64,000 nucleotides of DNA, taken from contig NZ_CP109485.1 of NCBI RefSeq assembly GCF_035918235.1, forward strand, positions 682,001-746,000, in the 5' to 3' direction. The notes below the pieces were generated by a model. That model made no database searches and was not told the DNA's origin. It saw only the letters and a list, made by a program, of their open reading frames with translations. Position 1 is the first letter of the stretch. Each line of letters starts with the position of its first letter. Positions 1 through 64,000 of the stretch are shown here, one piece after another. The position numbers and the translations under genes are program-made. Origin of the DNA: Streptomyces sp. NBC_01445. GTDB lineage: Bacteria; Actinomycetota; Actinomycetes; Streptomycetales; Streptomycetaceae.

Positions 1-2
1 CG

Positions 3-227
3 ACGGTGGGCGCGGCCGGTGAGGCGCTGGCGTCGCTGGTGCGCGACGCCACCTCGTACGGCGACGGCGGTGTGCGGGCTCCGGCCGTGCGGCTGCTGGT
101 GGGCGGCCGGATCGCGGATCTGTCCGGCGTGCTCGCACCGGATGCCCTGCTGGCCCTGGCCCGCAGCGAGTTGCGCTCGCGGGCCGCCGACGAACCGGTC
201 GTCGCGGTCGTGGAGCCCCGCGCATGA
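3..227 (+). CDS. C-terminal fragment of an unknown protein
   Basis: The reading frame is open from the left edge of the window, so only the last 74 or so codons are visible and the true start lies outside. The visible part is Ala/Leu/Arg-rich and ends in ...VVAVVEPRA. I do not recognise a family. The stop codon overlaps the ATG of the next gene in an ATGA, so the two are translationally coupled and this gene is the visible head of a four-gene plus-strand operon running to about 3118. Its function is unknown. Confidence 0.5.
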   Translation, partial: TVGAAGEALASLVRDATSYGDGGVRAPAVRLLVGGRIADLSGVLAPDALLALARSELRSRAADEPVVAVVEPRA

Positions 228-781
228 CCGGCGATCACGACGAGGACCTGGACCTCGCGGTGCGGCTGCTCGCAGGGACGCCCACGCACGAGGGACGTGA
301 TCCGCTGATGCTCCGTCAATGGGCGCTGACAGCCGAAGAGTTCGGCAGTCGGATGGCTCCGGATCCCGGACCGGTGCGAGTCGTCGAGCAGGACGGCGGG
401 CTCGCGGCCGGCCTGCTGGCCCGGTACCGGTCGAGGCCGCCGGTGGTCGAGATCTACGTCGACACGGTCGACCGCGCCGAGCGGCTGATCGCCGAGCGCG
501 ACTGGCGGCACTGGTTCCCCGTCGGATCGGTGCGGGCAGCCGCCCTCGCCCACGAGCGGGCGCACGCCTGGCTCCACCACGCGCATGTCCGGGCCGAGTT
601 CAAGCGGGCGCTCGGCCACACGGCACTGAGGCTGGGGCGGCGCCGTCTTTACGCACATGTCGCGGGCGCCGACGAACTGGCCGCGCACGCCTATGCCCGC
701 GCCGCCTGCGGCCTGGGCCGCAGTCCCCTGCTGCTGACGGAGGCGCTCGCCGCCGCCGTGTCCTGCGAAAGCGAGAAGTGA
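224..781 (+). CDS. HExxH-motif protein, possible metallopeptidase-like (unknown family)
   Basis: The protein has 185 residues and no signal peptide or membrane segment. A zinc-type HExxH motif (HERAH, residues 110-114) lies in the helix ALAHERAHAWLHHAH. About 37 residues later comes DELAAHAYA (Glu151), spaced like the third glutamate ligand of ImmA/IrrE-type gluzincins. That points to a small cytoplasmic metal enzyme or degenerate peptidase, but overall similarity to a named family cannot be shown here. It overlaps the upstream gene by 4 nt and is followed 3 nt later by a permease, so it is expressed with a transport system. The role is inference; it could instead be a metal-binding protein without catalytic activity. 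Confidence 0.7.
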   Translation: MTGDHDEDLDLAVRLLAGTPTHEGRDPLMLRQWALTAEEFGSRMAPDPGPVRVVEQDGGLAAGLLARYRSRPPVVEIYVDTVDRAERLIAERDWRHWFPVGSVRAAALAHERAHAWLHHAHVRAEFKRALGHTALRLGRRRLYAHVAGADELAAHAYARAACGLGRSPLLLTEALAAAVSCESEK

Positions 782-784
782 CCG

Positions 785-2077
785 ATGGGTGTCGTCATTC
801 TGCTCGTCATGGCGGCCGGAGTGGCCGCCATGCTCAGCCGCAAGCTGCCGACCGCGTTCGCGCTGGTCCTGCTCGCCGTGGTGATCGCGTTCCTCGCGGG
901 CGCGCCGCTGACGGGCAAGAACAGCGTGTTCGACACGGTGCTCCAGGAGGGCGCGCCCGCGCTCGCCGCCACGATGATCGCGATCCTGCTCGGATCGTGG
1001 CTCGGCAAGCTCCTGGAGGAGACCGGCATCGCGGGCACCCTGGTCCGTAAGATCGTCGAGTTCGGCGGAGACCGGCCGGTGTTCGTGGCGCTCGGTGTCC
1101 TCGCGGTGTCCGCGCTTGTCGGCACCGTGACCGGCTCCGCGCCCGCGGCGATGCTCGCCGGGCTGATCGGTATCCCCGCGATGATCGCGGTGGGCATCCC
1201 GAAGGTGACCGCCGCGGGCACGATCCTGATGGGCATCGCGGCCGGGATGCCGTTCGAGCTGCCGGTGTGGCAGTTCTTCTCCACGGCGCTTGAGCTGCCG
1301 GTGGACACGGTGCGCGGCTTCATGCTGAAGCTGTTCCCGTTCGCACTGGTGGCGGCCACCGCCTACGTGCTCGTGGAGTCGCGGCGCCGGGGTGTGGAGC
1401 ATGCGTGGTCGCTCAAGTCGGTTCAGAAAACGCCGGGTTCGCGCGGCAGCAGTCGGCGTCAGCGGCTCGGCGACGCCCCGTGGTACGCGCTGCTCACTCC
1501 CGTGGTGCCGCTGGTGCTGGCCCTTGGCTTCGATCTGGCGATCATCCCGTCGCTCCTTGCGGGTGTGCTGTACGCGCTGGTGACGACGACGCGGCCGCGC
1601 GAGATGAACCGCCGCCTGCTGCGCACCCTGTACGGCGGCTTCGAGGTGGCGGCTCCGCCGATCACGCTGTTCGTGGCGATCGGCATTCTGCTCGCCGCGG
1701 TGAAGCTGCCCGGCGCGGTCGACGCGCTGGAGCCGCTCGTCAAGGCGGTCAGCCCGCACAACGCGGTGCTGTTCGTCCTGGTCTTCACCCTCCTGGTACC
1801 GCTGTGCCTTTACCGCGGACCACTGAACGTGTTCGGCCTGGGCGCCGGCATCGCAGGCGTCCTCATCGCCACCGGCATCTACCCGGCTGTCGCCGTCCTC
1901 GGCATGGCCACCTCGTACAACCAGGTCTTCGGCGTCGCCGACCCGACCAGCACCCAGACGGTGTGGAGCGCGCAGTACGCGGGCGTGTCGCCGCAGCAGG
2001 TGATGGTCCGCACGCTGCCGTACGTGTGGGCGGTGGCGCTCGGCGGCCTGTGCGTCACCGCCGCCACCTACCTGTGA
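785..2077 (+). CDS. Multi-spanning permease, citrate/gluconate (CitM/GntP-like) type
   Basis: This 430-residue protein is hydrophobic throughout, with about eleven or twelve likely transmembrane helices. It opens with MGVVILLVMAAGVAAML and has a polar cytoplasmic loop around residues 200-230. The Gly/Ala-rich re-entrant-like stretches (GSAPAAMLAGLIGIP, GIAAGMPFELP) and the length fit the ion-transporter superfamily of CitM and GntP H+ or Na+ symporters for organic acids. The substrate is not readable from the sequence. It starts 3 nt after the HExxH gene and is followed by a Tat-exported protein, so uptake of a compound handled by these neighbours is plausible. The family is moderately certain and the substrate is unknown. 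Confidence 0.75.
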   Translation: MGVVILLVMAAGVAAMLSRKLPTAFALVLLAVVIAFLAGAPLTGKNSVFDTVLQEGAPALAATMIAILLGSWLGKLLEETGIAGTLVRKIVEFGGDRPVFVALGVLAVSALVGTVTGSAPAAMLAGLIGIPAMIAVGIPKVTAAGTILMGIAAGMPFELPVWQFFSTALELPVDTVRGFMLKLFPFALVAATAYVLVESRRRGVEHAWSLKSVQKTPGSRGSSRRQRLGDAPWYALLTPVVPLVLALGFDLAIIPSLLAGVLYALVTTTRPREMNRRLLRTLYGGFEVAAPPITLFVAIGILLAAVKLPGAVDALEPLVKAVSPHNAVLFVLVFTLLVPLCLYRGPLNVFGLGAGIAGVLIATGIYPAVAVLGMATSYNQVFGVADPTSTQTVWSAQYAGVSPQQVMVRTLPYVWAVALGGLCVTAATYL

Positions 2078-2113
2078 AACCCCTCTGAAAGAAACCGACT
2101 TCAGGAGCCGATC

Positions 2114-3118
2114 ATGCAAGAGCCGCAGTTTGGCCTGAACCGTCGCATGTTCCTGCGCACCACCGCCGTCACCGGCGCCGCGTTCGCCCTCGGCGGCCTT
2201 TCGACGGCGTCCGCGTCGGCCGCGCCCGGCGGGTTCCCGGACTACACCTACGTCCGCACCCTGCTGTCACCGTCCCAGCTCAAGTACAACCCGACGGGCG
2301 AGATCATCTTCCCGACCGTACGGGGGGTGTACGACAAGTTGGCGTCACCTCTGGGCCGTTACTACCTGTACTACGCGCCGCACGACGCGCCGGGCGGCGT
2401 CTGCCTGGCGTACGGCGACTCGCTGGAGGGCCCGTTCACGGAGTACCCGGCGAACCCCATCGTGTCGAACAAGTGGGACCCGCACTACTCGGTCAGCCAC
2501 GTGTCGTCCCCGCACGTGCTGTGGAACGAGGACGCCAAGGAGTTCTGGCTGTACTTCCACGGCGAGAACACCACGACGCGCCTGGCCAGGTCCAAGGACG
2601 GTGTGCACTTCACGTACGACAAGGTCGTCCTGTCGACGTCGATGATGCCCACCGGCACGACCGAGACGTCGTACGCCCGTGTCTTCCGCCACGACCTGCC
2701 GGCGCGCGGCGCGCGCTACGTGATGCTCTTCATGCTGAACAACACCACCAACCACCGTGACATCTGCTGGGGTTGGTCGGCCGACGGCAGAAGCTGGACC
2801 TTCGACCAGACGCCGCTCGTACGGCACTCGGACGTCGGCGCGGTGAACGTGGGCGGCCCCCACCTGCTGACCCGGAACGGCTCCGCGTACGTCGTCTACA
2901 ACAAGGACAAGGAGAGCGGCGGCGACCTCATGATCACGGAGGTCGGCGCGGACTTCTCGCTCCGCAAGCACCTCGGCGTCTTCTACGACTCCCGTTCCAC
3001 AGCCCCCGAGAACGGCCGGGCGGCAGCGCCGTCGTTCGGAACGGAGCACGGGGTGCCGTACATGGTGTACGAGGCGGGCGAGCGGTTGGCCGGGGCCATC
3101 GCGGTCGCCCGGGGCTGA
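2114..3118 (+). CDS. Tat-exported beta-propeller protein, GH43/GH32-like
   Basis: The 334-residue protein begins with a twin-arginine signal (NRRMFLRTTAVTGAAFALGG, cleavage near ASA-AP around residue 37). The mature part has repeated propeller-like motifs such as YYLYYAPHD, SSPHVLWNEDAKEFWLYFHG and AYVVYNKD. These resemble the blades of five-bladed glycoside hydrolases (GH43/GH32/GH68 clan). I cannot assign the three catalytic acids with confidence, so activity is unproven; it could bind or cleave a carbohydrate outside the cell. An AGGAG ribosome binding site precedes the ATG. It is last in the operon, 37 nt after the permease. Confidence 0.75.
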   Translation: MQEPQFGLNRRMFLRTTAVTGAAFALGGLSTASASAAPGGFPDYTYVRTLLSPSQLKYNPTGEIIFPTVRGVYDKLASPLGRYYLYYAPHDAPGGVCLAYGDSLEGPFTEYPANPIVSNKWDPHYSVSHVSSPHVLWNEDAKEFWLYFHGENTTTRLARSKDGVHFTYDKVVLSTSMMPTGTTETSYARVFRHDLPARGARYVMLFMLNNTTNHRDICWGWSADGRSWTFDQTPLVRHSDVGAVNVGGPHLLTRNGSAYVVYNKDKESGGDLMITEVGADFSLRKHLGVFYDSRSTAPENGRAAAPSFGTEHGVPYMVYEAGERLAGAIAVARG

Positions 3119-3334
3119 CCGAACGGATCCCGGGCGGGACACGAACTGACGGGTGGTCCGCACGGCACGTACCTACCGTGCGGACACGCCGACAGCCCTC
3201 AGGGCGTCATGCTCTGCGCAGGCCGTCCAGGTGGTCGCGCAGAGCCCGGGCGGCCAGGTCCCGCCCGCCGACGCCGTGCTGAGCGCGCAACCCGGACTCC
3301 CCGCCCCGTTCCCCCTCCTCGCCAACACCTGTGC

Positions 3335-3480
3335 AGAGCACCCCCAGTTAGCCTGGATCACAGCGAAGGGAGGCAGTTCCGAGGACCGCTGGTCGACACG
3401 CTGGGTGCTCCGGAGCACCCCGGCCACCGGGCTCCCGCACACTGTGCGGGGGCGGACGAGACCTTCGGCCAAGGCATGAT
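3335..3480 (+). promoter_or_regulatory. Candidate yybP-ykoY (Mn2+) riboswitch in the leader of the GDT1-family gene
   Basis: This long untranslated leader contains GTCGACACGCTGG (3392-3404), a short perfect hairpin (3404-3419), a second hairpin with 7-bp stem (3434-3450) and GACGAGACCTTCGGCC (3455-3470). These resemble the conserved GUCAACAUACUGG-like and GCAAGACCUU-like segments of the yybP-ykoY Mn2+ aptamer. The 5' consensus GGGGAGUAG is only loosely matched (CCCCAGTTAGCC at 3342-3353). The downstream gene belongs to a family often controlled by this riboswitch. Covariance-model confirmation is needed. Confidence 0.42.
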
Positions 3481-3589
3481 CCGGCCCCACTGACGTGTGG
3501 GCCGTTCCATCGTGCCCGGCCGAGTGGTTCTCCCGTCGCCCCATGGGCGCCGATGAGCTGACGGCCCGGCCCCAGCAGAAAGCAAGGCA

Positions 3590-4171
3590 ATGACCTTCGA
3601 CCCCCTGGCGTTCCTCACCGCCTTCGGGCTGATCTTCCTCGCGGAACTCCCCGACAAGACCATGTTCGCCTCGCTGGCCATGGGCACCCGGATGCGGCCG
3701 CTGTACGTGTGGTTCGGCACCTCCACCGCCTTCATCGTGCATGTCGCGATCGCTGTCGGGGCGGGCAGCCTGCTCAGCCTGCTTCCGGCCATGGCCGTCA
3801 AACTGGTCTCCGCCGCTCTGTTCGCGTTCGGCGCCGTCGTCCTGCTGCGTGGCGGGGACGATGACGACGAGGAAGGCGCCGCCAAGACCGTCACCGGTTT
3901 CTGGCCCGTCTACACCACCGCCTTCATGGCCGTGTTCATCAGCGAATGGGGCGACCTCACTCAGATCACCACCGCCAACCTGGCCGCCACCAACCCCTGG
4001 CTGCCCACCGCCCTCGGCTCGGCCCTCGCGCTGATGTCGGTCTCCGCCCTCGCGCTGCTGGTCGGCCGCTTCATCGCCAAGCGCGTTCCTCTCAAGACCG
4101 TGCAGCGCATCGGTGCCGCGTGCATGGCCGGACTCGCCATCTGGACCCTGATCGAGGCCTTCACCGTCTGA
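3590..4171 (+). CDS. GDT1/UPF0016 (TMEM165-like) manganese/cation exporter
   Basis: This 193-residue membrane protein has two copies of the family signature: AELPDKT near residue 19 and SEWGDLTQ near residue 120. Each lies in the first helix of a three-helix half, giving about six transmembrane segments separated by an acidic loop (GGDDDDEE). Family members such as MneA/GDT1 export Mn2+ (or Ca2+) in exchange for protons. The Asp/Glu of the E-x-G/P-D motifs are the metal ligands and are both present. A candidate Mn riboswitch lies upstream. The gene appears monocistronic, with a hairpin after its stop codon. Confidence 0.9.
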   Translation: MTFDPLAFLTAFGLIFLAELPDKTMFASLAMGTRMRPLYVWFGTSTAFIVHVAIAVGAGSLLSLLPAMAVKLVSAALFAFGAVVLLRGGDDDDEEGAAKTVTGFWPVYTTAFMAVFISEWGDLTQITTANLAATNPWLPTALGSALALMSVSALALLVGRFIAKRVPLKTVQRIGAACMAGLAIWTLIEAFTV

Positions 4172-4182
4172 CGCCGCGACGT

Positions 4183-4213
4183 GAGCGCCTGACGGGCCTC
4201 AGGTCGGGCGCTC
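4183..4213 (+). terminator. Stem-loop after the GDT1-family gene
   Basis: GAGCGCC and GGCGCTC form the outer arms and CCTGA/TCAGG an alternative inner pairing, 11 nt after the stop codon. There is no T-tract, as is common in Streptomyces, so termination is inferred from position. Confidence 0.45.
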
Positions 4214-4265
4214 AGCCCCTTCCCTGCGCCCGATCGACCCACCCGGCGACGGTCCAGGGGCGCGC

Positions 4266-4292
4266 CTTGACTTCAAGCGCTTCAAGTATTAG
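4266..4292 (+). promoter_or_regulatory. Candidate MerR-family operator/promoter
   Basis: CTTGA (4266-4270) is followed by two CTTCAAG copies (4271-4277 and 4280-4286) and TATTAG (4287-4292), 12 nt before the regulator's ATG. Such TTGA/TCAA dyads are typical of autoregulated MerR promoters. The exact -35/-10 assignment is uncertain because the TTGACT to TATTAG spacing is only 14 nt. Confidence 0.45.
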
Positions 4293-4303
4293 AGGGTTGG
4301 CTC

Positions 4304-4762
4304 ATGGCGATGACGTACAGGTCCGGCGCGGTGGACGACGCCACACCACTCACGATCCAGCAGGTGTCCAGGCGTACCGGTCTCTCCGAGCCGACGCTGC
4401 GCTACTACGAGAAGATCGGCCTGATCGGCACCGTGGGGCGCGACGAGAGCAGCGGTCACCGGCGCTACAGCCCGGCTGCCGTGGAGACCATCGAGGCGCT
4501 GAGCTGCCTGCGGTCGACGGGGATGAGCGTGCGGGACATGCGCGCTTACCTCGCGCACCTCGACACCGGTGACGCGCCGCGCCTGCGCGAGCTGTTCCAG
4601 GACAACGCCGAGCGCGTTGCCGAGGAGATCGAGCGCATGCGGATCCGGCTGCGCTACCTGCAGCTCAAGGCCGATCTGTGGGCCGCGCGCGAGCGTGGGG
4701 ACACCGCGGCGGAGCAGCGCGCCGTCGCCGAGGTCACCCCCGTCATCGCCGACCTACGTTGA
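4304..4762 (+). CDS. MerR-family transcriptional regulator
   Basis: The protein has 152 residues. A winged helix-turn-helix sits at about residues 15-85 (LTIQQVSRRTGLSEPTLRYYEKIGLI, then the wing HRRYSPAAVETI), followed by a long dimerisation helix rich in Arg and Glu (residues 95-130). There is no cysteine cluster at the C-terminus, so it is not a metal or redox SoxR/MerR sensor; it looks like the group that controls aldehyde- or quinone-responsive oxidoreductases. It lies 25 nt upstream of an NAD(P)-dependent reductase and probably controls that gene and itself through the dyad upstream. Confidence 0.9.
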   Translation: MAMTYRSGAVDDATPLTIQQVSRRTGLSEPTLRYYEKIGLIGTVGRDESSGHRRYSPAAVETIEALSCLRSTGMSVRDMRAYLAHLDTGDAPRLRELFQDNAERVAEEIERMRIRLRYLQLKADLWAARERGDTAAEQRAVAEVTPVIADLR

Positions 4763-4787
4763 TGAGAAGGAAAGGCAGGAGTACGCC

Positions 4788-5867
4788 ATGAACAACGATC
4801 TCGTTCTGGTGACGGGCGGCAGCGGCTATGTGGGGTCGCATGTCGTCAAGCGGTTGCTCGACGAGGGTTTCCCGGTCCGCACGACGGTCCGCTCGATGAA
4901 CCGGGCGGACGACGTGCGGGCCATGGTGGGCCCGCGTGCCGAGCGGCTGGAGTTCGCGCGGGCGAATCTGACCGATGATGCGGGCTGGGAGGACGCCGTC
5001 GACGGATGCACCTATGTCGTGCATGTCGCGTCCCCGTTCCCGCCCGCGCAGCCGGACGACCCCGACGAGCTCATCGTCCCCGCTCGTGACGGTGCCCTTC
5101 GCGTCCTGCGGGCGGCGCGGGACGCGGGCGTCAAGCGCACCGTGCTGACGTCGTCGTTCGCCGCTGTGGGCTACAGCCGCAAGCCCGGTGAGGACTACAC
5201 CGAGACGGACTGGACGGACCCAGCGGACGACAACACTCCCTATGTCCGCTCGAAGGCGATCGCGGAACGGGCGGCATGGGACTACATCGAGGCGGAGGGC
5301 GGTGGACTCGAACTCTCTGTGATCAACCCGAGCGGAATCTTCGGCCCGCTTCTCGGCCCCCACCTGTCCGCATCCACCGGCCTCGTCAAGGCGATGCTGG
5401 ACGGCGCGATGCCCGTCGTGCCGCCTGTGTACTTCGGCGTGGTCGACGTGCGTGACGTGGCGGACATCCACGTCCGGGCGCTGACCCACCCGGCGGCCGC
5501 CGGCGAACGGTTCCTCGCCTCCAACGGCCCCGCCATCAGCTTCCTCCAGCTGGCCCGGATCCTCCGCGAGCACCTCGGCGAGGCAGCCGCGCGCGTCCCG
5601 ACCCGCGAACTGACCCCCGACGAAGTGCGCGAGGCCGCCGTCAGCAACCCCACCCTGCGGGATGCCGTCCGGCAGTCGGGCGGCATCCCCGTCCTCCACA
5701 CCGAGAAGGCCCGCACGATGCTCGGCTGGGAACCGCGCGACACGGCGACCACGATCGTCGACACCGCCAGGAGCCTCATTCAACTCGGGCTCTGTGAAGG
5801 CGAAACGCCCCGCCCGCCGCACCGAGGTGTCAGCCGGCCGAAGGAAGGGCGGTCCCGGATCCGCTGA
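4788..5867 (+). CDS. Extended SDR, dihydroflavonol-4-reductase-like NAD(P)-dependent oxidoreductase
   Basis: The start is the ATG at 4788, preceded by AAGGAAAGGCAGGA, giving 359 residues. The Rossmann nucleotide motif is VTGGSGYVGSHVV near residue 7. The catalytic Ser of TSSFAAVGYS and the Y-x3-K pair YVRSK near residue 150 are present, as is the NPSGIFGPLLG substrate loop. Relatives reduce aldehydes or ketones or act as 4-reductases on flavonoid-like substrates; the physiological substrate here is unknown. The last 25 residues after LIQLGLCEG are basic and probably disordered. It is paired with the MerR gene. The 3' end overlaps the convergent DUF3592 gene by 38 bp. Confidence 0.88.
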   Translation: MNNDLVLVTGGSGYVGSHVVKRLLDEGFPVRTTVRSMNRADDVRAMVGPRAERLEFARANLTDDAGWEDAVDGCTYVVHVASPFPPAQPDDPDELIVPARDGALRVLRAARDAGVKRTVLTSSFAAVGYSRKPGEDYTETDWTDPADDNTPYVRSKAIAERAAWDYIEAEGGGLELSVINPSGIFGPLLGPHLSASTGLVKAMLDGAMPVVPPVYFGVVDVRDVADIHVRALTHPAAAGERFLASNGPAISFLQLARILREHLGEAAARVPTRELTPDEVREAAVSNPTLRDAVRQSGGIPVLHTEKARTMLGWEPRDTATTIVDTARSLIQLGLCEGETPRPPHRGVSRPKEGRSRIR

Positions 5868-6348
5868 GGATGAGGCGGGAGCGCCGCCGCGACGCGATCG
5901 CAATGGCCGTACCGATGCCCGCGATCAGCAGTCCGATCCCACAGAAGACCAGCGGAATCAGCCACAGCGAGACAAACCCGTCGATCTTCGCGTCCTCCGG
6001 GTCATCGGCGCGGTACAGGACGTCAACCCGCTCACCCTCGTCGTACGCCGGTGGGTTGGAGCCCATTGAGCTCCGGAACGTCGTCGGCGCACCGCCCGCC
6101 GGCGTGAACTCGACGACCGGGTGCGCCGTGGGCCCGCTGCTCTGCCGTGACTTGCTGGACGAGCTGACGTTGCCGCCCTCCCACTCCAGGTACACCACGG
6201 TTCCCCTGGCACGCTCCGCATCCGTCACGAACGAGATCGACACCCCTCCCACAATCGCCCCGATGGCGAAGAACAGCGTCCCGAACGCGATGACCCCGAA
6301 TGTGATCCACCAGCCGGCACTCCGCCGCCCACGTACCTGAACCTGCAC
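5830..6348 (-). CDS. DUF3592 membrane protein
   Basis: I chose the GTG at 6348 because GGGAAG lies 5 nt upstream; the product has 172 residues. Two hydrophobic segments (about 12-35, WWITFGVIAFGTLFFAIGAIVGG, and 130-155, LWLIPLVFCGIGLLIAGIGTAI) flank an extracytoplasmic beta-rich domain. That domain has the DUF3592 pattern ARGTVVYLEW...HPVVEFTPAGG...YDEGERVDVLYRADDPEDAKID. The family is widespread and of unknown role, possibly in envelope function. The gene converges on the upstream reductase with a 38-bp overlap. Confidence 0.82.
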   Translation of the reverse strand: MQVQVRGRRSAGWWITFGVIAFGTLFFAIGAIVGGVSISFVTDAERARGTVVYLEWEGGNVSSSSKSRQSSGPTAHPVVEFTPAGGAPTTFRSSMGSNPPAYDEGERVDVLYRADDPEDAKIDGFVSLWLIPLVFCGIGLLIAGIGTAIAIASRRRSRLILSGSGTALPSAG

Positions 6349-6391
6349 AACTTCCCTCTCACTTGTCCGGAGTGAGAGGACGCTATCCCAA

Positions 6392-7047
6392 GTGCAAAAA
6401 CCACTGCGCACCCGCCCCCACGCACGTCGTTCACGACGCGGGGGAACTCCGGGGCCCTGGTCCCCGGCGAGATTCGGCGTACTAGATGGTCGGCCGCTCC
6501 AGACGAGGATCGCCTGGCGGACCGATGAACTGCCCGGCGGATCCCTGCGCATGACGATCGGTGATGTCGACGCCGCACCCAAGGACCCCAAGTCCGTCCG
6601 GAGCAACGACTATCGCGCACCCGCCGGCCAGACCGAGTGCGACAACGTCAGAATCATCAAGGTCCACGGCTGGTGGTGCACCACCACCGTCTCCTCCGTC
6701 GCACAGGACGGCGAGATCGTGCTCGGCGGCGCCGCACCCCGCGCGACGATCCACTCCGCAGGCTTCCGCACGCATTGTTCTGGCCACCACGCGCGGATCC
6801 GGCAGCACCACGAGATCCAGCGGAACAGCTGGTCCGGCTGGCGCGCCGACAGCAGGCGCCGCGACACCCCCTGGACAACCGCCCGACACCAGGCCCACGG
6901 AACCGTCTCAGCACCCTGCCCGCGCGGACGGGCCGGCACCTACACCTACCGCTGGCGGTCACGGTCGAGGTCTTCGGCGTCCAGGCGGACGACTCCCCGG
7001 CCGCGAGCGCCGAAATCCGCGCGGACTGCGGTTCGGGCATCAGCTGA
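6392..7047 (+). pseudogene. Frameshifted gene for a Cys/Trp-rich, probably exported protein
   Basis: One coherent protein is spread over two plus-strand frames. The first frame (clear from about 6490, e.g. MTIGDVDAAPKD at 6551) reads through GTVSAPCPRGRAGTYTYR to about 6951. The sense then continues in the next frame as LAVTVEVFGVQADDSPAAS and ends at a TGA at 7045. One missing base inside an Arg codon explains the break (CG-CTG at 6950-6954). The amino-terminal part shows no signal peptide in this frame, so the 5' end may also be damaged. Paired Cys residues and a beta-strand-like tail suggest a secreted protein. It could be a true pseudogene or a sequencing error. Confidence 0.5.
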
Positions 7048-7078
7048 GCGCACACGCGGACACCACGGACGGGTGAAG

Positions 7079-7771
7079 TCAGCTGTTCTCGCCGTATGCC
7101 GCCGCGATCTCCGCCGACTCGGCCCACCGGCTGTACGTCGGCTGCTGCGGCCAGCCCTCCGGCGAGTCCTGCCACTCCTCCTGGCGGCCGTACGGCAGCA
7201 GGTCGACCAGGCCGAACAGATAGCTCAGGCGCTCGACGCCGCGGCCGTCGGTGTGCCAGGTCCGGTACACCTTGTCGCCGTCGCGCAGGAACACGTTGAC
7301 CGCGAATCCGGCGTTCGGCGGGGCGCCGACGTCGCCGCCGAACGAGCTGTTCGCCGTCGAGTACCACGTCATCTCGTTCCCGACCTTGCGCTTGTAGGCG
7401 AGCGCCTCGTCGATCGGGCCCTGGGTGACGATCACGAACCGGGCGTCGAACTTCTCCAGGCCCATGAGCCGGGTGAACTGGGTCGTGAAGCCGGTGCAGC
7501 CGCTGCACTGCCACTCCGCGTCCTCGAACCACATGTGGTTGTAGACGATCAGCTGCGGGTGGTCGCCGAAGATCTCCGCGAGGCGGACCGGGCCGTCCTC
7601 GCCCTCCAGTACGTAGTCGGGCATCTCGACCATCGGCAGCTGACGGCGCTGGGCGGCGATGGCGTCGAGCTCCCGGGTGGCGGCCTTCTCCCGGACGCGC
7701 AGCGCCGCCAGCTCCTTCTGCCAGGTGGCCGCGTCGACGACGGACGGCAGGGCGTTTTCTGTGGTGGACAT
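7079..7771 (-). CDS. DUF899 thioredoxin-like protein
   Basis: This 230-residue cytoplasmic protein matches the DUF899 (AhpC/TSA-like) family. It has an N-terminal helix WQKELAALRVREKAATRELD, the block RRQLPMVEMPDY, the thioredoxin-fold strand QLIVYNHMWF and the active-site-like CSGC near residue 90. These proteins are predicted redox or peroxidase-like enzymes, often near regulators of oxidative stress, and few have been characterised. The ATG follows CGGAGGCACC. It appears monocistronic, convergent with the damaged gene on its 3' side. Confidence 0.85.
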   Translation of the reverse strand: MSTTENALPSVVDAATWQKELAALRVREKAATRELDAIAAQRRQLPMVEMPDYVLEGEDGPVRLAEIFGDHPQLIVYNHMWFEDAEWQCSGCTGFTTQFTRLMGLEKFDARFVIVTQGPIDEALAYKRKVGNEMTWYSTANSSFGGDVGAPPNAGFAVNVFLRDGDKVYRTWHTDGRGVERLSYLFGLVDLLPYGRQEEWQDSPEGWPQQPTYSRWAESAEIAAAYGENS

Positions 7772-7972
7772 GGTGCCTCCGGACGGATCTGGTGCCTGTC
7801 TGGGAGTACTGACTCCCGGGGCGGCCGGAAGTCATCGGTCGTCCCCCCAGCAAGATCGCACCAGCGACGGCAACCGGCACCTTCAGAGCCCGCACGGTCA
7901 GCTTCCGGGCCCGCATGATCAGCCAACTGGCCGGACCACTGCACTGCCGTTGCCCCCGGGCGTCGGCGCCCC

Positions 7973-9124
7973 CTACTTGTTCGGGCCCCGGAAGCGGCCG
8001 AACGCCTTCGTGAAGGCGGTCAGCGGCGAGCCGTCCAGTCTGGCCGAGCCCGGGTCGACCGGCCGGGGCACACCCGCGCCGCCGGTCGCCTCCGCCAGCG
8101 CGGCCTGCGCCGCCTCGGCCGCCTCCCGGTAGAGGTCACAGGACTTCGTCATGGCCTCCAGCGCCTCGGCGTACCTGACGACCATGCCCTGGGCATGAAC
8201 CAGCTCCTCGTCCGGAGTGAGCAGGTGCCAGCCCTGCCGCAACCGCGTCAGGGCCCGCTCGGCGTCAGCGGGCATCGGCCTCGGCAGCGCGGCGAACTCC
8301 CTGATCCTGTCGAGGAGTTCGGTCGGTTCGGAACCGTCCAGGAAAACACTGCGCACCGTGAAGCGCTCCGCCTCGTACCCCGGGACGGGCGGCACCGTGG
8401 GCAGGACGACGGCGCCGCCGCGCGGCATCCGCAGGCTCAGCTCCCGCTTCATCGCGACGTCGGCGATCTGGGCCTGGTCCGGCGTGCCCCGGTGCTCGAC
8501 CACCCGGTGCCGCAGGCTGGGCGGCAGGAACGCCGAGACAGGCTTCTGCCCCACGGCGTCCGGCGTCATCGCCTCGTGCACCACGACATGGATGAACCAG
8601 CTGCTACGGGTGCAGTCCCGCAGCCGGTGGCGCAGCTCGTCGTCGTCCTTGGGCAGGTAGTTCGCGGCCCTCAGGCGCACGCCCGGCACGGTGTCGTGGT
8701 CCCAGTCGACCCGGTCGCTGTCGGGCCAGAACATGGTGGCGGGCGAGGGCCAGTGCGCGTCCCACGCCCGCTGCGCCTCGGCTGCGAGAACCCAGGTGAC
8801 ACCCTCGCCTTCCTTGCGGCGGGCCTCGGGGTCGTACGTCGTCAGCTGTGCACGCACGGTGACGTCGTCGGCGACGCGCCAGCGGGCCTCGAAGAGGCGG
8901 CGGGCCGTCGGACCGGGGTCGGCGGATTCGTCCCGCGGGTGCAGGGCGGTGGAGCGGGCCGCCTCGACGGGGTCGAGGTCCAGGAAGTCGTCGAGCACCC
9001 CGGCCGCCTTGAGGGCGATCAGGTTGCGCCGGACGTCCTGCTCGGGCTCGGGCCCGAGATGGCGCCCGCGCCCCAGCCACGCGGTGTCGGGGGCGATGGT
9101 CGAGGAGCTGCTGTTCTTGGCCAT
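7973..9124 (-). CDS. Hypothetical protein (383 aa)
   Basis: No recognised domain is visible. The protein is soluble, acidic in the middle (LDDFLDLDPVEAA; KDDDELRHRLRDCTRSSWFIHVVVHEAMTP), and has a long C-terminal helix (RLRQGWHLLTPDEELVHAQ...YREAAEAAQAALAEA) followed by a basic tail ending GPNK. The stretch WFIHVVVHEAMTP looks like a buried beta strand. The start codon ATG at 9124 begins MAKNSSSS. A divergent promoter region of about 115 bp separates it from the phosphatase gene that ends at 9242. Codon use is typical of the region, so it is very likely a real gene of unknown function. Confidence 0.7.
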   Translation of the reverse strand: MAKNSSSSTIAPDTAWLGRGRHLGPEPEQDVRRNLIALKAAGVLDDFLDLDPVEAARSTALHPRDESADPGPTARRLFEARWRVADDVTVRAQLTTYDPEARRKEGEGVTWVLAAEAQRAWDAHWPSPATMFWPDSDRVDWDHDTVPGVRLRAANYLPKDDDELRHRLRDCTRSSWFIHVVVHEAMTPDAVGQKPVSAFLPPSLRHRVVEHRGTPDQAQIADVAMKRELSLRMPRGGAVVLPTVPPVPGYEAERFTVRSVFLDGSEPTELLDRIREFAALPRPMPADAERALTRLRQGWHLLTPDEELVHAQGMVVRYAEALEAMTKSCDLYREAAEAAQAALAEATGGAGVPRPVDPGSARLDGSPLTAFTKAFGRFRGPNK

Positions 9125-9241
9125 GGAATCGTTCTGTGGGTGATCGGGGGCTCGACCAGTATGGTCCCTGCACCTGTCGATGGAAGGGGAACCCCGCCCC
9201 GACTTGCATCAATCGCGGCCGGACGGGCCCGAACCCCGACG

Positions 9242-11137
9242 TCAGGCGCGGGGCGGCGGCTTCGGAACGTGGCGCGTGCACGCGTCGGCCGCCGGCGCCT
9301 GGAGCACCAGCACCGACAGGTCGTCCTCGACCGGGCCCGTCCCGAAGTCGTGTGCCGCTCGCCGCACATGCTCCGCGAGCGCCTTGGCGCCGAGGCCCAT
9401 GCCCTGGCGGAGCACGTCCGCGAGACCGTCGTCGTCGTCCAACTGCCAGTTGCCGCGGCGTCGTTCGGTGACGCCATCGGTCACGCAGAGCAGCGTTTCA
9501 CCGGGTGCGAGATGGAAGGTGCTGGCTCGGAATTCGGCGCCCTCGTCGATGCCGAGCAGCATCCGGGGTTCGCACGCCGGTTCCACTCTGCCGTCGGTGA
9601 ACAGATGGAGGGGCGGGGGGTGGCCGGCGCTGGCGACCCGGCAGCGGGCTCCTGCCACGCCCGGTTCGACGGCCAGCTCCCCGTACAACATGCTCAGGAA
9701 GCGGGTGGCCGCCTGCTCGCCGTCGGCCGTGAGCGCTTCGGCGCTCTCCTCCGCCATGGCGGTGTTCAGCCGGTCGAGCACCGATTCGACGCCGTGGCCT
9801 TCGCGCGCCAGGAGCCGCACCAGATGCCGGGCGAGGCCGGTGACGGACATCGCCTCCGGGTCCTTTCCCTGCACGTCCCCGAGCAGGAAGCACCAGCGGC
9901 CCTCGCCCTTCGGGAAGATGTCGTAGAAGTCGCCGCCGACGGTCTGGCCCTCGCCGTGCGGCTCGTAGACGATCGCGGTGTCGATTCCCGCGATGCTGGC
10001 CAGGGTCGTCGGCAGCTGCCTGCGCTGGAGGGCCACGCTGATGGTCGTCTGTCTCGTGTACTGGCGGGCGGTGTACACGGCCTGTGCGACGCGGCGGGCC
10101 ACGTCGTCCACCATGCGCACCACCGCATCGGTCATCTGCAGATGGCCGGTCCGGCCGAGGAGCAGTACCCCGACGTCCGTGTCACGGATGGCGAGCGGGA
10201 AGGCGAACGCCGACCCGCCCGCACGGTCGGCCCCGCCGCTCTCCGGCCAGGGCCAGGGCGTGCCCCCGGCGCGGATGCCCGCGGACGGCGGGATCCGCTC
10301 CAGTTCCTCGCGCAGCGGCACGATGCGCCGCTCGTCGACGTGCCAGACCCGGGACAGTTGCAGCCCTCTCCCCTGGGTTCTCAGCCAGATGCCGCACCAG
10401 TCCGCGAGGCGGGGTACGAGGAGCTGGGCCGCGAGCGCGGCGACCATGCTCTGGTCAAGCTGCCCGGCGAGAAGCTCGCTGGTCTCGGCGAGGAACGACG
10501 GGCCGCTGTGGTCGACCCACTCGGCGGCGTACCCATGGCTGCGCACCAGGTGTTCCCTCGCGTCGGTCGATTCCGCGATGCCGGCCGGTGCCTGCCCGGT
10601 CCCGGGGCCCGCGGCCTCGCCGGTACGGGCCGCCGTGGCCTGGGTCGCCACGGATCCCGGCTCCGCCGACGAGGCCTCCAGCCGGAACCACACCCGCTTC
10701 TCCGACCGCCGGTAGGTCACGCCCCAGGCCTGGGAGATCGCGCTCACCAGCTGGAGGCCGTAGCCGGGCTCCCCGTGCCGGGCGTCCGCCGCGGCGCGTA
10801 CGCCCCTGGAGGGGTGGCGGTCCACGACCTCCACGACTACGGCCAGTCCGGTGTCCGGGTGCCGCTCCAGGCGGCAGACCACGTCGATGTCGGTGCCCGC
10901 GTACACGACGGCGTTGGTGACCAGCTCGCTGGCCAGCAGGACGGCATTGTCGATGAGCCCCTGCGGGACCTGCCCAACGGCCGGAACGGCGTCCTGGCCG
11001 GGAGGCGTCGCGGTGGACGCCATTCCGCCCGCCAGCACCTCACGCAGAAATCTTCGCGCCTGTGCGGACGCGAGCTGGTTCGCCGGCAACTCCTTGCTGC
11101 ACACGAAATCAGCCGAGTGTGCGGGCAACGGGATCAC
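9242..11137 (-). CDS. SpoIIE-type PP2C phosphatase with anti-sigma-type ATPase and GAF domains
   Basis: The protein has 631 residues. Residues about 15-150 form an RsbW-like HATPase domain (LLASELVTNAVVYAG, GYGLQLVSAISQAWG). Residues about 200-350 are GAF-like. Residues about 400-620 form a SpoIIE/RsbU phosphatase (GGDFYDIFP, LLGDVQGKDPEAMSVTGL, GHPPPLHL, CVTDGVTERRRG, DDLSVLVL), with the metal-binding aspartates in place. It should dephosphorylate anti-anti-sigma proteins, and the kinase domain may phosphorylate them, so it could set a partner-switch on its own. The start is a GTG with AGGGGG ten nt upstream. It is divergent from the large hybrid kinase. Confidence 0.92.
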   Translation of the reverse strand: MIPLPAHSADFVCSKELPANQLASAQARRFLREVLAGGMASTATPPGQDAVPAVGQVPQGLIDNAVLLASELVTNAVVYAGTDIDVVCRLERHPDTGLAVVVEVVDRHPSRGVRAAADARHGEPGYGLQLVSAISQAWGVTYRRSEKRVWFRLEASSAEPGSVATQATAARTGEAAGPGTGQAPAGIAESTDAREHLVRSHGYAAEWVDHSGPSFLAETSELLAGQLDQSMVAALAAQLLVPRLADWCGIWLRTQGRGLQLSRVWHVDERRIVPLREELERIPPSAGIRAGGTPWPWPESGGADRAGGSAFAFPLAIRDTDVGVLLLGRTGHLQMTDAVVRMVDDVARRVAQAVYTARQYTRQTTISVALQRRQLPTTLASIAGIDTAIVYEPHGEGQTVGGDFYDIFPKGEGRWCFLLGDVQGKDPEAMSVTGLARHLVRLLAREGHGVESVLDRLNTAMAEESAEALTADGEQAATRFLSMLYGELAVEPGVAGARCRVASAGHPPPLHLFTDGRVEPACEPRMLLGIDEGAEFRASTFHLAPGETLLCVTDGVTERRRGNWQLDDDDGLADVLRQGMGLGAKALAEHVRRAAHDFGTGPVEDDLSVLVLQAPAADACTRHVPKPPPRA

Positions 11138-11189
11138 GACGCCCCCTGGGTCCGCCGACAGCGTCTGGGAGAAGTATTTTCGTGCCCCT

Positions 11190-11195
11190 TATAAT
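11190..11195 (+). promoter_or_regulatory. TATAAT -10-like element upstream of the hybrid kinase
   Basis: A perfect TATAAT lies in an AT-rich patch (11174-11204) that is rare in this sequence, between divergent genes. A start about 7 nt downstream would fall at or just before the ATG at 11205, giving a leaderless message. I see no good -35 match at the right spacing. Confidence 0.5.
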
Positions 11196-11204
11196 ATGAC
11201 AAAC

Positions 11205-11261
11205 ATGGCTAAACAGGCCGCTGGTGTGCGCGATGAACTCCGGGCGGAGGGTGGTTCATGA
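11205..11261 (+). CDS. Short leader ORF (18 aa) coupled to the hybrid kinase
   Basis: An ATG at 11205 (with another in-frame ATG at 11196) opens [18 protein letters not shown] and stops at a TGA whose first bases overlap the kinase ATG (ATGA at 11258-11261). The kinase ribosome binding site (GGAGGG) lies inside this short frame. Given the TATAAT ending at 11195, the ORF could be translated from a leaderless transcript and pass ribosomes on to the kinase. The peptide has no recognised motif. It may simply be a chance frame; the coupling geometry and promoter position are the reasons to list it. Confidence 0.35.
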   Translation: MAKQAAGVRDELRAEGGS

Positions 11262-14200
11262 CCATGGACACGACTCGGCCCGACCCGGCCGAACCGGCCA
11301 CTGAGGCCTCCGGGCACTGGGTCCGAACGAGTGAGCTGCGCCCGCTTCTCGCCGCGATGAAGGCCCTGCGCGACGGTGACTTCACGGTGCGTGCGGACGG
11401 TTCACGGGACGTGGGGGAACTCGCCCCGCAGGACCCGGTGGTCGCGGAGATGAGCGCCGTCCTCAACCAGGTCACCGCGCGAAACGCGCATCTCGCTACG
11501 GAGCTCCAGCGCGTCCGGCACGAGATCATCCGGCGGGGCCGGCTGGACGAGCGCATTTCCGCGAGTCCGGGCTCGGGCACCTGGACGACGAACGTGGAGG
11601 CCGCCAACACGGCGATCGAAGCACTGGTGGGGCCCGTCGCCAAGGCCACGCGGGTCCTCGACGCCGTCGCGGACGGCGATCTGACGCAGCATGTCGATCT
11701 GCACGACGGAAGCCGCCAGCTCCGCGGCGACCTGCGGCGCCTGGGCATCGGCGTGAACCGCATGGTGGACCAGCTCTCCCTGTTCACCGGTGAGGTGACC
11801 CGGGTCGCCCGTGAGGTCGGCACGGAGGGGCGCCTGGGTGGCCGCGCGAAGGCACAGGGGCTGTCGGGCGACTGGCTCCACGTGACGGAGGCGGTCAACA
11901 CGATGGCGTCGCGGCTGACGGCTCAGGTGCGGGACATCGCGGTGGTGACGACCGCCGTGGCGCGCGGCGACCTGACGCAGCAGGTGACCGTCGAGGCAAC
12001 CGGCGAGCTGCTGGAGCTGAAACTCACCGTCAACAAGATGGTGGACCAGCTGCGGGCATTCGCCGACGAAGTGACCAGGGTCGCCCGCGAGGTCGGCACC
12101 GAGGGCCAGCTGGGCGGCCGCGCCCAGGTCAGGGGCGCTTCCGGGGTCTGGAAAGACCTCACGGACAGCGTGAACTTCATGGCGTCGAACCTGACCTCCC
12201 AGGTCCGCAACATCGCCCAGGTGACCACGGCCGTCGCGAACGGCGATCTGAGCCAGAAGATCACCGTGGAGGTCCGGGGCGAGATCCTTCAGCTGAAGTC
12301 GACGATCAACACCATGGTGGACCAACTCTCCGCGTTCGCCGACGAGGTCACCCGCGTCGCCCGCGAGGTCGGCACCGAAGGTCAGCTCGGCGGACGCGCG
12401 CAGGTCAGGGGCGTGTCCGGGGTCTGGAAAGACCTCACGGAGAGCGTCAACTTCATGGCCGACAACCTGACCTCCCAGGTCCGCAACATCGCGCAGGTCG
12501 CCACCGCCGTCGCCGAGGGCGACCTCGGCAAGACGATCACCGTGGAGGCCAAGGGAGAGATCCTCGAGCTGAAGTCGACGATCAACACGATGGTGGACCA
12601 GCTCTCCGCCTTCGCCGACGAGGTCACCCGCGTCGCCCGTGAGGTCGGCACCGAGGGCAACCTGGGCGGACAGGCCCAGGTCAGGGGCGCTTCGGGGGTC
12701 TGGAAAGACCTCACCGACAACGTGAACTTCATGGCGCTCAACCTGACGTCGCAGGTCCGCAACATCGCCCAGGTCACCACCGCCGTGGCCAACGGAGACC
12801 TGTCGAAGAAGATCGACGTCGACGCGCGCGGCGAGATCCTGGAGCTGAAGGACACCGTCAACACGATGGTCCAGCAGCTGAGGGCGTTCGCGGACGAGGT
12901 GACCCGCGTGGCCCGCGAGGTCGGCACCGAGGGGCGGCTCGGCGGCCGCGCCCAGGTGCATGGCGCGTCCGGGGTCTGGGAGAACCTCACGGACAACGTC
13001 AACTTCATGGCCGACAACCTGACCTCCCAGGTCCGCAACATCGCCCAGGTCGCCACCGCCGTCGCGCGCGGCGACCTGTCCAAGAAGATCGATGTCGACG
13101 CACGTGGCGAGATCCTGGAGCTCAAGACCACGATCAACACGATGGTCGACACGCTCTCCGCGTTCGCGTCCGAGGTCACGCGTGTGGCCCGCGAGGTGGG
13201 CTCGGAGGGGCAGCTGGGCGGCCAGGCCCGCGTGGAGGGCGTCTACGGGACGTGGAAGCGGCTGACCACCAGCGTCAACGAGCTGGCCCTGAACCTGACC
13301 ACCCAGGTGCGCGCGATCGCCGAGGTCGCCAGCGCCGTCACGCAGGGCGACATGTCCGGCTCCATCTCGGTGGAGGCCCAGGGCGAGGTCGCCACCCTCA
13401 AGGACAACATCAACCTCATGGTGGCGAACCTCCGTGAGACGACCCGGGCGAAGGACTGGCTGGAGTCCAACCTGGCCCGTATCGCCGGGCTCATGCAGGG
13501 CCACCGCGACCTGGTCGAGGTCGCCGACCTGATCCTGCGCGAGCTGACCCCTCTGGTGAACGCCCAGTACGGTGCGTTCTTCCTGGCCGAGGCGAGTGCG
13601 GAATCGGGCGAGGACCTGGAGCTCCTGGCCGGTTACGGCACCGGCCAGGAAGAAGGCCACAGGCCGCGTCCCCGGCTCAGCCTCGGGGGGCCCGGCTGGG
13701 GCCTGATCACCCAGGCCGCCGCGGAGAAACGGCGGATCCTCGTCGACGCGGTCCCCGCGGACTACATCACCATCAGCTCCGGCCTCGGCTCCGCGCCGCC
13801 GGCCAGCGTCGTCATCCTGCCGATCCTCTTCGAGGACCGGGTGCTCGGCGTCATCGAACTCGCCTCGTTCAGCCGCTTCAGCGAGGTCCACCTCGCCTTC
13901 GTCGACCAGTTCGTGAACACCATCGGTGTCTCCATCAACACCATCATCGCCAACTCCCGCACCGAGTCCCTCCTCTCCGAGTCCCAGCGCCTCACCGCCG
14001 AACTGCGCCAGCGCTCCGACGAGTTGCAGCTCACCAACGCCAAGCTGGAGGAGAAGGCGGCGCTCCTTGCCACGTCCTCCCAGTACAAGTCCGAGTTCCT
14101 GGCGAACATGTCGCACGAGTTGCGCACACCCCTCAACTCGCTCCTCGTGCTGTCCCGGCTGCTCGCCGACAATCCCTCCGGCCGGCTCTCCGCGGAGGAG

Positions 14201-15502
14201 GTGGAATTCGCCGTCACCATCCACCAGGCGGGCTCCGACCTGCTGCAACTGATCAACGACATCCTCGACCTGTCGAAGATCGAAGCGGGCCGGATGGATG
14301 TGCACCCCAAGAAGCTGCCGCTGAACAAGCTGCTCGACTATGTACGGGCCACCTTCCAGCCGCTCTCCGGGGACCGGGGCCTGTCGTTCGACATCACGGT
14401 CGGCGAGGACGTTCCCCAGGAGCTCTACTCCGACGAGCAGCGCCTCCAGCAGATCCTCCGCAACCTCCTCTCGAACGCGGTGAAGTTCACCTCGTCCGGC
14501 GGGGTGGAGCTGCTCGTGGAACGTGCGACGCCGACGAACTTCGAGGAGGAGACGCTGCGCGACGCGGACGCCGTCATCAGCCTTGCCGTCAAGGACACGG
14601 GAATCGGCATCCAGCCGGAGATGCTCAGCGGGATCTTCGAGGCGTTCCAGCAGTCCGACGGCGCCACCAACCGCAAGTACGGCGGCACCGGTCTCGGCCT
14701 CTCCATCAGCCGGGACATGGCGGCCCTGCTCGGCGGCCGGATCATGGCCGAGAGCGAGCCGGGCGTCGGCTCCACCTTCACGCTCTTCGTCCCCGTGCAC
14801 TACACAGCCCCCATCGTGGAACCGCTCCCCGCGAGCGGCGACGTGCAGGCCATCGCCGGACCGGGCTCTGTGGGCAGCCGGCCCGCGGCCCTCTCCGGGA
14901 CCGCGCAGTACGAGGCCTTGAGCACTCGGGAGGCCGCGCCCCTGCCGAGAGTCCGTACCCCCGACGAACTCGGCAGCCTCGCCATCGCGGACGAACACAC
15001 CAGCTGGCCGGAGACGACCCGGCTCAAGGAGTGGCTGACCGGCGACGCGGCCGGGGTACTGGCCAACCGCCGCATCCTGATCGTCGACGACGACATCCGG
15101 AACGTCTTCGCGCTGACCCATGTGCTGGGCCGCGTCGGCATCAGCGTCAAGTACGCCGAGAACGGCCGCGAGGGCCTCGAGGTCCTCGACCGGACACCCG
15201 ATGTGTCCCTGGTGCTGATGGACATCATGATGCCCGAGATGGATGGTTACGAGATGATCGGCGCGATGCGGCGCACACCGCGCTTCGCGAACCTGCCGGT
15301 CATCGCGCTCACCGCCAAGGCCATGCCGGGCGACCGCGAGAAGGCGATCGAGAGCGGAGCGAACGACTACATCCCCAAGCCGGTGGACGTCGACCGGCTG
15401 CTGTCCGTGATCTGCCGGCTCCTCGACCCGCAGACCCCCTCGGAAACGCCTCCGGGCGGCCCCGGCGACGACACCGACGACACCACGGGGCAGGCGACAT
15501 GA
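11258..15502 (+). CDS. Multi-HAMP hybrid histidine kinase (HAMP array-GAF-HisKA-HATPase-REC)
   Basis: The protein has 1414 residues and no transmembrane segment, so it is a cytosolic sensor. Residues about 25-735 are HAMP domains with helical linkers. Six consecutive units start with V-T-R-V-A-R-E-V-G at residue 180 and recur exactly every 92 residues (276 bp), flanked by more divergent copies. A GAF domain follows (about 760-905), then a coiled coil and HisKA with phospho-acceptor His953 in [12 protein letters not shown]. HATPase has DTGIGI and GGTGLGLS, and a receiver domain has Asp1322 in [14 protein letters not shown]. The architecture resembles group III (Nik1/Os1-like) osmosensing kinases. 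It is followed by a response regulator with an ATGA overlap and is divergent from a SpoIIE phosphatase, suggesting one stress-signalling module. Confidence 0.95.
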
Positions 15503-16137
15503 CAGCACCGCAGGGAGCAGCGGCGGACGCCTCCAGCATCCTCATCGTCGACGACATGGAGGAGAACCTGGTCGCCCTCGAAGCCGTACTCGGCTCGCTG
15601 GCCCGGGTGGTCCGTGCGCGCTCGGGCGAGGCCGCTCTCAAGGCGATGCTGCGGCAGGACTTCGCCGTCGCGCTCATCGACGTGATGATGCCCGGCATGA
15701 ACGGTTTCGAGACCGCCGCCAACATCAAGGGCCTCCACCAGACCAAGGACGTCCCGATCATCCTGCTGACCGGTGCGGCGGTCGATCCGAACTACGCCTA
15801 CCGCGGCTACACGGTCGGCGCGGCCGACTTCCTGATCAAGCCGTTCGACCCGTGGCTGCTGCGGACCAAGGTCAACGTCTTCCTGGACCTTCACCGCAAG
15901 AACCGGCAACTCGCCGAACAAGCAGAGCAGTTGACACGCCTTCTGGCGGTCGACGTGCCCGCGAACCCACCCGAGGAGCAGCACCGGCTGGCCGACGTCG
16001 AACGTCAACTCGCCCAGGTACAACGCCTGCTGCGCGAAGGAGACGGTTCGGACGAACCCGAGGCGGCGGGCCTCGCCGACCGGATCGCCGTACTGGAAGA
16101 GGCTGTGGGACGGCTCCTGGAGCCCCCGGAGCAGTAG
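15499..16137 (+). CDS. Response regulator with receiver domain and coiled-coil tail (no DNA-binding domain)
   Basis: The 212-residue protein starts at the ATG overlapping the kinase stop. Residues about 14-135 form a receiver with the acidic pocket VDDMEEN, phospho-acceptor Asp61 (ALIDVMMPGMNGFE), Thr/Ser switch LLTGAA and Lys of LIKPFDP. The rest (about 140-212) is a Glu/Gln/Leu-rich coiled coil (QLAEQAEQLTRLL, HRLADVERQLAQVQRLL). With no output domain for DNA, it should act by protein contact, for example as a stand-alone receiver in a phosphorelay with the hybrid kinase or as a scaffold. Confidence 0.93.
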   Translation: MTAPQGAAADASSILIVDDMEENLVALEAVLGSLARVVRARSGEAALKAMLRQDFAVALIDVMMPGMNGFETAANIKGLHQTKDVPIILLTGAAVDPNYAYRGYTVGAADFLIKPFDPWLLRTKVNVFLDLHRKNRQLAEQAEQLTRLLAVDVPANPPEEQHRLADVERQLAQVQRLLREGDGSDEPEAAGLADRIAVLEEAVGRLLEPPEQ

Positions 16138-16197
16138 GAGCCCACCGGGCGTGCCCCGACGGCCGACGGCAGAACCGGCCGGCGGGCCCGGCTCCCC

Positions 16198-17883
16198 TCA
16201 GCCCGCCGCCAGTGCCTCCTCGGCGGCCTCCAGCTCGTCCTGAGGGTCCAGCATCCGGGACAGCACGTCCAGATCATCTGCGTCGTAGCGGGACCTGACG
16301 TCCTCCCGCCAGTGCTCGGCGGCTACGCGCAGCACGTCCACGGCCTCCTTGTGGCGTCCGGTCCGGTTCAGCACGAGGCCGTAGTAACCCGCCGCCTCGG
16401 TGCCGAACGCCTCGTCCCGGCCCTCTTCCCATGCCTTGCGCAGGTACGGCTCGGCTTCCTCGTACGCACCGCGCTGGGCGATGGCCTTACCCGCCAGCAT
16501 CGCGTTCAGTGCGCTGTTGTCGGCTGCCGCGCGGACGTACCACCGCTCGGCCTCCTGGTAGTCCTTGTGGTAGTCGGAAAGCCAGGCCATGGCACCGCAG
16601 GCGTCGTGGTCCCCGGCCTCCGCGGCGATCCGCTTCCAGTGGTCACGCCGCACGGGCTCGCCCAGGTCGTCATAGAGCCACCTGAGATCGGCCGCGGCCG
16701 CCATGTCGCCCGCCAGCGCCGCGGGCTCGTGCCAGGGAAGCATCCAGCGTGCCGCCGCCCCGCCCGACTCGTAGAGCATCTTCCCGTACGCGTACGAAGC
16801 CTGGAGATCCCCGGCCTCGGCCCGTTGACGCAGCTCCTGCAAGCGGCGCAGATCCTGCTCGGGCGGCACCTCGTCCTCCTCACGGAGCCGGGCGATCTTG
16901 GCGAGCCGATCGGGGACGACCTCGTCGTCGGGGTCGACCTCCCTCAGCCGGTCCTCGGCCTCGTCGAGCCGGCGCTGCCGGCGGAACAGATCGGAGAGCC
17001 TCACCAGCGCAGCACGGTGCCCCGTGTCGGCCGCGAGGGCGTACCAATGCTCGGCCTCGGCGAGTTCGCCGCGCTCCTCGTTGAACAGGCCCAGGATGAA
17101 GGCCGCGCCGTCGTACCCCTCGCTGTGGGAGCGCAGGAGGAGTTCACGGACCTCGGGCCAGCGGTCGTCGGAGTGGTGCCGCTCAAGGAAGATCGCGTGC
17201 TCGACGAGAGCCACCGGGCTGAGGTATCCGGCCCTGCGGAAGCAGTTCCCAGCTTCGTCGGTCAGACCGGGATAGTCCTTGAACTCACTGTCCAACTCCC
17301 CCAGGGGTTCCACCGCCTCGCCCGCGGCCTCGCCGTCCTCGGCGTCCTCCGCCGCCTCGAGGTCATCGGCGACCCGGTCGAAGGTCTCGCGAATATGCTC
17401 GAAGAGCTGCACCCACCGGAAGACGGCGATGTCCCCGATGTCCACGCCCTTCATCAGGAACTCGGCTGCCTCATCCGGCTTTCCCTCGGCTGCAAGGAGC
17501 TTGCCCAGCTCGATCTTGCAGTCGAGACGGCCCATCTCCCAGCCTTCCCGGAACCACTCCGCAGCCTCCGGGTCACCGTTCTCCTTGAGCAGTACGGCCA
17601 GACCGTACGCGCAGCCGGAGTGGCGGTCCGCGGCAAGGCGGTAGAGCCGCTCGGCCTCCCGACGGTCACCGCGGATCTTCCGATAGCGGGCGAGGGTGTA
17701 CGCCGAGAAGGCGTCGCCCGCCTCAACTGCCCGTTCCCAGTACGGAATTCCCTCGTCGATCCGGCGGCCGAGTACAAAGAAGTCGGTGTGGCGACGGGCG
17801 GTCTCCTCGTCGCCCACTACCGCGGCGGCGACGAGGCCCTCGCCACGTTCCTCGATGGTCTGCGCTTCGTTCTGTAGTGCCAT
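16198..17883 (-). CDS. Tetratricopeptide/Sel1-like repeat protein
   Basis: I take the ATG at 17883 (MALQNEAQTIEERGEG), giving 561 residues; an in-frame TTG at 17919 would add 12. The protein is a string of roughly 35-residue helical pairs of the Sel1/TPR type, for example AFSAYTLARYRKIRGDRREAERLYRLAADRHSG and AEHWYALAADTGHRAALVRLSDLFRRQRRLDEAE. They run over almost the whole length, with an acidic insert near residue 200 (DDLEAAEDAEDGEAAGEAVEPLG). Such solenoids mediate protein-protein contacts; the partner is unknown. There is no signal peptide. It converges with the response-regulator gene. Confidence 0.88.
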   Translation of the reverse strand: MALQNEAQTIEERGEGLVAAAVVGDEETARRHTDFFVLGRRIDEGIPYWERAVEAGDAFSAYTLARYRKIRGDRREAERLYRLAADRHSGCAYGLAVLLKENGDPEAAEWFREGWEMGRLDCKIELGKLLAAEGKPDEAAEFLMKGVDIGDIAVFRWVQLFEHIRETFDRVADDLEAAEDAEDGEAAGEAVEPLGELDSEFKDYPGLTDEAGNCFRRAGYLSPVALVEHAIFLERHHSDDRWPEVRELLLRSHSEGYDGAAFILGLFNEERGELAEAEHWYALAADTGHRAALVRLSDLFRRQRRLDEAEDRLREVDPDDEVVPDRLAKIARLREEDEVPPEQDLRRLQELRQRAEAGDLQASYAYGKMLYESGGAAARWMLPWHEPAALAGDMAAAADLRWLYDDLGEPVRRDHWKRIAAEAGDHDACGAMAWLSDYHKDYQEAERWYVRAAADNSALNAMLAGKAIAQRGAYEEAEPYLRKAWEEGRDEAFGTEAAGYYGLVLNRTGRHKEAVDVLRVAAEHWREDVRSRYDADDLDVLSRMLDPQDELEAAEEALAAG

Positions 17884-17962
17884 GCGAGAGATCGTTTCAT
17901 CCAGCCGCGACTCAACCAACCTCGGGACATCGGCGCCAAGTTCATGGGCCCAGGGGCCCCGG

Positions 17963-18004
17963 TTTCGTGTCTCGCGTCTCGTGTCTCATGGCTCGCGTCT
18001 CGTG
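17963..18004. repeat. Imperfect 7-nt tandem repeats (GTCTCGN)
   Basis: About six degenerate copies of a GTCTCGT/GTCTCGC/GTCTCAT unit lie between the TPR gene's upstream region and the SRPBCC gene. They look like a simple replication-slippage repeat. I see no coding sense. Confidence 0.7.
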
Positions 18005-18063
18005 ACCACAGCGCGACCGGAGTCGTCGTCTTCATCACCGACAGCCGGGCAACCCGTCAATGC

Positions 18064-18513
18064 CTAGGCGCGCGAGGCCAGCGCGGTGTTGGCGGCGTCG
18101 AGGATGTTGCCGAAGGTGCGGGTGATGATCGGCCGCGCGAGGCGTCGGGTGAGCATGCCTCCGAGCAAGGGGACGGGGATCTCGGCGCGGGTGGTCCAGC
18201 ACACGCGGGTGCCGCCGTCGACCTCGGTGAACGTCATGCGGCCGAGTTCGTGCCGGGACGGCGGCAGGCTGCGCTCGACGACGTACTCGGTGGCGTGCGG
18301 CGGGTCGTAGTGGGTGATGCGTTCCCGGAACCAGCCGATCAGCCACAGGTGACCGCGTACCGCACCGACGCCGTACGGCGCGGACTCGCCGTGCCGGGTC
18401 AGGCGGCAGCGCACCACCAGGGGTGAGCTCGTGTAGTTGGTGGTCGTGGTGAGCCAGGCGAAAACATCCTCGACCGGGGCGGCGATGACCCGTTCAACGG
18501 TCATGGATTCCAT
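18064..18513 (-). CDS. SRPBCC (START-like) family protein
   Basis: The 149-residue protein has the N-terminal pattern of polyketide-cyclase/dehydrase-like SRPBCC domains (MTVERVIAAPVEDVFAWLTTTTNY). Beta strands follow with H-Y-D-P-P and a C-terminal helix (TRTFGNILDAANTALA). These domains bind hydrophobic ligands in a deep pocket. The start at 18513 overlaps the end of the sigma-factor gene by 13 nt, and an internal ATG at 18504 is an alternative. Translational coupling suggests it is a dedicated target or partner of the ECF41 sigma factor, much as such factors often sit beside small enzyme genes. Confidence 0.85.
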   Translation of the reverse strand: MESMTVERVIAAPVEDVFAWLTTTTNYTSSPLVVRCRLTRHGESAPYGVGAVRGHLWLIGWFRERITHYDPPHATEYVVERSLPPSRHELGRMTFTEVDGGTRVCWTTRAEIPVPLLGGMLTRRLARPIITRTFGNILDAANTALASRA

Positions 18514-19397
18514 GGCTGTTGGGCTCCTCTGTCGATGAGGGACACCGCGTCGGCGCGATGGAGCTTGTCCGGGTTGCGGATGCCGTACAGGCCGGTGATC
18601 CGTCCGTCCCGGATCTCGAACGCGACGAGCCAGTCGAGTTCACCAGCGGTGATGAACCGCGCCGCCGGCATGCCGTTGTACGTCCCGTGCTCGACGTGGG
18701 TCGCCGCTGTCGTGGTACGGAGGACGCCGAGGACGAACCGTGCGACGTCGGCGCGGCCGGTGATGGGTCGCCGGGCTGCGACCACCTTCCCTCCGCCGTC
18801 GGAGATCTGCACGACATCGGGTGCCAACAGGTCCATCAGCGCCTGGACTTCGCCGGTAGCCGCCGCGGTCAGGAACCGGTCGACGATCTCCCGGCCGGCA
18901 TCCGAGTGAGGATCGAAACGACGGCGCCGCGCGCGGACGTGCCCGCGGGCGCGATGGGCGATCTGCCGGACGGTGGCCTCGGCCTTGCCCACCGCGGCGG
19001 CGATCTCACCGTGGGTGTAGCCGAACACGTCGTGCAGCACGAACACCGCGCGCTCGGTCGGGTTCAGCGTCTCCAGGACGAGCATCATGGCCATCGACAC
19101 CGACTCGGCTAGGATGATGTCGTCGGACACCTCGGGTGCGGTGCGGATCGGCTCGGGCAGCCAGGGCCCGACGTACTCCTCGCGCCGCGCCCTGACCGAG
19201 CGCAGATGGTTGAGTGCCTGCCGGGTCACGATGCGGACCAGGTAGGCGCGCGGATGCTCGACCGACGTCTGGTCGACGTCGCGCCACCGCAGATAGCTCT
19301 CCTGGAGCACGTCCTCGGCGTCGGTGGCGCTGCCCAGCATCTCGTAGGCGATGGTGAACAGCAGCGGACGGTGTTCGGTGAAGGCGTCCTCAGTCAC
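18501..19397 (-). CDS. ECF41-type (SigJ-like) RNA polymerase sigma factor
   Basis: The GTG at 19397 follows GGAGGG, giving 298 residues. Sigma region 2 (about 10-80: FTIAYEMLGSATDAEDVLQESYLRW) and region 4 (about 110-165: LNPTERAVFVLHDVFGYTHGEIAAAVGKAEATVRQIAHRA) are followed by a SnoaL-like C-terminal domain (about 180-290). The ECF41 hallmarks WLPEP (linker after region 2) and NPDKL (near the C-terminus) are present. In this group the fused SnoaL domain replaces a separate anti-sigma factor, so activity is autoregulated. It forms an operon with the SRPBCC gene. A candidate ECF41 promoter lies about 75-100 nt upstream. Confidence 0.93.
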   Translation of the reverse strand: MTEDAFTEHRPLLFTIAYEMLGSATDAEDVLQESYLRWRDVDQTSVEHPRAYLVRIVTRQALNHLRSVRARREEYVGPWLPEPIRTAPEVSDDIILAESVSMAMMLVLETLNPTERAVFVLHDVFGYTHGEIAAAVGKAEATVRQIAHRARGHVRARRRRFDPHSDAGREIVDRFLTAAATGEVQALMDLLAPDVVQISDGGGKVVAARRPITGRADVARFVLGVLRTTTAATHVEHGTYNGMPAARFITAGELDWLVAFEIRDGRITGLYGIRNPDKLHRADAVSLIDRGAQQPWNP

Positions 19398-19470
19398 GGC
19401 CCTCCCCCACCACGCGCTCGCGTCGGCACTCCGGCAGCACGCCCGGCTCCTCTCGTCGGATGCCCATCGA

Positions 19471-19497
19471 GACACCCCGTACGAGCGATCCGTGACA
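19471..19497 (-). promoter_or_regulatory. Candidate autoregulated ECF41 promoter
   Basis: Read on the minus strand, TGTCAC (19497-19492) is followed after 17 nt by TGTC (19474-19471). This is close to the TGTCACA / CGTC consensus reported for ECF41 sigma factors. It lies upstream of the sigma-factor gene and points at it. Confidence 0.5.
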
Positions 19498-19528
19498 GTC
19501 CGAGCGTGTGATTCAGTTCACAATGTGG

Positions 19529-19975
19529 TCACGCCGACGTCGACGCTTGGTCGAGGGGGATGACCCGGGCCGTGGCACTGGCGGTCGCGAGGATCGCCCC
19601 GCCGGTGTCGGCGAGGGTGGCATCCAGGAAGGCGATGTCCCCTGCCCGGTGCACCACGCGCCCCTTCCCGATGATCCGGCCCGGGCGGACGGGCCTCAGG
19701 AATTGGGTGTGGAGTTCCAGCGTGGACTGGAACTGGTCCGGTTCGAGCGTGGCCAGAAGTGCGGGACCGACCGTGTCGTAGAGCATCGCGGCGAGGAAGG
19801 CGCCCAGCACGTTCCCGGCCGGGTTGGTGAAGTCCTCCGTCGCGGTGAAGGCGAGCTCGACGGTGCCGTTGTCACCGTCCGCGTCAAGGACCTCCAACCC
19901 CAGCGTGGCAGCCGCCCGTGGCAGCGGCGCGCGCCCCTCCACGCCATCCCAGAACGGCCCGGATCGTCCTGTCAT
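19529..19975 (-). CDS. Hotdog-fold thioesterase (PaaI/4HBT-like)
   Basis: The 148-residue protein has the hotdog pattern of small acyl-CoA thioesterases. A central helix carries NPAGNVLGAFLAAMLYDTVGPALLATL, where the Asn-Pro-x-Gly replaces the usual HGG loop. The strands ELHTQFLRPVRPGRIIGKGRVVHRAGDIAFLDATL and ILATASATARVI follow. It probably hydrolyses an acyl- or aryl-CoA; the substrate is unknown. It stands alone between the sigma-factor gene and a damaged RibD-like gene, both on the same strand. Confidence 0.85.
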   Translation of the reverse strand: MTGRSGPFWDGVEGRAPLPRAAATLGLEVLDADGDNGTVELAFTATEDFTNPAGNVLGAFLAAMLYDTVGPALLATLEPDQFQSTLELHTQFLRPVRPGRIIGKGRVVHRAGDIAFLDATLADTGGAILATASATARVIPLDQASTSA

Positions 19976-20060
19976 CGCAGCGCTCCCAGGTCGAAAATTC
20001 TGTCGAGAGCTCCGTCGGGGCTTCTCCTGCCGTCCCTATTCTCCGTCTCCCCCTCGGACC

Positions 20061-20698
20061 TCACCCCTGGTCGTCCAGCAGGAAGGATCCGTACTGGGGC
20101 TTGCCGGCCCGTTCGTAGACGCAGTATTGAACACCCGCGCCGGTGGCGCCGGATTCGGTAAGCGTCCAGGCGACAGAGGCGGCACCTTCGGCGAAGAGCT
20201 GCTTGCCCGTCCCGCGGATCACGGGGTTGATGAGCAGCCGGTACTCGTCGACGAGGTCGTGCTCCTGCAGGTGCGGATGAGGTCGCTGCTGCCCTGCGTC
20301 ATGATCACGCCATCGACCCGGCCCTTGAGCTGTGCGACGGACTCGGCGGCCTCGCCCTTGAGGAGGTGGGAGTTGTTCCACTCCAGGCCGCTGTCCAGGG
20401 TGCGCGAGGCGACGTACTTGGGCATCGTGTTCAGCTTCACGGCGATCGGGTCGTTCTCATCGGTCACGCGGGGCCAGTGGGCGGCGAAGATGTCGTACGT
20501 CTTCCGGCCGAGGAGGAGATGGTCGGCGGTCTGCTCGACGACCCCCGTCATGAGGACCATGAAGTCGTCGTCGACGTACGGGACTTGCCAGCCACCGTGC
20601 TCGAACCCGGCGTCGACGTCCTCGCCCGGATCGCCCGGAGCCTGCATGACGCCGTCCATGGTGACGAACGCGGTGACGATCAGCTTGCCGCTGCTCAT
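20061..20698 (-). pseudogene. RibD C-terminal/dihydrofolate-reductase-like protein, frameshifted
   Basis: The N-terminal two thirds start at the ATG at 20698 (MSSGKLIVTAFVTMDGVMQAPG) and include LLLGRKTYDIFAAHWP and MTQGSSDLIRT, all typical of the DHFR/RibD-C family. After RT the sense switches frame at about 20268-20275 to LQEHDLVDEYRLLINPVIRGTG, continuing to the stop at 20061. A single missing base restores one open frame of about 212 residues. The intact family members are NADPH-dependent reductases of unclear substrate, common in actinobacteria. This may be a true pseudogene or an assembly error in a C-run. Confidence 0.8.
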
Positions 20699-20783
20699 GA
20701 CGGTGCCTTTCCATACGACTGTTTCCGGTCCAGCGGATTCAGCGAGCGCGGCCACCGGGCCGACGGTGCGGTACGCGAATGCG

Positions 20784-21383
20784 TTACCCGTTGCGCGCGG
20801 CCGCCACGAAGCGGCGGATCAGGTCGGCGCTCTTGACGCCCTTCTCTGACTCGACGCCGCTGGACACATCGACACCACCGGGGGCGGCCGAGCGTACGGC
20901 CGCGCCTACGTTGTCAGGGTCCAGCCCCCCTGCCAGCAGCCAGAATCCCTGGGGCGGGCGTTCGGCGAGCAGGTCGGTGTCGAAGCGGGCACCGCTGCCC
21001 GGCACCGGGGCGTCGAGGAGCAGTCGGTCAGCGGGATCCATCTCCGGGCGCGCGAGATAGCCGTCCCAGGCCAGGGCCCGGATCGTCCGGAACCCTTCGG
21101 CGCGGAGGCGTTCGAACGCCGCGTCCTCCTCGTCGCCGTGCAGCTGGACGGTGGTGAGGCGCGCGGCTGAGGCCGTTGCCAGGACCTCCTCGATGGGCTG
21201 CCGCCGGAACACGCCCACGGTCTCGACCGCGGCGGGCACGCGTCGTGCCAGCTCGCGGGCGGCTTCGGCCCCGATCAGTCGCGGGCTGCCGGGCGCGAAG
21301 ACGAATCCGACGGCGTCCGCGCCTGCCGCGACCGCCGCGTCGAGTGTGTCCGCCGTGCGCAGACCGCAGATCTTTACGTACAC
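20784..21383 (-). CDS. trpF: Phosphoribosylanthranilate isomerase
   Basis: The GTG at 21383 opens VYVKICGLRTADTLDAAVAAGADAVGFVF, the classical TrpF amino terminus with the catalytic Cys in KICG. The product has 199 residues, normal for TrpF. RPEMDPADRLLLDAPVPGSG carries the catalytic Asp, and FWLLAGGLDPDNV and GVDVSSGVESEKGVKS form the phosphate-binding loops. It converts N-(5-phosphoribosyl)anthranilate to CdRP in tryptophan synthesis. No other trp genes are in the window, so it is a stand-alone copy. Confidence 0.95.
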   Translation of the reverse strand: MYVKICGLRTADTLDAAVAAGADAVGFVFAPGSPRLIGAEAARELARRVPAAVETVGVFRRQPIEEVLATASAARLTTVQLHGDEEDAAFERLRAEGFRTIRALAWDGYLARPEMDPADRLLLDAPVPGSGARFDTDLLAERPPQGFWLLAGGLDPDNVGAAVRSAAPGGVDVSSGVESEKGVKSADLIRRFVAAARNG

Positions 21384-21923
21384 CGATCCCTGCTCTCTTC
21401 CTTCTCTGCCTTCGCCGGGCCGGCCCCGGCGCGATGAGCTGCCGAGGCCTCGTTCGCGGCGGCCGGTGTCACCGTAGACGATCCCGTCACCGCGCCTGCG
21501 GGGTGCGTGCCCGGCAGGCGCGGCGAGGGCGACGGGTCCCGCAGCGTCCGCACCGGCGATACGGACTCGGGGGTCTCCGCGTCGACCGGGCGCGGAATCG
21601 GCAGGGACATCAGGAACGCGAGCACCATGACCGCGGCTCCGGTGAGCCTCGCCCCCAAGGTGTCCCTGGCCGCTCGAGCTCCCGGCGGCCTGCATGGCGG
21701 GCAGGGACCTGCTGATCGCCGCCTCCCACTGCGCGCTCGACAGATGGATGATCCGACCGGACACTCCCGCTCAGACGAAGTGGACGCCATCGCCCGCCGC
21801 TGCTGTCCTGTCCTGTCCTCCGACGTTGCGTACCGCTCGAGCTGCTGTTGGCTCCGCTGCCCGGGAGGTTCGCCGTGGTGGCGGTGGCGTCGAGGGGCCA
21901 GCCCCTCGACGCCACCCGCGTCA
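21384..21923. other. 540-bp stretch without a confident gene
   Basis: Several overlapping frames exist, but none has a convincing start, ribosome site and family. A minus frame (21374-about 21660) contains a hydrophobic stretch, GAAVMVLAFLMSLPIP, followed by a low-complexity tail. Another begins MSGRIIHLSSAQWEAAISRSLPAMQ. They could be remnants of a degraded membrane-protein gene. Confidence 0.3.
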
Positions 21924-22592
21924 CTACTTGGGCATCAGCACCGTGTCGACGATGTAGACGTTGGCGTTGGCCGTCTTGACGTTGCCGCAGACCACACTGG
22001 CGGAGTCGTTGACCTTGTAGGACTCGCCGGAGCCCGCGGTCGTCAGCCTGGACTTCTCCAGCGTCGCGTACGAGCCGCTCTCCAGGTCCTTCGGCGCGAG
22101 CTTCTGCCCCACGACGTGGTAGGTGAGGATCTTGGTGAGCGTGGCCTTGTCGTTCAGGACCTTGTCCAGGTCGGCCTTCGGGATCTTCGCGAAGGCGTCG
22201 TTGGTCGGCGCGAACACGGTGATGTTCTCGGCGTTGTTCAGGGTGTCGACCAGGCCCGCCTTCTTGACCGCGGTCACGAGAGTGGACAGGGCCGGGTTGT
22301 TGGACGCGGCGGTCGCGACCGGGTCCTTCGCCATGCCGTCGAAGGAGCCCGCGCCGTCCTTGGGCACGGAGGAACAGGCCGGGCCGAACGGCTCGTCCGC
22401 GTTGTTCATGTCGCCCGAACCGCTGTCGTTCGCCTTGTCGGACGCCTGGTCGGACGCGGCGGACGACTTCGTGTCCGAGGCCGCCTTGTCCTTGCCGTCC
22501 TCGCTCGAGCAGGCGGTCAGCGCCAGCGGCAGCATCGCCGCCGCGGCGAGAACGAGGGCTCCACGACCGGTTCGGCGGGTGACGGTGTTCAT
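21924..22592 (-). CDS. Fasciclin (FAS1) domain lipoprotein
   Basis: The 222-residue protein has a lipoprotein signal (lipobox LTAC, Cys near residue 28) and a Ser/Asp/Lys-rich linker. A single FAS1 domain follows (about 80-222), with the family blocks TVFAPTNDAFAKIP, LTYHVVGQKL and the terminal NVYIVDTVLMPK. FAS1 proteins are surface adhesion or matrix proteins, and the mycobacterial MPT70/MPT83 belong here. It follows the sulfite-oxidase-like gene by 66 nt on the same strand, with no separate promoter motif seen, so it is probably in the SigK regulon as in mycobacteria. Confidence 0.93.
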   Translation of the reverse strand: MNTVTRRTGRGALVLAAAAMLPLALTACSSEDGKDKAASDTKSSAASDQASDKANDSGSGDMNNADEPFGPACSSVPKDGAGSFDGMAKDPVATAASNNPALSTLVTAVKKAGLVDTLNNAENITVFAPTNDAFAKIPKADLDKVLNDKATLTKILTYHVVGQKLAPKDLESGSYATLEKSRLTTAGSGESYKVNDSASVVCGNVKTANANVYIVDTVLMPK

Positions 22593-22658
22593 TTCTGCTC
22601 CTTGAAAGGTGTGGTGAGGGTGCTGAGTTCAGGTCGTGCGCCGAGATCGGCGCGGCGG

Positions 22659-24296
22659 TCAGTCCACGGTGACCACCACCGAATGCCAGCCACTGGCCCC
22701 ATCGGGGATGGTGCGGGTCCGCTTCTCCGTCTGGGTCTCGCCCGTGCGGTCCGTGGCCCGGACGGTCAGGGTGTGACCGCCCGACGCGGCCTTCCAGGGG
22801 AAGGACCACTGGCGCCAGGTGTCCGTGGTGTCCTCGGCGGCCAGATCCGCCCGCCGCCAGGGCCCGTCGTCGACACGGACCTCGACCTTGTCGATCCCGC
22901 GGTGCTGGGCCCAGGCCACTCCGGCGACCATGACCGTTCCGGCCCCGAGGCGCGCGAACGGCTTGGGGGTGTCGATCCGGGACTGTGTCTTGATCGGCGC
23001 CCTGCGCGCCCAGTGCCGCTTCACCCAGTACGGGTCGTAGTCGTCGAACGTGGTGAGTTCGATGTCGTGGATCCATTTACAGGCGGACACGAACCCGTAC
23101 AGGCCGGGAACCACCATGCGCACCGGGAAGCCGTGGGCGAAGGGCAGGGGCTCGCCGTTCATCCCGAGGGCGAGCATCGCGTCGCGGCCGTCCATGACGT
23201 CCTCGACGGGGCTGCCGATGGTCATTCCGTCGACGGAGCGCGCGACCAGCTGGTCGGCGGGCCCGCCCTTCGATGGCGGCTCGACGCCGCACCGGCGCAG
23301 GAGGTCGGCCAGGCGCACGCCGATCCACCGCGCGTTGCCGACGTACGGGCCGCCGACCTCGTTCGAGACGCAGGCGAGCGTGATGTTCCGTTCGATGAGC
23401 GGCATGCGCAGCAGCTCCGCGAACGACACGGTCGTCTCGCGGGTGACGCCCTTGCCGTGGATCCGCAGCCGCCACGCGTTCGCGTCGACCTTGGGCACCA
23501 CGAGCGCGGTGTCGACCCGGTAGAAGTCCCTACCGGGCGTCATGAACGGGCTGACTTCCTTGATCCGCAGCGCCGCCCCCTTGGGTAGGGGTGCGGCGGC
23601 GGAGGCGGGCGCGGGCAGCGTGATCCGGCGGCGGGAGGCGACGGCGTTCTCGCCCTGCGAACCGTTCAGGGAGCGGCCCAGGAGGCCGAGCCCGGTCGAC
23701 GCGGCCGCGGCGGCAGTCGCCGCGACAATGAACCCCCGCCGGTCCCAGCCCGCCTCCTCCTCTCCGCGAGCGGGCTCTGCCTCCGCGGGCGCCGTCGCAC
23801 CTTGGCCGACGGGAACCTCTCTCCTACGTGGCTGCAGGCGCCCGGAGAGCCGGTACAGAAGCCCGGCTCCCACCACGGCTCCGGCCACCGACGGCAGGGC
23901 GTCGGCGACGCTCGTGGAGTCGGGCCGGCCGGTCGCGGCGAGGGCCCCGACCACGCCGAACAGGAGCACACCCGCCGAGCCGATCCGCCGGTGCCGTGCC
24001 GCCACCACGCCGAGGACGAGTGCGAGAAGCGTGAGCACGCCGAGGATGCCCAGTTGCAGGACGAGCTTGTCGTTCGTTCCGAAGTGGCGGATCGCCCAGT
24101 CCTTCACCCCGGCGGGCGTGCGGTCGATCGCCGCCCCGCCCACCGCGACGACGGGACTCGACTCGGGACGTACCGCGACAGACACGAGCTCGGCCGTCGC
24201 GAGCGCGGCGTAGCCCGCCAGGAGGCCGATCAACGCACCGAGCCCGACAAGTCGCCACACACGGGGGTGACTTGATGTCTTCGCTTCTGTACTCAC
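22659..24296 (-). CDS. Membrane-anchored sulfite-oxidase-like molybdopterin oxidoreductase
   Basis: I prefer the GTG at 24296, since a SigK-type -10 element (CGGATG) ends 6 nt upstream, so the transcript would begin at the GTG. An ATG at 24305 would add three residues. The 545-residue protein has several N-terminal helices (about 15-35, 75-100, 108-150). A periplasmic sulfite-oxidase domain follows (NITLACVSNEVGG with the Mo-ligand Cys, GVRLADLLRRCGV, PFAHGFPVRMVVPGLYGF), then a Mo-co dimerisation domain ending WHSVVVTVD. The electron donor is uncertain. It is operonic with the fasciclin gene. Confidence 0.92.
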   Translation of the reverse strand: MSTEAKTSSHPRVWRLVGLGALIGLLAGYAALATAELVSVAVRPESSPVVAVGGAAIDRTPAGVKDWAIRHFGTNDKLVLQLGILGVLTLLALVLGVVAARHRRIGSAGVLLFGVVGALAATGRPDSTSVADALPSVAGAVVGAGLLYRLSGRLQPRRREVPVGQGATAPAEAEPARGEEEAGWDRRGFIVAATAAAAASTGLGLLGRSLNGSQGENAVASRRRITLPAPASAAAPLPKGAALRIKEVSPFMTPGRDFYRVDTALVVPKVDANAWRLRIHGKGVTRETTVSFAELLRMPLIERNITLACVSNEVGGPYVGNARWIGVRLADLLRRCGVEPPSKGGPADQLVARSVDGMTIGSPVEDVMDGRDAMLALGMNGEPLPFAHGFPVRMVVPGLYGFVSACKWIHDIELTTFDDYDPYWVKRHWARRAPIKTQSRIDTPKPFARLGAGTVMVAGVAWAQHRGIDKVEVRVDDGPWRRADLAAEDTTDTWRQWSFPWKAASGGHTLTVRATDRTGETQTEKRTRTIPDGASGWHSVVVTVD

Positions 24297-24302
24297 ACCG
24301 GT

Positions 24303-24332
24303 CATCCGGAGCAGTGGCCGGGTTCGGATTGG
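24303..24332 (-). promoter_or_regulatory. Candidate SigK-type promoter of the sulfite-oxidase/fasciclin operon
   Basis: On the minus strand CCAATCC (24332-24326) is followed after 17 nt by CGGATG (24308-24303). The next G of a GTG start codon lies at 24296, consistent with a leaderless transcript. The same -35 and a similar -10 occur upstream of sigK. Confidence 0.6.
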
Positions 24333-24366
24333 CCTCTCACTCGATCGAGGGAGAATTTCTTTCCGA

Positions 24367-24395
24367 CCAATCCGAAGGGCTCGCGGGTACGAATG
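24367..24395 (+). promoter_or_regulatory. Second CCAATCC-type promoter motif, opposite orientation
   Basis: CCAATCC (24367-24373) is followed by a 16-nt spacer and CGAATG (24390-24395), matching the same consensus on the plus strand. Transcription would start near 24402 and run toward the hairpin at 24546-24573. No plus-strand gene is there. A further CCAATCC lies at 24470-24476 without a good -10. Confidence 0.4.
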
Positions 24396-24545
24396 AACGG
24401 GGCGTCGCGGTCCCCTTGTCCTGCGGGGCCCTGCGGAACAAGTCCCTTTGTCGACCGGCGGACAGCGGACCAATCCGGTGGTCCCGCGCGCCAGGAATTA
24501 CTTATGGACAGGACAGGGACGTGCCTGCGCCCACTCAAAACAGTT

Positions 24546-24573
24546 CCGGCGAGGCATTTCCATGCCTCGCCGG
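24546..24573. terminator. 12-bp perfect stem-loop after the anti-sigma gene
   Basis: Arms 24546-24557 and 24562-24573 pair perfectly around a TTCC loop, 12 nt after the rskA stop. On the minus strand it is followed by a short T-run (ACTGTTTTGAG), so it should terminate the sigK-rskA operon. Confidence 0.75.
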
Positions 24574-24585
24574 TGCCATGGAGGA

Positions 24586-25338
24586 TCAGGCGGGGAAGTC
24601 CATCAGGGCCACCGGCGGGGAGGTGGGTTTGGGAGATCCGCCCGCCGGTTCGACAGTGATGCCCATGCCGGACGCCCGGTCGACGGGACCGTCCAACAGG
24701 ACGGCCTGCGACCGCGAGGCGGGGTCCAGGAGTCCGGCCGGACGCATCGTTCCCCCGTCGGCGAACCACAGCTGGTAAACCTTGCCGGACGGCGGTGCGG
24801 CCAGGCCGGACGACACGAATGCCGCCTTGTCGCGGCTCTTGGAGACGACCACCGTGCCACTCGCGCCGTCGCCGAGACGCGCGGTGCCGGCCTTGGCGTC
24901 GGGCGCCCCCAGGACTGCCGCGAGCTCGGCCGACCGCCGCTGCTCCGCGCCGGCCTCGGCGCGCGCGTCCCGTGCCTCCTCGTGCTGCCACACCGCGACG
25001 CCGCCAAGACCGGCGGCGGTCGCCAGGCACGCGGCGAGCGCCCAGCGCGTGGCCCGGCGTCCCCGCGCCGGGTTCCCGCCACCGCGCGAGGGCGGCTTCG
25101 GGAGGGGCGACTCCTGGCGGACATTGGGGATCCGTCCCATGACCCGGGCCCTGAGGGCGGGCGGCGGCGTCTCACTGACGGCAAGCCCCAACCTTCCTGC
25201 CGTGGCATCCAGTTCAGCGACCTCCTGAGTGCAGGCCTCGCAGGCCACGAGGTGGCGCTCGAAGGCGGCCCGCTCGTCCTCGGACAGCGCGTGGAGCACG
25301 TAGGCGCCGGTCAGCGTGTGGACATCGGCGTTCGTCAT
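24586..25338 (-). CDS. rskA: RskA-type membrane anti-sigma factor
   Basis: The 250-residue protein starts at the ATG overlapping the sigma-factor stop (ATGA). The N-terminal zinc-associated anti-sigma domain has His29-x3-Cys33-x2-Cys36 (RHLVACEACTQEV). A transmembrane helix (about 95-115, WALAACLATAAGLGGVAVW) leads to an extracytoplasmic RskA domain (GTVVVSKSRDKAAFVSSGLAA, YQLWFADGG, GMGITVEPAGG). It should hold SigK inactive at the membrane until proteolysis or redox change. The co-transcribed order sigK-rskA is the classic actinobacterial arrangement. Confidence 0.93.
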   Translation of the reverse strand: MTNADVHTLTGAYVLHALSEDERAAFERHLVACEACTQEVAELDATAGRLGLAVSETPPPALRARVMGRIPNVRQESPLPKPPSRGGGNPARGRRATRWALAACLATAAGLGGVAVWQHEEARDARAEAGAEQRRSAELAAVLGAPDAKAGTARLGDGASGTVVVSKSRDKAAFVSSGLAAPPSGKVYQLWFADGGTMRPAGLLDPASRSQAVLLDGPVDRASGMGITVEPAGGSPKPTSPPVALMDFPA

Positions 25339-25919
25339 GCGTTCACCCCCAGGCAGTCGCGCAGGCGGATGAGACCGTCGCGCAGGCGCGTCTTGACCGT
25401 GCCGAGAGGCAGCGCGAGCAGTTCGGCCACTTCCCGGTACGTGAGTCCGCGGTAGTAGGCCAGCGTGACGGACTGACGCTGGAGCTCCGTGAGGCCGCGC
25501 AGACAGCGGCGTACCTGTTCGCGTTCGAGGCGGTGCTCCACCTGTTCGGTCACCTCGTCGAACTCGGGGGTGCGGTCCAGGAGTGCGGCCTGCCGCTCCC
25601 TGGCGGCCGATGCCTCGACCGATCGGACCCGGTCGATGGCCCGCCGGTGGGCGAGGGTGAGTATCCAGTTCATGGCCGTACCGCGGTCGGGTCGGTAGCG
25701 GGCGGCGCTGCGCCACACCTCGATCAGGACCTCTTGGGCCACCTCTTCGGACTGGGCGTGGTCGCGCAGCACGCTGCGCACCACGCCGAACACCGGCCCG
25801 GCCACCCGGTCGTAGACGGCGGCGAATGCCTCCTGGCTGCCCTTGGCGGTCCGCCCCATCAGTGCCTGGAGATCGGGCTCCGGCACGGGGGACGCCCCAA
25901 GGGGTGCGATTCGGTTCAC
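25335..25919 (-). CDS. sigK: ECF sigma factor, SigK family
   Basis: I chose the GTG at 25919 (GGAAG 9 nt upstream), giving 194 residues. Region 2 (about 25-95) has AFAAVYDRVAGPVFGVV, HAQSEEVAQEVLIEVWR and MNWILTLAHRRAIDRVR. Region 4 (about 130-190) has LTELQRQSVTLAYYRGLTYREVAELLALPLGTVKTRLRDG. It is partnered with the RskA gene by a 4-nt overlap. The downstream operon contains fasciclin and sulfite-oxidase genes, matching known SigK targets in mycobacteria. A CCAATCC promoter motif upstream suggests autoregulation. Confidence 0.92.
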   Translation of the reverse strand: MNRIAPLGASPVPEPDLQALMGRTAKGSQEAFAAVYDRVAGPVFGVVRSVLRDHAQSEEVAQEVLIEVWRSAARYRPDRGTAMNWILTLAHRRAIDRVRSVEASAARERQAALLDRTPEFDEVTEQVEHRLEREQVRRCLRGLTELQRQSVTLAYYRGLTYREVAELLALPLGTVKTRLRDGLIRLRDCLGVNA

Positions 25920-25956
25920 GTGGCGATCTTCCGGGAGGGAACGGCGGGACACCGGT

Positions 25957-25985
25957 AATGCGTAGCGGGCGGGCCGGCGGATTGG
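25957..25985 (-). promoter_or_regulatory. Candidate autoregulated SigK promoter
   Basis: CCAATCC (25985-25979), a 16-nt spacer and CGCATT (25962-25957) on the minus strand point at sigK, with a predicted 5' UTR of about 30 nt that includes GGAAG. It matches the motif before the sulfite-oxidase gene. Confidence 0.6.
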
Positions 25986-26218
25986 TCCTGATCCGGACGA
26001 GTTCTCCACGCGGCGCGTGCTCCGCACCCTGCGGCCGTCGCCGCTCTCGCCCCGCTCACGATGAGCTACCTGCTGCTCAGTGGCAGCGGAAAACCTCTCC
26101 TGGAACACCGGCACACGGCCGAGCGCCCCGGACACGCCGGATACGCCGCCCGCACCAACAGCTTCGTCCCTCGCCCGCCTGAAAGAGGCCCTTGACGCGG
26201 GCCGCGCAACCAGCGCGC

Positions 26219-27595
26219 TCAGTCCCGCCCTCGCGCCCGATTGAATCGCTCGAGCCCTTCGGCGAGTTCGATGATCGGGTCCGGGTACGCGTACTTGGCG
26301 CGCTCGGGTCCGGGCAGCTTCCACGGTTCGTGCACGGCGGGCCCGGCGAGGCCCGCGAGTTCCGGGACCCAGCAGCGCACGTACGCGCCGTCCGGGTCGT
26401 AACGCTTCGCCTGCGTCACGGGGTTGAGGACGCGGTTGGGGCGCGAGTCGGTGCCTGTCCCCGCCATCCACTGCCAGTTGAGCTGGTTGTTCGCGATGTC
26501 GCCGTCGACCAGGAGGTCCAGGAAGTGCCGGGCGCCGACGCGCCAGTCGACGTACAGCGTCTTCGTGAGGAAGCTCGCCGTCAGGAGGCGGCCGCGGTTG
26601 TGCATCCAGCCCTCGTGACGCAGTTGCCGCATCGCCGCGTCGATCACGGGATAGCCCGTACGCCCCTCGCGCCACGCCTCGATGTCGCGGGCCGCGGCCT
26701 GTTCGGAGCGCCAGCGGTCGTGGCGGGTGCGGTAGTCGTGCGCCGCGGACGCCGGGCGCGCGGCGAGGACCTGGTGGTGGAAGTCGCGCCAGGCGAGCTG
26801 ACGTACGAACGCGTCGGCGCCCGGACCGCCGGCTCGGCGCGCCCGATGGACGAGTTCGACCGGGGACAGCGTGCCGAAGTGCAGATGGGGCGACAGACGT
26901 GAGGTCGCGTCGCCGGGCAGGTCGTCGTGCCCGTCCTCGTAGCCTCCGACACCGTGCCGCAGCCACGCGGTCAGCTGTGTACGGCCCGCCCTCTCCCCGC
27001 CCGCCGCGAGGCCCGGGGAGGTCCCGGAGACCCGCGCGTGTGACGGCACCTCCTCACTGGCCACGCCGTCCGGGACCCGGATCGTGCGCGGCGGCGCGAG
27101 GACATCGCGCAGGCGCTGCGCCGACCAGTGCCGGAAGTACGGGGTGAACACGGCGAAGTGGTCCGACGACGCCGGGGTGACGGCGCCCGGCGCCACCGCG
27201 GTCACGACCGCGTCATGGACGATCAGCCTCCGCCTCTGCGCCTCCAGCACGTTCCGCAGCCGCTCCTCGCGCCGCTGCGCGTAAGCGCTGACGCCGGCCG
27301 CCATGTGCACCTCGTCCGCGCCGGTCTCGGCCGCGACCCCGGCCACGGCATCGGCGACGTCCCCCGACCGCACCACGAGACGCCCACCGCACGCGCGCAA
27401 CGCCGCGTCGAGATCACCCAGGCAGTCGGCGAGGAACGCCTCCCGATTGGGCACCGCATACCCGGCGGACGCGATCCCCGTGTCCCGTACGAACAGCGGC
27501 ACCACCTCACTCGACGCCCGGAGCGCCGCCCGCAGCGGCGGATGGTCGTGCACACGAAGGTCGGACGTGAACAACACGATCGAGACGTTCGCCAT
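26219..27595 (-). CDS. phrB: Deoxyribodipyrimidine photolyase
   Basis: The 458-residue protein carries the N-terminal photolyase Rossmann domain (SIVLFTSDLRVHDHPPLRAAL) and the FAD-binding helical domain. Family blocks include LSPHLHFGTLSP, QLAWRDFHHQVL, WREGRTGYPVIDAAMRQL, GWMHNRGRLLTASFLTK and DGDIANNQLNWQWMAGTGTD. It repairs cyclobutane pyrimidine dimers with blue light. The start codon ATG at 27595 and the length are normal. About 300 bp separate it from sigK, largely the sigK promoter region. Confidence 0.95.
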   Translation of the reverse strand: MANVSIVLFTSDLRVHDHPPLRAALRASSEVVPLFVRDTGIASAGYAVPNREAFLADCLGDLDAALRACGGRLVVRSGDVADAVAGVAAETGADEVHMAAGVSAYAQRREERLRNVLEAQRRRLIVHDAVVTAVAPGAVTPASSDHFAVFTPYFRHWSAQRLRDVLAPPRTIRVPDGVASEEVPSHARVSGTSPGLAAGGERAGRTQLTAWLRHGVGGYEDGHDDLPGDATSRLSPHLHFGTLSPVELVHRARRAGGPGADAFVRQLAWRDFHHQVLAARPASAAHDYRTRHDRWRSEQAAARDIEAWREGRTGYPVIDAAMRQLRHEGWMHNRGRLLTASFLTKTLYVDWRVGARHFLDLLVDGDIANNQLNWQWMAGTGTDSRPNRVLNPVTQAKRYDPDGAYVRCWVPELAGLAGPAVHEPWKLPGPERAKYAYPDPIIELAEGLERFNRARGRD

Positions 27596-27721
27596 GGCTC
27601 CGGACTCTACGAGGTGGAACAGCGGGACGTCTGGACGCGGACGGTGCGGTCACCGAGAGTCGTCACCCTCTGCCATCTCCACACGTGAGGAGCCTCTCGG
27701 CACCCGCGCCGCCCTCCGAGG

Positions 27722-28864
27722 GTGCACAGTGGATGGGTGGACCTACGGCGGCGCCTGGGAGGTCTGTGGCAGCGGTGGCAGCCGAGTCACGCGCTGGTGA
27801 TGCTTCCGCTCGCGCTCATCGTGGTGATCACGGTCGTCGACATCCTGGTGCCGGCCGACGTGCATCTGGGGCCGCTACTGGTCGTGGCCCCCGCGCTCAC
27901 CGCCTCCTTCGCCGGACCCCGCCTGACGGCATTCATCGGGGCCCTGGCGATCGGGGCCCAGATGTTCATCGGCATCCATTTCGGCGTCCTGACCACGCGC
28001 AACGTGATGGTGCAGGTCTTCTCCCTCACCGTGCTCTCCGCCCTGATCGCGTTCTTCTGCCGCGTGCGTGAGCGCCGCAAACAGGAGCTGGCCAAAGTGC
28101 GATCCGTGGCCGAGGCCGCGCAGAAGGCCCTGCTGCGACCGCTCCCCCACCGCATCGGCCCGTTGCGGATCACCTCGCTGTACCTGGCGGCGGAGGACGA
28201 GGCCGAGATCGGCGGGGACCTCTACACGGCGACAGGCACCGACGACGGCGTACGGATGATCATCGGCGATGTACGGGGACACGGGCTGTCCGCGGTCGGC
28301 GAGTCGGCGCAGCTGCTCGGTGCGTTCCGCGTGGTCGCCGACCAGCACGCCACGCTGCCCGCGCTCGCGGGCGCCCTGGACCGGAGCGTGTCCCGTTACC
28401 TCACCGATTTCATCGAGGCTGAGGACGGGATCGCCGAGCACTTCATCACCGCCCTGCTCCTGGAAATCCCCAATGACGCGCGCATGACCCGCATGACCTG
28501 CTGCGGACATCCCCCGCCGTTACTGCTGCACGAGCGCCACGTCCGTACTCTCACCACCGCCCACCCGGCCCCGCCCCTGGGCGTGGCCGCGCTGCCGGCC
28601 GCGCAGTTTCCCGTCGAAGAGTTCGCCTTCGACGCCGGTGACACCCTGATCCTTTACACCGACGGGGTCACCGAAGCCCGCGATGAGAACGGGGTCTTCT
28701 ACCCGTTGGCGCAGCGAGTCGAGCAGTGGGCCAAGAACCGCCCGGAAGCACTCCTGGATCACCTCCGCCGGGACCTCCTCGCCCACTGCCGAGGACATCT
28801 CGGCGATGATGCCGCCGTCATCGCCATCCAGCGCACACCGGCCCCTCGGGTGGACCGGCACTGA
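27722..28864 (+). CDS. Membrane SpoIIE-type PP2C phosphatase (contains TTA codon)
   Basis: The 380-residue protein begins at a GTG (27722, alternative GTG 27737). It has about four N-terminal helices (residues 25-115: ALVMLPLALIVVITVVDIL, ALTASFAGPRLTAFIGALAIGAQMFI), a linker helix and a PP2C/SpoIIE catalytic domain (about 155-375). Motifs are EIGGDLYTATGTDDGVRMIIGDVRGHGLSAVGESA, GHPPPLLL, LILYTDGVTEARDENGVFYPL and DDAAVIAIQ. It should dephosphorylate an anti-sigma antagonist. Leu267 is encoded by TTA at 28520-28522, so translation may depend on bldA tRNA. The gene appears monocistronic. Confidence 0.92.
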   Translation: MHSGWVDLRRRLGGLWQRWQPSHALVMLPLALIVVITVVDILVPADVHLGPLLVVAPALTASFAGPRLTAFIGALAIGAQMFIGIHFGVLTTRNVMVQVFSLTVLSALIAFFCRVRERRKQELAKVRSVAEAAQKALLRPLPHRIGPLRITSLYLAAEDEAEIGGDLYTATGTDDGVRMIIGDVRGHGLSAVGESAQLLGAFRVVADQHATLPALAGALDRSVSRYLTDFIEAEDGIAEHFITALLLEIPNDARMTRMTCCGHPPPLLLHERHVRTLTTAHPAPPLGVAALPAAQFPVEEFAFDAGDTLILYTDGVTEARDENGVFYPLAQRVEQWAKNRPEALLDHLRRDLLAHCRGHLGDDAAVIAIQRTPAPRVDRH

Positions 28865-28887
28865 CGGGTCCGCCTGCGAAAGGGCCC

Positions 28888-29373
28888 CTAGCGTCGGCCG
28901 GTCCTCGGCGGTTCGCCGGGCCGCTGTTCGATGAGAGCGTCCAGCGCCGGCAGCGCGTCGTGCAGCGAGCGCTGCTGGTCGGGGGTGAGCTGGTCGATCC
29001 GCTCGGCGAGGCGGGTGGCTGCCTGGCGGCGCGTGGCCTGCAGGAGCGCCTGACCTGTGTCGTTGAGGGCGATCAAGGTGGCCCGCTGGTCCTTCGGGTC
29101 CGTCTCACGCTCGATCCATCCGAAGCCGTCGAGGAGGTCCACCATGCGGGAGACGGTGGACAGGGCGATGCCCATGCGCGTGGCGAGGTCGCTGATGCGC
29201 AGCGGCCCGTGAGCGGCGAGCGCCGCGAGTGCGGCCAGCCGACTGGGGGTGAGCTGGCTCTGCATGCCCTGGGCGCGGAGTTCGGGGAGGAGCTGCTGGA
29301 TCGCGGCACGAAGCCCCTCGGCGAGCTCCGCCGACTGCTCGTGGTCGAAGGGGGAGGTGGGGGAGGTCATCAC
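28888..29373 (-). CDS. MarR-family transcriptional regulator
   Basis: The 161-residue protein contains a winged helix with LAALAAHGPLRISDLATRMGIALSTVSRMVDLLDGFGWIERETDPKDQRATLIALNDTG, the standard MarR DNA-binding core and wing. Dimerisation helices lie at both ends. It overlaps the stop of the upstream MFS gene (ATGA at 29370-29373), so the pump and its regulator are co-translated. Repression would act at the dyad upstream of the pump gene. The inducing ligand is unknown. Confidence 0.92.
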   Translation of the reverse strand: MMTSPTSPFDHEQSAELAEGLRAAIQQLLPELRAQGMQSQLTPSRLAALAALAAHGPLRISDLATRMGIALSTVSRMVDLLDGFGWIERETDPKDQRATLIALNDTGQALLQATRRQAATRLAERIDQLTPDQQRSLHDALPALDALIEQRPGEPPRTGRR

Positions 29374-31181
29374 GGCCCCTCGGATCGGGGCGTCGGCGGG
29401 GGCGCCTCAGGGAGCGTAGTCGTCTGGGGAGGAAGGGCGGGCGCCGGGAGCGTAACGGGCTTGGGCAGGGTCCGGTCGTCGTAGATATAACGGCCACCAC
29501 GCAACAGGGAAGCGATGGCGGCGACGACGCACGCGGCGATCGCGAAGCCGAAGGCCACGGACAGGCCGTCGGCGAACGGCTGGGAGATGAGCTCCGGGAA
29601 GAAGCCGCGTCCGGTGAGGTAGTGGGCGTGGCCCGGGGGCAGTTGAGCGAGTACGTGCGGGCCGAGCAGGGTCTGGATCGGGTTGTAGCCGAGGAGCGAG
29701 GCGAACAGCACGCCGACCGGCGGGAGGGCGGCGACCTTGGCGGCGTCGGCGGCGGGTACCCCCTGGGCGGTCAGGCCGTGGTTGAGGGCGGCGGGCAGGG
29801 CGCTGGACAGGCCCGCGATCATCAGGGAGAAGAAGATGCCGATGGAGAGCACCGTGGCCGAGTTCTGGAACGTGGTACTGATCCCGGCGCCCACCCCCCG
29901 CTGGTCGGGCGGCAGGCTGTTCATGATGGCCGCCCGGTTGGGTGCCGCGAACAGGCCCATGCCGAGCCCGTTCAGCAGCAGGACGAGGGCGAACATCGGA
30001 TAGCTGAAGTCGACGGGCAGCGCCTGGAGCGCCAGGAAGGTGGCGGCGGCCAGCAGCATTCCCCCGGTGGCGAAGGCCCTGGCCCCGAACCGGTCGGAAG
30101 CCCAGCCGGAGAAGGGCCCCGCGACGAGGAACCCGACCGTCAGCGGAAGCATGTAGATGCCGGCCCACAGCGGGGTCTGCTCGAAGCCGTAGCCGTGGCG
30201 GGGCAGCCAGATGCCCTGCAGCCAGATGATCAGGATGAACATCAGGCCGCCGCGCCCGAGCGCCGCCAGCAGACTGGCCACGTTCCCCGCGGTGAACGCG
30301 CGGATCCTGAACAACGACAGGTGGAACATCGGCTCGGGGACCTTGGTCTCCACCACGCAGAAGACGACCAGCACCGCCACGCCACCGGCGATCGCGGCGA
30401 TCACCCATGGGTTGGCCCAGCCCATGATGTCGTCGCCGTAGGGCTGGATGCCGTAGGTGATACCGGCCAGTACGGCGATCAGGCCCACGGCGAAGGTGAG
30501 GTTGCCCCACCAGTCGAGCCGGGCCCCTGCCCGTACGCCCGTGTCGTGCAGCTTCAGGTACGCCCACACGGTGCCGAAAAGGCCGAACGGCACGGACACC
30601 AGGAACACCAGATGCCAGTTGACGGGGCCGAGCAGGCCGCCGAGGACCAGGCCGATGAACGATCCGGTGATGCCCGCCACCTGGTTCAGCCCGAGTGCGA
30701 GGCCGCGCTGACGGGCGGGGAAGGCGTCGGTGAGGATGGCGTTGGAGTTCGCCATCAGCATCGCCCCGCCGACGCCTTGCAGGACCCGCATCCCGATCAG
30801 CCACAGGGCGCCCGCCGTGCCGTGCATCCAGGTCACCGACAACAGCACCGAGAACACGGTGAACACCGCGAACCCCATGTTGTACATCCGGACCCTGCCG
30901 TACATGTCACCGAGGCGGCCGAAGCTGACCACCAGCACGGCGGTGACCACCATGTAGCTCATGATCAACCACAGCAGAAGGCTCGTGTTGCCCGGCTGCA
31001 GCGGGTCCACGCCGATCCCCCGGAAGATGTCCGGCAACGCGATGAGCATGATCGACATATTGATCGTCGCGATCAGCACGCCCAGCGTGGTGTTGGAGAG
31101 CGCGATCCACTTGTAGCGCGGTCCTGGCTCACGGAAACGACCCCGACGTGCGGCGGCCGACTCAGCGGTTGTCCTTGCCAC
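29370..31181 (-). CDS. DHA2-type (EmrB/QacA) MFS drug-export permease
   Basis: The 603-residue protein has about 14 transmembrane helices. Motif A (SFGRLGDMYGRVRMYNMGF) lies after helix 2, the family motif C-like segment (NQVAGITGSFIGLVLGGLLGP) in helix 5, and a conserved cytoplasmic start (RYKWIALSNTTLGVLIATINMSIMLIALPDI). It should export toxic compounds using the proton gradient. It is the first gene of an operon with a MarR regulator, with a perfect dyad just upstream. The drug spectrum is not predictable. Confidence 0.93.
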   Translation of the reverse strand: MARTTAESAAARRGRFREPGPRYKWIALSNTTLGVLIATINMSIMLIALPDIFRGIGVDPLQPGNTSLLLWLIMSYMVVTAVLVVSFGRLGDMYGRVRMYNMGFAVFTVFSVLLSVTWMHGTAGALWLIGMRVLQGVGGAMLMANSNAILTDAFPARQRGLALGLNQVAGITGSFIGLVLGGLLGPVNWHLVFLVSVPFGLFGTVWAYLKLHDTGVRAGARLDWWGNLTFAVGLIAVLAGITYGIQPYGDDIMGWANPWVIAAIAGGVAVLVVFCVVETKVPEPMFHLSLFRIRAFTAGNVASLLAALGRGGLMFILIIWLQGIWLPRHGYGFEQTPLWAGIYMLPLTVGFLVAGPFSGWASDRFGARAFATGGMLLAAATFLALQALPVDFSYPMFALVLLLNGLGMGLFAAPNRAAIMNSLPPDQRGVGAGISTTFQNSATVLSIGIFFSLMIAGLSSALPAALNHGLTAQGVPAADAAKVAALPPVGVLFASLLGYNPIQTLLGPHVLAQLPPGHAHYLTGRGFFPELISQPFADGLSVAFGFAIAACVVAAIASLLRGGRYIYDDRTLPKPVTLPAPALPPQTTTLPEAPPPTPRSEGP

Positions 31182-31204
31182 AGGGCATCACTCCCGCCCG
31201 GGAG

Positions 31205-31226
31205 TTAGTTGCTTGACATCAACCAA
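31205..31226 (-). promoter_or_regulatory. Candidate MarR operator
   Basis: TT-x-GTTG (31205-31211) and CAAC-x-AA (31220-31226) form a symmetric dyad around TTGACATCAA, 24-45 nt upstream of the pump ATG. Its position and symmetry fit binding by the co-encoded MarR protein. Confidence 0.6.
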
Positions 31227-31316
31227 TCTACTCCCGGCACCCGCATGCGGCCATGCCACCTGACCTGGGCAGACGCGCCGCCCGTCGAGACTGCGCCATC
31301 GGTGTGGCCTCCGCTC

Positions 31317-31333
31317 ATTACCCCCGGGGTAAT
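31317..31333. promoter_or_regulatory. Perfect ATTACCCC/GGGGTAAT palindrome (CsoR/RcnR-like operator)
   Basis: ATTACCCCCGGGGTAAT is a 17-nt perfect inverted repeat of the TACCC/GGGTA type bound by CsoR/RcnR metal repressors. Downstream at 31436 is a plus-strand ATG with a GAGGAG ribosome site, opening a short Ala/Ser-rich frame (MSVKSAAATASSAANATSV). It soon runs antisense to the permease gene, so the controlled gene may be a stub or missing. Confidence 0.4.
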
Positions 31334-31343
31334 CGACCGACCC

Positions 31344-31370
31344 CTCCCCGCTCCCCGCTCCCCGCTCCCC
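31344..31370. repeat. CTCCCCG 7-nt tandem repeat, almost four copies
   Basis: Four consecutive CTCCCCG units (the last one incomplete) sit just after the ATTACCCC palindrome in the 31182-31559 intergenic stretch. It is likely a slippage-prone simple repeat. No other gene is evident in that stretch. Confidence 0.85.
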
Positions 31371-31559
31371 TTGAAGGATCAAGCGCATCGCAAGGAATCC
31401 CGCCGGGATCCGGCCGCAGCCGCGAGGAGAGCGCCATGTCCGTCAAGTCCGCTGCTGCGACCGCGAGTTCAGCCGCCAACGCGACTTCCGTCGCCGAGGA
31501 CACCCGCGTCCGCGGACCACGGCTGTCGAATGCGCCGACCGGTTCACGGAGACGCACCC

Positions 31560-33170
31560 CTAGAACGCCCGCTCACCTGACGGATCCGTGCGGAGATGGG
31601 CTGCGCCCGAGTGCACCGCCCATACGAAGACCGCGAGCGCCAGCACCCCGACCACGACGGAGTCGTACGGAGCCGGCAGATGTCCGGAGCCTCCGAACGT
31701 GCCGAGCCATGACAGCAGGGTCAGCGCCGCCAGATGGAAGACGATCCAGGCCCCCTGACGCAGTTCCTCGCGTACGGGGCGTCCCGCCGTCCGGCGCCGT
31801 TGCAGCAGGTACAGCGGGACTCCGGCCAGGACCAGAGGCAGGGCGAGCCGCAGGTGTTCCCAGCCGGACCAGTAGACGAACTCGGTGGACACGGCGAAGC
31901 TGACCGGCGCGATCCAGCGCACGCCCGGCACCTGACCGTCCGCGAGGGGCACACCGCGCTCGCGGTCGTGAGCCCGGAAGGACGCGACGGCGACCGCCGA
32001 GGCCGCGTAGATCAGGAGGTACATGTCCCCCATCACGCTCACGATGTCCTGCCAGCCGCCGAACGGCAGCATGAACAGGATGATGACGACGAGGTTGAGG
32101 ACCAGGGCGCGGCGCGCGATGCCGGACCGGGGGTCGATCCGCATGAAGAACCGGGGCACCAGGCCGTTCTTCGCGAGGGCGTACGTGTGGCGGGCGTCGA
32201 TGGCGACGCCCACGTAGGCCGAACCGCCCGGGGAGACGACCGCGTCGGCGTAGAGCAGGGTCGCCAGCCAGTGCAGGTTGAGCACCAGGGCGAGCTGGCC
32301 GAACGGGGAATCGAAGTTGACGCCCTGCCAGCCGTGCGCGAGGAGTGAGTCGGGCACCGTGTACAGGAACGCGAGCTGGAGTCCGAGGTAGACCAGCACC
32401 GCGAGGGCGATGCCGGTGAGCACGGCTGCGGGGACGTTGCGGCGCGGATTGCGGGCTTCGCCGGAGAAGTCCAGGGGGGCCTGGAAGCCGTTCACGGAGT
32501 ACACGATGCCGCCGCCGGCGAGTGCGGTCAGGCACGCGGCGTAGCCGTACGGGGCGAAGCCGCCGTGGTCGGAGAGGCGGCCCGAGTGGGTGCCGGACAG
32601 GAAGAGCGCGACGATCGTGACCACGGGGACGACGACCTTGAACACCGACACGAGGTTGTTCAGGCGGGCGAACATCCTTACCGCGAACCAGTTCAGCGCG
32701 GTGAGCAGCACACTGAGCGCGGAGGCGACGCCCAGGCCCGACGCGGTGAGCTTGCCGCCTTCGTAGAGCCCGGGCACGTAGTGGGCGGCGTATTGCATGA
32801 TCGCGCTGATCTCGGCGGCGGTGCCGCCCACGGAGAGCAGGACGGACCAGCCGACGACCGTGCCGACCAGTCGGCCGCTCGCGTACAGCGGCCACCGGAC
32901 GGTGCCGCCGCCCTCCGGCCTGGTGGCGCCGAGTTCGACCATCACCAGGGCCACCAGTGCGCAGAGCGCGCCGGCCGCGATCCAGGACAGCAGTGCGGCG
33001 GGGCCGGCGGTCTGGGCGGCGTACAGGGCGGCGAACAGCCAGCCCGAGCCGAGGATGTTGGAGAAGCCGATCGCGGTCAGGCCCCAGAAACCGAGATCCT
33101 TGCGGAGCCGGTTCTCCTCGGCTCGGGCGTCCGCATCGCCCACAGTCCCCGCCGGCTGATACTGCGCCAC
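31560..33170 (-). CDS. APC-family amino-acid permease
   Basis: I take the GTG at 33170 with GGGAGG upstream, giving 536 residues. About 12-14 transmembrane helices are visible. The amino-terminal signature is GFWGLTAIGFSNILGSGWLFAALYAAQTAGPAALLSWIAAG with the unwound GSGW helix-1 motif. VNGFQAPLDFSGEARNPRRNVPAA is typical of amino-acid/polyamine transporters. The substrate is unknown. No neighbouring catabolic gene identifies it. Confidence 0.88.
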   Translation of the reverse strand: MAQYQPAGTVGDADARAEENRLRKDLGFWGLTAIGFSNILGSGWLFAALYAAQTAGPAALLSWIAAGALCALVALVMVELGATRPEGGGTVRWPLYASGRLVGTVVGWSVLLSVGGTAAEISAIMQYAAHYVPGLYEGGKLTASGLGVASALSVLLTALNWFAVRMFARLNNLVSVFKVVVPVVTIVALFLSGTHSGRLSDHGGFAPYGYAACLTALAGGGIVYSVNGFQAPLDFSGEARNPRRNVPAAVLTGIALAVLVYLGLQLAFLYTVPDSLLAHGWQGVNFDSPFGQLALVLNLHWLATLLYADAVVSPGGSAYVGVAIDARHTYALAKNGLVPRFFMRIDPRSGIARRALVLNLVVIILFMLPFGGWQDIVSVMGDMYLLIYAASAVAVASFRAHDRERGVPLADGQVPGVRWIAPVSFAVSTEFVYWSGWEHLRLALPLVLAGVPLYLLQRRRTAGRPVREELRQGAWIVFHLAALTLLSWLGTFGGSGHLPAPYDSVVVGVLALAVFVWAVHSGAAHLRTDPSGERAF

Positions 33171-33253
33171 GTGGCCAACCTCCCAGACGATCACAGACCC
33201 AGGGGGCTCAGCGTGCCATGCGGCGCCTCACCGTCGAAGGAGCTCTGCCGTGC

Positions 33254-33514
33254 TCAGCCGCCGCTCTTGCGTCGGAACGACTTCTGGCTCGAAGCCGGAC
33301 CGTGCGCGCCACGGATCTTCGACGCGGTCTTCGCGGCGCCGCCGGCGGCGTCCGCCTGCATGCCGCGCTTACGGTCGAGCGCCTCGCGGAACTTACGCTT
33401 CAGGTCGTACTGGCCCTCCTCGTCGGGCGCCAGTCCTTGCGTCTCGGGCGCCGGCTTTTCCGTCTCGGCCTCGGTCGGCTCCGAACCTTCCTGCGATGCA
33501 GACTCTGCAGCCAT
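33254..33514 (-). CDS. DUF5302 small basic/acidic protein
   Basis: The 86-residue protein has a Glu/Pro-rich first half and a basic second half with the DUF5302 core (QYDLKRKFREALDRKRG) and tail KIRGAHGPASSQKSFRRKSGG. It is probably disordered outside one helix. DUF5302 proteins are small, conserved in Streptomyces and uncharacterised. The ATG follows CAGGAGGTCACC, a strong ribosome site. It stands alone. Confidence 0.8.
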   Translation of the reverse strand: MAAESASQEGSEPTEAETEKPAPETQGLAPDEEGQYDLKRKFREALDRKRGMQADAAGGAAKTASKIRGAHGPASSQKSFRRKSGG

Positions 33515-33613
33515 GGTGACCTCCTGGGTTCGGGCAATGGGAAGGACAGCTTGTCATGCTCGTCAGTACTTGTGTGCCCGCGCCCGGTAGGGCCGGTCGT
33601 CGCCGGTGGACGG

Positions 33614-34333
33614 TCATGTCGGTGCGACGAGTGCGTCGATGACTGTGATGAAGGCGGACCGGTCGGGGTCGGAGCAGCTGAGCGAGGCGGCCGGCTCGGC
33701 CGGCGTCGCGGCCGCCGTGTCGACGAGCCAGGACGCCGTCCGCAGAAGCGCTGCCGATCCGGCCGGGTCGGCGCGGATCCCCGACGGGGTCAGGTCCAGA
33801 CTGCGCATCGCGTCGAGCGCGGCGGTCAGCAGGCGTGCGGCGACCCCGTAGGCGTTGCCGGCCGTGGCGGTGCGGGCCAGTGCGGCGTACCGGGCCCGGG
33901 CGGCGTCGGCCGGTGCAGGGGTGAGCAGGGCGTCGAGGCGCTTCCACTCGGCCGCCATGTGTCCGGCGAGCCGGCCGGACAGGCGCTCGTGCTCCTCAGC
34001 GGTCGATTCGAAGCGCCTTTTCATCGCGGTCGGTTCGGCCGGTTCGATGCCGTCGGCCATGAAGAGGACGCCGGTGGTCGCCACGGTCGTACGGTCGCTG
34101 GGGTCCGGGCAGCCGGCCGCCGCAAAGGTCGGGGCTTCCGGCTCCGCCCGCGCCGGGCCGGTGGCGGCCTCCAGCCAGCGGTCGGCCAGCACCTTCACGG
34201 TGTTGGCATCCCTCCGCAGGCTGACAGCGTGTTCGAGCTTGAGCAGGGAGTGGTACCGCTCGTGCTCCCGGTGGGCGCGCGCGACCGCCAGCATGGCCTG
34301 CAGTTGTGCGTGTGCAGGTGGTTCGTCGTTCAC
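33614..34333 (-). CDS. Hypothetical protein (239 aa)
   Basis: This soluble, mainly helical protein has no recognised domain. The N-terminal part (HAQLQAMLAVARAHREHERYHSLLKLEHAVSLRRDANTVKVLADRWLEA) looks like a helical hairpin, and the middle has RRFESTAEEHERLSGRLAGHMAAEWKRLDALL. The tail is Ala/Asp-rich. The codon pattern is normal. It lies between the DUF5302 gene and the ABC-transporter operon without clear linkage to either. Confidence 0.6.
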   Translation of the reverse strand: MNDEPPAHAQLQAMLAVARAHREHERYHSLLKLEHAVSLRRDANTVKVLADRWLEAATGPARAEPEAPTFAAAGCPDPSDRTTVATTGVLFMADGIEPAEPTAMKRRFESTAEEHERLSGRLAGHMAAEWKRLDALLTPAPADAARARYAALARTATAGNAYGVAARLLTAALDAMRSLDLTPSGIRADPAGSAALLRTASWLVDTAAATPAEPAASLSCSDPDRSAFITVIDALVAPT

Positions 34334-34552
34334 AGCGCGGCCTCCATGCCGGGCGATCGCGTGGCGCGCAATCTGGATGATCTCGCATCAACTCATCCTG
34401 AACAACGGCCCGTTCGACATGCCGACGGGTACCGGCCGGGCGTCGGTACGACGAATTCCGGTCGTTTCCCGTTCCCTGAACGTCAAGCATCTGTCCCCGC
34501 TTGCGTTGTGTGCCGTATCTAGGGTCCTCGGAGGTTTCCAAGGAAGGGACTC

Positions 34553-35500
34553 ATGGACGCACGCCTCGCAATACGGGCTCGCGGGATCACCAAGTGTTTC
34601 GGCGACGTCATCGCGCTCGACGACATCGATCTGGATGTGGCGCAGGGGCAGATCCACGGCCTGGTCGGACCGAACGGCGCCGGGAAGACGACGCTGCTCG
34701 GGCTCCTGCTGGGCCTGGCCGTCGCCGACGACGGCCGACTGGACATCCTGGGTACGCCCATCGGACGGGCGCTCGCCGCTCCCGAAGGCGTCGCCGGCTT
34801 CGTGGACGGTCCCGGTCTCTACCCCTCGCTCACCGCCAGGCAGAACCTGGCCGCGCTGGCCGCCCTGCGCGGCGTCGACGCACGGGCGTCGGGGATCGGC
34901 GACGTACTCGAAGAGGTCGGGCTCACCGATGTCGCCGACGACCGCGCCCGCGGCTTCTCCCTCGGCATGCGTCAGCGGCTCGGGCTCGCCGCGGCCCTGC
35001 TCACCAAGCCCCGGCTGCTCGTGCTCGACGAGCCGTCCAACGGACTCGACCCGGCAGGGAAGAAGCACGTACACGGTGTCCTGGCCCGGCTCGCGACGGA
35101 GGGCACCAGCGTCGTGCTGTCGAGCCACCGCATGGACGACCTCGAGGCGCTGTGCTCGGAGGTCACCATCCTGGCCACCGGACGGATCGTCTTCTCCGGC
35201 CCGCTGAGCAAGCTGGCCGCCGAGAACAGCGAGCTCGACTACCGGCTGCTGACCTCCGACCCGCAGGCCGCGCGCCTCCTTGCGGCCGACACCTCTGGGA
35301 TCCGCGTCGTCGACAACGCCGTGGGCGTGAGACGGCACGACACCGAGGCGCTCGTCGTGCGCGCCCCGGTGCCCGCCCTCGACGAACTGGTGGTGCGGCT
35401 CGTGCACGCGGACATCGCGCTGCGCGAGCTCGCGCCCGTGGTGTCGCCGCTCGAAGCGGCGTTTCTCGCCCTCACCGAGCAGCAGGAGAACAGCAGATGA
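34553..35500 (+). CDS. ABC transporter ATPase (BcrA-like)
   Basis: The 315-residue protein has Walker A (GPNGAGKTT, residues 39-47), the ABC signature FSLGMRQRLGLAAAL and Walker B LLVLDEPSNGLDP, plus the H-loop SSHRMDD. The C-terminal domain (about 220-315) resembles those of multidrug or lantibiotic-type exporters. The stop overlaps the ATG of a permease gene by 4 nt. It is the first gene of a three-gene operon ending in a secreted phosphoesterase. Confidence 0.95.
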   Translation: MDARLAIRARGITKCFGDVIALDDIDLDVAQGQIHGLVGPNGAGKTTLLGLLLGLAVADDGRLDILGTPIGRALAAPEGVAGFVDGPGLYPSLTARQNLAALAALRGVDARASGIGDVLEEVGLTDVADDRARGFSLGMRQRLGLAAALLTKPRLLVLDEPSNGLDPAGKKHVHGVLARLATEGTSVVLSSHRMDDLEALCSEVTILATGRIVFSGPLSKLAAENSELDYRLLTSDPQAARLLAADTSGIRVVDNAVGVRRHDTEALVVRAPVPALDELVVRLVHADIALRELAPVVSPLEAAFLALTEQQENSR

Positions 35501-36855
35501 CCGCAACCATCGCCGCCGGCCCCGCCGCCGCTGCCGCCGCCCGCGTCTCGGTGGCCCGCGGCTACCGCTTCGAGCTCGTCAAGCTCGTCTCGCAATGGCG
35601 GATCCGCCTGCTGGTCCTCGCCTGCTGGATCGCGCCGGCGCTCTTCGTCGCAGCGGTGAGCCAGCAGAGCTCGCTCCCCGTCGACACGCTCTTCGGTCGC
35701 TGGATGCACGCCACGGGATGGGCCGGATCGCTGGTGGTGCTCGGTTTCTCGGGTACCTGGGCGCTCCCGCTGCTGACTTCGGTGGTCGCCGGTGACGTGT
35801 TCGCCTCCGAGGACCGGCTGGGTACCTGGCGCCATCTGCTCGTGGCGGTCCGCTCGCCCCGGCGGATCTTCGCGGCGAAGGCACTGGCCAGCCTCACCGT
35901 CATCCTGCTGCTCGTCGCCGGCCTGGCCTGTTCCGGCGCGGCCGGTGGGGTCGTGGCGGTCGGCGACCAGCCGCTGGTCGGTCTCGACGGCCACCTCTTG
36001 TCGCCGGGAGACGCAGCCGTCCAGGTCCTGCTCGCCTGGGTCTGCGTACTCGCCCCGACCCTGGCCTTCGCCGCGATCGGACTGCTCGGTTCCGTCGCGC
36101 TCGGGCGCTCCCCGATGGGGCTCCTGCTGCCCATGCTCGTCGCGCTCACGATGCAGCTCGCCCAGATGCTGCCGCTCCCGGTCGCCGTGCGCCTGGCCCT
36201 GCCCAGCTACGCCTTCATCGCCTGGAACGGTCTGTTCACCGGCCCGGCACAGCTCGGTCCGCTCCTCATTGGCATCGTTGTCAGCCTGTTGTGGGCGGTG
36301 ACCGCGACGGCGCTGGCCTATGTCCTTTTCCTGAGGCGGGACTTCACCAACCTGACCCACGACGGCTCGGGGCGCCGCGCCATCACGGTCGGAGCGCTGC
36401 CGCTCGTCGGGCTCCTCGTCCTGACGGCCGTCGTCGTCGCCCCGGCGACCTCGGCCACGGGCTCCGGGATCGAGCAGGACAAGGTGCAGCGCTCGGTCGC
36501 CACGGCATTCGCCCATCTCTACCGCCTGCAGACCGAGCAGCTCAACCGCCCCGACGTCACCGAAGCGCAGCTCAAAGCGAGCGCGGTGTGCACCAAGGGC
36601 AGCACCAGGGTCGCGGCCGAAGGGCCGGGCAACGACTGGCGCTGCGTCGTCTCCTGGCATCTCCCCGACGTCGAGGCCACCGGGTCGGCCATCTACCAGC
36701 TCGACGTCACCGCTGACGGGCGGTTCATGGCCGACGGCGATGGGCCGAAGGAAGTGAACGGCTACTTCCTGGTGCGGACCCCGACCGGGGACGGACCGAA
36801 CCCGCTCTGGCAGTTCGACGGCAATGTCGAGCTGCTCTCTACCTCGAAGGGATAA
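35497..36855 (+). CDS. ABC-2-type transporter permease with extracytoplasmic C-terminal domain
   Basis: The 452-residue protein starts at the ATG overlapping the ATPase stop. A polar N-terminus is followed by about six or seven helices in residues 35-320. After a final helix (LPLVGLLVLTAVVVAPATSA) comes a predicted outside domain of about 125 residues with two cysteines (AVCTKGST, DWRCVVSWHLP). The extra domain is unusual for an exporter permease and may bind substrate or the neighbouring secreted phosphoesterase, whose gene starts 4 nt downstream of the stop codon. Confidence 0.88.
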   Translation: MTATIAAGPAAAAAARVSVARGYRFELVKLVSQWRIRLLVLACWIAPALFVAAVSQQSSLPVDTLFGRWMHATGWAGSLVVLGFSGTWALPLLTSVVAGDVFASEDRLGTWRHLLVAVRSPRRIFAAKALASLTVILLLVAGLACSGAAGGVVAVGDQPLVGLDGHLLSPGDAAVQVLLAWVCVLAPTLAFAAIGLLGSVALGRSPMGLLLPMLVALTMQLAQMLPLPVAVRLALPSYAFIAWNGLFTGPAQLGPLLIGIVVSLLWAVTATALAYVLFLRRDFTNLTHDGSGRRAITVGALPLVGLLVLTAVVVAPATSATGSGIEQDKVQRSVATAFAHLYRLQTEQLNRPDVTEAQLKASAVCTKGSTRVAAEGPGNDWRCVVSWHLPDVEATGSAIYQLDVTADGRFMADGDGPKEVNGYFLVRTPTGDGPNPLWQFDGNVELLSTSKG

Positions 36856-36859
36856 CTCC

Positions 36860-39616
36860 ATGCAGGTGACACGCCGTCGCAGGCGTACCGCGAAGGGCCG
36901 TTCCGGCCTTCTCGGCAGACGCATCGGCCGCCGGATGCCCCTGGCCACGGCCGGTATCTCGGCTCTCGCCCTCGCTGCCGCGGGCACCGCTTTCGCACAG
37001 ACGCACCAGTTCGGCACCGACCAGGTCGGCCAGAGCACGCGTCAGGGCCAGGTCATCTCCAGTGATCAGTACATCGCCCCCTACGGCGACCGTCTCGTCG
37101 TCAACAACGGCAAGATCATGTCGTCCTCGGTCAGCCCGGACGGCACGCATCTCGCAGCCTCGATCACCGACGGCGGTATGGCCCTTTCCGTCGTGGACCT
37201 CAAGACCTGGAAGGTGCAGCAGCTCGTCGGCAACTCCGCGTCGGCCGACCTGCGTATCAGCGGCAACGACGTGGGCCAGGAAGGCCCCACGTACTCGCCC
37301 GACGGTTCGCAGCTGTGGCTGGGCCAGATCGACGGCTACACCAGATTCACCGTCGACGCGGACGGCAGCGTCGCCAACCCGACCTCCGTGAAGATCCCGG
37401 CGGACGGGCCCAGGCACGCGCTGGTGGGCGAGCCCGTGTTCTCGTCCGACGGCTCCACCGTGTACTCGGCGGTCAACGGCCAGAACCGCGTCGTCGCCAT
37501 CGACGCGGCGACCGGCGCCGTCGAGCGGAGCTGGTCCGTGGGCAACGCCCCGCGTGACATGGCCGAGGTCGGCACCAAGCTCTACGTCAGCAACGAGGGC
37601 GGGCGTCCGGCGAAGCCCGGCGACACCACGATCAACTCCTACAACACCCAGGTGCCCGCCGACCCGGTGACCGCCTCCACCACCACCGGCACGGTCAGCG
37701 TCATCGACCTGGCGAACCCTGATGCCGCCGTATCGAGCATCAACGTCGGTCTGCACCCGACCGCGCTGTACGCCAAGAAGAACGCGCTGTTCGTCACCAA
37801 CACCGCCACCAACGACGTGTCGGTCATCGACACCACCAAGAACAAGGTCGTGCAGACCGTCGCCACCCAGCCGTGGCCGGAGTCGTCGGTCGGCTACGAG
37901 CCCGACGCGGTGACGCTCACCGACGACGGCCATCTGCTGGTGACACTCGGCCGCGCCAACGCGGTCGCCGTCTACCGGTACACGACCCCGCAGGAGCCGG
38001 TCAGTTACGTCGGCCTGCTCCCGACGGACTACTTCCCCGCCGAGATCGCCACCGTCGGCAAGCAGGTGGTCGTCTCCAACACCCGTGGAATCGACGCCCG
38101 CCGCCCCACCACCAGCGCCGGGCACGCCACCCACGACACGACATCGAGCGTGCAGCGGTTCACCTTGCCGAACGACCGCGTCATCAAGTCGCAGACGGCC
38201 AAGGTCTTCCGGCAGAACGGCTGGACCCGCGGCTCGGTGACACTGACCCACGGCAAGGGCAAGAAGAAGCCTGTGCCGGTCCCGGAGCGGCTCGGTGACC
38301 CGTCGACGATCAAGCACGTCTTCCTGATCGTCAAGGAGAACCGGACCTACGACCAGATTCTCGGCGACGTCCCGGAGGGCAACGGCGACCCGTCGCTGGC
38401 ACAGTTCGGCGAGAACGTGACGCCGAACCAGCACGCGCTGGCCAAGCAGTTCGGCCTGTATGACAACACGTACGACATCGGTACGAACTCGGCCGAGGGC
38501 CACAACTGGCTGATGCAGGCCGACGACCCGGAGTACACCGAGTCCTCGGCCGGTGAGTACGCGCGCAGTTACGACACCGAGGACGACGCGCTCGGTCACC
38601 AGCGGACCGGCTTCATCTGGACCGGTGCCCAGGCCGCGGGCAAGTCCGTACGGGACTTCGGCGAGTTCCAGCAGTTCCTCACCAAGCCGGCGGACGCGAG
38701 CTGGCAGAACCTGTACTGCGACTCCAAGAACATGGGCGCGACCGGTCAGGACACCGCCTACCCCCTGGTGTCCTCCTCGCCCATCCCGTCCCTCAACTCC
38801 GTGTCGGTGCACGGGTTCCCGAAGTTCGACACGAGCGTCCCGGACATCTACCGGTCCGAGATCTGGAAGCGTGACTTCGAGAAGAACGGGCCGGCCAACC
38901 TGAACATGTTCTGGCTGTCCAGCGACCACACCGGCGGTCCGGCGAACGCCGCCGCCCAGGTCGCGGACAACGACCTGGCGGTCGGCAGGATGGTCGACGA
39001 GATCTCGCACAGCAAGTACTGGAGGGACTCGGCGATCTTCGTGGTCGAGGACGACTCCCAGGCCGGCCTCGACCACGTCGACGGCCACCGCGCCCCGATC
39101 CAGATCATCAGCCCCTGGGCCAGGCACGGCGTCGTCGACAGCCACTACTACTCGCAGATCACGATGATCCGCACCATCGAGCAGATCCTCGGGGTCCACC
39201 CGATGAACCAGAAGGACAGCGCGGCCAGCCCGATGCGTGGGGCGTTCAGCCAGAAGGCGGACCTCACGCCCTTCAAGACGCTGCCCAACCGGACCTCGCT
39301 CACCGGCGGTCTGAAGACCCCGCCCTCCTGCGGCCTGGACACCCCTGCGCCGCAGAACCCCAATGCCGCGGCGGCGCCGTCGGCGAAGGTGCCGGCGGAC
39401 AAGCAGAAGCTCGCGGCACAGTGGGACGCCTGGAAGTCGCAGCAGCGGCTGACCGGGCGCGACGCCAAGCCCGACTTCGCGAACCCCGCGCAGATGAACC
39501 ACTTCACGTGGTACCAGACGCACGAGTGGTCGAAGCCGTACCCCGGCGAGAACAAGATCTTCGCCCCGAAGGACGTGCCGGGTGCCTACATCCCGTCACC
39601 GGAATCCGACGGCTGA
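36860..39616 (+). CDS. Secreted bifunctional YVTN beta-propeller / phosphoesterase
   Basis: The ATG at 36860 gives 918 residues. It has a long basic signal sequence (RRIGRRMPLATAGISALALA, possibly Tat) and a beta-propeller of YVTN type (about 60-450: VISSDQYIAPYGDRLVVNNGK, GTVSVIDLANPD, VFVTN-like repeats). The C-terminal phosphoesterase (about 485-860) has KENRTYDQILGD, SAEGHNWLMQADDPEYTES, WLSSDHTGGPAN and EDDSQAGLDHVDGHRAP. The metal ligands Asp/His of the alkaline-phosphatase-like fold appear intact. The product is exported, so the reaction is outside the membrane; the substrate (phosphate ester or phospholipid) is unknown. Confidence 0.9.
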   Translation: MQVTRRRRRTAKGRSGLLGRRIGRRMPLATAGISALALAAAGTAFAQTHQFGTDQVGQSTRQGQVISSDQYIAPYGDRLVVNNGKIMSSSVSPDGTHLAASITDGGMALSVVDLKTWKVQQLVGNSASADLRISGNDVGQEGPTYSPDGSQLWLGQIDGYTRFTVDADGSVANPTSVKIPADGPRHALVGEPVFSSDGSTVYSAVNGQNRVVAIDAATGAVERSWSVGNAPRDMAEVGTKLYVSNEGGRPAKPGDTTINSYNTQVPADPVTASTTTGTVSVIDLANPDAAVSSINVGLHPTALYAKKNALFVTNTATNDVSVIDTTKNKVVQTVATQPWPESSVGYEPDAVTLTDDGHLLVTLGRANAVAVYRYTTPQEPVSYVGLLPTDYFPAEIATVGKQVVVSNTRGIDARRPTTSAGHATHDTTSSVQRFTLPNDRVIKSQTAKVFRQNGWTRGSVTLTHGKGKKKPVPVPERLGDPSTIKHVFLIVKENRTYDQILGDVPEGNGDPSLAQFGENVTPNQHALAKQFGLYDNTYDIGTNSAEGHNWLMQADDPEYTESSAGEYARSYDTEDDALGHQRTGFIWTGAQAAGKSVRDFGEFQQFLTKPADASWQNLYCDSKNMGATGQDTAYPLVSSSPIPSLNSVSVHGFPKFDTSVPDIYRSEIWKRDFEKNGPANLNMFWLSSDHTGGPANAAAQVADNDLAVGRMVDEISHSKYWRDSAIFVVEDDSQAGLDHVDGHRAPIQIISPWARHGVVDSHYYSQITMIRTIEQILGVHPMNQKDSAASPMRGAFSQKADLTPFKTLPNRTSLTGGLKTPPSCGLDTPAPQNPNAAAAPSAKVPADKQKLAAQWDAWKSQQRLTGRDAKPDFANPAQMNHFTWYQTHEWSKPYPGENKIFAPKDVPGAYIPSPESDG

Positions 39617-39650
39617 CGTAGTCAGAGCGCGGATCCCAGGTCGCAGATCC

Positions 39651-39698
39651 CAGAAGGGGCCCCTGCCCGGCATCGATGCCGGGCAGGGGCCCCTTCTG
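39651..39698. terminator. 48-nt perfect palindrome, bidirectional terminator
   Basis: The arms pair without any mismatch or loop to the centre (ATCGAT at 39672-39677), ending in TTCTG. It lies exactly between the phosphoesterase gene and the convergent NCS1 permease gene, a very strong bidirectional terminator. It could also form a cruciform. Confidence 0.9.
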
Positions 39699-39715
39699 CT
39701 GATTCGGGGCCCGTT

Positions 39716-41155
39716 TCAGTCCGGGCGCCGCTGACGAAGCATCAATCCCGCGTAGACCAAGGCGCCCAGGGACATCCCGACGACTGCGGACAGGTCGGCG
39801 CCGCCGAGGGCGGCTGCGACCGGGCCGGTGTAGATGGCCGTGTTGGCGCACAGGAGCGCCGCCCCGACGCCGATGGCCCACGCGGCGGCTCCGGCGGGAT
39901 TCACTCCGTGCCGGTACCAGAAGCGGCTGTTGGGGGTCTGGTCCTGCAACGCGACTCCGTCGTAGCGGTTGCGGCGCAGGAAGATGTCCACGGCGTAGAT
40001 CGCGAACCCAGGGCCGAGGAACGCGACGGAGAGCTCCAGACCGCTGTTCATGGTGTCGAGGAAGTCGGACACGAACAGGGAGTAGAAGGTGAGGCCGAGC
40101 GCGATGGAGGCGTCGAAGATGACGGTGAACGCGCGGCTCCAGGGGATCCCGCCGGATTGAAGGGCCAGGCCGCCGCTGTACGCGGTGAGTACGTTGTTCG
40201 TGATCGAGCCGAAGATGACGACCAGCAGGAAGACCGGATAGAACCAGCCGGGCACGACCGCCTTCAGTGATGTCTGCGCGTCGGTCATGTCCACCGCCGT
40301 CCCGGCCAGGACTCCGAGTCCGCTCAGCAGGACGGCCGGCACGAATCCGCCGACGGCCGTCCACCAGCACACCGCCTTGCGTGAGGTGTCGGCGGGCAGA
40401 TAGCGGGCGTAGTCCGCGCTGCTGCTCCATGACAGGGGGCCACCCACCATGATCGTGAATCCCGAGGCGAGGATCACCCACAGCTCGCGGCCGTGGACCG
40501 CGGTGGCGGCAGGTGTCCGGTAGCCCCAGTCCGTGTGGCGCAGCACGTAGTACGCCAGGACCAGGACGCAGGCGGTCAGCGCCCAGGTGAACCAGATGCT
40601 GCACCGCATGATGGTGGCGTGTCCGTACACGCTGATGGAGAACGTCACGACGGCGGTGACCAGCACGATCGCCACCTTGACCGGGGTGTTCGCGTGGATG
40701 CCCAAGTGCTCGACCAGTGCGAATCCGGCGAGGGATCCCAGGGCCAGGCTGATCGCCTCGTAGGCCACCGCGACGGTCCAACCGAGCGTTACGTTGAGGA
40801 CTCTGTTGCCTCGGACGCCGAACATCGCCCGCGTCACCACCCAGCTCGGCGTCCCGGAGGTGGGGCCGCTGATCGCGAGGTACCCCACGCCGGCCCAGAG
40901 GAGGTTACCGGCCACGATCACCGCGAAGGACTGCCAGATGTCGAGGCCGAGCAGCACCATCGCGCCGCCCAGCACGATGTACAGGTAGCTCATGTTGGAG
41001 GCCGCCCACACCGTGAACAGGGAACGTGGCCGACCGTGGCGATCGGAGTCCGGGATGTGGTCGACTCCGTGCGTCTCCACGTGACCGGTGCGGTCGGTGA
41101 CCGGCTCGCCCCGCTCGGGCCCCTCGCTGGTGCCGCCAGTTGCCCTCAACGCCAT
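39716..41155 (-). CDS. NCS1-family cytosine/purine-type permease
   Basis: The 479-residue protein has 12 likely transmembrane helices and the NCS1 signature (FTVWAASNMSYLYIVLGGAMVLLGLDIWQ; LSWSSSADYARYLPADTSRKAV; GSITNNVLTAYSGGLALQS). Relatives take up cytosine, purines, hydantoins or thiamine precursors. The start ATG at 41155 is normal. A TetR regulator is encoded divergently 75 bp away and shares the promoter region, so that regulator probably controls uptake. Confidence 0.9.
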   Translation of the reverse strand: MALRATGGTSEGPERGEPVTDRTGHVETHGVDHIPDSDRHGRPRSLFTVWAASNMSYLYIVLGGAMVLLGLDIWQSFAVIVAGNLLWAGVGYLAISGPTSGTPSWVVTRAMFGVRGNRVLNVTLGWTVAVAYEAISLALGSLAGFALVEHLGIHANTPVKVAIVLVTAVVTFSISVYGHATIMRCSIWFTWALTACVLVLAYYVLRHTDWGYRTPAATAVHGRELWVILASGFTIMVGGPLSWSSSADYARYLPADTSRKAVCWWTAVGGFVPAVLLSGLGVLAGTAVDMTDAQTSLKAVVPGWFYPVFLLVVIFGSITNNVLTAYSGGLALQSGGIPWSRAFTVIFDASIALGLTFYSLFVSDFLDTMNSGLELSVAFLGPGFAIYAVDIFLRRNRYDGVALQDQTPNSRFWYRHGVNPAGAAAWAIGVGAALLCANTAIYTGPVAAALGGADLSAVVGMSLGALVYAGLMLRQRRPD

Positions 41156-41174
41156 CCTGACCTCCGGAAACCCA

Positions 41175-41225
41175 CTATTGGGATGCGCACCAGTTGCTTG
41201 TTGGGGTGGGCGTCAATAGCATCCC
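41175..41225. promoter_or_regulatory. Inverted repeat in the NCS1/TetR intergenic region
   Basis: GGGATGC (41180-41186) and GCATCCC (41219-41225), with CTATTG (41175-41180) and CAATAG (41214-41219), form nested inverted half-sites in the 75-bp divergent promoter. This is a plausible TetR operator. The long spacing suggests two half-sites per dimer pair. Confidence 0.5.
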
Positions 41226-41230
41226 AGGTC

Positions 41231-41884
41231 ATGACGCCGACCTCACGGACCGGACGACGCCGCTTGCCCGCCGGCGAGCGGCGCGCGGAGATAGTGCGGG
41301 CCGCGAGCGTGATCGCCGTGAGCGAGGGCCTGGACAAGCTGACGGCGAAACGGGTCGCCCAGGCCGTGGGCGTCGTACCGGGCCTGGTGGACTATCACTT
41401 CAGGTCCGCCGACGAACTCATCGCCGCGGCCTTCAGCCACGCCGCGACCGCCGACAACGACGCGGTCTTCGAGCACGCGGAGCGCGTGGACCATCCGGTG
41501 GACCGGGTACGGCAGTTGATGCAGGCGTGGCTGCACCAGGACCGCGACCCCGTCAGCCTGTTGTGGCTCGACGCCTGGCAGGCGAGCCGGCGCCGCCCGG
41601 CGCTGCTCACGGCGGTCACGCGCCAGATGACCGCCACCCAGGACCGGCTGGAGGCACACATCGAGGCCGGGGTCGCACGAGGCTGCTTCCGCGTCGACAA
41701 CGCCGGTTACGCGGCGATGCGCATCCTCATCCTCATCGACGGCCTCAGCCCACAGGCCGCCATGCGCACACAGATCGACTATGCCGAAGTGCGCGAGCTG
41801 ATAACCGCCACGACGGAACGCGTCCTCGGGCTCGACGAAGGTGTCCTCGCCCGGGCGCAGGACCACGGCAGAACCGACACATAG
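41231..41884 (+). CDS. TetR-family transcriptional regulator
   Basis: The ATG at 41231 gives 217 residues. The N-terminal helix-turn-helix is RRAEIVRAASVIAVSEGLDKLTAKRVAQAVGVVPGLVDYHFRSADELIAAAF (about 17-68). The C-terminal ligand domain is helical and includes LLWLDAWQASRRRPALLTAVTRQM. The divergent NCS1 permease and the inverted repeats between them suggest a local transport regulator responding to the transported base or a derivative. Confidence 0.92.
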   Translation: MTPTSRTGRRRLPAGERRAEIVRAASVIAVSEGLDKLTAKRVAQAVGVVPGLVDYHFRSADELIAAAFSHAATADNDAVFEHAERVDHPVDRVRQLMQAWLHQDRDPVSLLWLDAWQASRRRPALLTAVTRQMTATQDRLEAHIEAGVARGCFRVDNAGYAAMRILILIDGLSPQAAMRTQIDYAEVRELITATTERVLGLDEGVLARAQDHGRTDT

Positions 41885-42158
41885 CCAGGCGAACCGACGC
41901 GGCGACCGGACGACGAACCGCGCACGGACCCCGCGGTCGCACCAACGGGCCCTCGATCAAGGGCACATGATGGCAAGCCATCCGGCAGCGGCTCTGTCGG
42001 ATCATCGACGACTACCCGCCGCAGACGGCTCGCGGTAACCCGGGTTCCGCCCGGAGACCTAGGGCCTGCGCCGGATGGGCGAGTGATCGCTTGCTCGCTA
42101 GGCTCCGCGTACGACCTGTCAGTTGACAAGAAGTCCTCACCGATCAGGAGTTGACACG

Positions 42159-42569
42159 ATGCCGGCCAACGCCGCGGCTCATGTACGCATCGCCCGTCCG
42201 TCGCGTGACCTTGAAGCGGCGGAACACTTCTGGATCTCGGGACTCGGCCTCGACGTCCTCTACCGGCACGCGTCGGACGGCACGCCTGACGACCACTCAC
42301 TTCTCATGGCCGGCTGGCCGGATGCGGCCTGGCACCTGGAACTCGTAAACGATCCCGCCGCACCCGTGGAGCCGCGGCCGACCGCCGAGGATCTACTGGT
42401 GATCTACCTCGGCGAACCGGTACCGGACTCCCTCGTGGAACGCCTCGAACAGCACGGCGGCAAGCGGGTCCCGGCGCACAACCCGTACTGGGACACGTGG
42501 GGTGTGACGATCCAGGACCCGGACGGCTACCTGCTGGTGCTGTCCACCCGCAACTGGTCCAACTCCTAG
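42159..42569 (+). CDS. VOC-family (glyoxalase/bleomycin-resistance-fold) protein
   Basis: The ATG at 42159 follows CAGGAG, and the product has 136 residues. The two beta-alpha-beta-beta-beta halves are visible (HVRIARPSRDLEAAEHFWISGLGLDVLY and EDLLVIYLGEPV...VTIQDPDGYLLVLSTR). The metal-site pattern (H near residue 8, E in LEL, E in the second half) is only partly intact, so the enzyme or binding activity is uncertain. It is monocistronic. Confidence 0.85.
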   Translation: MPANAAAHVRIARPSRDLEAAEHFWISGLGLDVLYRHASDGTPDDHSLLMAGWPDAAWHLELVNDPAAPVEPRPTAEDLLVIYLGEPVPDSLVERLEQHGGKRVPAHNPYWDTWGVTIQDPDGYLLVLSTRNWSNS

Positions 42570-42582
42570 CGCTCTCGTCCGG

Positions 42583-44028
42583 TCAGACGAGGACGGACAG
42601 GAGCAGGGCCATCCCGAGACCCATCACACTGACCAGGGTCTGCACGACGGTCTGTGTCTTGGTGGCCTGGGTGAGGTCCATGCCGAAGGACTCCTTGACC
42701 AGCCAGAACCCGGCGTGGTTGACGTAGTTGAGGCCCAGGGAGCCGGCGCCGATCGCGACCACCAGGAGCGAGGCCTCGAGCCCACCACCCGTGCCTATCA
42801 GCGGGGCGACGATGCCGGTGGCCGAGACGATGCCGACGGTGGCCGAACCGGTGGTCAGGGACAGGAGCAGCGCGATCAGCCAGCCCAGCACGATAACGTT
42901 GAGGTGGGCTCCCTCGGCTGCGGAGGCGATGGCGTCACCGATACCGGAGTCCTGAAGCACCTGCTTGAACGCGCCGCCGCCACCGATGATGAGCAGGATC
43001 GCGGCGATGGACTTGAGGCTGTCCGTCAGGGAGGAGCGGGTCGCCTCGCTGGAGCGGCCACCGCGTACGAGGGTCACACCGAGCGCGAACAGGAAACCGG
43101 CGAGCATCGCCACCAGCGGTTCACCGACGAACGTGAGCGCCGCACGCACGGTGCTGGACTCGTCGAGCACGGTTTCGGCGAGGGTGCGCAGCAGCATCAG
43201 GGCGACGGGTATGAGAACCGAGGTGACGGCCAGTCCCGTGGACACACCGGCGCGCTGCAGAGTGTCGGTGTCCGTGCCCTCGGCCGGGCCGGTGGAAGAA
43301 GCGTTGATGGTGGTGTCGACCGCGTTGTTCCGGTCGGCTCCGGTGAACTGGGCCACGAGCACGGGGTCGGGCCGTACCTCGGCAAGGCGGGGCGCGATCC
43401 AGCGGGCGTACACAGGGCCGGCCAGGATGACGGTCGGGATCGAGCAGATGATGCCGACGCCGAGGGTCAGGCCGAGGTCCGCGTGCAGGCCTGTCATGGC
43501 GGTCAGCGGTCCGGGGTGGGGCGGCACCATGCCGTGCAGGGTGGACAGCGCGGCGATGGCGGGCACGCCGAGCAGCACGTACGGAGAACCCTTCGTCGCG
43601 CCGTCGTCCTCCAGGCGGCGGGCGACGCTGAAGATCAGCGGCAGGAGCACGATGAGGCCGACCTCGAAGAACATCGGAATGCCGATGACGAATGCCGCGG
43701 CCGCGACGAGCCAGGGGAGCCTGCGGTTGTTGGAGCGGTCGACGATGGCGTGGGCGATGGCGTCGGTGGCGCCGGAGTCGGAGAGGAGGCGGCCGAGCAT
43801 GGCTCCGAGGGCAAGTGTGAGGCCGATGTCACCGAGCGTGCCGCCCGCTCCTTCCTCGATGGACCCGGTCAGCTTCGCCACGGGTTCGCCGGCGGCGAGC
43901 CCGGTGCCGATGGTCACCACTAGGAGGGCGATGAACGGGTGGATGCGGAGCCGGGAGTTGATCAAGTAGATCAGCAGACCGATCGCCACGGTGAGGACGA
44001 GCAACAGGTACCAGGTGTGTGAAGTCAT
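42583..44028 (-). CDS. GntP-family gluconate/organic-acid:H+ symporter
   Basis: I take the ATG at 44028, giving 481 residues with about 12 transmembrane helices. Signature stretches are NSRLRIHPFIALLVVTIGTGLAAGEP, LGAMLGRLLSDSGATDAIAHAI, GIPMFFEVGLIVLLPLIFSV, HGMVPPHPGPLTAMTGL, IIGGGGAFKQVLQDSGIGDAIA and SVMGLGMALLLS. All are typical of GntP/GntT. It lies 185 nt after a TctC-type binding protein gene on the same strand and probably forms a regulon with the adjacent CitAB-type system. Confidence 0.94.
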   Translation of the reverse strand: MTSHTWYLLLVLTVAIGLLIYLINSRLRIHPFIALLVVTIGTGLAAGEPVAKLTGSIEEGAGGTLGDIGLTLALGAMLGRLLSDSGATDAIAHAIVDRSNNRRLPWLVAAAAFVIGIPMFFEVGLIVLLPLIFSVARRLEDDGATKGSPYVLLGVPAIAALSTLHGMVPPHPGPLTAMTGLHADLGLTLGVGIICSIPTVILAGPVYARWIAPRLAEVRPDPVLVAQFTGADRNNAVDTTINASSTGPAEGTDTDTLQRAGVSTGLAVTSVLIPVALMLLRTLAETVLDESSTVRAALTFVGEPLVAMLAGFLFALGVTLVRGGRSSEATRSSLTDSLKSIAAILLIIGGGGAFKQVLQDSGIGDAIASAAEGAHLNVIVLGWLIALLLSLTTGSATVGIVSATGIVAPLIGTGGGLEASLLVVAIGAGSLGLNYVNHAGFWLVKESFGMDLTQATKTQTVVQTLVSVMGLGMALLLSVLV

Positions 44029-44213
44029 ACGGGAGGGGGTGCCTTTCGGGATCTGGCCGTGGGTCGGGCCGGGGGAAAACGGGCATGGCTCGGCGAGCCC
44101 GCGCACACGGGGGCTGGACCGTCCCGGTCATGGGTGGGTGGGGTCACGTCGGGCAGCTGCCCGTGGTGAAAGCCTTCGGTGTCGAAGCGAGCCGTCGGTG
44201 GACGACCGCCTGG

Positions 44214-45203
44214 TCACTCCCGTCCGAGGGAGGCGGCGAGATCGGCGACGAGCTTGTCCTGCCGGGTGAGGTAGGCCGCGAAGGTGTCGCCGGTGGCGAA
44301 CGCGTCGGTCCAGCCGTGCCGGTCGAGCTCGGCCTGCCACCGCGCGGACCGATGCAAGTCGGTCAACGCATCGACCCAGCGCTTCCTGTCGGCGTCACTG
44401 ATGCCGGGCGGGGCGACGATGCCCCGCCAGTTGCTGAAGACCAGGTCGATGCCCGACGACTTGAGCGTCGGGACCCCGGCCAGGGGCTCGACCGGATGCT
44501 CGCCGGTGACGGCGAGGACACGCAGCTGGCCGCTGTCGACCTGGTCGAGGAACTCGCCCAGGCCGCTGGTGGCGAAGTCGACCTCACCGTCGAGCAGGGC
44601 CGGCAGCAAGTCGCCGCCACCACCGCCGTAGCCGACGTAGTCGACCTTCTTGGGGTCGATGCCGACTGTCTTCGCCAGCTCCATGGGCAGCAGATAATCC
44701 GGTCCACCGGGGGATGATCCGCCACCGACGGCGAGGCGTTCAGGGGCCTTTCGCCACGCGGTGATGAGGTCGCCGACCGTTCTGTACGGCGAGTCCTTCC
44801 GGACGACGACCGCGCCTGCCTCCTCGATGAGACGGGCGATCGGTGTGGTCCGGGCGACCGTCACCTTCGCCTTCGCCTCATGCGACGCACCCACGACGCC
44901 GAGGCCCATCTGGAGCGCGAGCTCTCCGTTGCCTCGTTCGTCGACGATGCGCTGCAGTCCGACCGTGCCGCCCGCGCCGGGAAGGTTGAACACCTGCACA
45001 TCCGGCGCGATGTGCGTCTCGTCCATGACTCGGGCCGCGGTCCGTGCCGTGGTGTCGTAGCCGCCACCGGGTGTGTTGGGCACCATGATCCGCAGATCGC
45101 GGTCCGACTGTGCCTGCCCGCCCGGAAACACCCCACATGCGCTGACGGTGAGAAGTGTCAGTGTGGCGACGGTGCCGAGAAAGGCACGTGCGGGACCTCT
45201 CAT
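44214..45203 (-). CDS. Tripartite tricarboxylate (TctC-type) solute-binding lipoprotein
   Basis: The 329-residue protein has a lipobox (VSAC, Cys near residue 23) and the TctC/Bug fold. Blocks are IMVPNTPGGGYDTTARTAARVM, FNLPGAGGTVGLQRI, GDLITAWRKAPERLAVGGGSSPGGPDYLLPMELAK and VDFATSGLGEFLDQVDSGQLRVLAV. It should bind a carboxylate outside the cell. No TctA/TctB genes are nearby, so it is an orphan and may instead act as a sensor partner for the divergent histidine kinase. Confidence 0.93.
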   Translation of the reverse strand: MRGPARAFLGTVATLTLLTVSACGVFPGGQAQSDRDLRIMVPNTPGGGYDTTARTAARVMDETHIAPDVQVFNLPGAGGTVGLQRIVDERGNGELALQMGLGVVGASHEAKAKVTVARTTPIARLIEEAGAVVVRKDSPYRTVGDLITAWRKAPERLAVGGGSSPGGPDYLLPMELAKTVGIDPKKVDYVGYGGGGGDLLPALLDGEVDFATSGLGEFLDQVDSGQLRVLAVTGEHPVEPLAGVPTLKSSGIDLVFSNWRGIVAPPGISDADRKRWVDALTDLHRSARWQAELDRHGWTDAFATGDTFAAYLTRQDKLVADLAASLGRE

Positions 45204-45300
45204 GGCACCTCGCTTTCGATTTCAACTGCTGGGCGTCATGATTGTCCGACATGGCACGCGGGCTGCCCACGTTGTGTCAGTAGCAAAGATTGAGTTAATT

Positions 45301-46947
45301 GTGGTCACAACGTTCCGCCGCCATACCCTCGCGGGCCAGATGCTGGTGCTCCAGCTCGCCATCGTCGTGGTGGTGCTGCTGGCGGTCGCGGGTGTCTCGC
45401 TCGCCCAGTCCGAGGCCACCTTCCAGCGGGTCGAAGGTCGCAAGGTCGACGCGCTGGCCGAGCAACTGGGCGCCAACCCCCTGGTCCGCAGCCAGCTCGT
45501 GAGGCCTTCTCCCGGGGAGGCACTGGCTCCGCTGGTGCACTCCACGCTGGCGCAGTCCGGCGTCACGTCGGTGACCGTGGCCGACGCGCAGGGCCGCATC
45601 GTCTCGTCCACCAACCCCACGGTGGTGGGTGAGCGGCTGAGCCTGGGAGCGGGGGTTGCCAGGGGCCGCAGCTGGTCCGGCGACCTGACGCTGGACGGAA
45701 GCCGGGAGCTGGTGGCGCAGGTGCCGGTTCTGAGTGCCGCACGGAGAACGCTCGGGCAGCAGCTCGGCACCGTGATGATCGGCGAGGCCTCCCCCACCGT
45801 GTGGCAGCGGCTCAGCGGCGCCTCGTCGTACCTGCTCGCCTACCTGGGCATCGCGAGCGGACTCGGCGTGATGGGTTCCTGGCTCCTTGCCCGACGGGTC
45901 AAACGCCAGACGTACGGCCTGGAGCCTCGCGAGATCGCGGGCCTCGCCGAGCACCGCGAGGCGATGCTGTACGGGATCGCGGAGGGCGTCGTCGCACTGG
46001 ACCCGCAACTACGTCTCACGTTGGTCAACGACGTGGGCCGGCGCCTCCTCGACCTGCCCGAGGACTGCGTGGGGCAGAGCATCGACGACCTGGGCCTCGA
46101 GGGGCGGCTGCGGGACGTCCTCGTAGGGGCCCGGCACGGCGCGGCCGACCGGCACGACCAGGTGGTGATCCGCCGTGGGCGCCTGCTGGTGATGAACCGG
46201 ATGACCGTCATGAAGGACGGCCGCCTGCTCGGTTCGGTCACGACCCTGCGCGATCGCACCGAACTGGCCGCGCTGGAACGGGAGATCGGCTCCTTCCGCA
46301 GCTCCTCCGAGCTGCTGCGCGCGCAGGCCCACGAGTTCGCGAACCAGCTCCACACCATCTCCGGTCTGATCCAGATCGGGGAGCAGGACGAAGTGGTCCG
46401 CTATATCCGCGCCCTCAACCAGCGCCGCCAATCGCTCGATGTCACGCTCGCCCGGCGTGTGCGCGACACCGCGATCGCCGCGTTGCTGATGGCGAAGTCC
46501 TCCCTTGCTGCCGAACGCAAGGTCAGCCTGCGGATCTCCGCCGGGACCGCACTCGGCCGGCTGGCACCGGAGGACGCGGCCGATCTGGCCACCGTGATCG
46601 GCAACCTCGTCGACAACGCGGTGGACGCCGCCGCTTCCGATGACGACACCGGCGACGCGTGGGTCGAGGTGGAGCTGCGGCAGGACGCGTCCAGCGTGGA
46701 GGTCGTGGTCCGGGACTCCGGCCCCGGTCTGCCGCCCGAAGTCGCTCGGGAGGTCTTCGCGCACGGCTTCACCACCAAGGCCGCCCAGGAGGGCGAGCGC
46801 GGGATCGGCCTGGCCCTCACCAAGCTCGTCTGCGAGCGCCACAGCGGCGAGATATCGGTGGCCAACACCGCTGACGGCGCCATGTTCACCGCCCACATGC
46901 CCCTCGGTCACCCCGCCGATGTGGCGCCCGAAGGAGTCCCCGGATGA
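45301..46947 (+). CDS. CitA/DcuS-type sensor histidine kinase
   Basis: I take the GTG at 45301, giving 548 residues. Transmembrane helix 1 (about 15-35) is followed by a PAS-like extracytoplasmic domain (about 36-170: SEATFQRVEGRKVDALAEQLGANPLV...VTVADAQGRIVSSTNPTVVGERLSLG), then helix 2 (about 175-195) and a cytoplasmic PAS (about 215-310). His344 lies in the CitA-type H-box RAQAHEFANQLHTISGL, and the HATPase (DSGPGLPP, GERGIGLALTK) follows. Such kinases sense di- or tricarboxylates. It overlaps the regulator gene by 4 nt. Confidence 0.94.
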   Translation: MVTTFRRHTLAGQMLVLQLAIVVVVLLAVAGVSLAQSEATFQRVEGRKVDALAEQLGANPLVRSQLVRPSPGEALAPLVHSTLAQSGVTSVTVADAQGRIVSSTNPTVVGERLSLGAGVARGRSWSGDLTLDGSRELVAQVPVLSAARRTLGQQLGTVMIGEASPTVWQRLSGASSYLLAYLGIASGLGVMGSWLLARRVKRQTYGLEPREIAGLAEHREAMLYGIAEGVVALDPQLRLTLVNDVGRRLLDLPEDCVGQSIDDLGLEGRLRDVLVGARHGAADRHDQVVIRRGRLLVMNRMTVMKDGRLLGSVTTLRDRTELAALEREIGSFRSSSELLRAQAHEFANQLHTISGLIQIGEQDEVVRYIRALNQRRQSLDVTLARRVRDTAIAALLMAKSSLAAERKVSLRISAGTALGRLAPEDAADLATVIGNLVDNAVDAAASDDDTGDAWVEVELRQDASSVEVVVRDSGPGLPPEVAREVFAHGFTTKAAQEGERGIGLALTKLVCERHSGEISVANTADGAMFTAHMPLGHPADVAPEGVPG

Positions 46948-47654
46948 CCGCTTCGCACGACACGGCCGCAGGAGAAGACTCGATCGACGTGCTCGTCGTG
47001 GACGACGACTTCATGGTGGCCCGGGTGCACCGCAGCTTCGTCGAACGCGTCGTGCCGTTCCGCGTCATCGGCACGGCTCACACCGGGCAACAGGCGATCG
47101 ACGCCGTCGAGGAACTGCGCCCCGACCTCATCCTGCTCGACCTGTACCTGCCGGACGTCTTCGGCCTCGATCTCATCCCCCGGCTGCGGTCCGCCGGCCA
47201 CGACTGCGACATCATGGTCATCAGCGCCGCCCAGGAAGCGGAGACGGTGCGCCGCGCCGTCCGCCGCGGCGTGGTCGACTACCTGCTCAAGCCCTTCGAC
47301 TTCGAGGACCTGCTCCCCCGGCTCGAGCGGTACGCCGCCCGACGCCGCAGGCTGCTCTCCGCGGTCGTACGGGGCCAGGCCGACGTGGACCGCGTGCTGG
47401 GCGGAACGGCCCTGGCCACTCCGGGCGGTGGCCTGCCCAAGGGCATGAGCGTCGAGACCGCCGCGGTGGTCGAACGCTCCCTTCGCGAGGCCGGCAGTTC
47501 TCTGTCCGCCACCGAATGCGCCGCCCTGACCGGCATCTCCCGCGTCAGCGCCCGCCGTTACCTCGAATATTTCCACGGCACCGGCAGCGCCGGCGTGTCA
47601 CTGCGCTACGGCGTCGCCGGCCGACCGGAGCGCCGCTACGACTGGCAGGGGTGA
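46944..47654 (+). CDS. CitB/DcuR-type response regulator
   Basis: The 236-residue protein starts at the ATG overlapping the kinase stop. The receiver (about 14-130) has VVDDDFMVARVHRSFVE, phospho-acceptor Asp66 (LILLDLYLPDVFGLDL) and LLKPFDFEDL. The C-terminal part (about 165-230) has a CitB-type helix-turn-helix (SATECAALTGISRVSARRYLEYFHGTG). It should activate the divergent tctC-gntP genes when the kinase binds its ligand. Confidence 0.95.
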   Translation: MTASHDTAAGEDSIDVLVVDDDFMVARVHRSFVERVVPFRVIGTAHTGQQAIDAVEELRPDLILLDLYLPDVFGLDLIPRLRSAGHDCDIMVISAAQEAETVRRAVRRGVVDYLLKPFDFEDLLPRLERYAARRRRLLSAVVRGQADVDRVLGGTALATPGGGLPKGMSVETAAVVERSLREAGSSLSATECAALTGISRVSARRYLEYFHGTGSAGVSLRYGVAGRPERRYDWQG

Positions 47655-47691
47655 CGTCGGGCGGGTATCCGTGTTTTCGGCGGCAGCCGAA

Positions 47692-47729
47692 GGGGGCGTC
47701 CCGCAGACCGTGCTGCGGAACGCCCCCTC
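47692..47729. terminator. Stem-loop between citAB-type operon and the lamin-tail gene
   Basis: AGGGGGCGT-C-CCGCAG (47692-47707) pairs with CTGCGG-A-ACGCCCCCT (47714-47729), one mismatch and a 6-nt loop, between two convergent genes. It is a probable bidirectional terminator. Confidence 0.75.
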
Positions 47730-47782
47730 CTGAGGCGGGTCATCGCTGCCCGCGGGCTGGGAGTCCCGCGGGCAGGTTCAGG

Positions 47783-48322
47783 TCAGCGGTGGCCGCCGCC
47801 GTGCCCGCGTCCGTCGCCGCCGTGCCCGCGTCCGTCGCCGTGGTGGCCTCGGTCGTCGCTGTGGCCGCCCCAGGAAAGGGTGTCGACCTTCCAGTTGCGG
47901 TCATCGCGCAGGGTGGCGGTGTCGGACCGGTTGTCCCACACGTACCTGCGACGGTCCTGGTACACGTCACGGCCGCTGTCGCGTCCGACACCGGTGTGGA
48001 CGCGGACCGTCGAGCGGCCCGCCAGGCGGTAGTGATGGAAGGTGTAGGTGCGGCCGTCCCTGGCCGACAGCGTCCACCCGTCGAGGTTCACCGCATAGCG
48101 GGACGTGTTGGTGACATCGACCCACTCCTTGTTGAGGGAGCGGTTGGTGCCGTTGTCCCAGCCCGGGGAGTCGTACTGCGCGCCGGAGATCTCGACGCGG
48201 TCGCGGTGCGGGCGGCCGGCGGCGTCGGCCGATGCCGACGCGGCGAACGTTCCGACCAGCGCGCCGGCCGCGAGAGCGGCGGCAGCCGTACGGCGGGCAG
48301 TAACTGACATGAAAGCGGACAT
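47783..48322 (-). CDS. Secreted lamin-tail-domain (LTD) protein with His/Gly-rich tail
   Basis: The ATG at 48322 follows AGGGG, giving 179 residues. A signal peptide (ARRTAAAALAAGALVGTFAASASA, cleavage near residue 32) leads to an LTD fold (about 38-145: VEISGAQYDSPGWDN, LNKEWVDVTNTSRYAVNLDGWTLSARDGRTYTF, RVHTGVGR, YVWDNRSDTATLRD). The tail is repetitive, with D-R-G-H-H-G-D-G-R-G-H-G-G units encoded by 18-nt-like repeats at 47786-47830. The tail could bind metals or nucleic acid. LTD proteins outside the cell are often cell-surface or nuclease-associated. Confidence 0.88.
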   Translation of the reverse strand: MSAFMSVTARRTAAAALAAGALVGTFAASASADAAGRPHRDRVEISGAQYDSPGWDNGTNRSLNKEWVDVTNTSRYAVNLDGWTLSARDGRTYTFHHYRLAGRSTVRVHTGVGRDSGRDVYQDRRRYVWDNRSDTATLRDDRNWKVDTLSWGGHSDDRGHHGDGRGHGGDGRGHGGGHR

Positions 48323-48740
48323 GAACGCCCCTTCATTTCGTACTGCAGACCCGTGTGCCGGCGTGGTGCGCCGCAGGTCTGCTATGTGCGGGTCCCGGCC
48401 CGGTGGCCGAGAACGCACAACTTGCCAACGAATCGTCCCGAATGTGCGCAAGGCGTGAAGGCGGTTACAAGTCGTCCATATTTCTGTTGCTCTCATGTGT
48501 ATCGTCCATTTATGCACTGAAGGCACCAAGTTGACGCCTCAGCCGTTACCCCGCACGGCTCCGGCCCGGCTTCCGCCGCGCCTCGCGGCGTCCCGTCACC
48601 CAGAAGCGCGTAACAGCCGCACCGCTCCCCACCCGTTCGGCCCCAATTCCGAGCGCCCGGGCATCACCGGGGGTCTGCGAGCGGGAAGAGTCTCGTGACG
48701 ACCTGCCGATCACCCACCCATTCCAGTAAGGGAACAAGAC
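48323..48740. other. Intergenic region, no gene seen
   Basis: This 418-bp divergent region between the lamin-tail gene and the SDR contains an AT-rich patch (48471-48520) suited to promoters on both strands. The minus frames crossing it are shadows of the SDR gene. Confidence 0.5.
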
Positions 48741-49535
48741 GTGCACCTGGATCTCTCGGGCCGGACCGCTCTGGTGACGGGCTCCACGCAAGGCATCGGA
48801 GCCGCGATCGCGACCGGGCTCGCACGCGCCGGCGCGCGGGTCGGAGTCAACGGACGCGACCAGGGCAGGGTGGAGGCGGCCGTCGAGCAGCTCAAAGCCG
48901 GCGTGCCGGACGGCGACTTCGTTCCGGTCGCCGCCGATGTCGGTTCCGAGGAGGGCGCTCGACGCGCCTGGGAAACGCTGCCTGACGTGGACATCCTCAT
49001 CAACAATCTCGGCATCTTCGACGCGAAGAACCCCTTGGACATCACGGACGACGAATGGCGCCGCTACTTCGAGGTGAACGTGCTGGCCGCCGTCCGGCTC
49101 ACGCGGCTGTATCTGCCGGGGATGACCGAACGCGGCCGGGGGCGCGTCCAGTACATCGCGAGCGACTCCGCGGTGGTGATCCCCGCCGAGATGATTCACT
49201 ACGGCATGTCGAAGACCGCTCTGCTCGCGGTCAGCCGCGGCTTCGCCAAGCACGCCGCGGGAACCGGCGTCACCGTGAACTGCGTCATCGCGGGCCCTAC
49301 TCACACCGGTGGCGTCGAGGACTTCGTGTACAAACTCGTCGACCGTGACCTGCCTTGGGACGAGGCGCAGCGAGTCTTCATGCGCGAGTACCGCCCGCAG
49401 TCGCTGTTGCAGCGCCTGATCGAACCCGAGGAGATCGCCAACATGGTGGTGTACCTGAGCTCCGACCTGGCGTCCGCGACCACGGGCGGCGCGCTGCGGG
49501 TCGACGGCGGATACATCGACGCCATCCTCCCGTGA
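48741..49535 (+). CDS. Short-chain dehydrogenase/reductase
   Basis: The GTG at 48741 (GTAAGGGAACAAGAC upstream) gives 264 residues. The classical SDR motifs are TGSTQGIG (nucleotide binding, near residue 14), NNLG, the catalytic Ser of IASDSAVV, and Y-x3-K (YGMSK). It ends in a typical RVDGGYI. The substrate is unknown. It converges with the P450 gene and is not obviously part of the peptide locus. Confidence 0.92.
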   Translation: MHLDLSGRTALVTGSTQGIGAAIATGLARAGARVGVNGRDQGRVEAAVEQLKAGVPDGDFVPVAADVGSEEGARRAWETLPDVDILINNLGIFDAKNPLDITDDEWRRYFEVNVLAAVRLTRLYLPGMTERGRGRVQYIASDSAVVIPAEMIHYGMSKTALLAVSRGFAKHAAGTGVTVNCVIAGPTHTGGVEDFVYKLVDRDLPWDEAQRVFMREYRPQSLLQRLIEPEEIANMVVYLSSDLASATTGGALRVDGGYIDAILP

Positions 49536-49657
49536 GACGGCGCCCTGCCATCGTGCGCCTCCGGCCGGAGGACTCATGGGGTCGCCGCTGCGCAGCACCA
49601 CCAAGTAGCCGTCTCCCAAAGGAAGTTCGACGGACCCGCGGCAACTCCCGCCATTCG

Positions 49658-50710
49658 TCAGACTGTTCGCGCCTTCATCAAACGTACTTCCTCGACCCCC
49701 AGCAGGCCGAGCAGCGGAACCCTGCCGGTGCGCTGCCCGGGATCAACGACGAGCCCTGAGCTGCGGATCCGGTCCAGCAGCAGTTCGGCGAGCGGCATCA
49801 CCATGTGCCGTCCCCAGCAGCGCTCTGAGGCATGCCCGAAGGGCAGATAGCCCGGCGTGGCATCGGGGTCGAGTTCGTCCCAGCGCTCGGGCCGGAACAC
49901 GGGCGCGTCCTCCCACCGGGCCGGGTCGCGGTGCGAGAGCAGGGGAAGCAGCAGGACATCGTCATCGTCCCGGATCCGGCTGTCGATCGCGGGGTACTCC
50001 GCGGAGGCGTTGCGGAGGATGTTCCACGAGGGCGGCAGAAGTCGCAGGGCCTCGTAAACGATGTTGCGGTTCGACGTGCTGTCGTCGAACGGGGAGCCGA
50101 GCCACAGCGCGTTCGCGACGAGCGTCGAGACCGTGAAACACACCGGTGCGGCCGCTCGCCGGTAGACACCCATCGCGTACCTGCGGTCCTGGTAGCCGAC
50201 GGCTTCGGCCGCCCGCCCCGCGAGACCGGTGAGGTGGGCGCCGGGGCGCGGCCAGCCGGGCAGCGCGGCGCCTGCGGCGATCACGGACCAGGTCAGCTTG
50301 GGCGTCAGTTCGAGGTTACGGCTCATCAATATTCGCAGACGGAGAGGGTCTTGGCCAAGGATGAGGTCCCTCAGGAAGAGGTGTCCGGTGAGAGGCCAAG
50401 GACCCGACAGGTCGACGTCGGGCGGCAAGGGGCGCTTCAGTGCCTCGCGGACGTCGTCGCCTGTCGTCCGGGTGACCGACGAGGCTTCGCCTCGCGAGAT
50501 CGAGCGGCCGTGCAGCGGCTTGAACGTCGGCCGCTCGGTCTCCGTCGCCCGGCGCGCGGCCAGGATCCGGTCGGCGACGTCGTATCCGGCCACTCCGACG
50601 GTGTCGCTCTCGAGCCGGAAGACGTCGTGGCCCAGGTGATCGTGGAGGAGGGCTGTGAGTCGCGGGGCGAGCACGGTACGGCGCGTGCGCGGCGCGGAGG
50701 TGAGCGACAC
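49658..50710 (-). CDS. Cytochrome P450 of atropopeptide (tryptorubin-like) type
   Basis: The GTG at 50710 with GGAGA 4 nt upstream gives 350 residues, short for a P450 (usually about 400). E-x-x-R is YEALR (Glu220, Arg223), the PERF-like segment is FRPERWDE, and the haem-binding loop is FGHASERCWGRHM with Cys298. I do not see a standard AGxxT I-helix motif. It follows a 26-codon peptide gene whose C-terminus is AWYLWY. In tryptorubin-type loci the single P450 forms several C-C and C-N links between Trp and Tyr of such a hexapeptide, so that role is inferred. Confidence 0.9.
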   Translation of the reverse strand: MSLTSAPRTRRTVLAPRLTALLHDHLGHDVFRLESDTVGVAGYDVADRILAARRATETERPTFKPLHGRSISRGEASSVTRTTGDDVREALKRPLPPDVDLSGPWPLTGHLFLRDLILGQDPLRLRILMSRNLELTPKLTWSVIAAGAALPGWPRPGAHLTGLAGRAAEAVGYQDRRYAMGVYRRAAAPVCFTVSTLVANALWLGSPFDDSTSNRNIVYEALRLLPPSWNILRNASAEYPAIDSRIRDDDDVLLLPLLSHRDPARWEDAPVFRPERWDELDPDATPGYLPFGHASERCWGRHMVMPLAELLLDRIRSSGLVVDPGQRTGRVPLLGLLGVEEVRLMKARTV

Positions 50711-50739
50711 GGGGTCTCCGGTGGCGGTGGGTGGCGGAA

Positions 50740-50798
50740 CCCCCGCTGTACGGCAGCCGGCGTCGGGCGCATTGCTCGCTGCCACCGAACAGCGGGGG
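50740..50798 (-). other. Stem-loop between the precursor and P450 genes
   Basis: CCCCCGCTGT (50740-50749) and ACAGCGGGGG (50789-50798) form a 10-bp stem, with inner arms GGCAG/CTGCC (50752-50756 and 50779-50783). Lying in the 107-nt spacer, it could be a partial terminator or RNA stabiliser that keeps precursor mRNA in excess over enzyme mRNA. Confidence 0.65.
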
Positions 50799-50817
50799 CG
50801 GGTGGAGGCGTGCCGGA

Positions 50818-50898
50818 TCAGTACCAGAGGTACCAGGCGCTCGCCTTCAGGGACTTTCGGGCCGCGGCCTTGTTGCGGATAGCGAAGAGAAGCTTCAT
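50818..50898 (-). CDS. Atropopeptide-type RiPP precursor peptide (core AWYLWY)
   Basis: The ATG at 50898 is preceded by GAGAGGGGG seven nt upstream. The 26-residue product begins MKLLFAIRNK, has an Ala/Arg/Lys stretch with KSLKAS just before the core, and ends AWYLWY at the TGA. A six-residue C-terminal core of this composition is the signature of tryptorubin A (core AWYIWY) and relatives, made from tiny precursors by a neighbouring P450. Here Leu replaces Ile at core position 4. The leader is basic and helical and would be removed after cross-linking. The gene is far below usual ORF-calling limits. Confidence 0.93.
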   Translation of the reverse strand: MKLLFAIRNKAAARKSLKASAWYLWY

Positions 50899-51393
50899 CA
50901 CTGCACCCCCTCTCAGGGCGGACGGAAGACACGCGACGGGTGCCGGGGTGAGCCGGTGAAGATCGCATGCCGGTGGCGCGGTGAACCTTCCCTGCCGTGA
51001 TCAACGGCCAATCCATCAATTCACCGAAGAGCGTTTCGCATATCCACTTTCAGACCTTTCATTTCCCTCCGAGGACAGCGCTCTGCGTGAACCGGGTGCG
51101 GTCTCGAAGGGTCGCCGGGTTCGCTTCATGCCCTGGTCGCGGCCCTGCGGGTGAGACCCGGAAAGGGGACGGTGCAAAGCGCCGGGTTGTGGAAGGCGAC
51201 GTTCCCACCGCGGCCAGTTTGGCCGGATGGGCAGCCCTCGCCGCCGAGCAGGCAGCGCCGTGACCTGCGTGCGAAGATGGGTGCCGGGTCATTCCAAGGC
51301 ATCCCTGACGGCGTTGGGGCGCCGTAAAGGGGAAGTCACCCGGCGCCGCCACTGCCCTCTTGCCGATCCCGTCGACGGGCCGGGAGGCTCTCC
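50899..51393. other. Divergent intergenic region upstream of the peptide locus
   Basis: About 495 bp separate the precursor gene from the DUF5996 gene. An AT-richer section (51000-51070, with CAATTCACCG and TTTCATTTCC) is the best candidate for the minus-strand promoter of the peptide operon. I see no further conserved gene. Confidence 0.5.
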
Positions 51394-52347
51394 ATGAGCG
51401 AACGACGTACCACGTGGCCGGAGCTGGTCTACGAGGATCTGGCGCCGATGGTCGGCTACGTCAACCGGCTGGTGCAGGTCGGAGGCAAGTACACCCTGGA
51501 CGAGCCCTTCGAGGCCGGCTGGGGAAACATCGTTCTCGATGTCACTTCCCGTGGGCTCCGGACGCCGACCCACCGGCGGCAGGGAGTGACCTTCGAGGTG
51601 CACTACCGGCTCCTCGACGGTGACGTGGTCATCGAATCCGACCGGGGCTCGGTGACGGTACCCCTGCCCAACGGGTCCCTCGCCGCCTTCTACACGTCGT
51701 TCTGCGACGCCGCTGCCGAGCTCGGTGTGCGCCCACCGCGCACGTCATTGATCTGCGAGATCCCGGGTGCCCCGCGAAAGTTCGAGGACGATCAGATCGA
51801 ACGTAGCTGGGACGGGGACGCGGCTCGGCTGATGTCGACGGCCTTCAACCTTGCGGCCGGCGGGCTCGAAACGTGGCAGGCGCCCTTCCAGGGGCATCGC
51901 CCGCGGGTCGGTGTGATGTGGGGCGGTTTCGATCTGTCCGCCACGCGTTACCGGGCGCATCGAGCCACTCCGGAGGCTGACCGTCCGGCGTTCATGCAGA
52001 ACGCCGCGCGCGACGAGTACGTGTCGGTCGGGTTCACGTTCGGGGACGCCAAGTCGCCCAACGCCGGTATGTACGCGTACATCTGGCCCCAGCCGGACGG
52101 TCTCGAAGGCCGGTCCTGGGGTGTCGACGGCGCGGCCTGGAGTGCCGATGCGGGGCTGGCCCTGCTGCCATGGACCACGCTCAGGGAGATGGCCGATCCG
52201 CACCAGGCCATCGTGGCCTTCGGCGACGCCGTCTACGACGCGGCCGTGGAAACGGCGGGCTGGCCGGCCGACCTGATCGGACCCCGCTGCAACGGCTGGC
52301 GCATGAGCACGACACCACCAGCAGCCGACTGCGGCCGGGACCACTGA
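51394..52347 (+). CDS. DUF5996 family protein
   Basis: The 317-residue protein starts at an ATG with GGGAGGCTCTCC upstream. Blocks typical of DUF5996 are WPELVYEDLAPMVGYVNRLVQVGGKYTLDEPFEAGWGNIVLDV, VTFEVHYRLLDG, GVMWGGFDLSATRY and a C-terminal AYIWPQPDG...LLPWTTLREM...DAVYDAAVETAGWP. The family is predicted to be a cytoplasmic enzyme-like protein of unknown activity. It is divergent from the peptide locus. Confidence 0.85.
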   Translation: MSERRTTWPELVYEDLAPMVGYVNRLVQVGGKYTLDEPFEAGWGNIVLDVTSRGLRTPTHRRQGVTFEVHYRLLDGDVVIESDRGSVTVPLPNGSLAAFYTSFCDAAAELGVRPPRTSLICEIPGAPRKFEDDQIERSWDGDAARLMSTAFNLAAGGLETWQAPFQGHRPRVGVMWGGFDLSATRYRAHRATPEADRPAFMQNAARDEYVSVGFTFGDAKSPNAGMYAYIWPQPDGLEGRSWGVDGAAWSADAGLALLPWTTLREMADPHQAIVAFGDAVYDAAVETAGWPADLIGPRCNGWRMSTTPPAADCGRDH

Positions 52348-52402
52348 ACCAGCCGTCGCCGGCCGGCTTGGGCGCCGGCCGGTCCGTAGTGCCGGGTGAC
52401 TC

Positions 52403-52945
52403 TCAACGCCGCGCGTGGCGGATCTTCAACCGGCCGAACCCCATGGTCCCGGAGATCCGAATCCTCGGCCCGCCCTGGCCGGAGCTCCGCGGCGCCTTGT
52501 AGCGCAGGTCCTTCCACCCGGTGTGCAGACCCTCGACGTCGACGATCGCGTCGCGAGGAACCGTGATCTTGGCCCTGCCGGTGCCGACTTGGAGCTCGAT
52601 GTCGACTGCCGGATGCTCGAAGACCGCCCGGGACAGGTCCAGGCGCACGCTTCCGAACGCGGACTCGACCTTGAGATTCCGAGGGACCCGCCATGCTCCG
52701 CGCCGCTGGATCCGTCCGCCCAGCGCGCCAATCGTGGACGAGGTGCCCGCATCCTCCTCCGGGAGCGAGGCAAGAGCCGGCCCGAGGTCGCTGTGCGTCT
52801 TGGCGGTGAGCACCTGTTGCAGCCGCTCGTCCATCTCCTCATGCGAGAGGTGCCCCTCGGCGTACGCCTCCTGCACACGTTGCACAGCAGTGGTGCGGTC
52901 GTCTTCGCTGATCGGACGTGCCGGGTTTTCCTGCGGGAGATTCAC
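52403..52945 (-). CDS. DUF1707 (SHOCT-like) domain protein
   Basis: The 180-residue protein has an N-terminal DUF1707 domain (about 10-65: ISEDDRTTAVQRVQEAYAEGHLSHEEMDERLQQVLTAKTHSDLGPALASLP). A C-terminal beta-rich domain (about 85-180: LKVESAFGSVRLDLSRAVFEHPAVDIELQVGTGRAKITVPRDAIVDVEG) resembles cell-wall-active or DUF2154-like folds. It lacks transmembrane helices. The role is unknown. Confidence 0.88.
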   Translation of the reverse strand: MNLPQENPARPISEDDRTTAVQRVQEAYAEGHLSHEEMDERLQQVLTAKTHSDLGPALASLPEEDAGTSSTIGALGGRIQRRGAWRVPRNLKVESAFGSVRLDLSRAVFEHPAVDIELQVGTGRAKITVPRDAIVDVEGLHTGWKDLRYKAPRSSGQGGPRIRISGTMGFGRLKIRHARR

Positions 52946-53098
52946 CGTTTCACTCTAGTGTCGGGAATTCCGCTGCCGCCGACGAATCCACTCGTCCAGG
53001 GCCCGCCCCCCGGGAAGTCGGTCTGCGCCTATCCCCGCTGAGCAGCTGGAACGCGACTAGTGTGCACCCCTGACAAAACGTCACGAAAGGAATCCCTC

Positions 53099-53515
53099 AT
53101 GGCCTCTCGACTCAACCCGTACATCAGCTTTGCCGGTGACGCCAAGCAAGCCATGGAGTTCTACAAGAGCGTTTTCGGCGGCGACCTGTCGGTGAACACG
53201 TACAGCTCATTCGGCTCCGAGACGCCCCCCGGGTACGCCGACAAGGTCATGCACGGCATGCTCGAGGCTCCGAACGGCTTCACGCTCATGGGGGCGGACA
53301 ACCCTCCGGGCATGGAGCTCAAGCAGGGCAACAACTTCTCCGTGAGCCTGAGCGGCGACGACGCCGACGAGCTCCGCGGCTACTGGGAGAAGCTGTCCGC
53401 CGGCGGCAACGTGGCGGTCCCGCTGGAGAAGCAGATGTGGGGCGACGTGTTCGGCATGTGCAACGACAAGTTCGGCATCACCTGGATGGTGAACATCAGC
53501 GAGGCCGGCGCCTGA
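53099..53515 (+). CDS. PhnB-like VOC-family protein
   Basis: The ATG at 53099 follows GAAAGGAATCCC, giving 138 residues. The PhnB/glyoxalase pattern is MASRLNPYISFAGDAKQAMEFYKSVFGGDL, MHGMLEAPNGFTLMGADNP, QGNNFSVSLSGDDADELRGYWEKLSAGG, MWGDVFGMCNDKFGITWMVNIS. Such dimeric VOC proteins often bind small ligands; the enzymatic function is unproven. It stands alone. Confidence 0.9.
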   Translation: MASRLNPYISFAGDAKQAMEFYKSVFGGDLSVNTYSSFGSETPPGYADKVMHGMLEAPNGFTLMGADNPPGMELKQGNNFSVSLSGDDADELRGYWEKLSAGGNVAVPLEKQMWGDVFGMCNDKFGITWMVNISEAGA

Positions 53516-53557
53516 CCAGCCGCAGATGCCGGGCGATTCGCGGACGAGCGGTGTGCG

Positions 53558-54199
53558 TCAGCTGCCCCTGCGCATCAGCAGACGCCCCTGGCGGAACCGT
53601 TCGCCCTCGCGAGGCTCGCGCAGCATCCGGCCCACCTCGGTGAACCCGGCCTTGGCGGCCATCTTCGCCAGGTCGTCGATCGGCCACCGGTAAGCCGTCA
53701 CCACCTTGTGGTCGAACTCCGTGACCGGATCGTCCCCCGACTCGAAGAAGGCGAGCAAGAGGTGGCCGCCGGGCGTGAGTACACGGCGGAACTCGTCGAA
53801 GTACGAGGGCACGTCCTCCGGTGGGGTGTGGATGACCGAGTACCAGGACACGATGCCGTTCAGCGATCCGTCGGCCAGGCTCAGGGCGTCCATGGAGCCG
53901 ACCTCGAACCGGAGGTCCGGGTAGGTCTCGCGGGCCAGATCGATCATCGCCGGCGACAGGTCGATGCCGAAGACATCGAGGCCGAGGTTCCGCAGGTGCG
54001 CCGTCACTCGGCCCGGGCCGCAGCCCAGCTCGGCCACGGGCCCGCCATCGTTCGCCTGCGCGAGTTCGGCGAACGCGGCGAGCACCGCGCGGTCCAGCGG
54101 CTGTGTGTCCAGCTCGTTGCGGACGAGTTCGGCGTAGAGGGCGGCCACGGCGTCGTAGGCGTCCGCTGTCGCATTGTGGTGGGAGGGAGTCTCAGTCAC
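53558..54199 (-). CDS. SAM-dependent methyltransferase
   Basis: The 213-residue class I methyltransferase has motif I VAELGCGPGRVTAHL (near residue 56), motif II FGIDLSPAMIDLARETYP, motif III-like GSMDALSLADGSLNGIVSWYSVIHTPP and post-motif LTPGGHLLLAFFESGDD. The substrate is unknown. It converges with the PhnB-like gene, with no dedicated partner nearby. Confidence 0.9.
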   Translation of the reverse strand: MTETPSHHNATADAYDAVAALYAELVRNELDTQPLDRAVLAAFAELAQANDGGPVAELGCGPGRVTAHLRNLGLDVFGIDLSPAMIDLARETYPDLRFEVGSMDALSLADGSLNGIVSWYSVIHTPPEDVPSYFDEFRRVLTPGGHLLLAFFESGDDPVTEFDHKVVTAYRWPIDDLAKMAAKAGFTEVGRMLREPREGERFRQGRLLMRRGS

Positions 54200-54342
54200 A
54201 AGCGACGAGACTAGAGCCTCGCGCTGACAAGTGCCCGTCGTGGGCCTCCCCCCTCTCAGGGGCCCATGACTGTGTCAACTCCCTTGTTTCGCCAGTAGTT
54301 TGACGCAGCCAACCTCTCAGGCCGCCGCCGCACACACATCGG

Positions 54343-55287
54343 TCACCGGCCCCCGCTCAGCCCCTTTCGGTGCGCACGCCGCGTCAGTGGGCGGTCGATC
54401 GCGTCGACCAGCCAGTCCAGCTCTGCCTGATCCCCGAGTACGGGATTCGAGAGCTTCCCGACGCCGTCGATGGTGATCTCGACGATGTCGCCGCCCCGGA
54501 GGGTGAAGTCGAGTCCCGGCACGATGCCGGTGCCGGTGGACAGCACCGCGCCGTCGGGGAACGGCTGGGAGTGCCAGAGATGGTCCACCAGCCCTTGCGG
54601 CGGACGGTGGAAGGAGGCCGTGGTGGTCGTCGCCTCGTAGGCGACGGCCCCGCCCCGCCGCACCACGAGGGCGATCTTCAGGGCGGTCGCGTCCTCGATC
54701 TCCCAGAAGGGTGCGATGCCTGCGGACACCGCCGCGCTTCCGGCGTAGATCTTGGCCTGGGGCAGATAGAGGGGGTTCTCGCCCTCGATCGAACGGGAGC
54801 TGACGTCGTCCACGATCACGTAACCGACCGTCTCGCCATGCCGGTTGAGCACGAGGCCGAGTTCGGGCTCGGGGACGTCGAGGTCCGAGTCCTCCCGTAC
54901 GGCGATCGGCTCGTCGTCGGTCACGACGCGCCAGGGCTGGGACTTGAAGAACAGCTCCGGGCGCTCGGCGTCGTAGATCCGCTCGTACACGGACTGCTCG
55001 GTGCTCTCCGCCACCCGGGCGTCCCGGGAACGCTCGTACGTGACGCCGGCGGCCCACAACTCCATCAGGCCGTCGAGCGGCGGCAGCAGCAGGACGTCGC
55101 CCGCCGGAAGGCCCGGCCCGGTGGAGGCCGCGGTGGCCTCCGTCAGCGCGCGCAGTTCCCCTGCCTGAAGTCGCAGCAGGTCGGCGATGCGCGGCGCGCC
55201 ATCGAAGGTGCGGATGGTTCCGGTCCCGTCGCTGACTCCGGTGTGTACCGTTCCGGTGTCGTCAGCGAAGCGCACGATGCGCGTCAT
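54343..55287 (-). CDS. Fumarylacetoacetate-hydrolase-family protein (2,4-diketo-3-deoxy-L-fuconate hydrolase candidate)
   Basis: The ATG at 55287 follows GAGGGG, giving 314 residues. FAH-fold motifs are LLPPLDGLMELWAAGVTYERS, WRVVTDDEPIAVREDSDLDVPEPELGLVLNRHGETVGYVIVDDVSSRSIEGENPLYLPQAK and PDGAVLSTGTGIVPGLDFTLRGGD. The acidic metal-binding residues (E-x-E of PEPELGLV and Asp in VDDVSS) are present. With a fuconate dehydratase in the adjacent divergent gene, it probably cleaves a diketo-deoxy sugar acid, as in the fucose oxidative route. It overlaps the MFS gene by 26 nt. Confidence 0.85.
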   Translation of the reverse strand: MTRIVRFADDTGTVHTGVSDGTGTIRTFDGAPRIADLLRLQAGELRALTEATAASTGPGLPAGDVLLLPPLDGLMELWAAGVTYERSRDARVAESTEQSVYERIYDAERPELFFKSQPWRVVTDDEPIAVREDSDLDVPEPELGLVLNRHGETVGYVIVDDVSSRSIEGENPLYLPQAKIYAGSAAVSAGIAPFWEIEDATALKIALVVRRGGAVAYEATTTTASFHRPPQGLVDHLWHSQPFPDGAVLSTGTGIVPGLDFTLRGGDIVEITIDGVGKLSNPVLGDQAELDWLVDAIDRPLTRRAHRKGLSGGR

Positions 55288-56587
55288 TTTCGTTCCCCTC
55301 TGCGGGAGTTCGGGTGGTCTGCCCCACCCAGTCGAAACCGGTGGCCACGACGGCCCCGGCGGCGGCGATCGCCGCGATGACATAGAGGCCGCCGGCTCCC
55401 GAACCGGTACCCGACTCGACGGCACCCATCACATACGGGCCGACGAAACCGCCGAGGTTGCCGAAGCCGGAGATCAGCGGGATGGTGCCGGCGATCTGGA
55501 TGCCGGCGAGGATCGTGGGCGGCACCGTCCAGAACACCGGCTGCGCGCCCAGGAAGCCGAAGGCGGCGACACACAGGGCGGCGACCGCGGGCACCGGCGG
55601 CAGGAGCACGCCGCCGAGCAGTCCGGCGACGGTCAGTACGAGGGCGAGCCGCAGGGGCCCGCGCCGGTCGCCGGTGCGGTCGGAGTACCAGGGCAGGATC
55701 ACCACGCCGAGCAGGGCGAACACCCAGGGCAGAGCGGACACGAAGCCGATACCGACATCGCCGAGACCGTCGATGCGGCCGACCAGCGCCGGCAGCCAGA
55801 AGGTGACCCCGTACACGCTGATCTGGATCGCGAAGTAGACGAACATCAGCCGGAGCACCCGGCTGTCGCTGATGATGGCGCGGGCGCGCTGCGGTGAGCG
55901 CATGCTCGGGTCCGGGCGGTCCGCGGCGATGCGGTCGGTGAGGAGCACCTTCTCCTCGCTCGTCAGCCAACTCGCCTGTTCCGGTCGGTCGGTGAGGAGC
56001 CAGGGGACGGCGATTGCCAGCAGGACGGTGGGCGCGCCCTCCAGGAGGAACATCCACTTCCAGCCGTCGAGCCCGGCCAGGCCGTGGAGCCCGATGAGAT
56101 AGCCGCCGAGCGGGTTGCCGATGATGCTGGAGATGGCGACGGCGGATTGGAACATCCCCGTCGCCTTGCCGCGGTCGGCGGCCGGGAACCAGTACGTGAT
56201 GTAGAGGATCACGCCGGGGAAGAAGCCGGCTTCGGCGGCACCGAGCAGGAAGCGCAACGCGTAGAAGCTGGTGGGGCTGTTGACGAGCGCCATCGCGCAG
56301 GACAGCAGGCCCCATACGAACATGAGGCCGGCCAGCCAGCGGCGGGCGCCGATCCGGTGCAGAGCGAGGTTGGACGGGACTCCCAGCACGGCGTATCCGA
56401 CGAAGAAGACGCCGGCGCCGAGGCCGTAGGCGGCGGCGTCGATACCCACGTCCGCCTCGAGGTGGGGTTTCACGAGCGCGACGTTCGTGCGGTCCAGAAA
56501 GCTCAGTACGAACATCAAGAAGAGTGGGGGGAGCAAGCGCCGGGACACCTTCCGGCGCACGTTCTCCACGGTGGACACCGTGTTCAT
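55262..56587 (-). CDS. MFS anion:cation symporter (ACS-like) sugar-acid permease
   Basis: The ATG at 56587 gives 441 residues and 12 likely helices. The ACS/phthalate-type signature is RRLLPPLFLMFVLSFLDRTNVALVKP, with VPSNLALHRIGARRWLAGLMFVWG after helix 2 and GAAEAGFFPGVILYITYWFP in helix 4. Relatives carry hexuronates, galactonate or glucarate. It precedes the FAH gene in an operon and is divergent from fuconate dehydratase, so fuconate or a related sugar acid is the likely cargo. Repeated operators lie just upstream. Confidence 0.9.
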   Translation of the reverse strand: MNTVSTVENVRRKVSRRLLPPLFLMFVLSFLDRTNVALVKPHLEADVGIDAAAYGLGAGVFFVGYAVLGVPSNLALHRIGARRWLAGLMFVWGLLSCAMALVNSPTSFYALRFLLGAAEAGFFPGVILYITYWFPAADRGKATGMFQSAVAISSIIGNPLGGYLIGLHGLAGLDGWKWMFLLEGAPTVLLAIAVPWLLTDRPEQASWLTSEEKVLLTDRIAADRPDPSMRSPQRARAIISDSRVLRLMFVYFAIQISVYGVTFWLPALVGRIDGLGDVGIGFVSALPWVFALLGVVILPWYSDRTGDRRGPLRLALVLTVAGLLGGVLLPPVPAVAALCVAAFGFLGAQPVFWTVPPTILAGIQIAGTIPLISGFGNLGGFVGPYVMGAVESGTGSGAGGLYVIAAIAAAGAVVATGFDWVGQTTRTPAEGNENDAHRALR

Positions 56588-56638
56588 CGGACCTCCCTGC
56601 GGTCCACGCTGACTCGCGTAGGGGCTGCGGCTGTCTGT

Positions 56639-56768
56639 CAGATGTCTGGCCTGGGGGCGCCGCAGACATCTGATCACTGGACCGTAGCGATGGCCCAACT
56701 AGCGGGCAATACCTGGGAACTAACTTGATGATCTGAGCGAAACATCTGGCGAGCGCGACAGACATCTG
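56639..56768. promoter_or_regulatory. Three CAGAYRTCTG operator copies between divergent sugar-acid operons
   Basis: Near-palindromes CAGATGTCTG (56639-56648), CAGACATCTG (56663-56672) and CAGACATCTG (56759-56768), plus a half-site ACATCTGG (56741-56748), lie in the 227-bp divergent region. They are probable binding sites for the co-located FCD-type GntR regulator, covering both promoters. Confidence 0.75.
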
Positions 56769-56813
56769 ACATCTTGGCCATCAATCCGCCGGAACACACA
56801 GGAGTGACCGCCG

Positions 56814-58145
56814 ATGACTGCTCGTATCGTCGATGTGGAAACGATCGACGTCCGCTTTCCCACGTCCAAGGATCTCGACGGCTCCGACGCGATGAACGAC
56901 TCGCCGGACTACTCGGCGGCGTATGTGGTGCTGCGCGTGGCAGGCGGCGACAAGGCCACGGACGTGTCCGAGGGGCACGGCTTCACCTTCACCATCGGCC
57001 GCGGCAACGACCTCGCGGTCCAGGCCGCACGGGCGATCGGCGAGCGGGCCGTGGGCATGTCCGTCGCCGAGATCGTCAGCGACCTCGGCGGCTTCTCCCG
57101 TCATCTGCTCGGCGACAGTCAGCTGCGCTGGCTGGGCCCCGACAAGGGAGCGATCCATCTCGGCACGGCCGCGGTCGTCAACGCCGCCTGGGATCTGGCC
57201 GCCAAGCTGGCGGGCAAGCCGGTGTGGAAGCTGCTCTCCGACTTCTCACCGCAGCAGTTGGTGGACCTGGTGGACTGGCGCTACCTCAAGGACGCGCTGA
57301 CTCCGCAGGCCGCCCTCGAACTCCTCGAGTCCCGGGTGCCGGGCCGCGCCGAACGGGAGGCGTACGTGCGCCGGCACGGCTACCCCGCGTACACCACCAG
57401 CGCGGGCTGGCTCGGTTACGACGACGCCAAGCTCGCCCGGCTGTGCAAGGAGGCCGTCGCGCAGGGCTGGGACGCGGTCAAGCTCAAGGTCGGCGCCGAC
57501 CTCGAGGACGACATACGCCGCTGCCGCATCGCCCGCGAGATCATCGGCCCCGACCGCAGGCTGATGATCGACGCCAACCAGACGCTCGGCGTCGAGGAAG
57601 CGATCGCCTGGGCGGACGCGCTCGCGGAGTTCGACATCTGGTGGTTCGAGGAGCCGACCAGCCCGGACGACATCCTGGGCCACGCCGCCATCGCGCAGCG
57701 CATCGCACCGATCCACGTGGCCACCGGTGAACACGCCCACAACGCCGTGATGTTCAAGCAGTTCCTGCAGAGCAAGGCGATCGGCATCTGCCAGATCGAC
57801 GCCTGCCGGCTCGGCGGCGTGAACGAGGCGGTCGCCGCCCTGCTGCTCGCCGCCGCGCACGATGTGCCGGTCTGCCCGCACGCGGGCGGCGTCGGTCTGT
57901 GCGAGTTGGTGCAGCACCTGTCGATCTTCGACTACGTGGCGGTCAGCGGCTCGATGGAAGACCGCGTCGTGGAGTACGTGGACCACCTCCACGAGCACTT
58001 CCACGACCCGGTGCGCATCCGCGGCTCGCGCTACCTGGTGCCCGAGGCTCCGGGCTACAGCGCGCAGATCCACCGCGAGACGCTGGAGACCTACCGCTAC
58101 CCCACCGGTCCGGTCTGGGGCGAGGCCGACCGGATGGGATCCTGA
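56814..58145 (+). CDS. Enolase-superfamily L-fuconate dehydratase
   Basis: The 443-residue protein follows the fuconate-dehydratase pattern: [40 protein letters not shown], the general-base Lys of VKLKVGAD, then metal ligands [15 protein letters not shown] and [10 protein letters not shown], and [15 protein letters not shown]. These distinguish FucD from mandelate racemase and gluconate-type enzymes. It removes water from L-fuconate to give 2-keto-3-deoxy-L-fuconate. It is transcribed with the GntR gene 4 nt downstream. The fucose dehydrogenase and 2-keto-3-deoxyfuconate dehydrogenase genes of the pathway are not in the window. Confidence 0.92.
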
Positions 58146-58149
58146 GCCC

Positions 58150-58884
58150 ATGTCAACGAAGAGGGATGCGGACGGCATCGGCGGGAGCGGGCACAGTGTC
58201 GTCGACGTGGCGATCAACCGGCTCAAGAAGCGCATCGAATCAGGCGAGTTCGCGCCGGGGCAGCGACTCCCCCCGGAGACCGCGCTCGCGAACGAGCTGC
58301 AGCTGTCCCGCCCCTCTCTCCGCGAGGCCGTACGCGCGCTCGCCATGGCCGGGGTCCTCGACGTACGGCGCGGTGACGGCACGTTCGTCACGGATCTGCG
58401 GCCGGACCGGCTGGTGCGCGCCATCGGCAGCTTCCTGGACCTCGCCAACGACACCGGGCTCGACGAGGTGCTGGAGTGCCGCAAGGTCATCGAGCCCGGC
58501 GCCACCGCGCTCGCGGCCACCCGGATCGACGCGGCCACCCTCGATGGTCTCCAGCAGCGGATCGAGCGCATGCGCACGCTGAACGACCCGGAGGAGCTGG
58601 TCCGCGAAGACCTCGCGTTCCACGCCGACATCGTCGCCGCGACGGGCAACCGCACCCTCGAGTCGCTGCTCTCCTCGGTCACCCAGCAGACGGCCAGGGC
58701 CCGTATCTGGCGGGCCCTGATCAAGTCCGATGTACTCGCCTGGACCCACGAGCAGCACATGGACATCTACCGCGCGCTGCGCGACCACGACAGCCTCGCC
58801 GCCTTCACCGCGGCCAGCCGGCACGTCAACGACGTGGACGCCTGGGTGCGTGACCGCCTGGACGCGGTGCGGGAGCGCTCCTGA
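58150..58884 (+). CDS. FCD-type GntR-family regulator of the fuconate genes
   Basis: The ATG at 58150 gives 244 residues. The winged helix (about 18-85) has VAINRLKKRIESGEFAPGQRLPPETALANELQLSRPSLREAVRALAMAGVLDVRRGDGTFV. The FCD ligand domain (about 100-235) has VIEPGATALAATRIDA, DLAFHADIVAATGNRTLESLL and HEQHMDIYRALRDHDSLAAFTAASRHV, with the three His that bind a divalent metal and sugar acid. It follows fucD by 4 nt and likely represses both divergent operons until a fuconate-like ligand binds. Confidence 0.93.
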   Translation: MSTKRDADGIGGSGHSVVDVAINRLKKRIESGEFAPGQRLPPETALANELQLSRPSLREAVRALAMAGVLDVRRGDGTFVTDLRPDRLVRAIGSFLDLANDTGLDEVLECRKVIEPGATALAATRIDAATLDGLQQRIERMRTLNDPEELVREDLAFHADIVAATGNRTLESLLSSVTQQTARARIWRALIKSDVLAWTHEQHMDIYRALRDHDSLAAFTAASRHVNDVDAWVRDRLDAVRERS

Positions 58885-58911
58885 GGGAGGGGGACGCCGC
58901 CACTGTTCGTG

Positions 58912-59322
58912 TCACGCGCGCCCCAGGACGACGAGCGCGACCAGCAGCACCGTGACGGCGGCGCTCATGCCGTGGGCGACGACCGCGGTGAGCGGGAAGT
59001 TCCGTTCGGCGGTGGCATGGCCCTGCGAATGTCTCCCCCGGCTGGGCAGCCAGCGGAAGAGCATCATGAAGCCGAAGGCGGCGACGATCAGAACGACGGC
59101 GCAAGCGGCCCAGGCGGAGCCGCGCGCGTTGCCGAGGAGGTACGCGGTCCAGGCGGCAAGTCCGGCGACAGCGAGGGCGATGTGGCCGAGGACGAGCCAC
59201 AGCGGCAGCCGCGTCACGCCCGGCGTGCGCTGTTGCAGCCCGCCGTGGCGGATCCACACCGTGGCCAGATATCCGCCCAGGCTCGCGGTGACCAGCCAGA
59301 CACACAGCACGGCGACACGCAT
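58912..59322 (-). CDS. Four-helix integral membrane protein of unknown function
   Basis: The ATG at 59322 with GGGGGAGC upstream gives 136 residues. About four transmembrane segments are visible (VAVLCVWLVTASLGGYLATV, LWLVLGHIALAVAGLAAWTAYLL, AWAACAVVLIVAAFGFMMLFR, AVVAHGMSAAVTVLLVALVVL). Conserved-looking His residues in helices 2 and 4 might bind haem or metal, but the family is not recognised. Confidence 0.75.
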   Translation of the reverse strand: MRVAVLCVWLVTASLGGYLATVWIRHGGLQQRTPGVTRLPLWLVLGHIALAVAGLAAWTAYLLGNARGSAWAACAVVLIVAAFGFMMLFRWLPSRGRHSQGHATAERNFPLTAVVAHGMSAAVTVLLVALVVLGRA

Positions 59323-59393
59323 ACGCTCCCCCTCGGCATCCGTTGTCCTTTGACCCAGCACAGCGCACCGCCGGGACGTCCGTTCAGACGTCC

Positions 59394-59421
59394 ATTCATC
59401 AATTCACTCGTAGGGATGAAT
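59394..59421. repeat. ATTCATC/GATGAAT inverted repeat in a divergent promoter
   Basis: Arms 59394-59400 and 59415-59421 are separated by 14 nt, between the membrane-protein gene and the esterase gene, preceded by a direct GACGTCC repeat. It could be an operator for a regulator encoded elsewhere. Confidence 0.4.
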
Positions 59422-59511
59422 AACGGCCCTGTCTCCCCCGTCGAAGCCCTGTGGTTGGCTGCGTTGTATGGGTCTCAGGCGATCGTTCCGCAGTCCGACA
59501 AGGGGTGGGTC

Positions 59512-60546
59512 ATGAGTGACCGCCGCGCGCGCTCGGAATCGGAGTCCGGCCGGGCCCCGGCACCCACGGCGGCGCCCCCGTTCGACCCCGAACAGAGCCT
59601 CGCACTCGCTGACTTGAACAAGGAGTCGAGGGAGCCGCTCACACCGGAGAATCTTGCGGCCCGGCAGATGCGGGATGCCACGGCCCGGCCCAGGCCAACC
59701 GTCGAGGATCTTCGCGCGGACGGCCGCTTCGAGGTGACGGAGTTACGCGCACCGGGACCGCCCGGCGGGCCGGACGTCACGCTCGTGAGCGCCCGGCCGT
59801 CCGGGCTCGTCGGACCGCTGCCGCTGCTCTACTACATGCACGGCGGCGCGATGGTCATGGGCAACGCATGGTCCGTGCTTCCCCGGATTCTTCGCGAGTG
59901 GGCGCTACCGCTGGACATGGCCGTGATCTCGGTCGAGTACCGGTTGGCGCCGCGGGCGCTGTACCCGGGGCCGCTGGAGGACTGCTATGCCGGGCTTGCC
60001 TGGGCGGCCGAGCACGCGGCCGAGCTGGGCGTCGACCCAGACCGCATCATCATCGGAGGCAAGAGCGCCGGCGGCGGGCTCGCCGCGGCCCTCGCTCTGC
60101 TGGCCCGCGATCGCGGCGGTCCGGAGCCGCTGGGGCAACTGCTGCTGTGCCCCATGCTCGACGACCGCGGCAGCACCTTCTCCAGCCGGCAGATGTCGGG
60201 CCTCGGGCTTTGGGACCTCACCTCGAACGCCACCGCGTGGCAGGCACTGCTCGGTGACCTCTACGGTGCTGAGGACCTGCCCCCGTACGCGGCCCCCTCC
60301 CGTGCCACGGACCTGTCACAACTCCCCCCGGCGTATCTCGACGTCGGGTCGGCAGAGATGTTCCGGGACGAGGGTGTGGCGTACGCGAACGCGATCTGGC
60401 AGGCCGGCGGCCAGGCTGAACTGCACGTATGGCCCGGCGCCTACCACGGCTTCGACAGCCTGGCGCCAAAGGCGGCCCTGAGCCGGGACGCACGCGACGC
60501 ACGCACCCGATGGCTCCGGCGCCTGCTCGCCGACCGCCGTACTTGA
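59512..60546 (+). CDS. HSL-type alpha/beta-hydrolase esterase (TTA codon present)
   Basis: The ATG at 59512 with AAGGGGTGGGTC upstream gives 344 residues. The hormone-sensitive-lipase oxyanion motif is YYMHGGAMVMG. The nucleophile is Ser185 in GGKSAGGGLA, and the acid Asp (PAYLDVGSAEMFRDE) and His (GAYHGFDS) complete the triad. It hydrolyses ester bonds of an unknown substrate. Leu78 is encoded by TTA (59743-59745), so translation may require the bldA tRNA. Confidence 0.93.
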   Translation: MSDRRARSESESGRAPAPTAAPPFDPEQSLALADLNKESREPLTPENLAARQMRDATARPRPTVEDLRADGRFEVTELRAPGPPGGPDVTLVSARPSGLVGPLPLLYYMHGGAMVMGNAWSVLPRILREWALPLDMAVISVEYRLAPRALYPGPLEDCYAGLAWAAEHAAELGVDPDRIIIGGKSAGGGLAAALALLARDRGGPEPLGQLLLCPMLDDRGSTFSSRQMSGLGLWDLTSNATAWQALLGDLYGAEDLPPYAAPSRATDLSQLPPAYLDVGSAEMFRDEGVAYANAIWQAGGQAELHVWPGAYHGFDSLAPKAALSRDARDARTRWLRRLLADRRT

Positions 60547-60801
60547 GCCTGCGCTTGCGCTCGCGGCTGCGGCTGCGGCTGCGCACCGGTGTCAGGGGAA
60601 CAAGTCTGCGAGCTTGGAGAGTTGATATGCCACGGCTCGACCACTATCCAGCGAATGGAAAGGAATGTTCTGTTCGGGGCGATATCTTCAAGGCATGTCA
60701 ATGCACGGTTTTGTCGGGACCTGGGCCGGATCCATCGCGCGGCGAAGGTGCCGAGGCGGCCCGCCGCGGGACCTGGTGCACGGAACGGGGGTTGAGGCCC
60801 C
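60547..60801. other. Intergenic region, no gene seen
   Basis: It contains a short CGGCTG/GGCTGC tandem repeat (60562-60588) after the esterase stop and an AT-richer section (60620-60715) that probably holds the promoter of the next operon. Confidence 0.5.
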
Positions 60802-61737
60802 GTGTCTCTGATGTCCCCGGCACTCGCCGACCCGAACACCCGCACCCGGTCCGCTCTCGTGTCCCGCCACGAGTGGGAGGGATACCGCTGCGAGTCGCGG
60901 CTGGTCCGGGCGGCCGCGCCGCGTATCGCACCACTGGTGCTGGTCGGCGGCGCGTTCCAGACCAAGGAGAGTTGGGGCCGTCTGGAACGTGAACTGCTCG
61001 CGCACGTGGACGTGTTCACCGTAGACCTGCCGGGATGGGGTGCCGGGAACGTCCTGCCCGACCGCCATGGTGCGGACTTCCTCGCGGACGCCCTGGGTCA
61101 CATGCTCGACGAGTCGGGGCTGACCTCCGTCAATCTCGTGGGCGGTTCCTACGGCACGGCGATTGTCTACCGCCTCGCGCAGCGGCGGCCGGAACTGGTC
61201 GAGAGAATGGTGCTGGTGGGCACCATGACGTCCATTCCCCGGCACGCCCAGGTAGCCATGCGCCGGACTCTGGACCTGCTCGTGGAGCGACGTATGGAGG
61301 AGTTCGCCGAGGAGACGGTCGCGTTCATGGTCAACTCCGACCGGATCGACTCCGTCACCGCAGGCTCCCGGGTTCGCCGCTTCCTGATGCGCCGGATGCT
61401 CAATCTGAGCGAGGAGGACGTCGCGAAGCACCTCGCCAACACGATGCGTCTGCTCAGGCACGAGATGCTCGACACGAGCCGGCCTCCGGCGATGCCGGTG
61501 CTGGTCGCCACCGGGGAGCACGACACGTTCACCACTCCGGACCTGTGCCGACACCTCGCCGCCACGTGCTCCGACAGCTGGTTCACGCAGGTCGCGGATG
61601 CCGACCACATGCTTCCGCTGGAGCGACCGGTCGAACTCGCCGATCTGATCACACACTTCCTGGCGGGCGAGGCGTTGGAACAGCTCGCGTACTGCCGCGA
61701 AGTCGAGCGGACTTCCCCGCCCTGGCCAGCACGGTGA
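60802..61737 (+). CDS. Alpha/beta-hydrolase
   Basis: The GTG at 60802 (GAGG four nt upstream; ATG at 60811 is an alternative) gives 311 residues. The nucleophile elbow is LVGGSYGTAIVYRL with Ser116, the cap is Arg-rich, the acid lies in ATGEHDTFTTP and the His in ADADHMLPLE. It has the size and fold of lipase or thioesterase-like hydrolases. It is the first gene of an apparent operon with a glycosyltransferase and a wax-ester-synthase-like gene. Confidence 0.9.
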   Translation: MSLMSPALADPNTRTRSALVSRHEWEGYRCESRLVRAAAPRIAPLVLVGGAFQTKESWGRLERELLAHVDVFTVDLPGWGAGNVLPDRHGADFLADALGHMLDESGLTSVNLVGGSYGTAIVYRLAQRRPELVERMVLVGTMTSIPRHAQVAMRRTLDLLVERRMEEFAEETVAFMVNSDRIDSVTAGSRVRRFLMRRMLNLSEEDVAKHLANTMRLLRHEMLDTSRPPAMPVLVATGEHDTFTTPDLCRHLAATCSDSWFTQVADADHMLPLERPVELADLITHFLAGEALEQLAYCREVERTSPPWPAR

Positions 61738-61891
61738 GAACGCCCGGCGGCGTCCCGGGCAGTACGTGGTCATGTGACTCCCGGTCCGCGTGCTCGTTGG
61801 TGGCGTATGGAAAAGCGCGAGTCGCGGCAGCCCATCGACCTGGCAGGAACCCCGGGCTGCGCGACTCCGGTTGAAAGGGGACCCGCACTCG

Positions 61892-63178
61892 ATGCGCATC
61901 CAAGTCATCACGGTGGGTTCGACCGGTTCGGTCGCCCCGTACACCGGCCTCGCACATCGGCTGTTGGCCGACGGGCACACCGTCGAGATCGTCACTCACG
62001 CCAAGTTCGCCCCGATGGTTGCTTGTTGCGGACTTCGCATGGAGCCGCTCGAAGCCGATCCCTTTGAGGCGCTGATCGGCGCCCACAGGCGTGCCAACGG
62101 CGGCGCCAAAGGTGCAGCGCATCCGTCGAGCGCTCCCCACTCGATTCAGCTCCAGGGGCTCAAGTCGCTACGGTCGCTCGTCCGGTCGACCGAACAGGCC
62201 ATGCTCTCGCTGGTGGACGCCATCCTCGCCTCAGTGGATCCGAAGGCCGACCTCATCCTGCTGTCGACCATCGCGGCTCCGATCGGCGCGGCCATCGCGC
62301 GCTACCACGGCATTCCCACCATGGGTGTCTTCCTTCAACCCGACGTACCCACAGTCGAGTTCGCCCCGTGCACGATGGCCTGGCACAGCCCAGGCCGCAC
62401 CAACCGTCTGCGGGGCCACGCCGCGAACGCCCTCTTCGACACCCTGTACCGCACGGCCCATCGCGCCGTCCACGCCCGCCTGGGTGTCGCCCACCGCAGC
62501 GCCCACCGCCTGCGCAGCGTCCGCGAACGCAACCAGTGGCCGATCTGGCACGGCTACAGCCCTTGGGTCGTTCCACGCCCGGCGGACTGGCGACAAGGAC
62601 TGCACGTGGCCGGCTACTGGTGGCCGCACGAGTGCCCGAACTGGCAACCACCCACCCTGGTGAGGGACTTCCTGGCCGCAGGACCACCCCCGGTACTCAT
62701 CGGTTTCGGAAGCATGATGCCCGGCGACCCCGAGGAGCTCGGCCAGATCGCAGCGCAGGCTCTTCGGCGCGCGGGGCTGCGTGGGGTCGTCCAGTCGGGC
62801 TGGGCCGGTCTCTCGGTGGTCGACGACGACGTCATCACTGTCGGCGAGATCCCGCACATCTGGCTGATGCCGCAGACGGCCGCGGTGGTCCACCACGCGG
62901 GCGCGGGCACCACCGCGGCCGGTCTTCGGGCGGGGGTTCCTGCGGTGCCTGTCCCGGTCATGACCGACCAGCCCTGGTGGGCCGCCCGACTCGTCCAGCT
63001 CGGGGTGAGTGCGGAAGCAGTCCCCTGCACCGAACTGACCGCCGCACGGCTGGCCGACGCGCTCACCCGCGCGACCCAGGACCGTGCACTGTCGCGGAAC
63101 GCCGCGGCAGCGGCCGTACGACTGGCGAAGGAGGACGGAGCGGGGGCCGTCGCCCGAGCGGTCGCCGCGCTCGGCTGA
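61892..63178 (+). CDS. GT1-family glycosyltransferase (sterol/macrolide UDP-glycosyltransferase-like)
   Basis: The ATG at 61892 gives 428 residues. The N-terminal acceptor domain starts RIQVITVGSTGSVAPYTGLAHRLLADGHTVEIVTHAKF. The donor domain has PPVLIGFGSMMPGDPEELGQIAAQAL, DDDVITVGEIPHIWLMPQTAAVVHHAGAGTTAAGLRAGVPAVPVPVMTDQPWWAARL. This is the GT1 nucleotide-sugar motif with the HHAGAGTT acceptor His. The acceptor is probably a lipid or sterol-like molecule judging from its neighbours, but the sugar and acceptor are unknown. Confidence 0.93.
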   Translation: MRIQVITVGSTGSVAPYTGLAHRLLADGHTVEIVTHAKFAPMVACCGLRMEPLEADPFEALIGAHRRANGGAKGAAHPSSAPHSIQLQGLKSLRSLVRSTEQAMLSLVDAILASVDPKADLILLSTIAAPIGAAIARYHGIPTMGVFLQPDVPTVEFAPCTMAWHSPGRTNRLRGHAANALFDTLYRTAHRAVHARLGVAHRSAHRLRSVRERNQWPIWHGYSPWVVPRPADWRQGLHVAGYWWPHECPNWQPPTLVRDFLAAGPPPVLIGFGSMMPGDPEELGQIAAQALRRAGLRGVVQSGWAGLSVVDDDVITVGEIPHIWLMPQTAAVVHHAGAGTTAAGLRAGVPAVPVPVMTDQPWWAARLVQLGVSAEAVPCTELTAARLADALTRATQDRALSRNAAAAAVRLAKEDGAGAVARAVAALG

Positions 63179-63267
63179 TCCGTGTCATCCGTGCGTGCGC
63201 CGGCCCGGCGCACGCCGGACGCACCGAACGGAGCGGCCCACCGCCAACATCAGCGTGAGGATTCCCT

Positions 63268-64000
63268 ATGACGCAACAAGCCCCGCCACCACACCTCGCC
63301 ACACCCTTGGCATCACCCGAACACGGCACCTCGCACCCCTGCACCCCAATGCCACCGCTGGACGCCTGGATGCACCGCCAGCAGAGCAGCGGCGGCTCCA
63401 CCATGACGGCGGCGCTGCTCGCCTGGTTCGAGGGCCCTCCGCCCACACTCTCAGCCCTTCGCCGCCTGGCCGGTGACCGCCTTGCGCGCTACGAGCGGCT
63501 ACGGCAGTTGCCGAGCAGCGCACCCGAGACCGATCCCACCTGCCACAGCTGGCCTCTGTGGTCGACCGGCGGGCCCTTCGAGGCCGATCACCACGTCGCC
63601 GAGAGCCCCGACGTCACCACGACCGGGCTCGAAGCGCACATCGCAGCCCTGTTCACCACACCACTCGACCCACGCCGCCCGCCATGGCAGCTGCACCTCA
63701 TCCCCACCCCGGGCGGCTTCGTCCTCCTGTTCCGCGCTCATCACGCACTGCTCGACGGCAGGTCGATCGCCACGTTGCTCCGCGCCCTGTTCGACGAAAC
63801 CGGCGCCCTGCGCCCTCCACGAGTCGGCGGCCCGGCGACGGCGGACGCACCCTCCCGAGCCCGTCAACTCGCCTGGAATGTGGGCGACTTGCTCCCCAAG
63901 GCACGCCCACTGCCCTTTCACGGTCCGGTGGACCCTCACCGCGTCCTGTCCTTCCGCCAGGTGCCGCGCAAGGAACTCGACGCCGCCCGCGACTCCTTGC
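63268..64000 (+). CDS. Wax ester synthase/diacylglycerol acyltransferase-like protein, cut by the right edge
   Basis: The ATG at 63268 (GTGAGG upstream) opens a frame that stays open to the end of the window, so only the first 244 codons are seen. The family motif HHxxxDG is present as RAHHALLDGRS (His158-His159, Asp163). The surrounding PLDPRRPPWQLHLIPTPGGFVLLFRAHHALLDG matches WS/DGAT acyltransferases (PF03007). These form wax esters or triacylglycerols from acyl-CoA. It follows the glycosyltransferase gene by 89 nt, after a GTGCGCCGG/CCGGCGCAC stem (63195-63213), suggesting a lipid-related operon. Confidence 0.88.
   Translation, partial: MTQQAPPPHLATPLASPEHGTSHPCTPMPPLDAWMHRQQSSGGSTMTAALLAWFEGPPPTLSALRRLAGDRLARYERLRQLPSSAPETDPTCHSWPLWSTGGPFEADHHVAESPDVTTTGLEAHIAALFTTPLDPRRPPWQLHLIPTPGGFVLLFRAHHALLDGRSIATLLRALFDETGALRPPRVGGPATADAPSRARQLAWNVGDLLPKARPLPFHGPVDPHRVLSFRQVPRKELDAARDSL

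Follow-up and report, generated by a model that had tools for sequence, protein, structure and literature searches.

Atropopeptides are described in PMC11450843 as peptides whose side chains are cross-linked by a P450, and are defined by this P450, by a KSLK leader motif, expected at about residues 17-20 of the precursor, and by a Trp at core position 2. Bitryptides are the subfamily with an xWxxWx core plus KSLK (PMC11450843). Two described systems lie close to the locus analysed here, namely the jum cluster of Streptomyces jumonjinensis, which leads to amyxirubin B, and lauA together with lauB1 of Streptomyces laurentii, which lead to tryptorubin B (PMC11450843).

The window is a stretch of 64,000 nucleotides from Streptomyces sp. 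NBC_01445, carrying on its minus strand a short precursor gene (50818..50898, 26 codons plus stop) followed by a cytochrome P450 gene on the same strand. A preliminary description had read this pair as a two-gene, tryptorubin-type atropopeptide locus with a new core that would give an isobaric tryptorubin analogue. The atropopeptide type, the two genes and the isobaric relation are borne out by the present analysis, whereas the novelty of the core is not.

Translation of positions 50898-50818 gives MKLLFAIRNKAAARKSLKASAWYLWY followed by a stop, with the KSLK leader and, as had been claimed, the C-terminal core AWYLWY. The ribosome binding site proposed for this gene is likely the purine-rich stretch GAGAGGGGG (50914-50906, minus strand) upstream of the ATG; a purine-rich stretch before the precursor start is kept across 26 aligned upstream regions. 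An in-frame GTG is located at 50901, one codon 5' of the precursor ATG. On the Streptomyces clavuligerus plasmid the precursor (L114, 2807 region) starts with GTG, one codon 5' of the position of the ATG in the window, and given this start GTG 50901 could be an alternative start.

The precursor matches the NCBIfam model NF038372 (tryptorubin family) over its whole length with 51.2 bits, the curated cut-off being 33, and this is the single match to the model in the 11.47-Mb genome of the window. Among 392 genomes of the same genus (the genome of the window included) 44 gave a match, 42 of them above the cut-off, and 0 of 14 control genomes were matched. The preliminary description had tied its reading to a small open reading frame with this kind of C-terminus in related loci; a frame ending in W-Y-x-W-Y or a close variant was found upstream of the P450 in 76 of 79 related loci, where 75 were placed in one locus scan and L038 separately. 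Short open reading frames are common, and other frames are also open at this place, so a chance small frame next to an ordinary P450 has to be weighed. Against it stand the match to the curated model, the empty control genomes and the recurrence of the pair in these 76 loci with mostly unrelated flanks. This recurrence refutes the chance explanation, to which we assign practically no probability, and the small frame is read as an atropopeptide precursor.

Two precursor genes were seen in L083 (4484-4746), with the cores AWEGYISY and SWPHWY, and the genome G358 has two widely separated precursor matches.

KSLK occupies residues 15-18 of the precursor, two earlier than published, Trp is found at position 2 of AWYLWY, and the core A-W-Y-L-W-Y together with KSLK agrees with the bitryptide pattern. 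The class-defining P450 falls inside the clade, beside those of characterised species, in a tree of 84 rows. Judged by sequence, the locus is in agreement with all published family criteria that can be tested in this way. A biarylitide identity was rejected, as biarylitides are described with a five-residue precursor and the precursor here has 26 amino acids.

The P450 gene (49658..50710, stop included, minus strand) was assigned a GTG start at 50710, with GGAG at 50719-50716, and encodes 350 amino acids. A mechanically called frame of 453 amino acids from TTG 51019 would overlap the precursor; GTG 50710 is preferred because the closest public protein, 95% identical, also has 350 amino acids and a start at the matching residue. 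The ExxR and FGxxxxxCxG motifs named in the preliminary description are present in the translation as EALR and FGHASERCWG, and the haem loop pattern occurs in 80 of the 81 P450 frames read. In the Xanthomonas loci L050 and L081 the P450 frames, read from the match start, stop early at 105 and 190 amino acids, respectively, and L081 matched the later half of the P450 query only. These two copies may be broken or partial.

In the tree, whose reference proteins were presumptively identified by species name, the P450 belongs to a clade of 19 rows (support 100/96) that includes the S. jumonjinensis and S. clavuligerus P450s. The placement outside the atropopeptide P450s that the preliminary description had named as speaking against its reading was therefore not what was observed. 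Against NF050147, the model of the aminopyruvatide P450 ApyO, the enzyme scores 62.7 bits, where the equivalog needs at least 525. A structure model built with 57 more diverse alignment rows has a P450 fold (pLDDT 89.6); with 26 close sequences as input the pLDDT had been as low as 62.4. Sequence searches against solved structures returned distant P450s, matched over the C-terminal part, and the label of a RiPP cross-linking P450 is absent among the matches listed (the best 60 of 143 and of 201).

The usual acid-alcohol motif of the P450 I helix is (A/G)GxDT. In the structure model the predicted I helix (residues 173-205) has no acid-alcohol pair of this kind, and all 57 aligned relatives keep its residues P189, C191 and T193.

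The genes around the pair, nine in number, were looked for in 80 loci, of which most extend about 5 kb to either side and some less far. The flanks are kept in 2 of the 80, with all nine genes in L005 and eight in L006; elsewhere single weak matches to the methyltransferase, the SDR or the glyoxalase were seen (L019, L041, L052, L065). The conserved unit is therefore the pair of precursor and P450. Pfam gave no obvious RiPP gene among the nine neighbours, a general methyltransferase and an SDR being present, in line with the minimal organisation first proposed. Both the methyltransferase (53558-54199) and the SDR (48741-49535) were considered as tailoring genes and rejected, each being kept beside the pair in L005 and L006 only. 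The DUF5996 gene just upstream (51394-52347) is kept in L005 and was undetected in L006 despite the other eight neighbours there.

With high probability, this is a minimal two-gene atropopeptide locus, with a P450 whose predicted role is to link the Trp and Tyr side chains within the core.

The claim of a new core did not hold. Among 76 relatives with a readable core, AWYIWY was found in 23, AWYLWY in 20, AWYFWY in 12, SWYIWY in 5, AWYGWI in 5, AWYHWY in 4 and VWYLWY in 2, together with five singletons. AWYLWY is thus the second commonest core, and loci carrying it were found in Streptomyces, Pseudonocardiaceae, Luteibacter, Burkholderia and Xanthomonas. A degenerate core DNA pattern matched 11 of 395 relatives, with Phe encoded at 2 of the 11 sites, and by this pattern AWYLWY is carried by 9 of the 395 (the genome of the window included). 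Within the 19-row P450 clade, 13 rows have AWYLWY and four have AWYIWY (L007, L017, L019, L021) at two separate places; the other two rows are S. clavuligerus with AWYIWW and P0046, which is outside the core count. Since AWYIWY and AWYLWY are interspersed, the change at core position 4 has no counterpart in a division of the enzymes, and this Ile/Leu drift under close P450s suits core engineering.

A literature text search found no paper with the string AWYLWY and likewise none with AWYIWY, so that such a search cannot decide whether AWYLWY is already published; WYLWY returned unrelated papers only, judged by their titles. The locus adds to the carriers of an atropopeptide core that is already common. 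It is well supported as a further member of a described RiPP family, mostly ordinary in its make-up.

For biosynthesis, the KSLK leader would dock the precursor on the P450, and this enzyme would install Trp-Trp and Trp-Tyr bridges like those of tryptorubin-type peptides. Cleavage of the leader, and perhaps of the N-terminal Ala, would fall to a protease encoded elsewhere. We predict as product a Leu isomer of tryptorubin A/B, its mass unchanged by Leu for Ile, with a predicted [M+H]+ of 897.393 for the hexapeptide and 826.356 for the pentapeptide after loss of four hydrogens. These masses are arithmetic, and the four-hydrogen loss is modelled on varsorubin B1 (PMC11450843).

An atropopeptide locus of this kind might also give a product with fewer or different bridges, for example one Trp-Trp bond in a trimmed WYLW tetrapeptide ([M+H]+ 665.308). 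The same P450 family makes the single-bridge products scabrirubin and varsorubin B2a (PMC11450843), and ScaB forms one C-N bridge on a WYIWY core (PMC12352619), so membership in the family does not determine the bridge pattern. However, the P450 of the window shares its clade with the S. jumonjinensis enzyme, from the cluster that led to amyxirubin B, and distant members are much further from it than this enzyme and that of S. laurentii. A caution given in PMC11450843, that product structure is poorly predicted by P450 phylogeny, weakens the case against fewer bridges. On balance we consider a product with fewer or different bridges unlikely, and prefer the Leu isomer with both kinds of bridge.

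Amyxirubin as the product was considered for the close S. jumonjinensis P450 and set aside on the core AWYIWW of S. clavuligerus, which we take to be the clavorubin producer and whose core stands in here for that of amyxirubin. Amyxirubins are equated with clavorubins in PMC11450843.

The gap between the precursor stop and the P450 start (50711..50817, minus strand) contains a predicted hairpin, with outer stem arms at 50799-50789 and 50749-50739. It was evaluated by folding, by a stem score and by a test on 77 loci (76 relatives and the window), with z calculated against dinucleotide shuffles. Gap folds had a median z of -2.88, with 51 of 77 loci below -2. Stretches of the same length upstream of the precursor had a median of -0.34 (10 of 77 below -2), and those inside the P450 a median of -0.08 (1 of 77). 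Paired Wilcoxon tests of the gap against the two controls gave p values of 1e-11 and 2e-13, respectively, which overstate independence as the loci are related. An earlier gap run with 100 shuffles gave a median z of -2.84, with 53 of 77 loci below -2.

The gap of the window has a weak z of -1.3, and its stem score is 40 against a maximum of 31 in 25 control windows. On this score the gap ranks above each of 25 control windows from the same locus in 41 of 77 loci; of the 1925 control windows in total, 157 score at least as high as the observed stem. L063 and L067 have a gap without a hairpin, and 26 of 77 loci fall short of a z of -2.

Stem sequences vary between branches. In the 11 of 77 loci with alignable stems, a set that the window lies outside of, 7 of 19 stem pairs are altered on both sides with pairing kept, a number reached by 0 of 500 shuffles. 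Sliding one side against the other lowers pairing in these stems from 95.7% to at most 55.2%, and an automatic fold of the same alignment gives 5 compensatory pairs out of 22.

In the gaps of L008-L016, L019 and L021 the stem arms contain GACATCGTTGTC, a near-palindrome, in this or a closely similar form, and a protein could also bind there.

No T-run terminator was found in the gap. The gap sequence has no second full-length copy in the genome, where eight partial matches of 17-29 bases occur, and Rfam gave two opposite-strand matches far under the gathering scores, which were taken as chance. The words hairpin, terminator, stem-loop and intergenic are absent from the main text of PMC11450843 and of PMC12352619.

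The gap hairpin likely sets the ratio of precursor to enzyme. Being GC-rich, it would probably lower P450 expression relative to the precursor, either by partial termination or by protection of the short precursor message. When an additional ribosome binding site was placed in front of the P450 gene of a sister system, the yield rose 100-fold (PMC11450843), which is in line with P450 supply being limiting.

Alternatively, the hairpin could act as a full terminator, or could be neutral and arise simply from a high G+C content, the P450 being expressed from its own promoter or by simple read-through. G+C-rich DNA folds readily, L063 and L067 do without a hairpin and the z of the window itself is weak, all of which fits this explanation. 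Yet the shuffles preserve dinucleotides and so allow for composition, the two control stretches of matching length in each locus, one upstream and one within the P450, lack the signal, compensatory changes occur in one subset, and a simple consensus scan found no sigma-70-like promoter between the two genes. We hold the terminator or by-product to be possible at somewhat below even chances. That atropopeptide loci share an unannotated third part, a hairpin kept in structure and not in sequence that sets a high ratio of precursor to enzyme, so that precursor, hairpin and P450 together would make up the minimal cluster, we put at even chances. If true, the ratio-setting hairpin would offer a simple way to adjust yield in a family investigated through expression in laboratory Streptomyces.

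Upstream of the precursor, at a distance of 94 bases from its start, is a conserved bipartite block with the pattern GGGAAG-N22-GATCTTC (50958..50992, minus strand), a pattern defined only once the alignment had been inspected. Counted on both strands, it has 19 occurrences in total in the 77 loci; 14 of the 77, all in the 19-row clade, have it at -91 to -102 relative to the precursor start. The block is possibly a promoter or operator.

The nearest relatives of the locus are L005 (Streptomyces sp. CB01635) and L006 (Streptomyces sp. NBC_01446), which have the core AWYLWY, P450s 97% and 95% identical, respectively, and the same flanking genes. L006 differs from the window in having AN in place of AS before the core, and in the DUF5996 neighbour.

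The jum cluster also has two genes, and its P450, with 79% identity, is placed in that 19-row clade as well; this comparison is by P450, and the sister locus of S. clavuligerus has the core AWYIWW. For the lau cluster (laurentirubin B and tryptorubin B), an S. laurentii P450 is 76% identical and the core is WYIWY; a second P450 adds an ether bridge there (PMC11450843), and the locus in the window has none. Like the present locus, the tryptorubin A/B clusters are of about 1.2 kb with a 26-amino-acid precursor and one P450 (PMC9749553), and share the KSLK leader motif and the WYxWY core (PMC11450843, PMC9749553). The tryptorubin A core, AWYIWY, is taken from the preliminary description and matches WYIWY of tryptorubin B (PMC11450843). 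The core in the window has Leu where that of tryptorubin has Ile.
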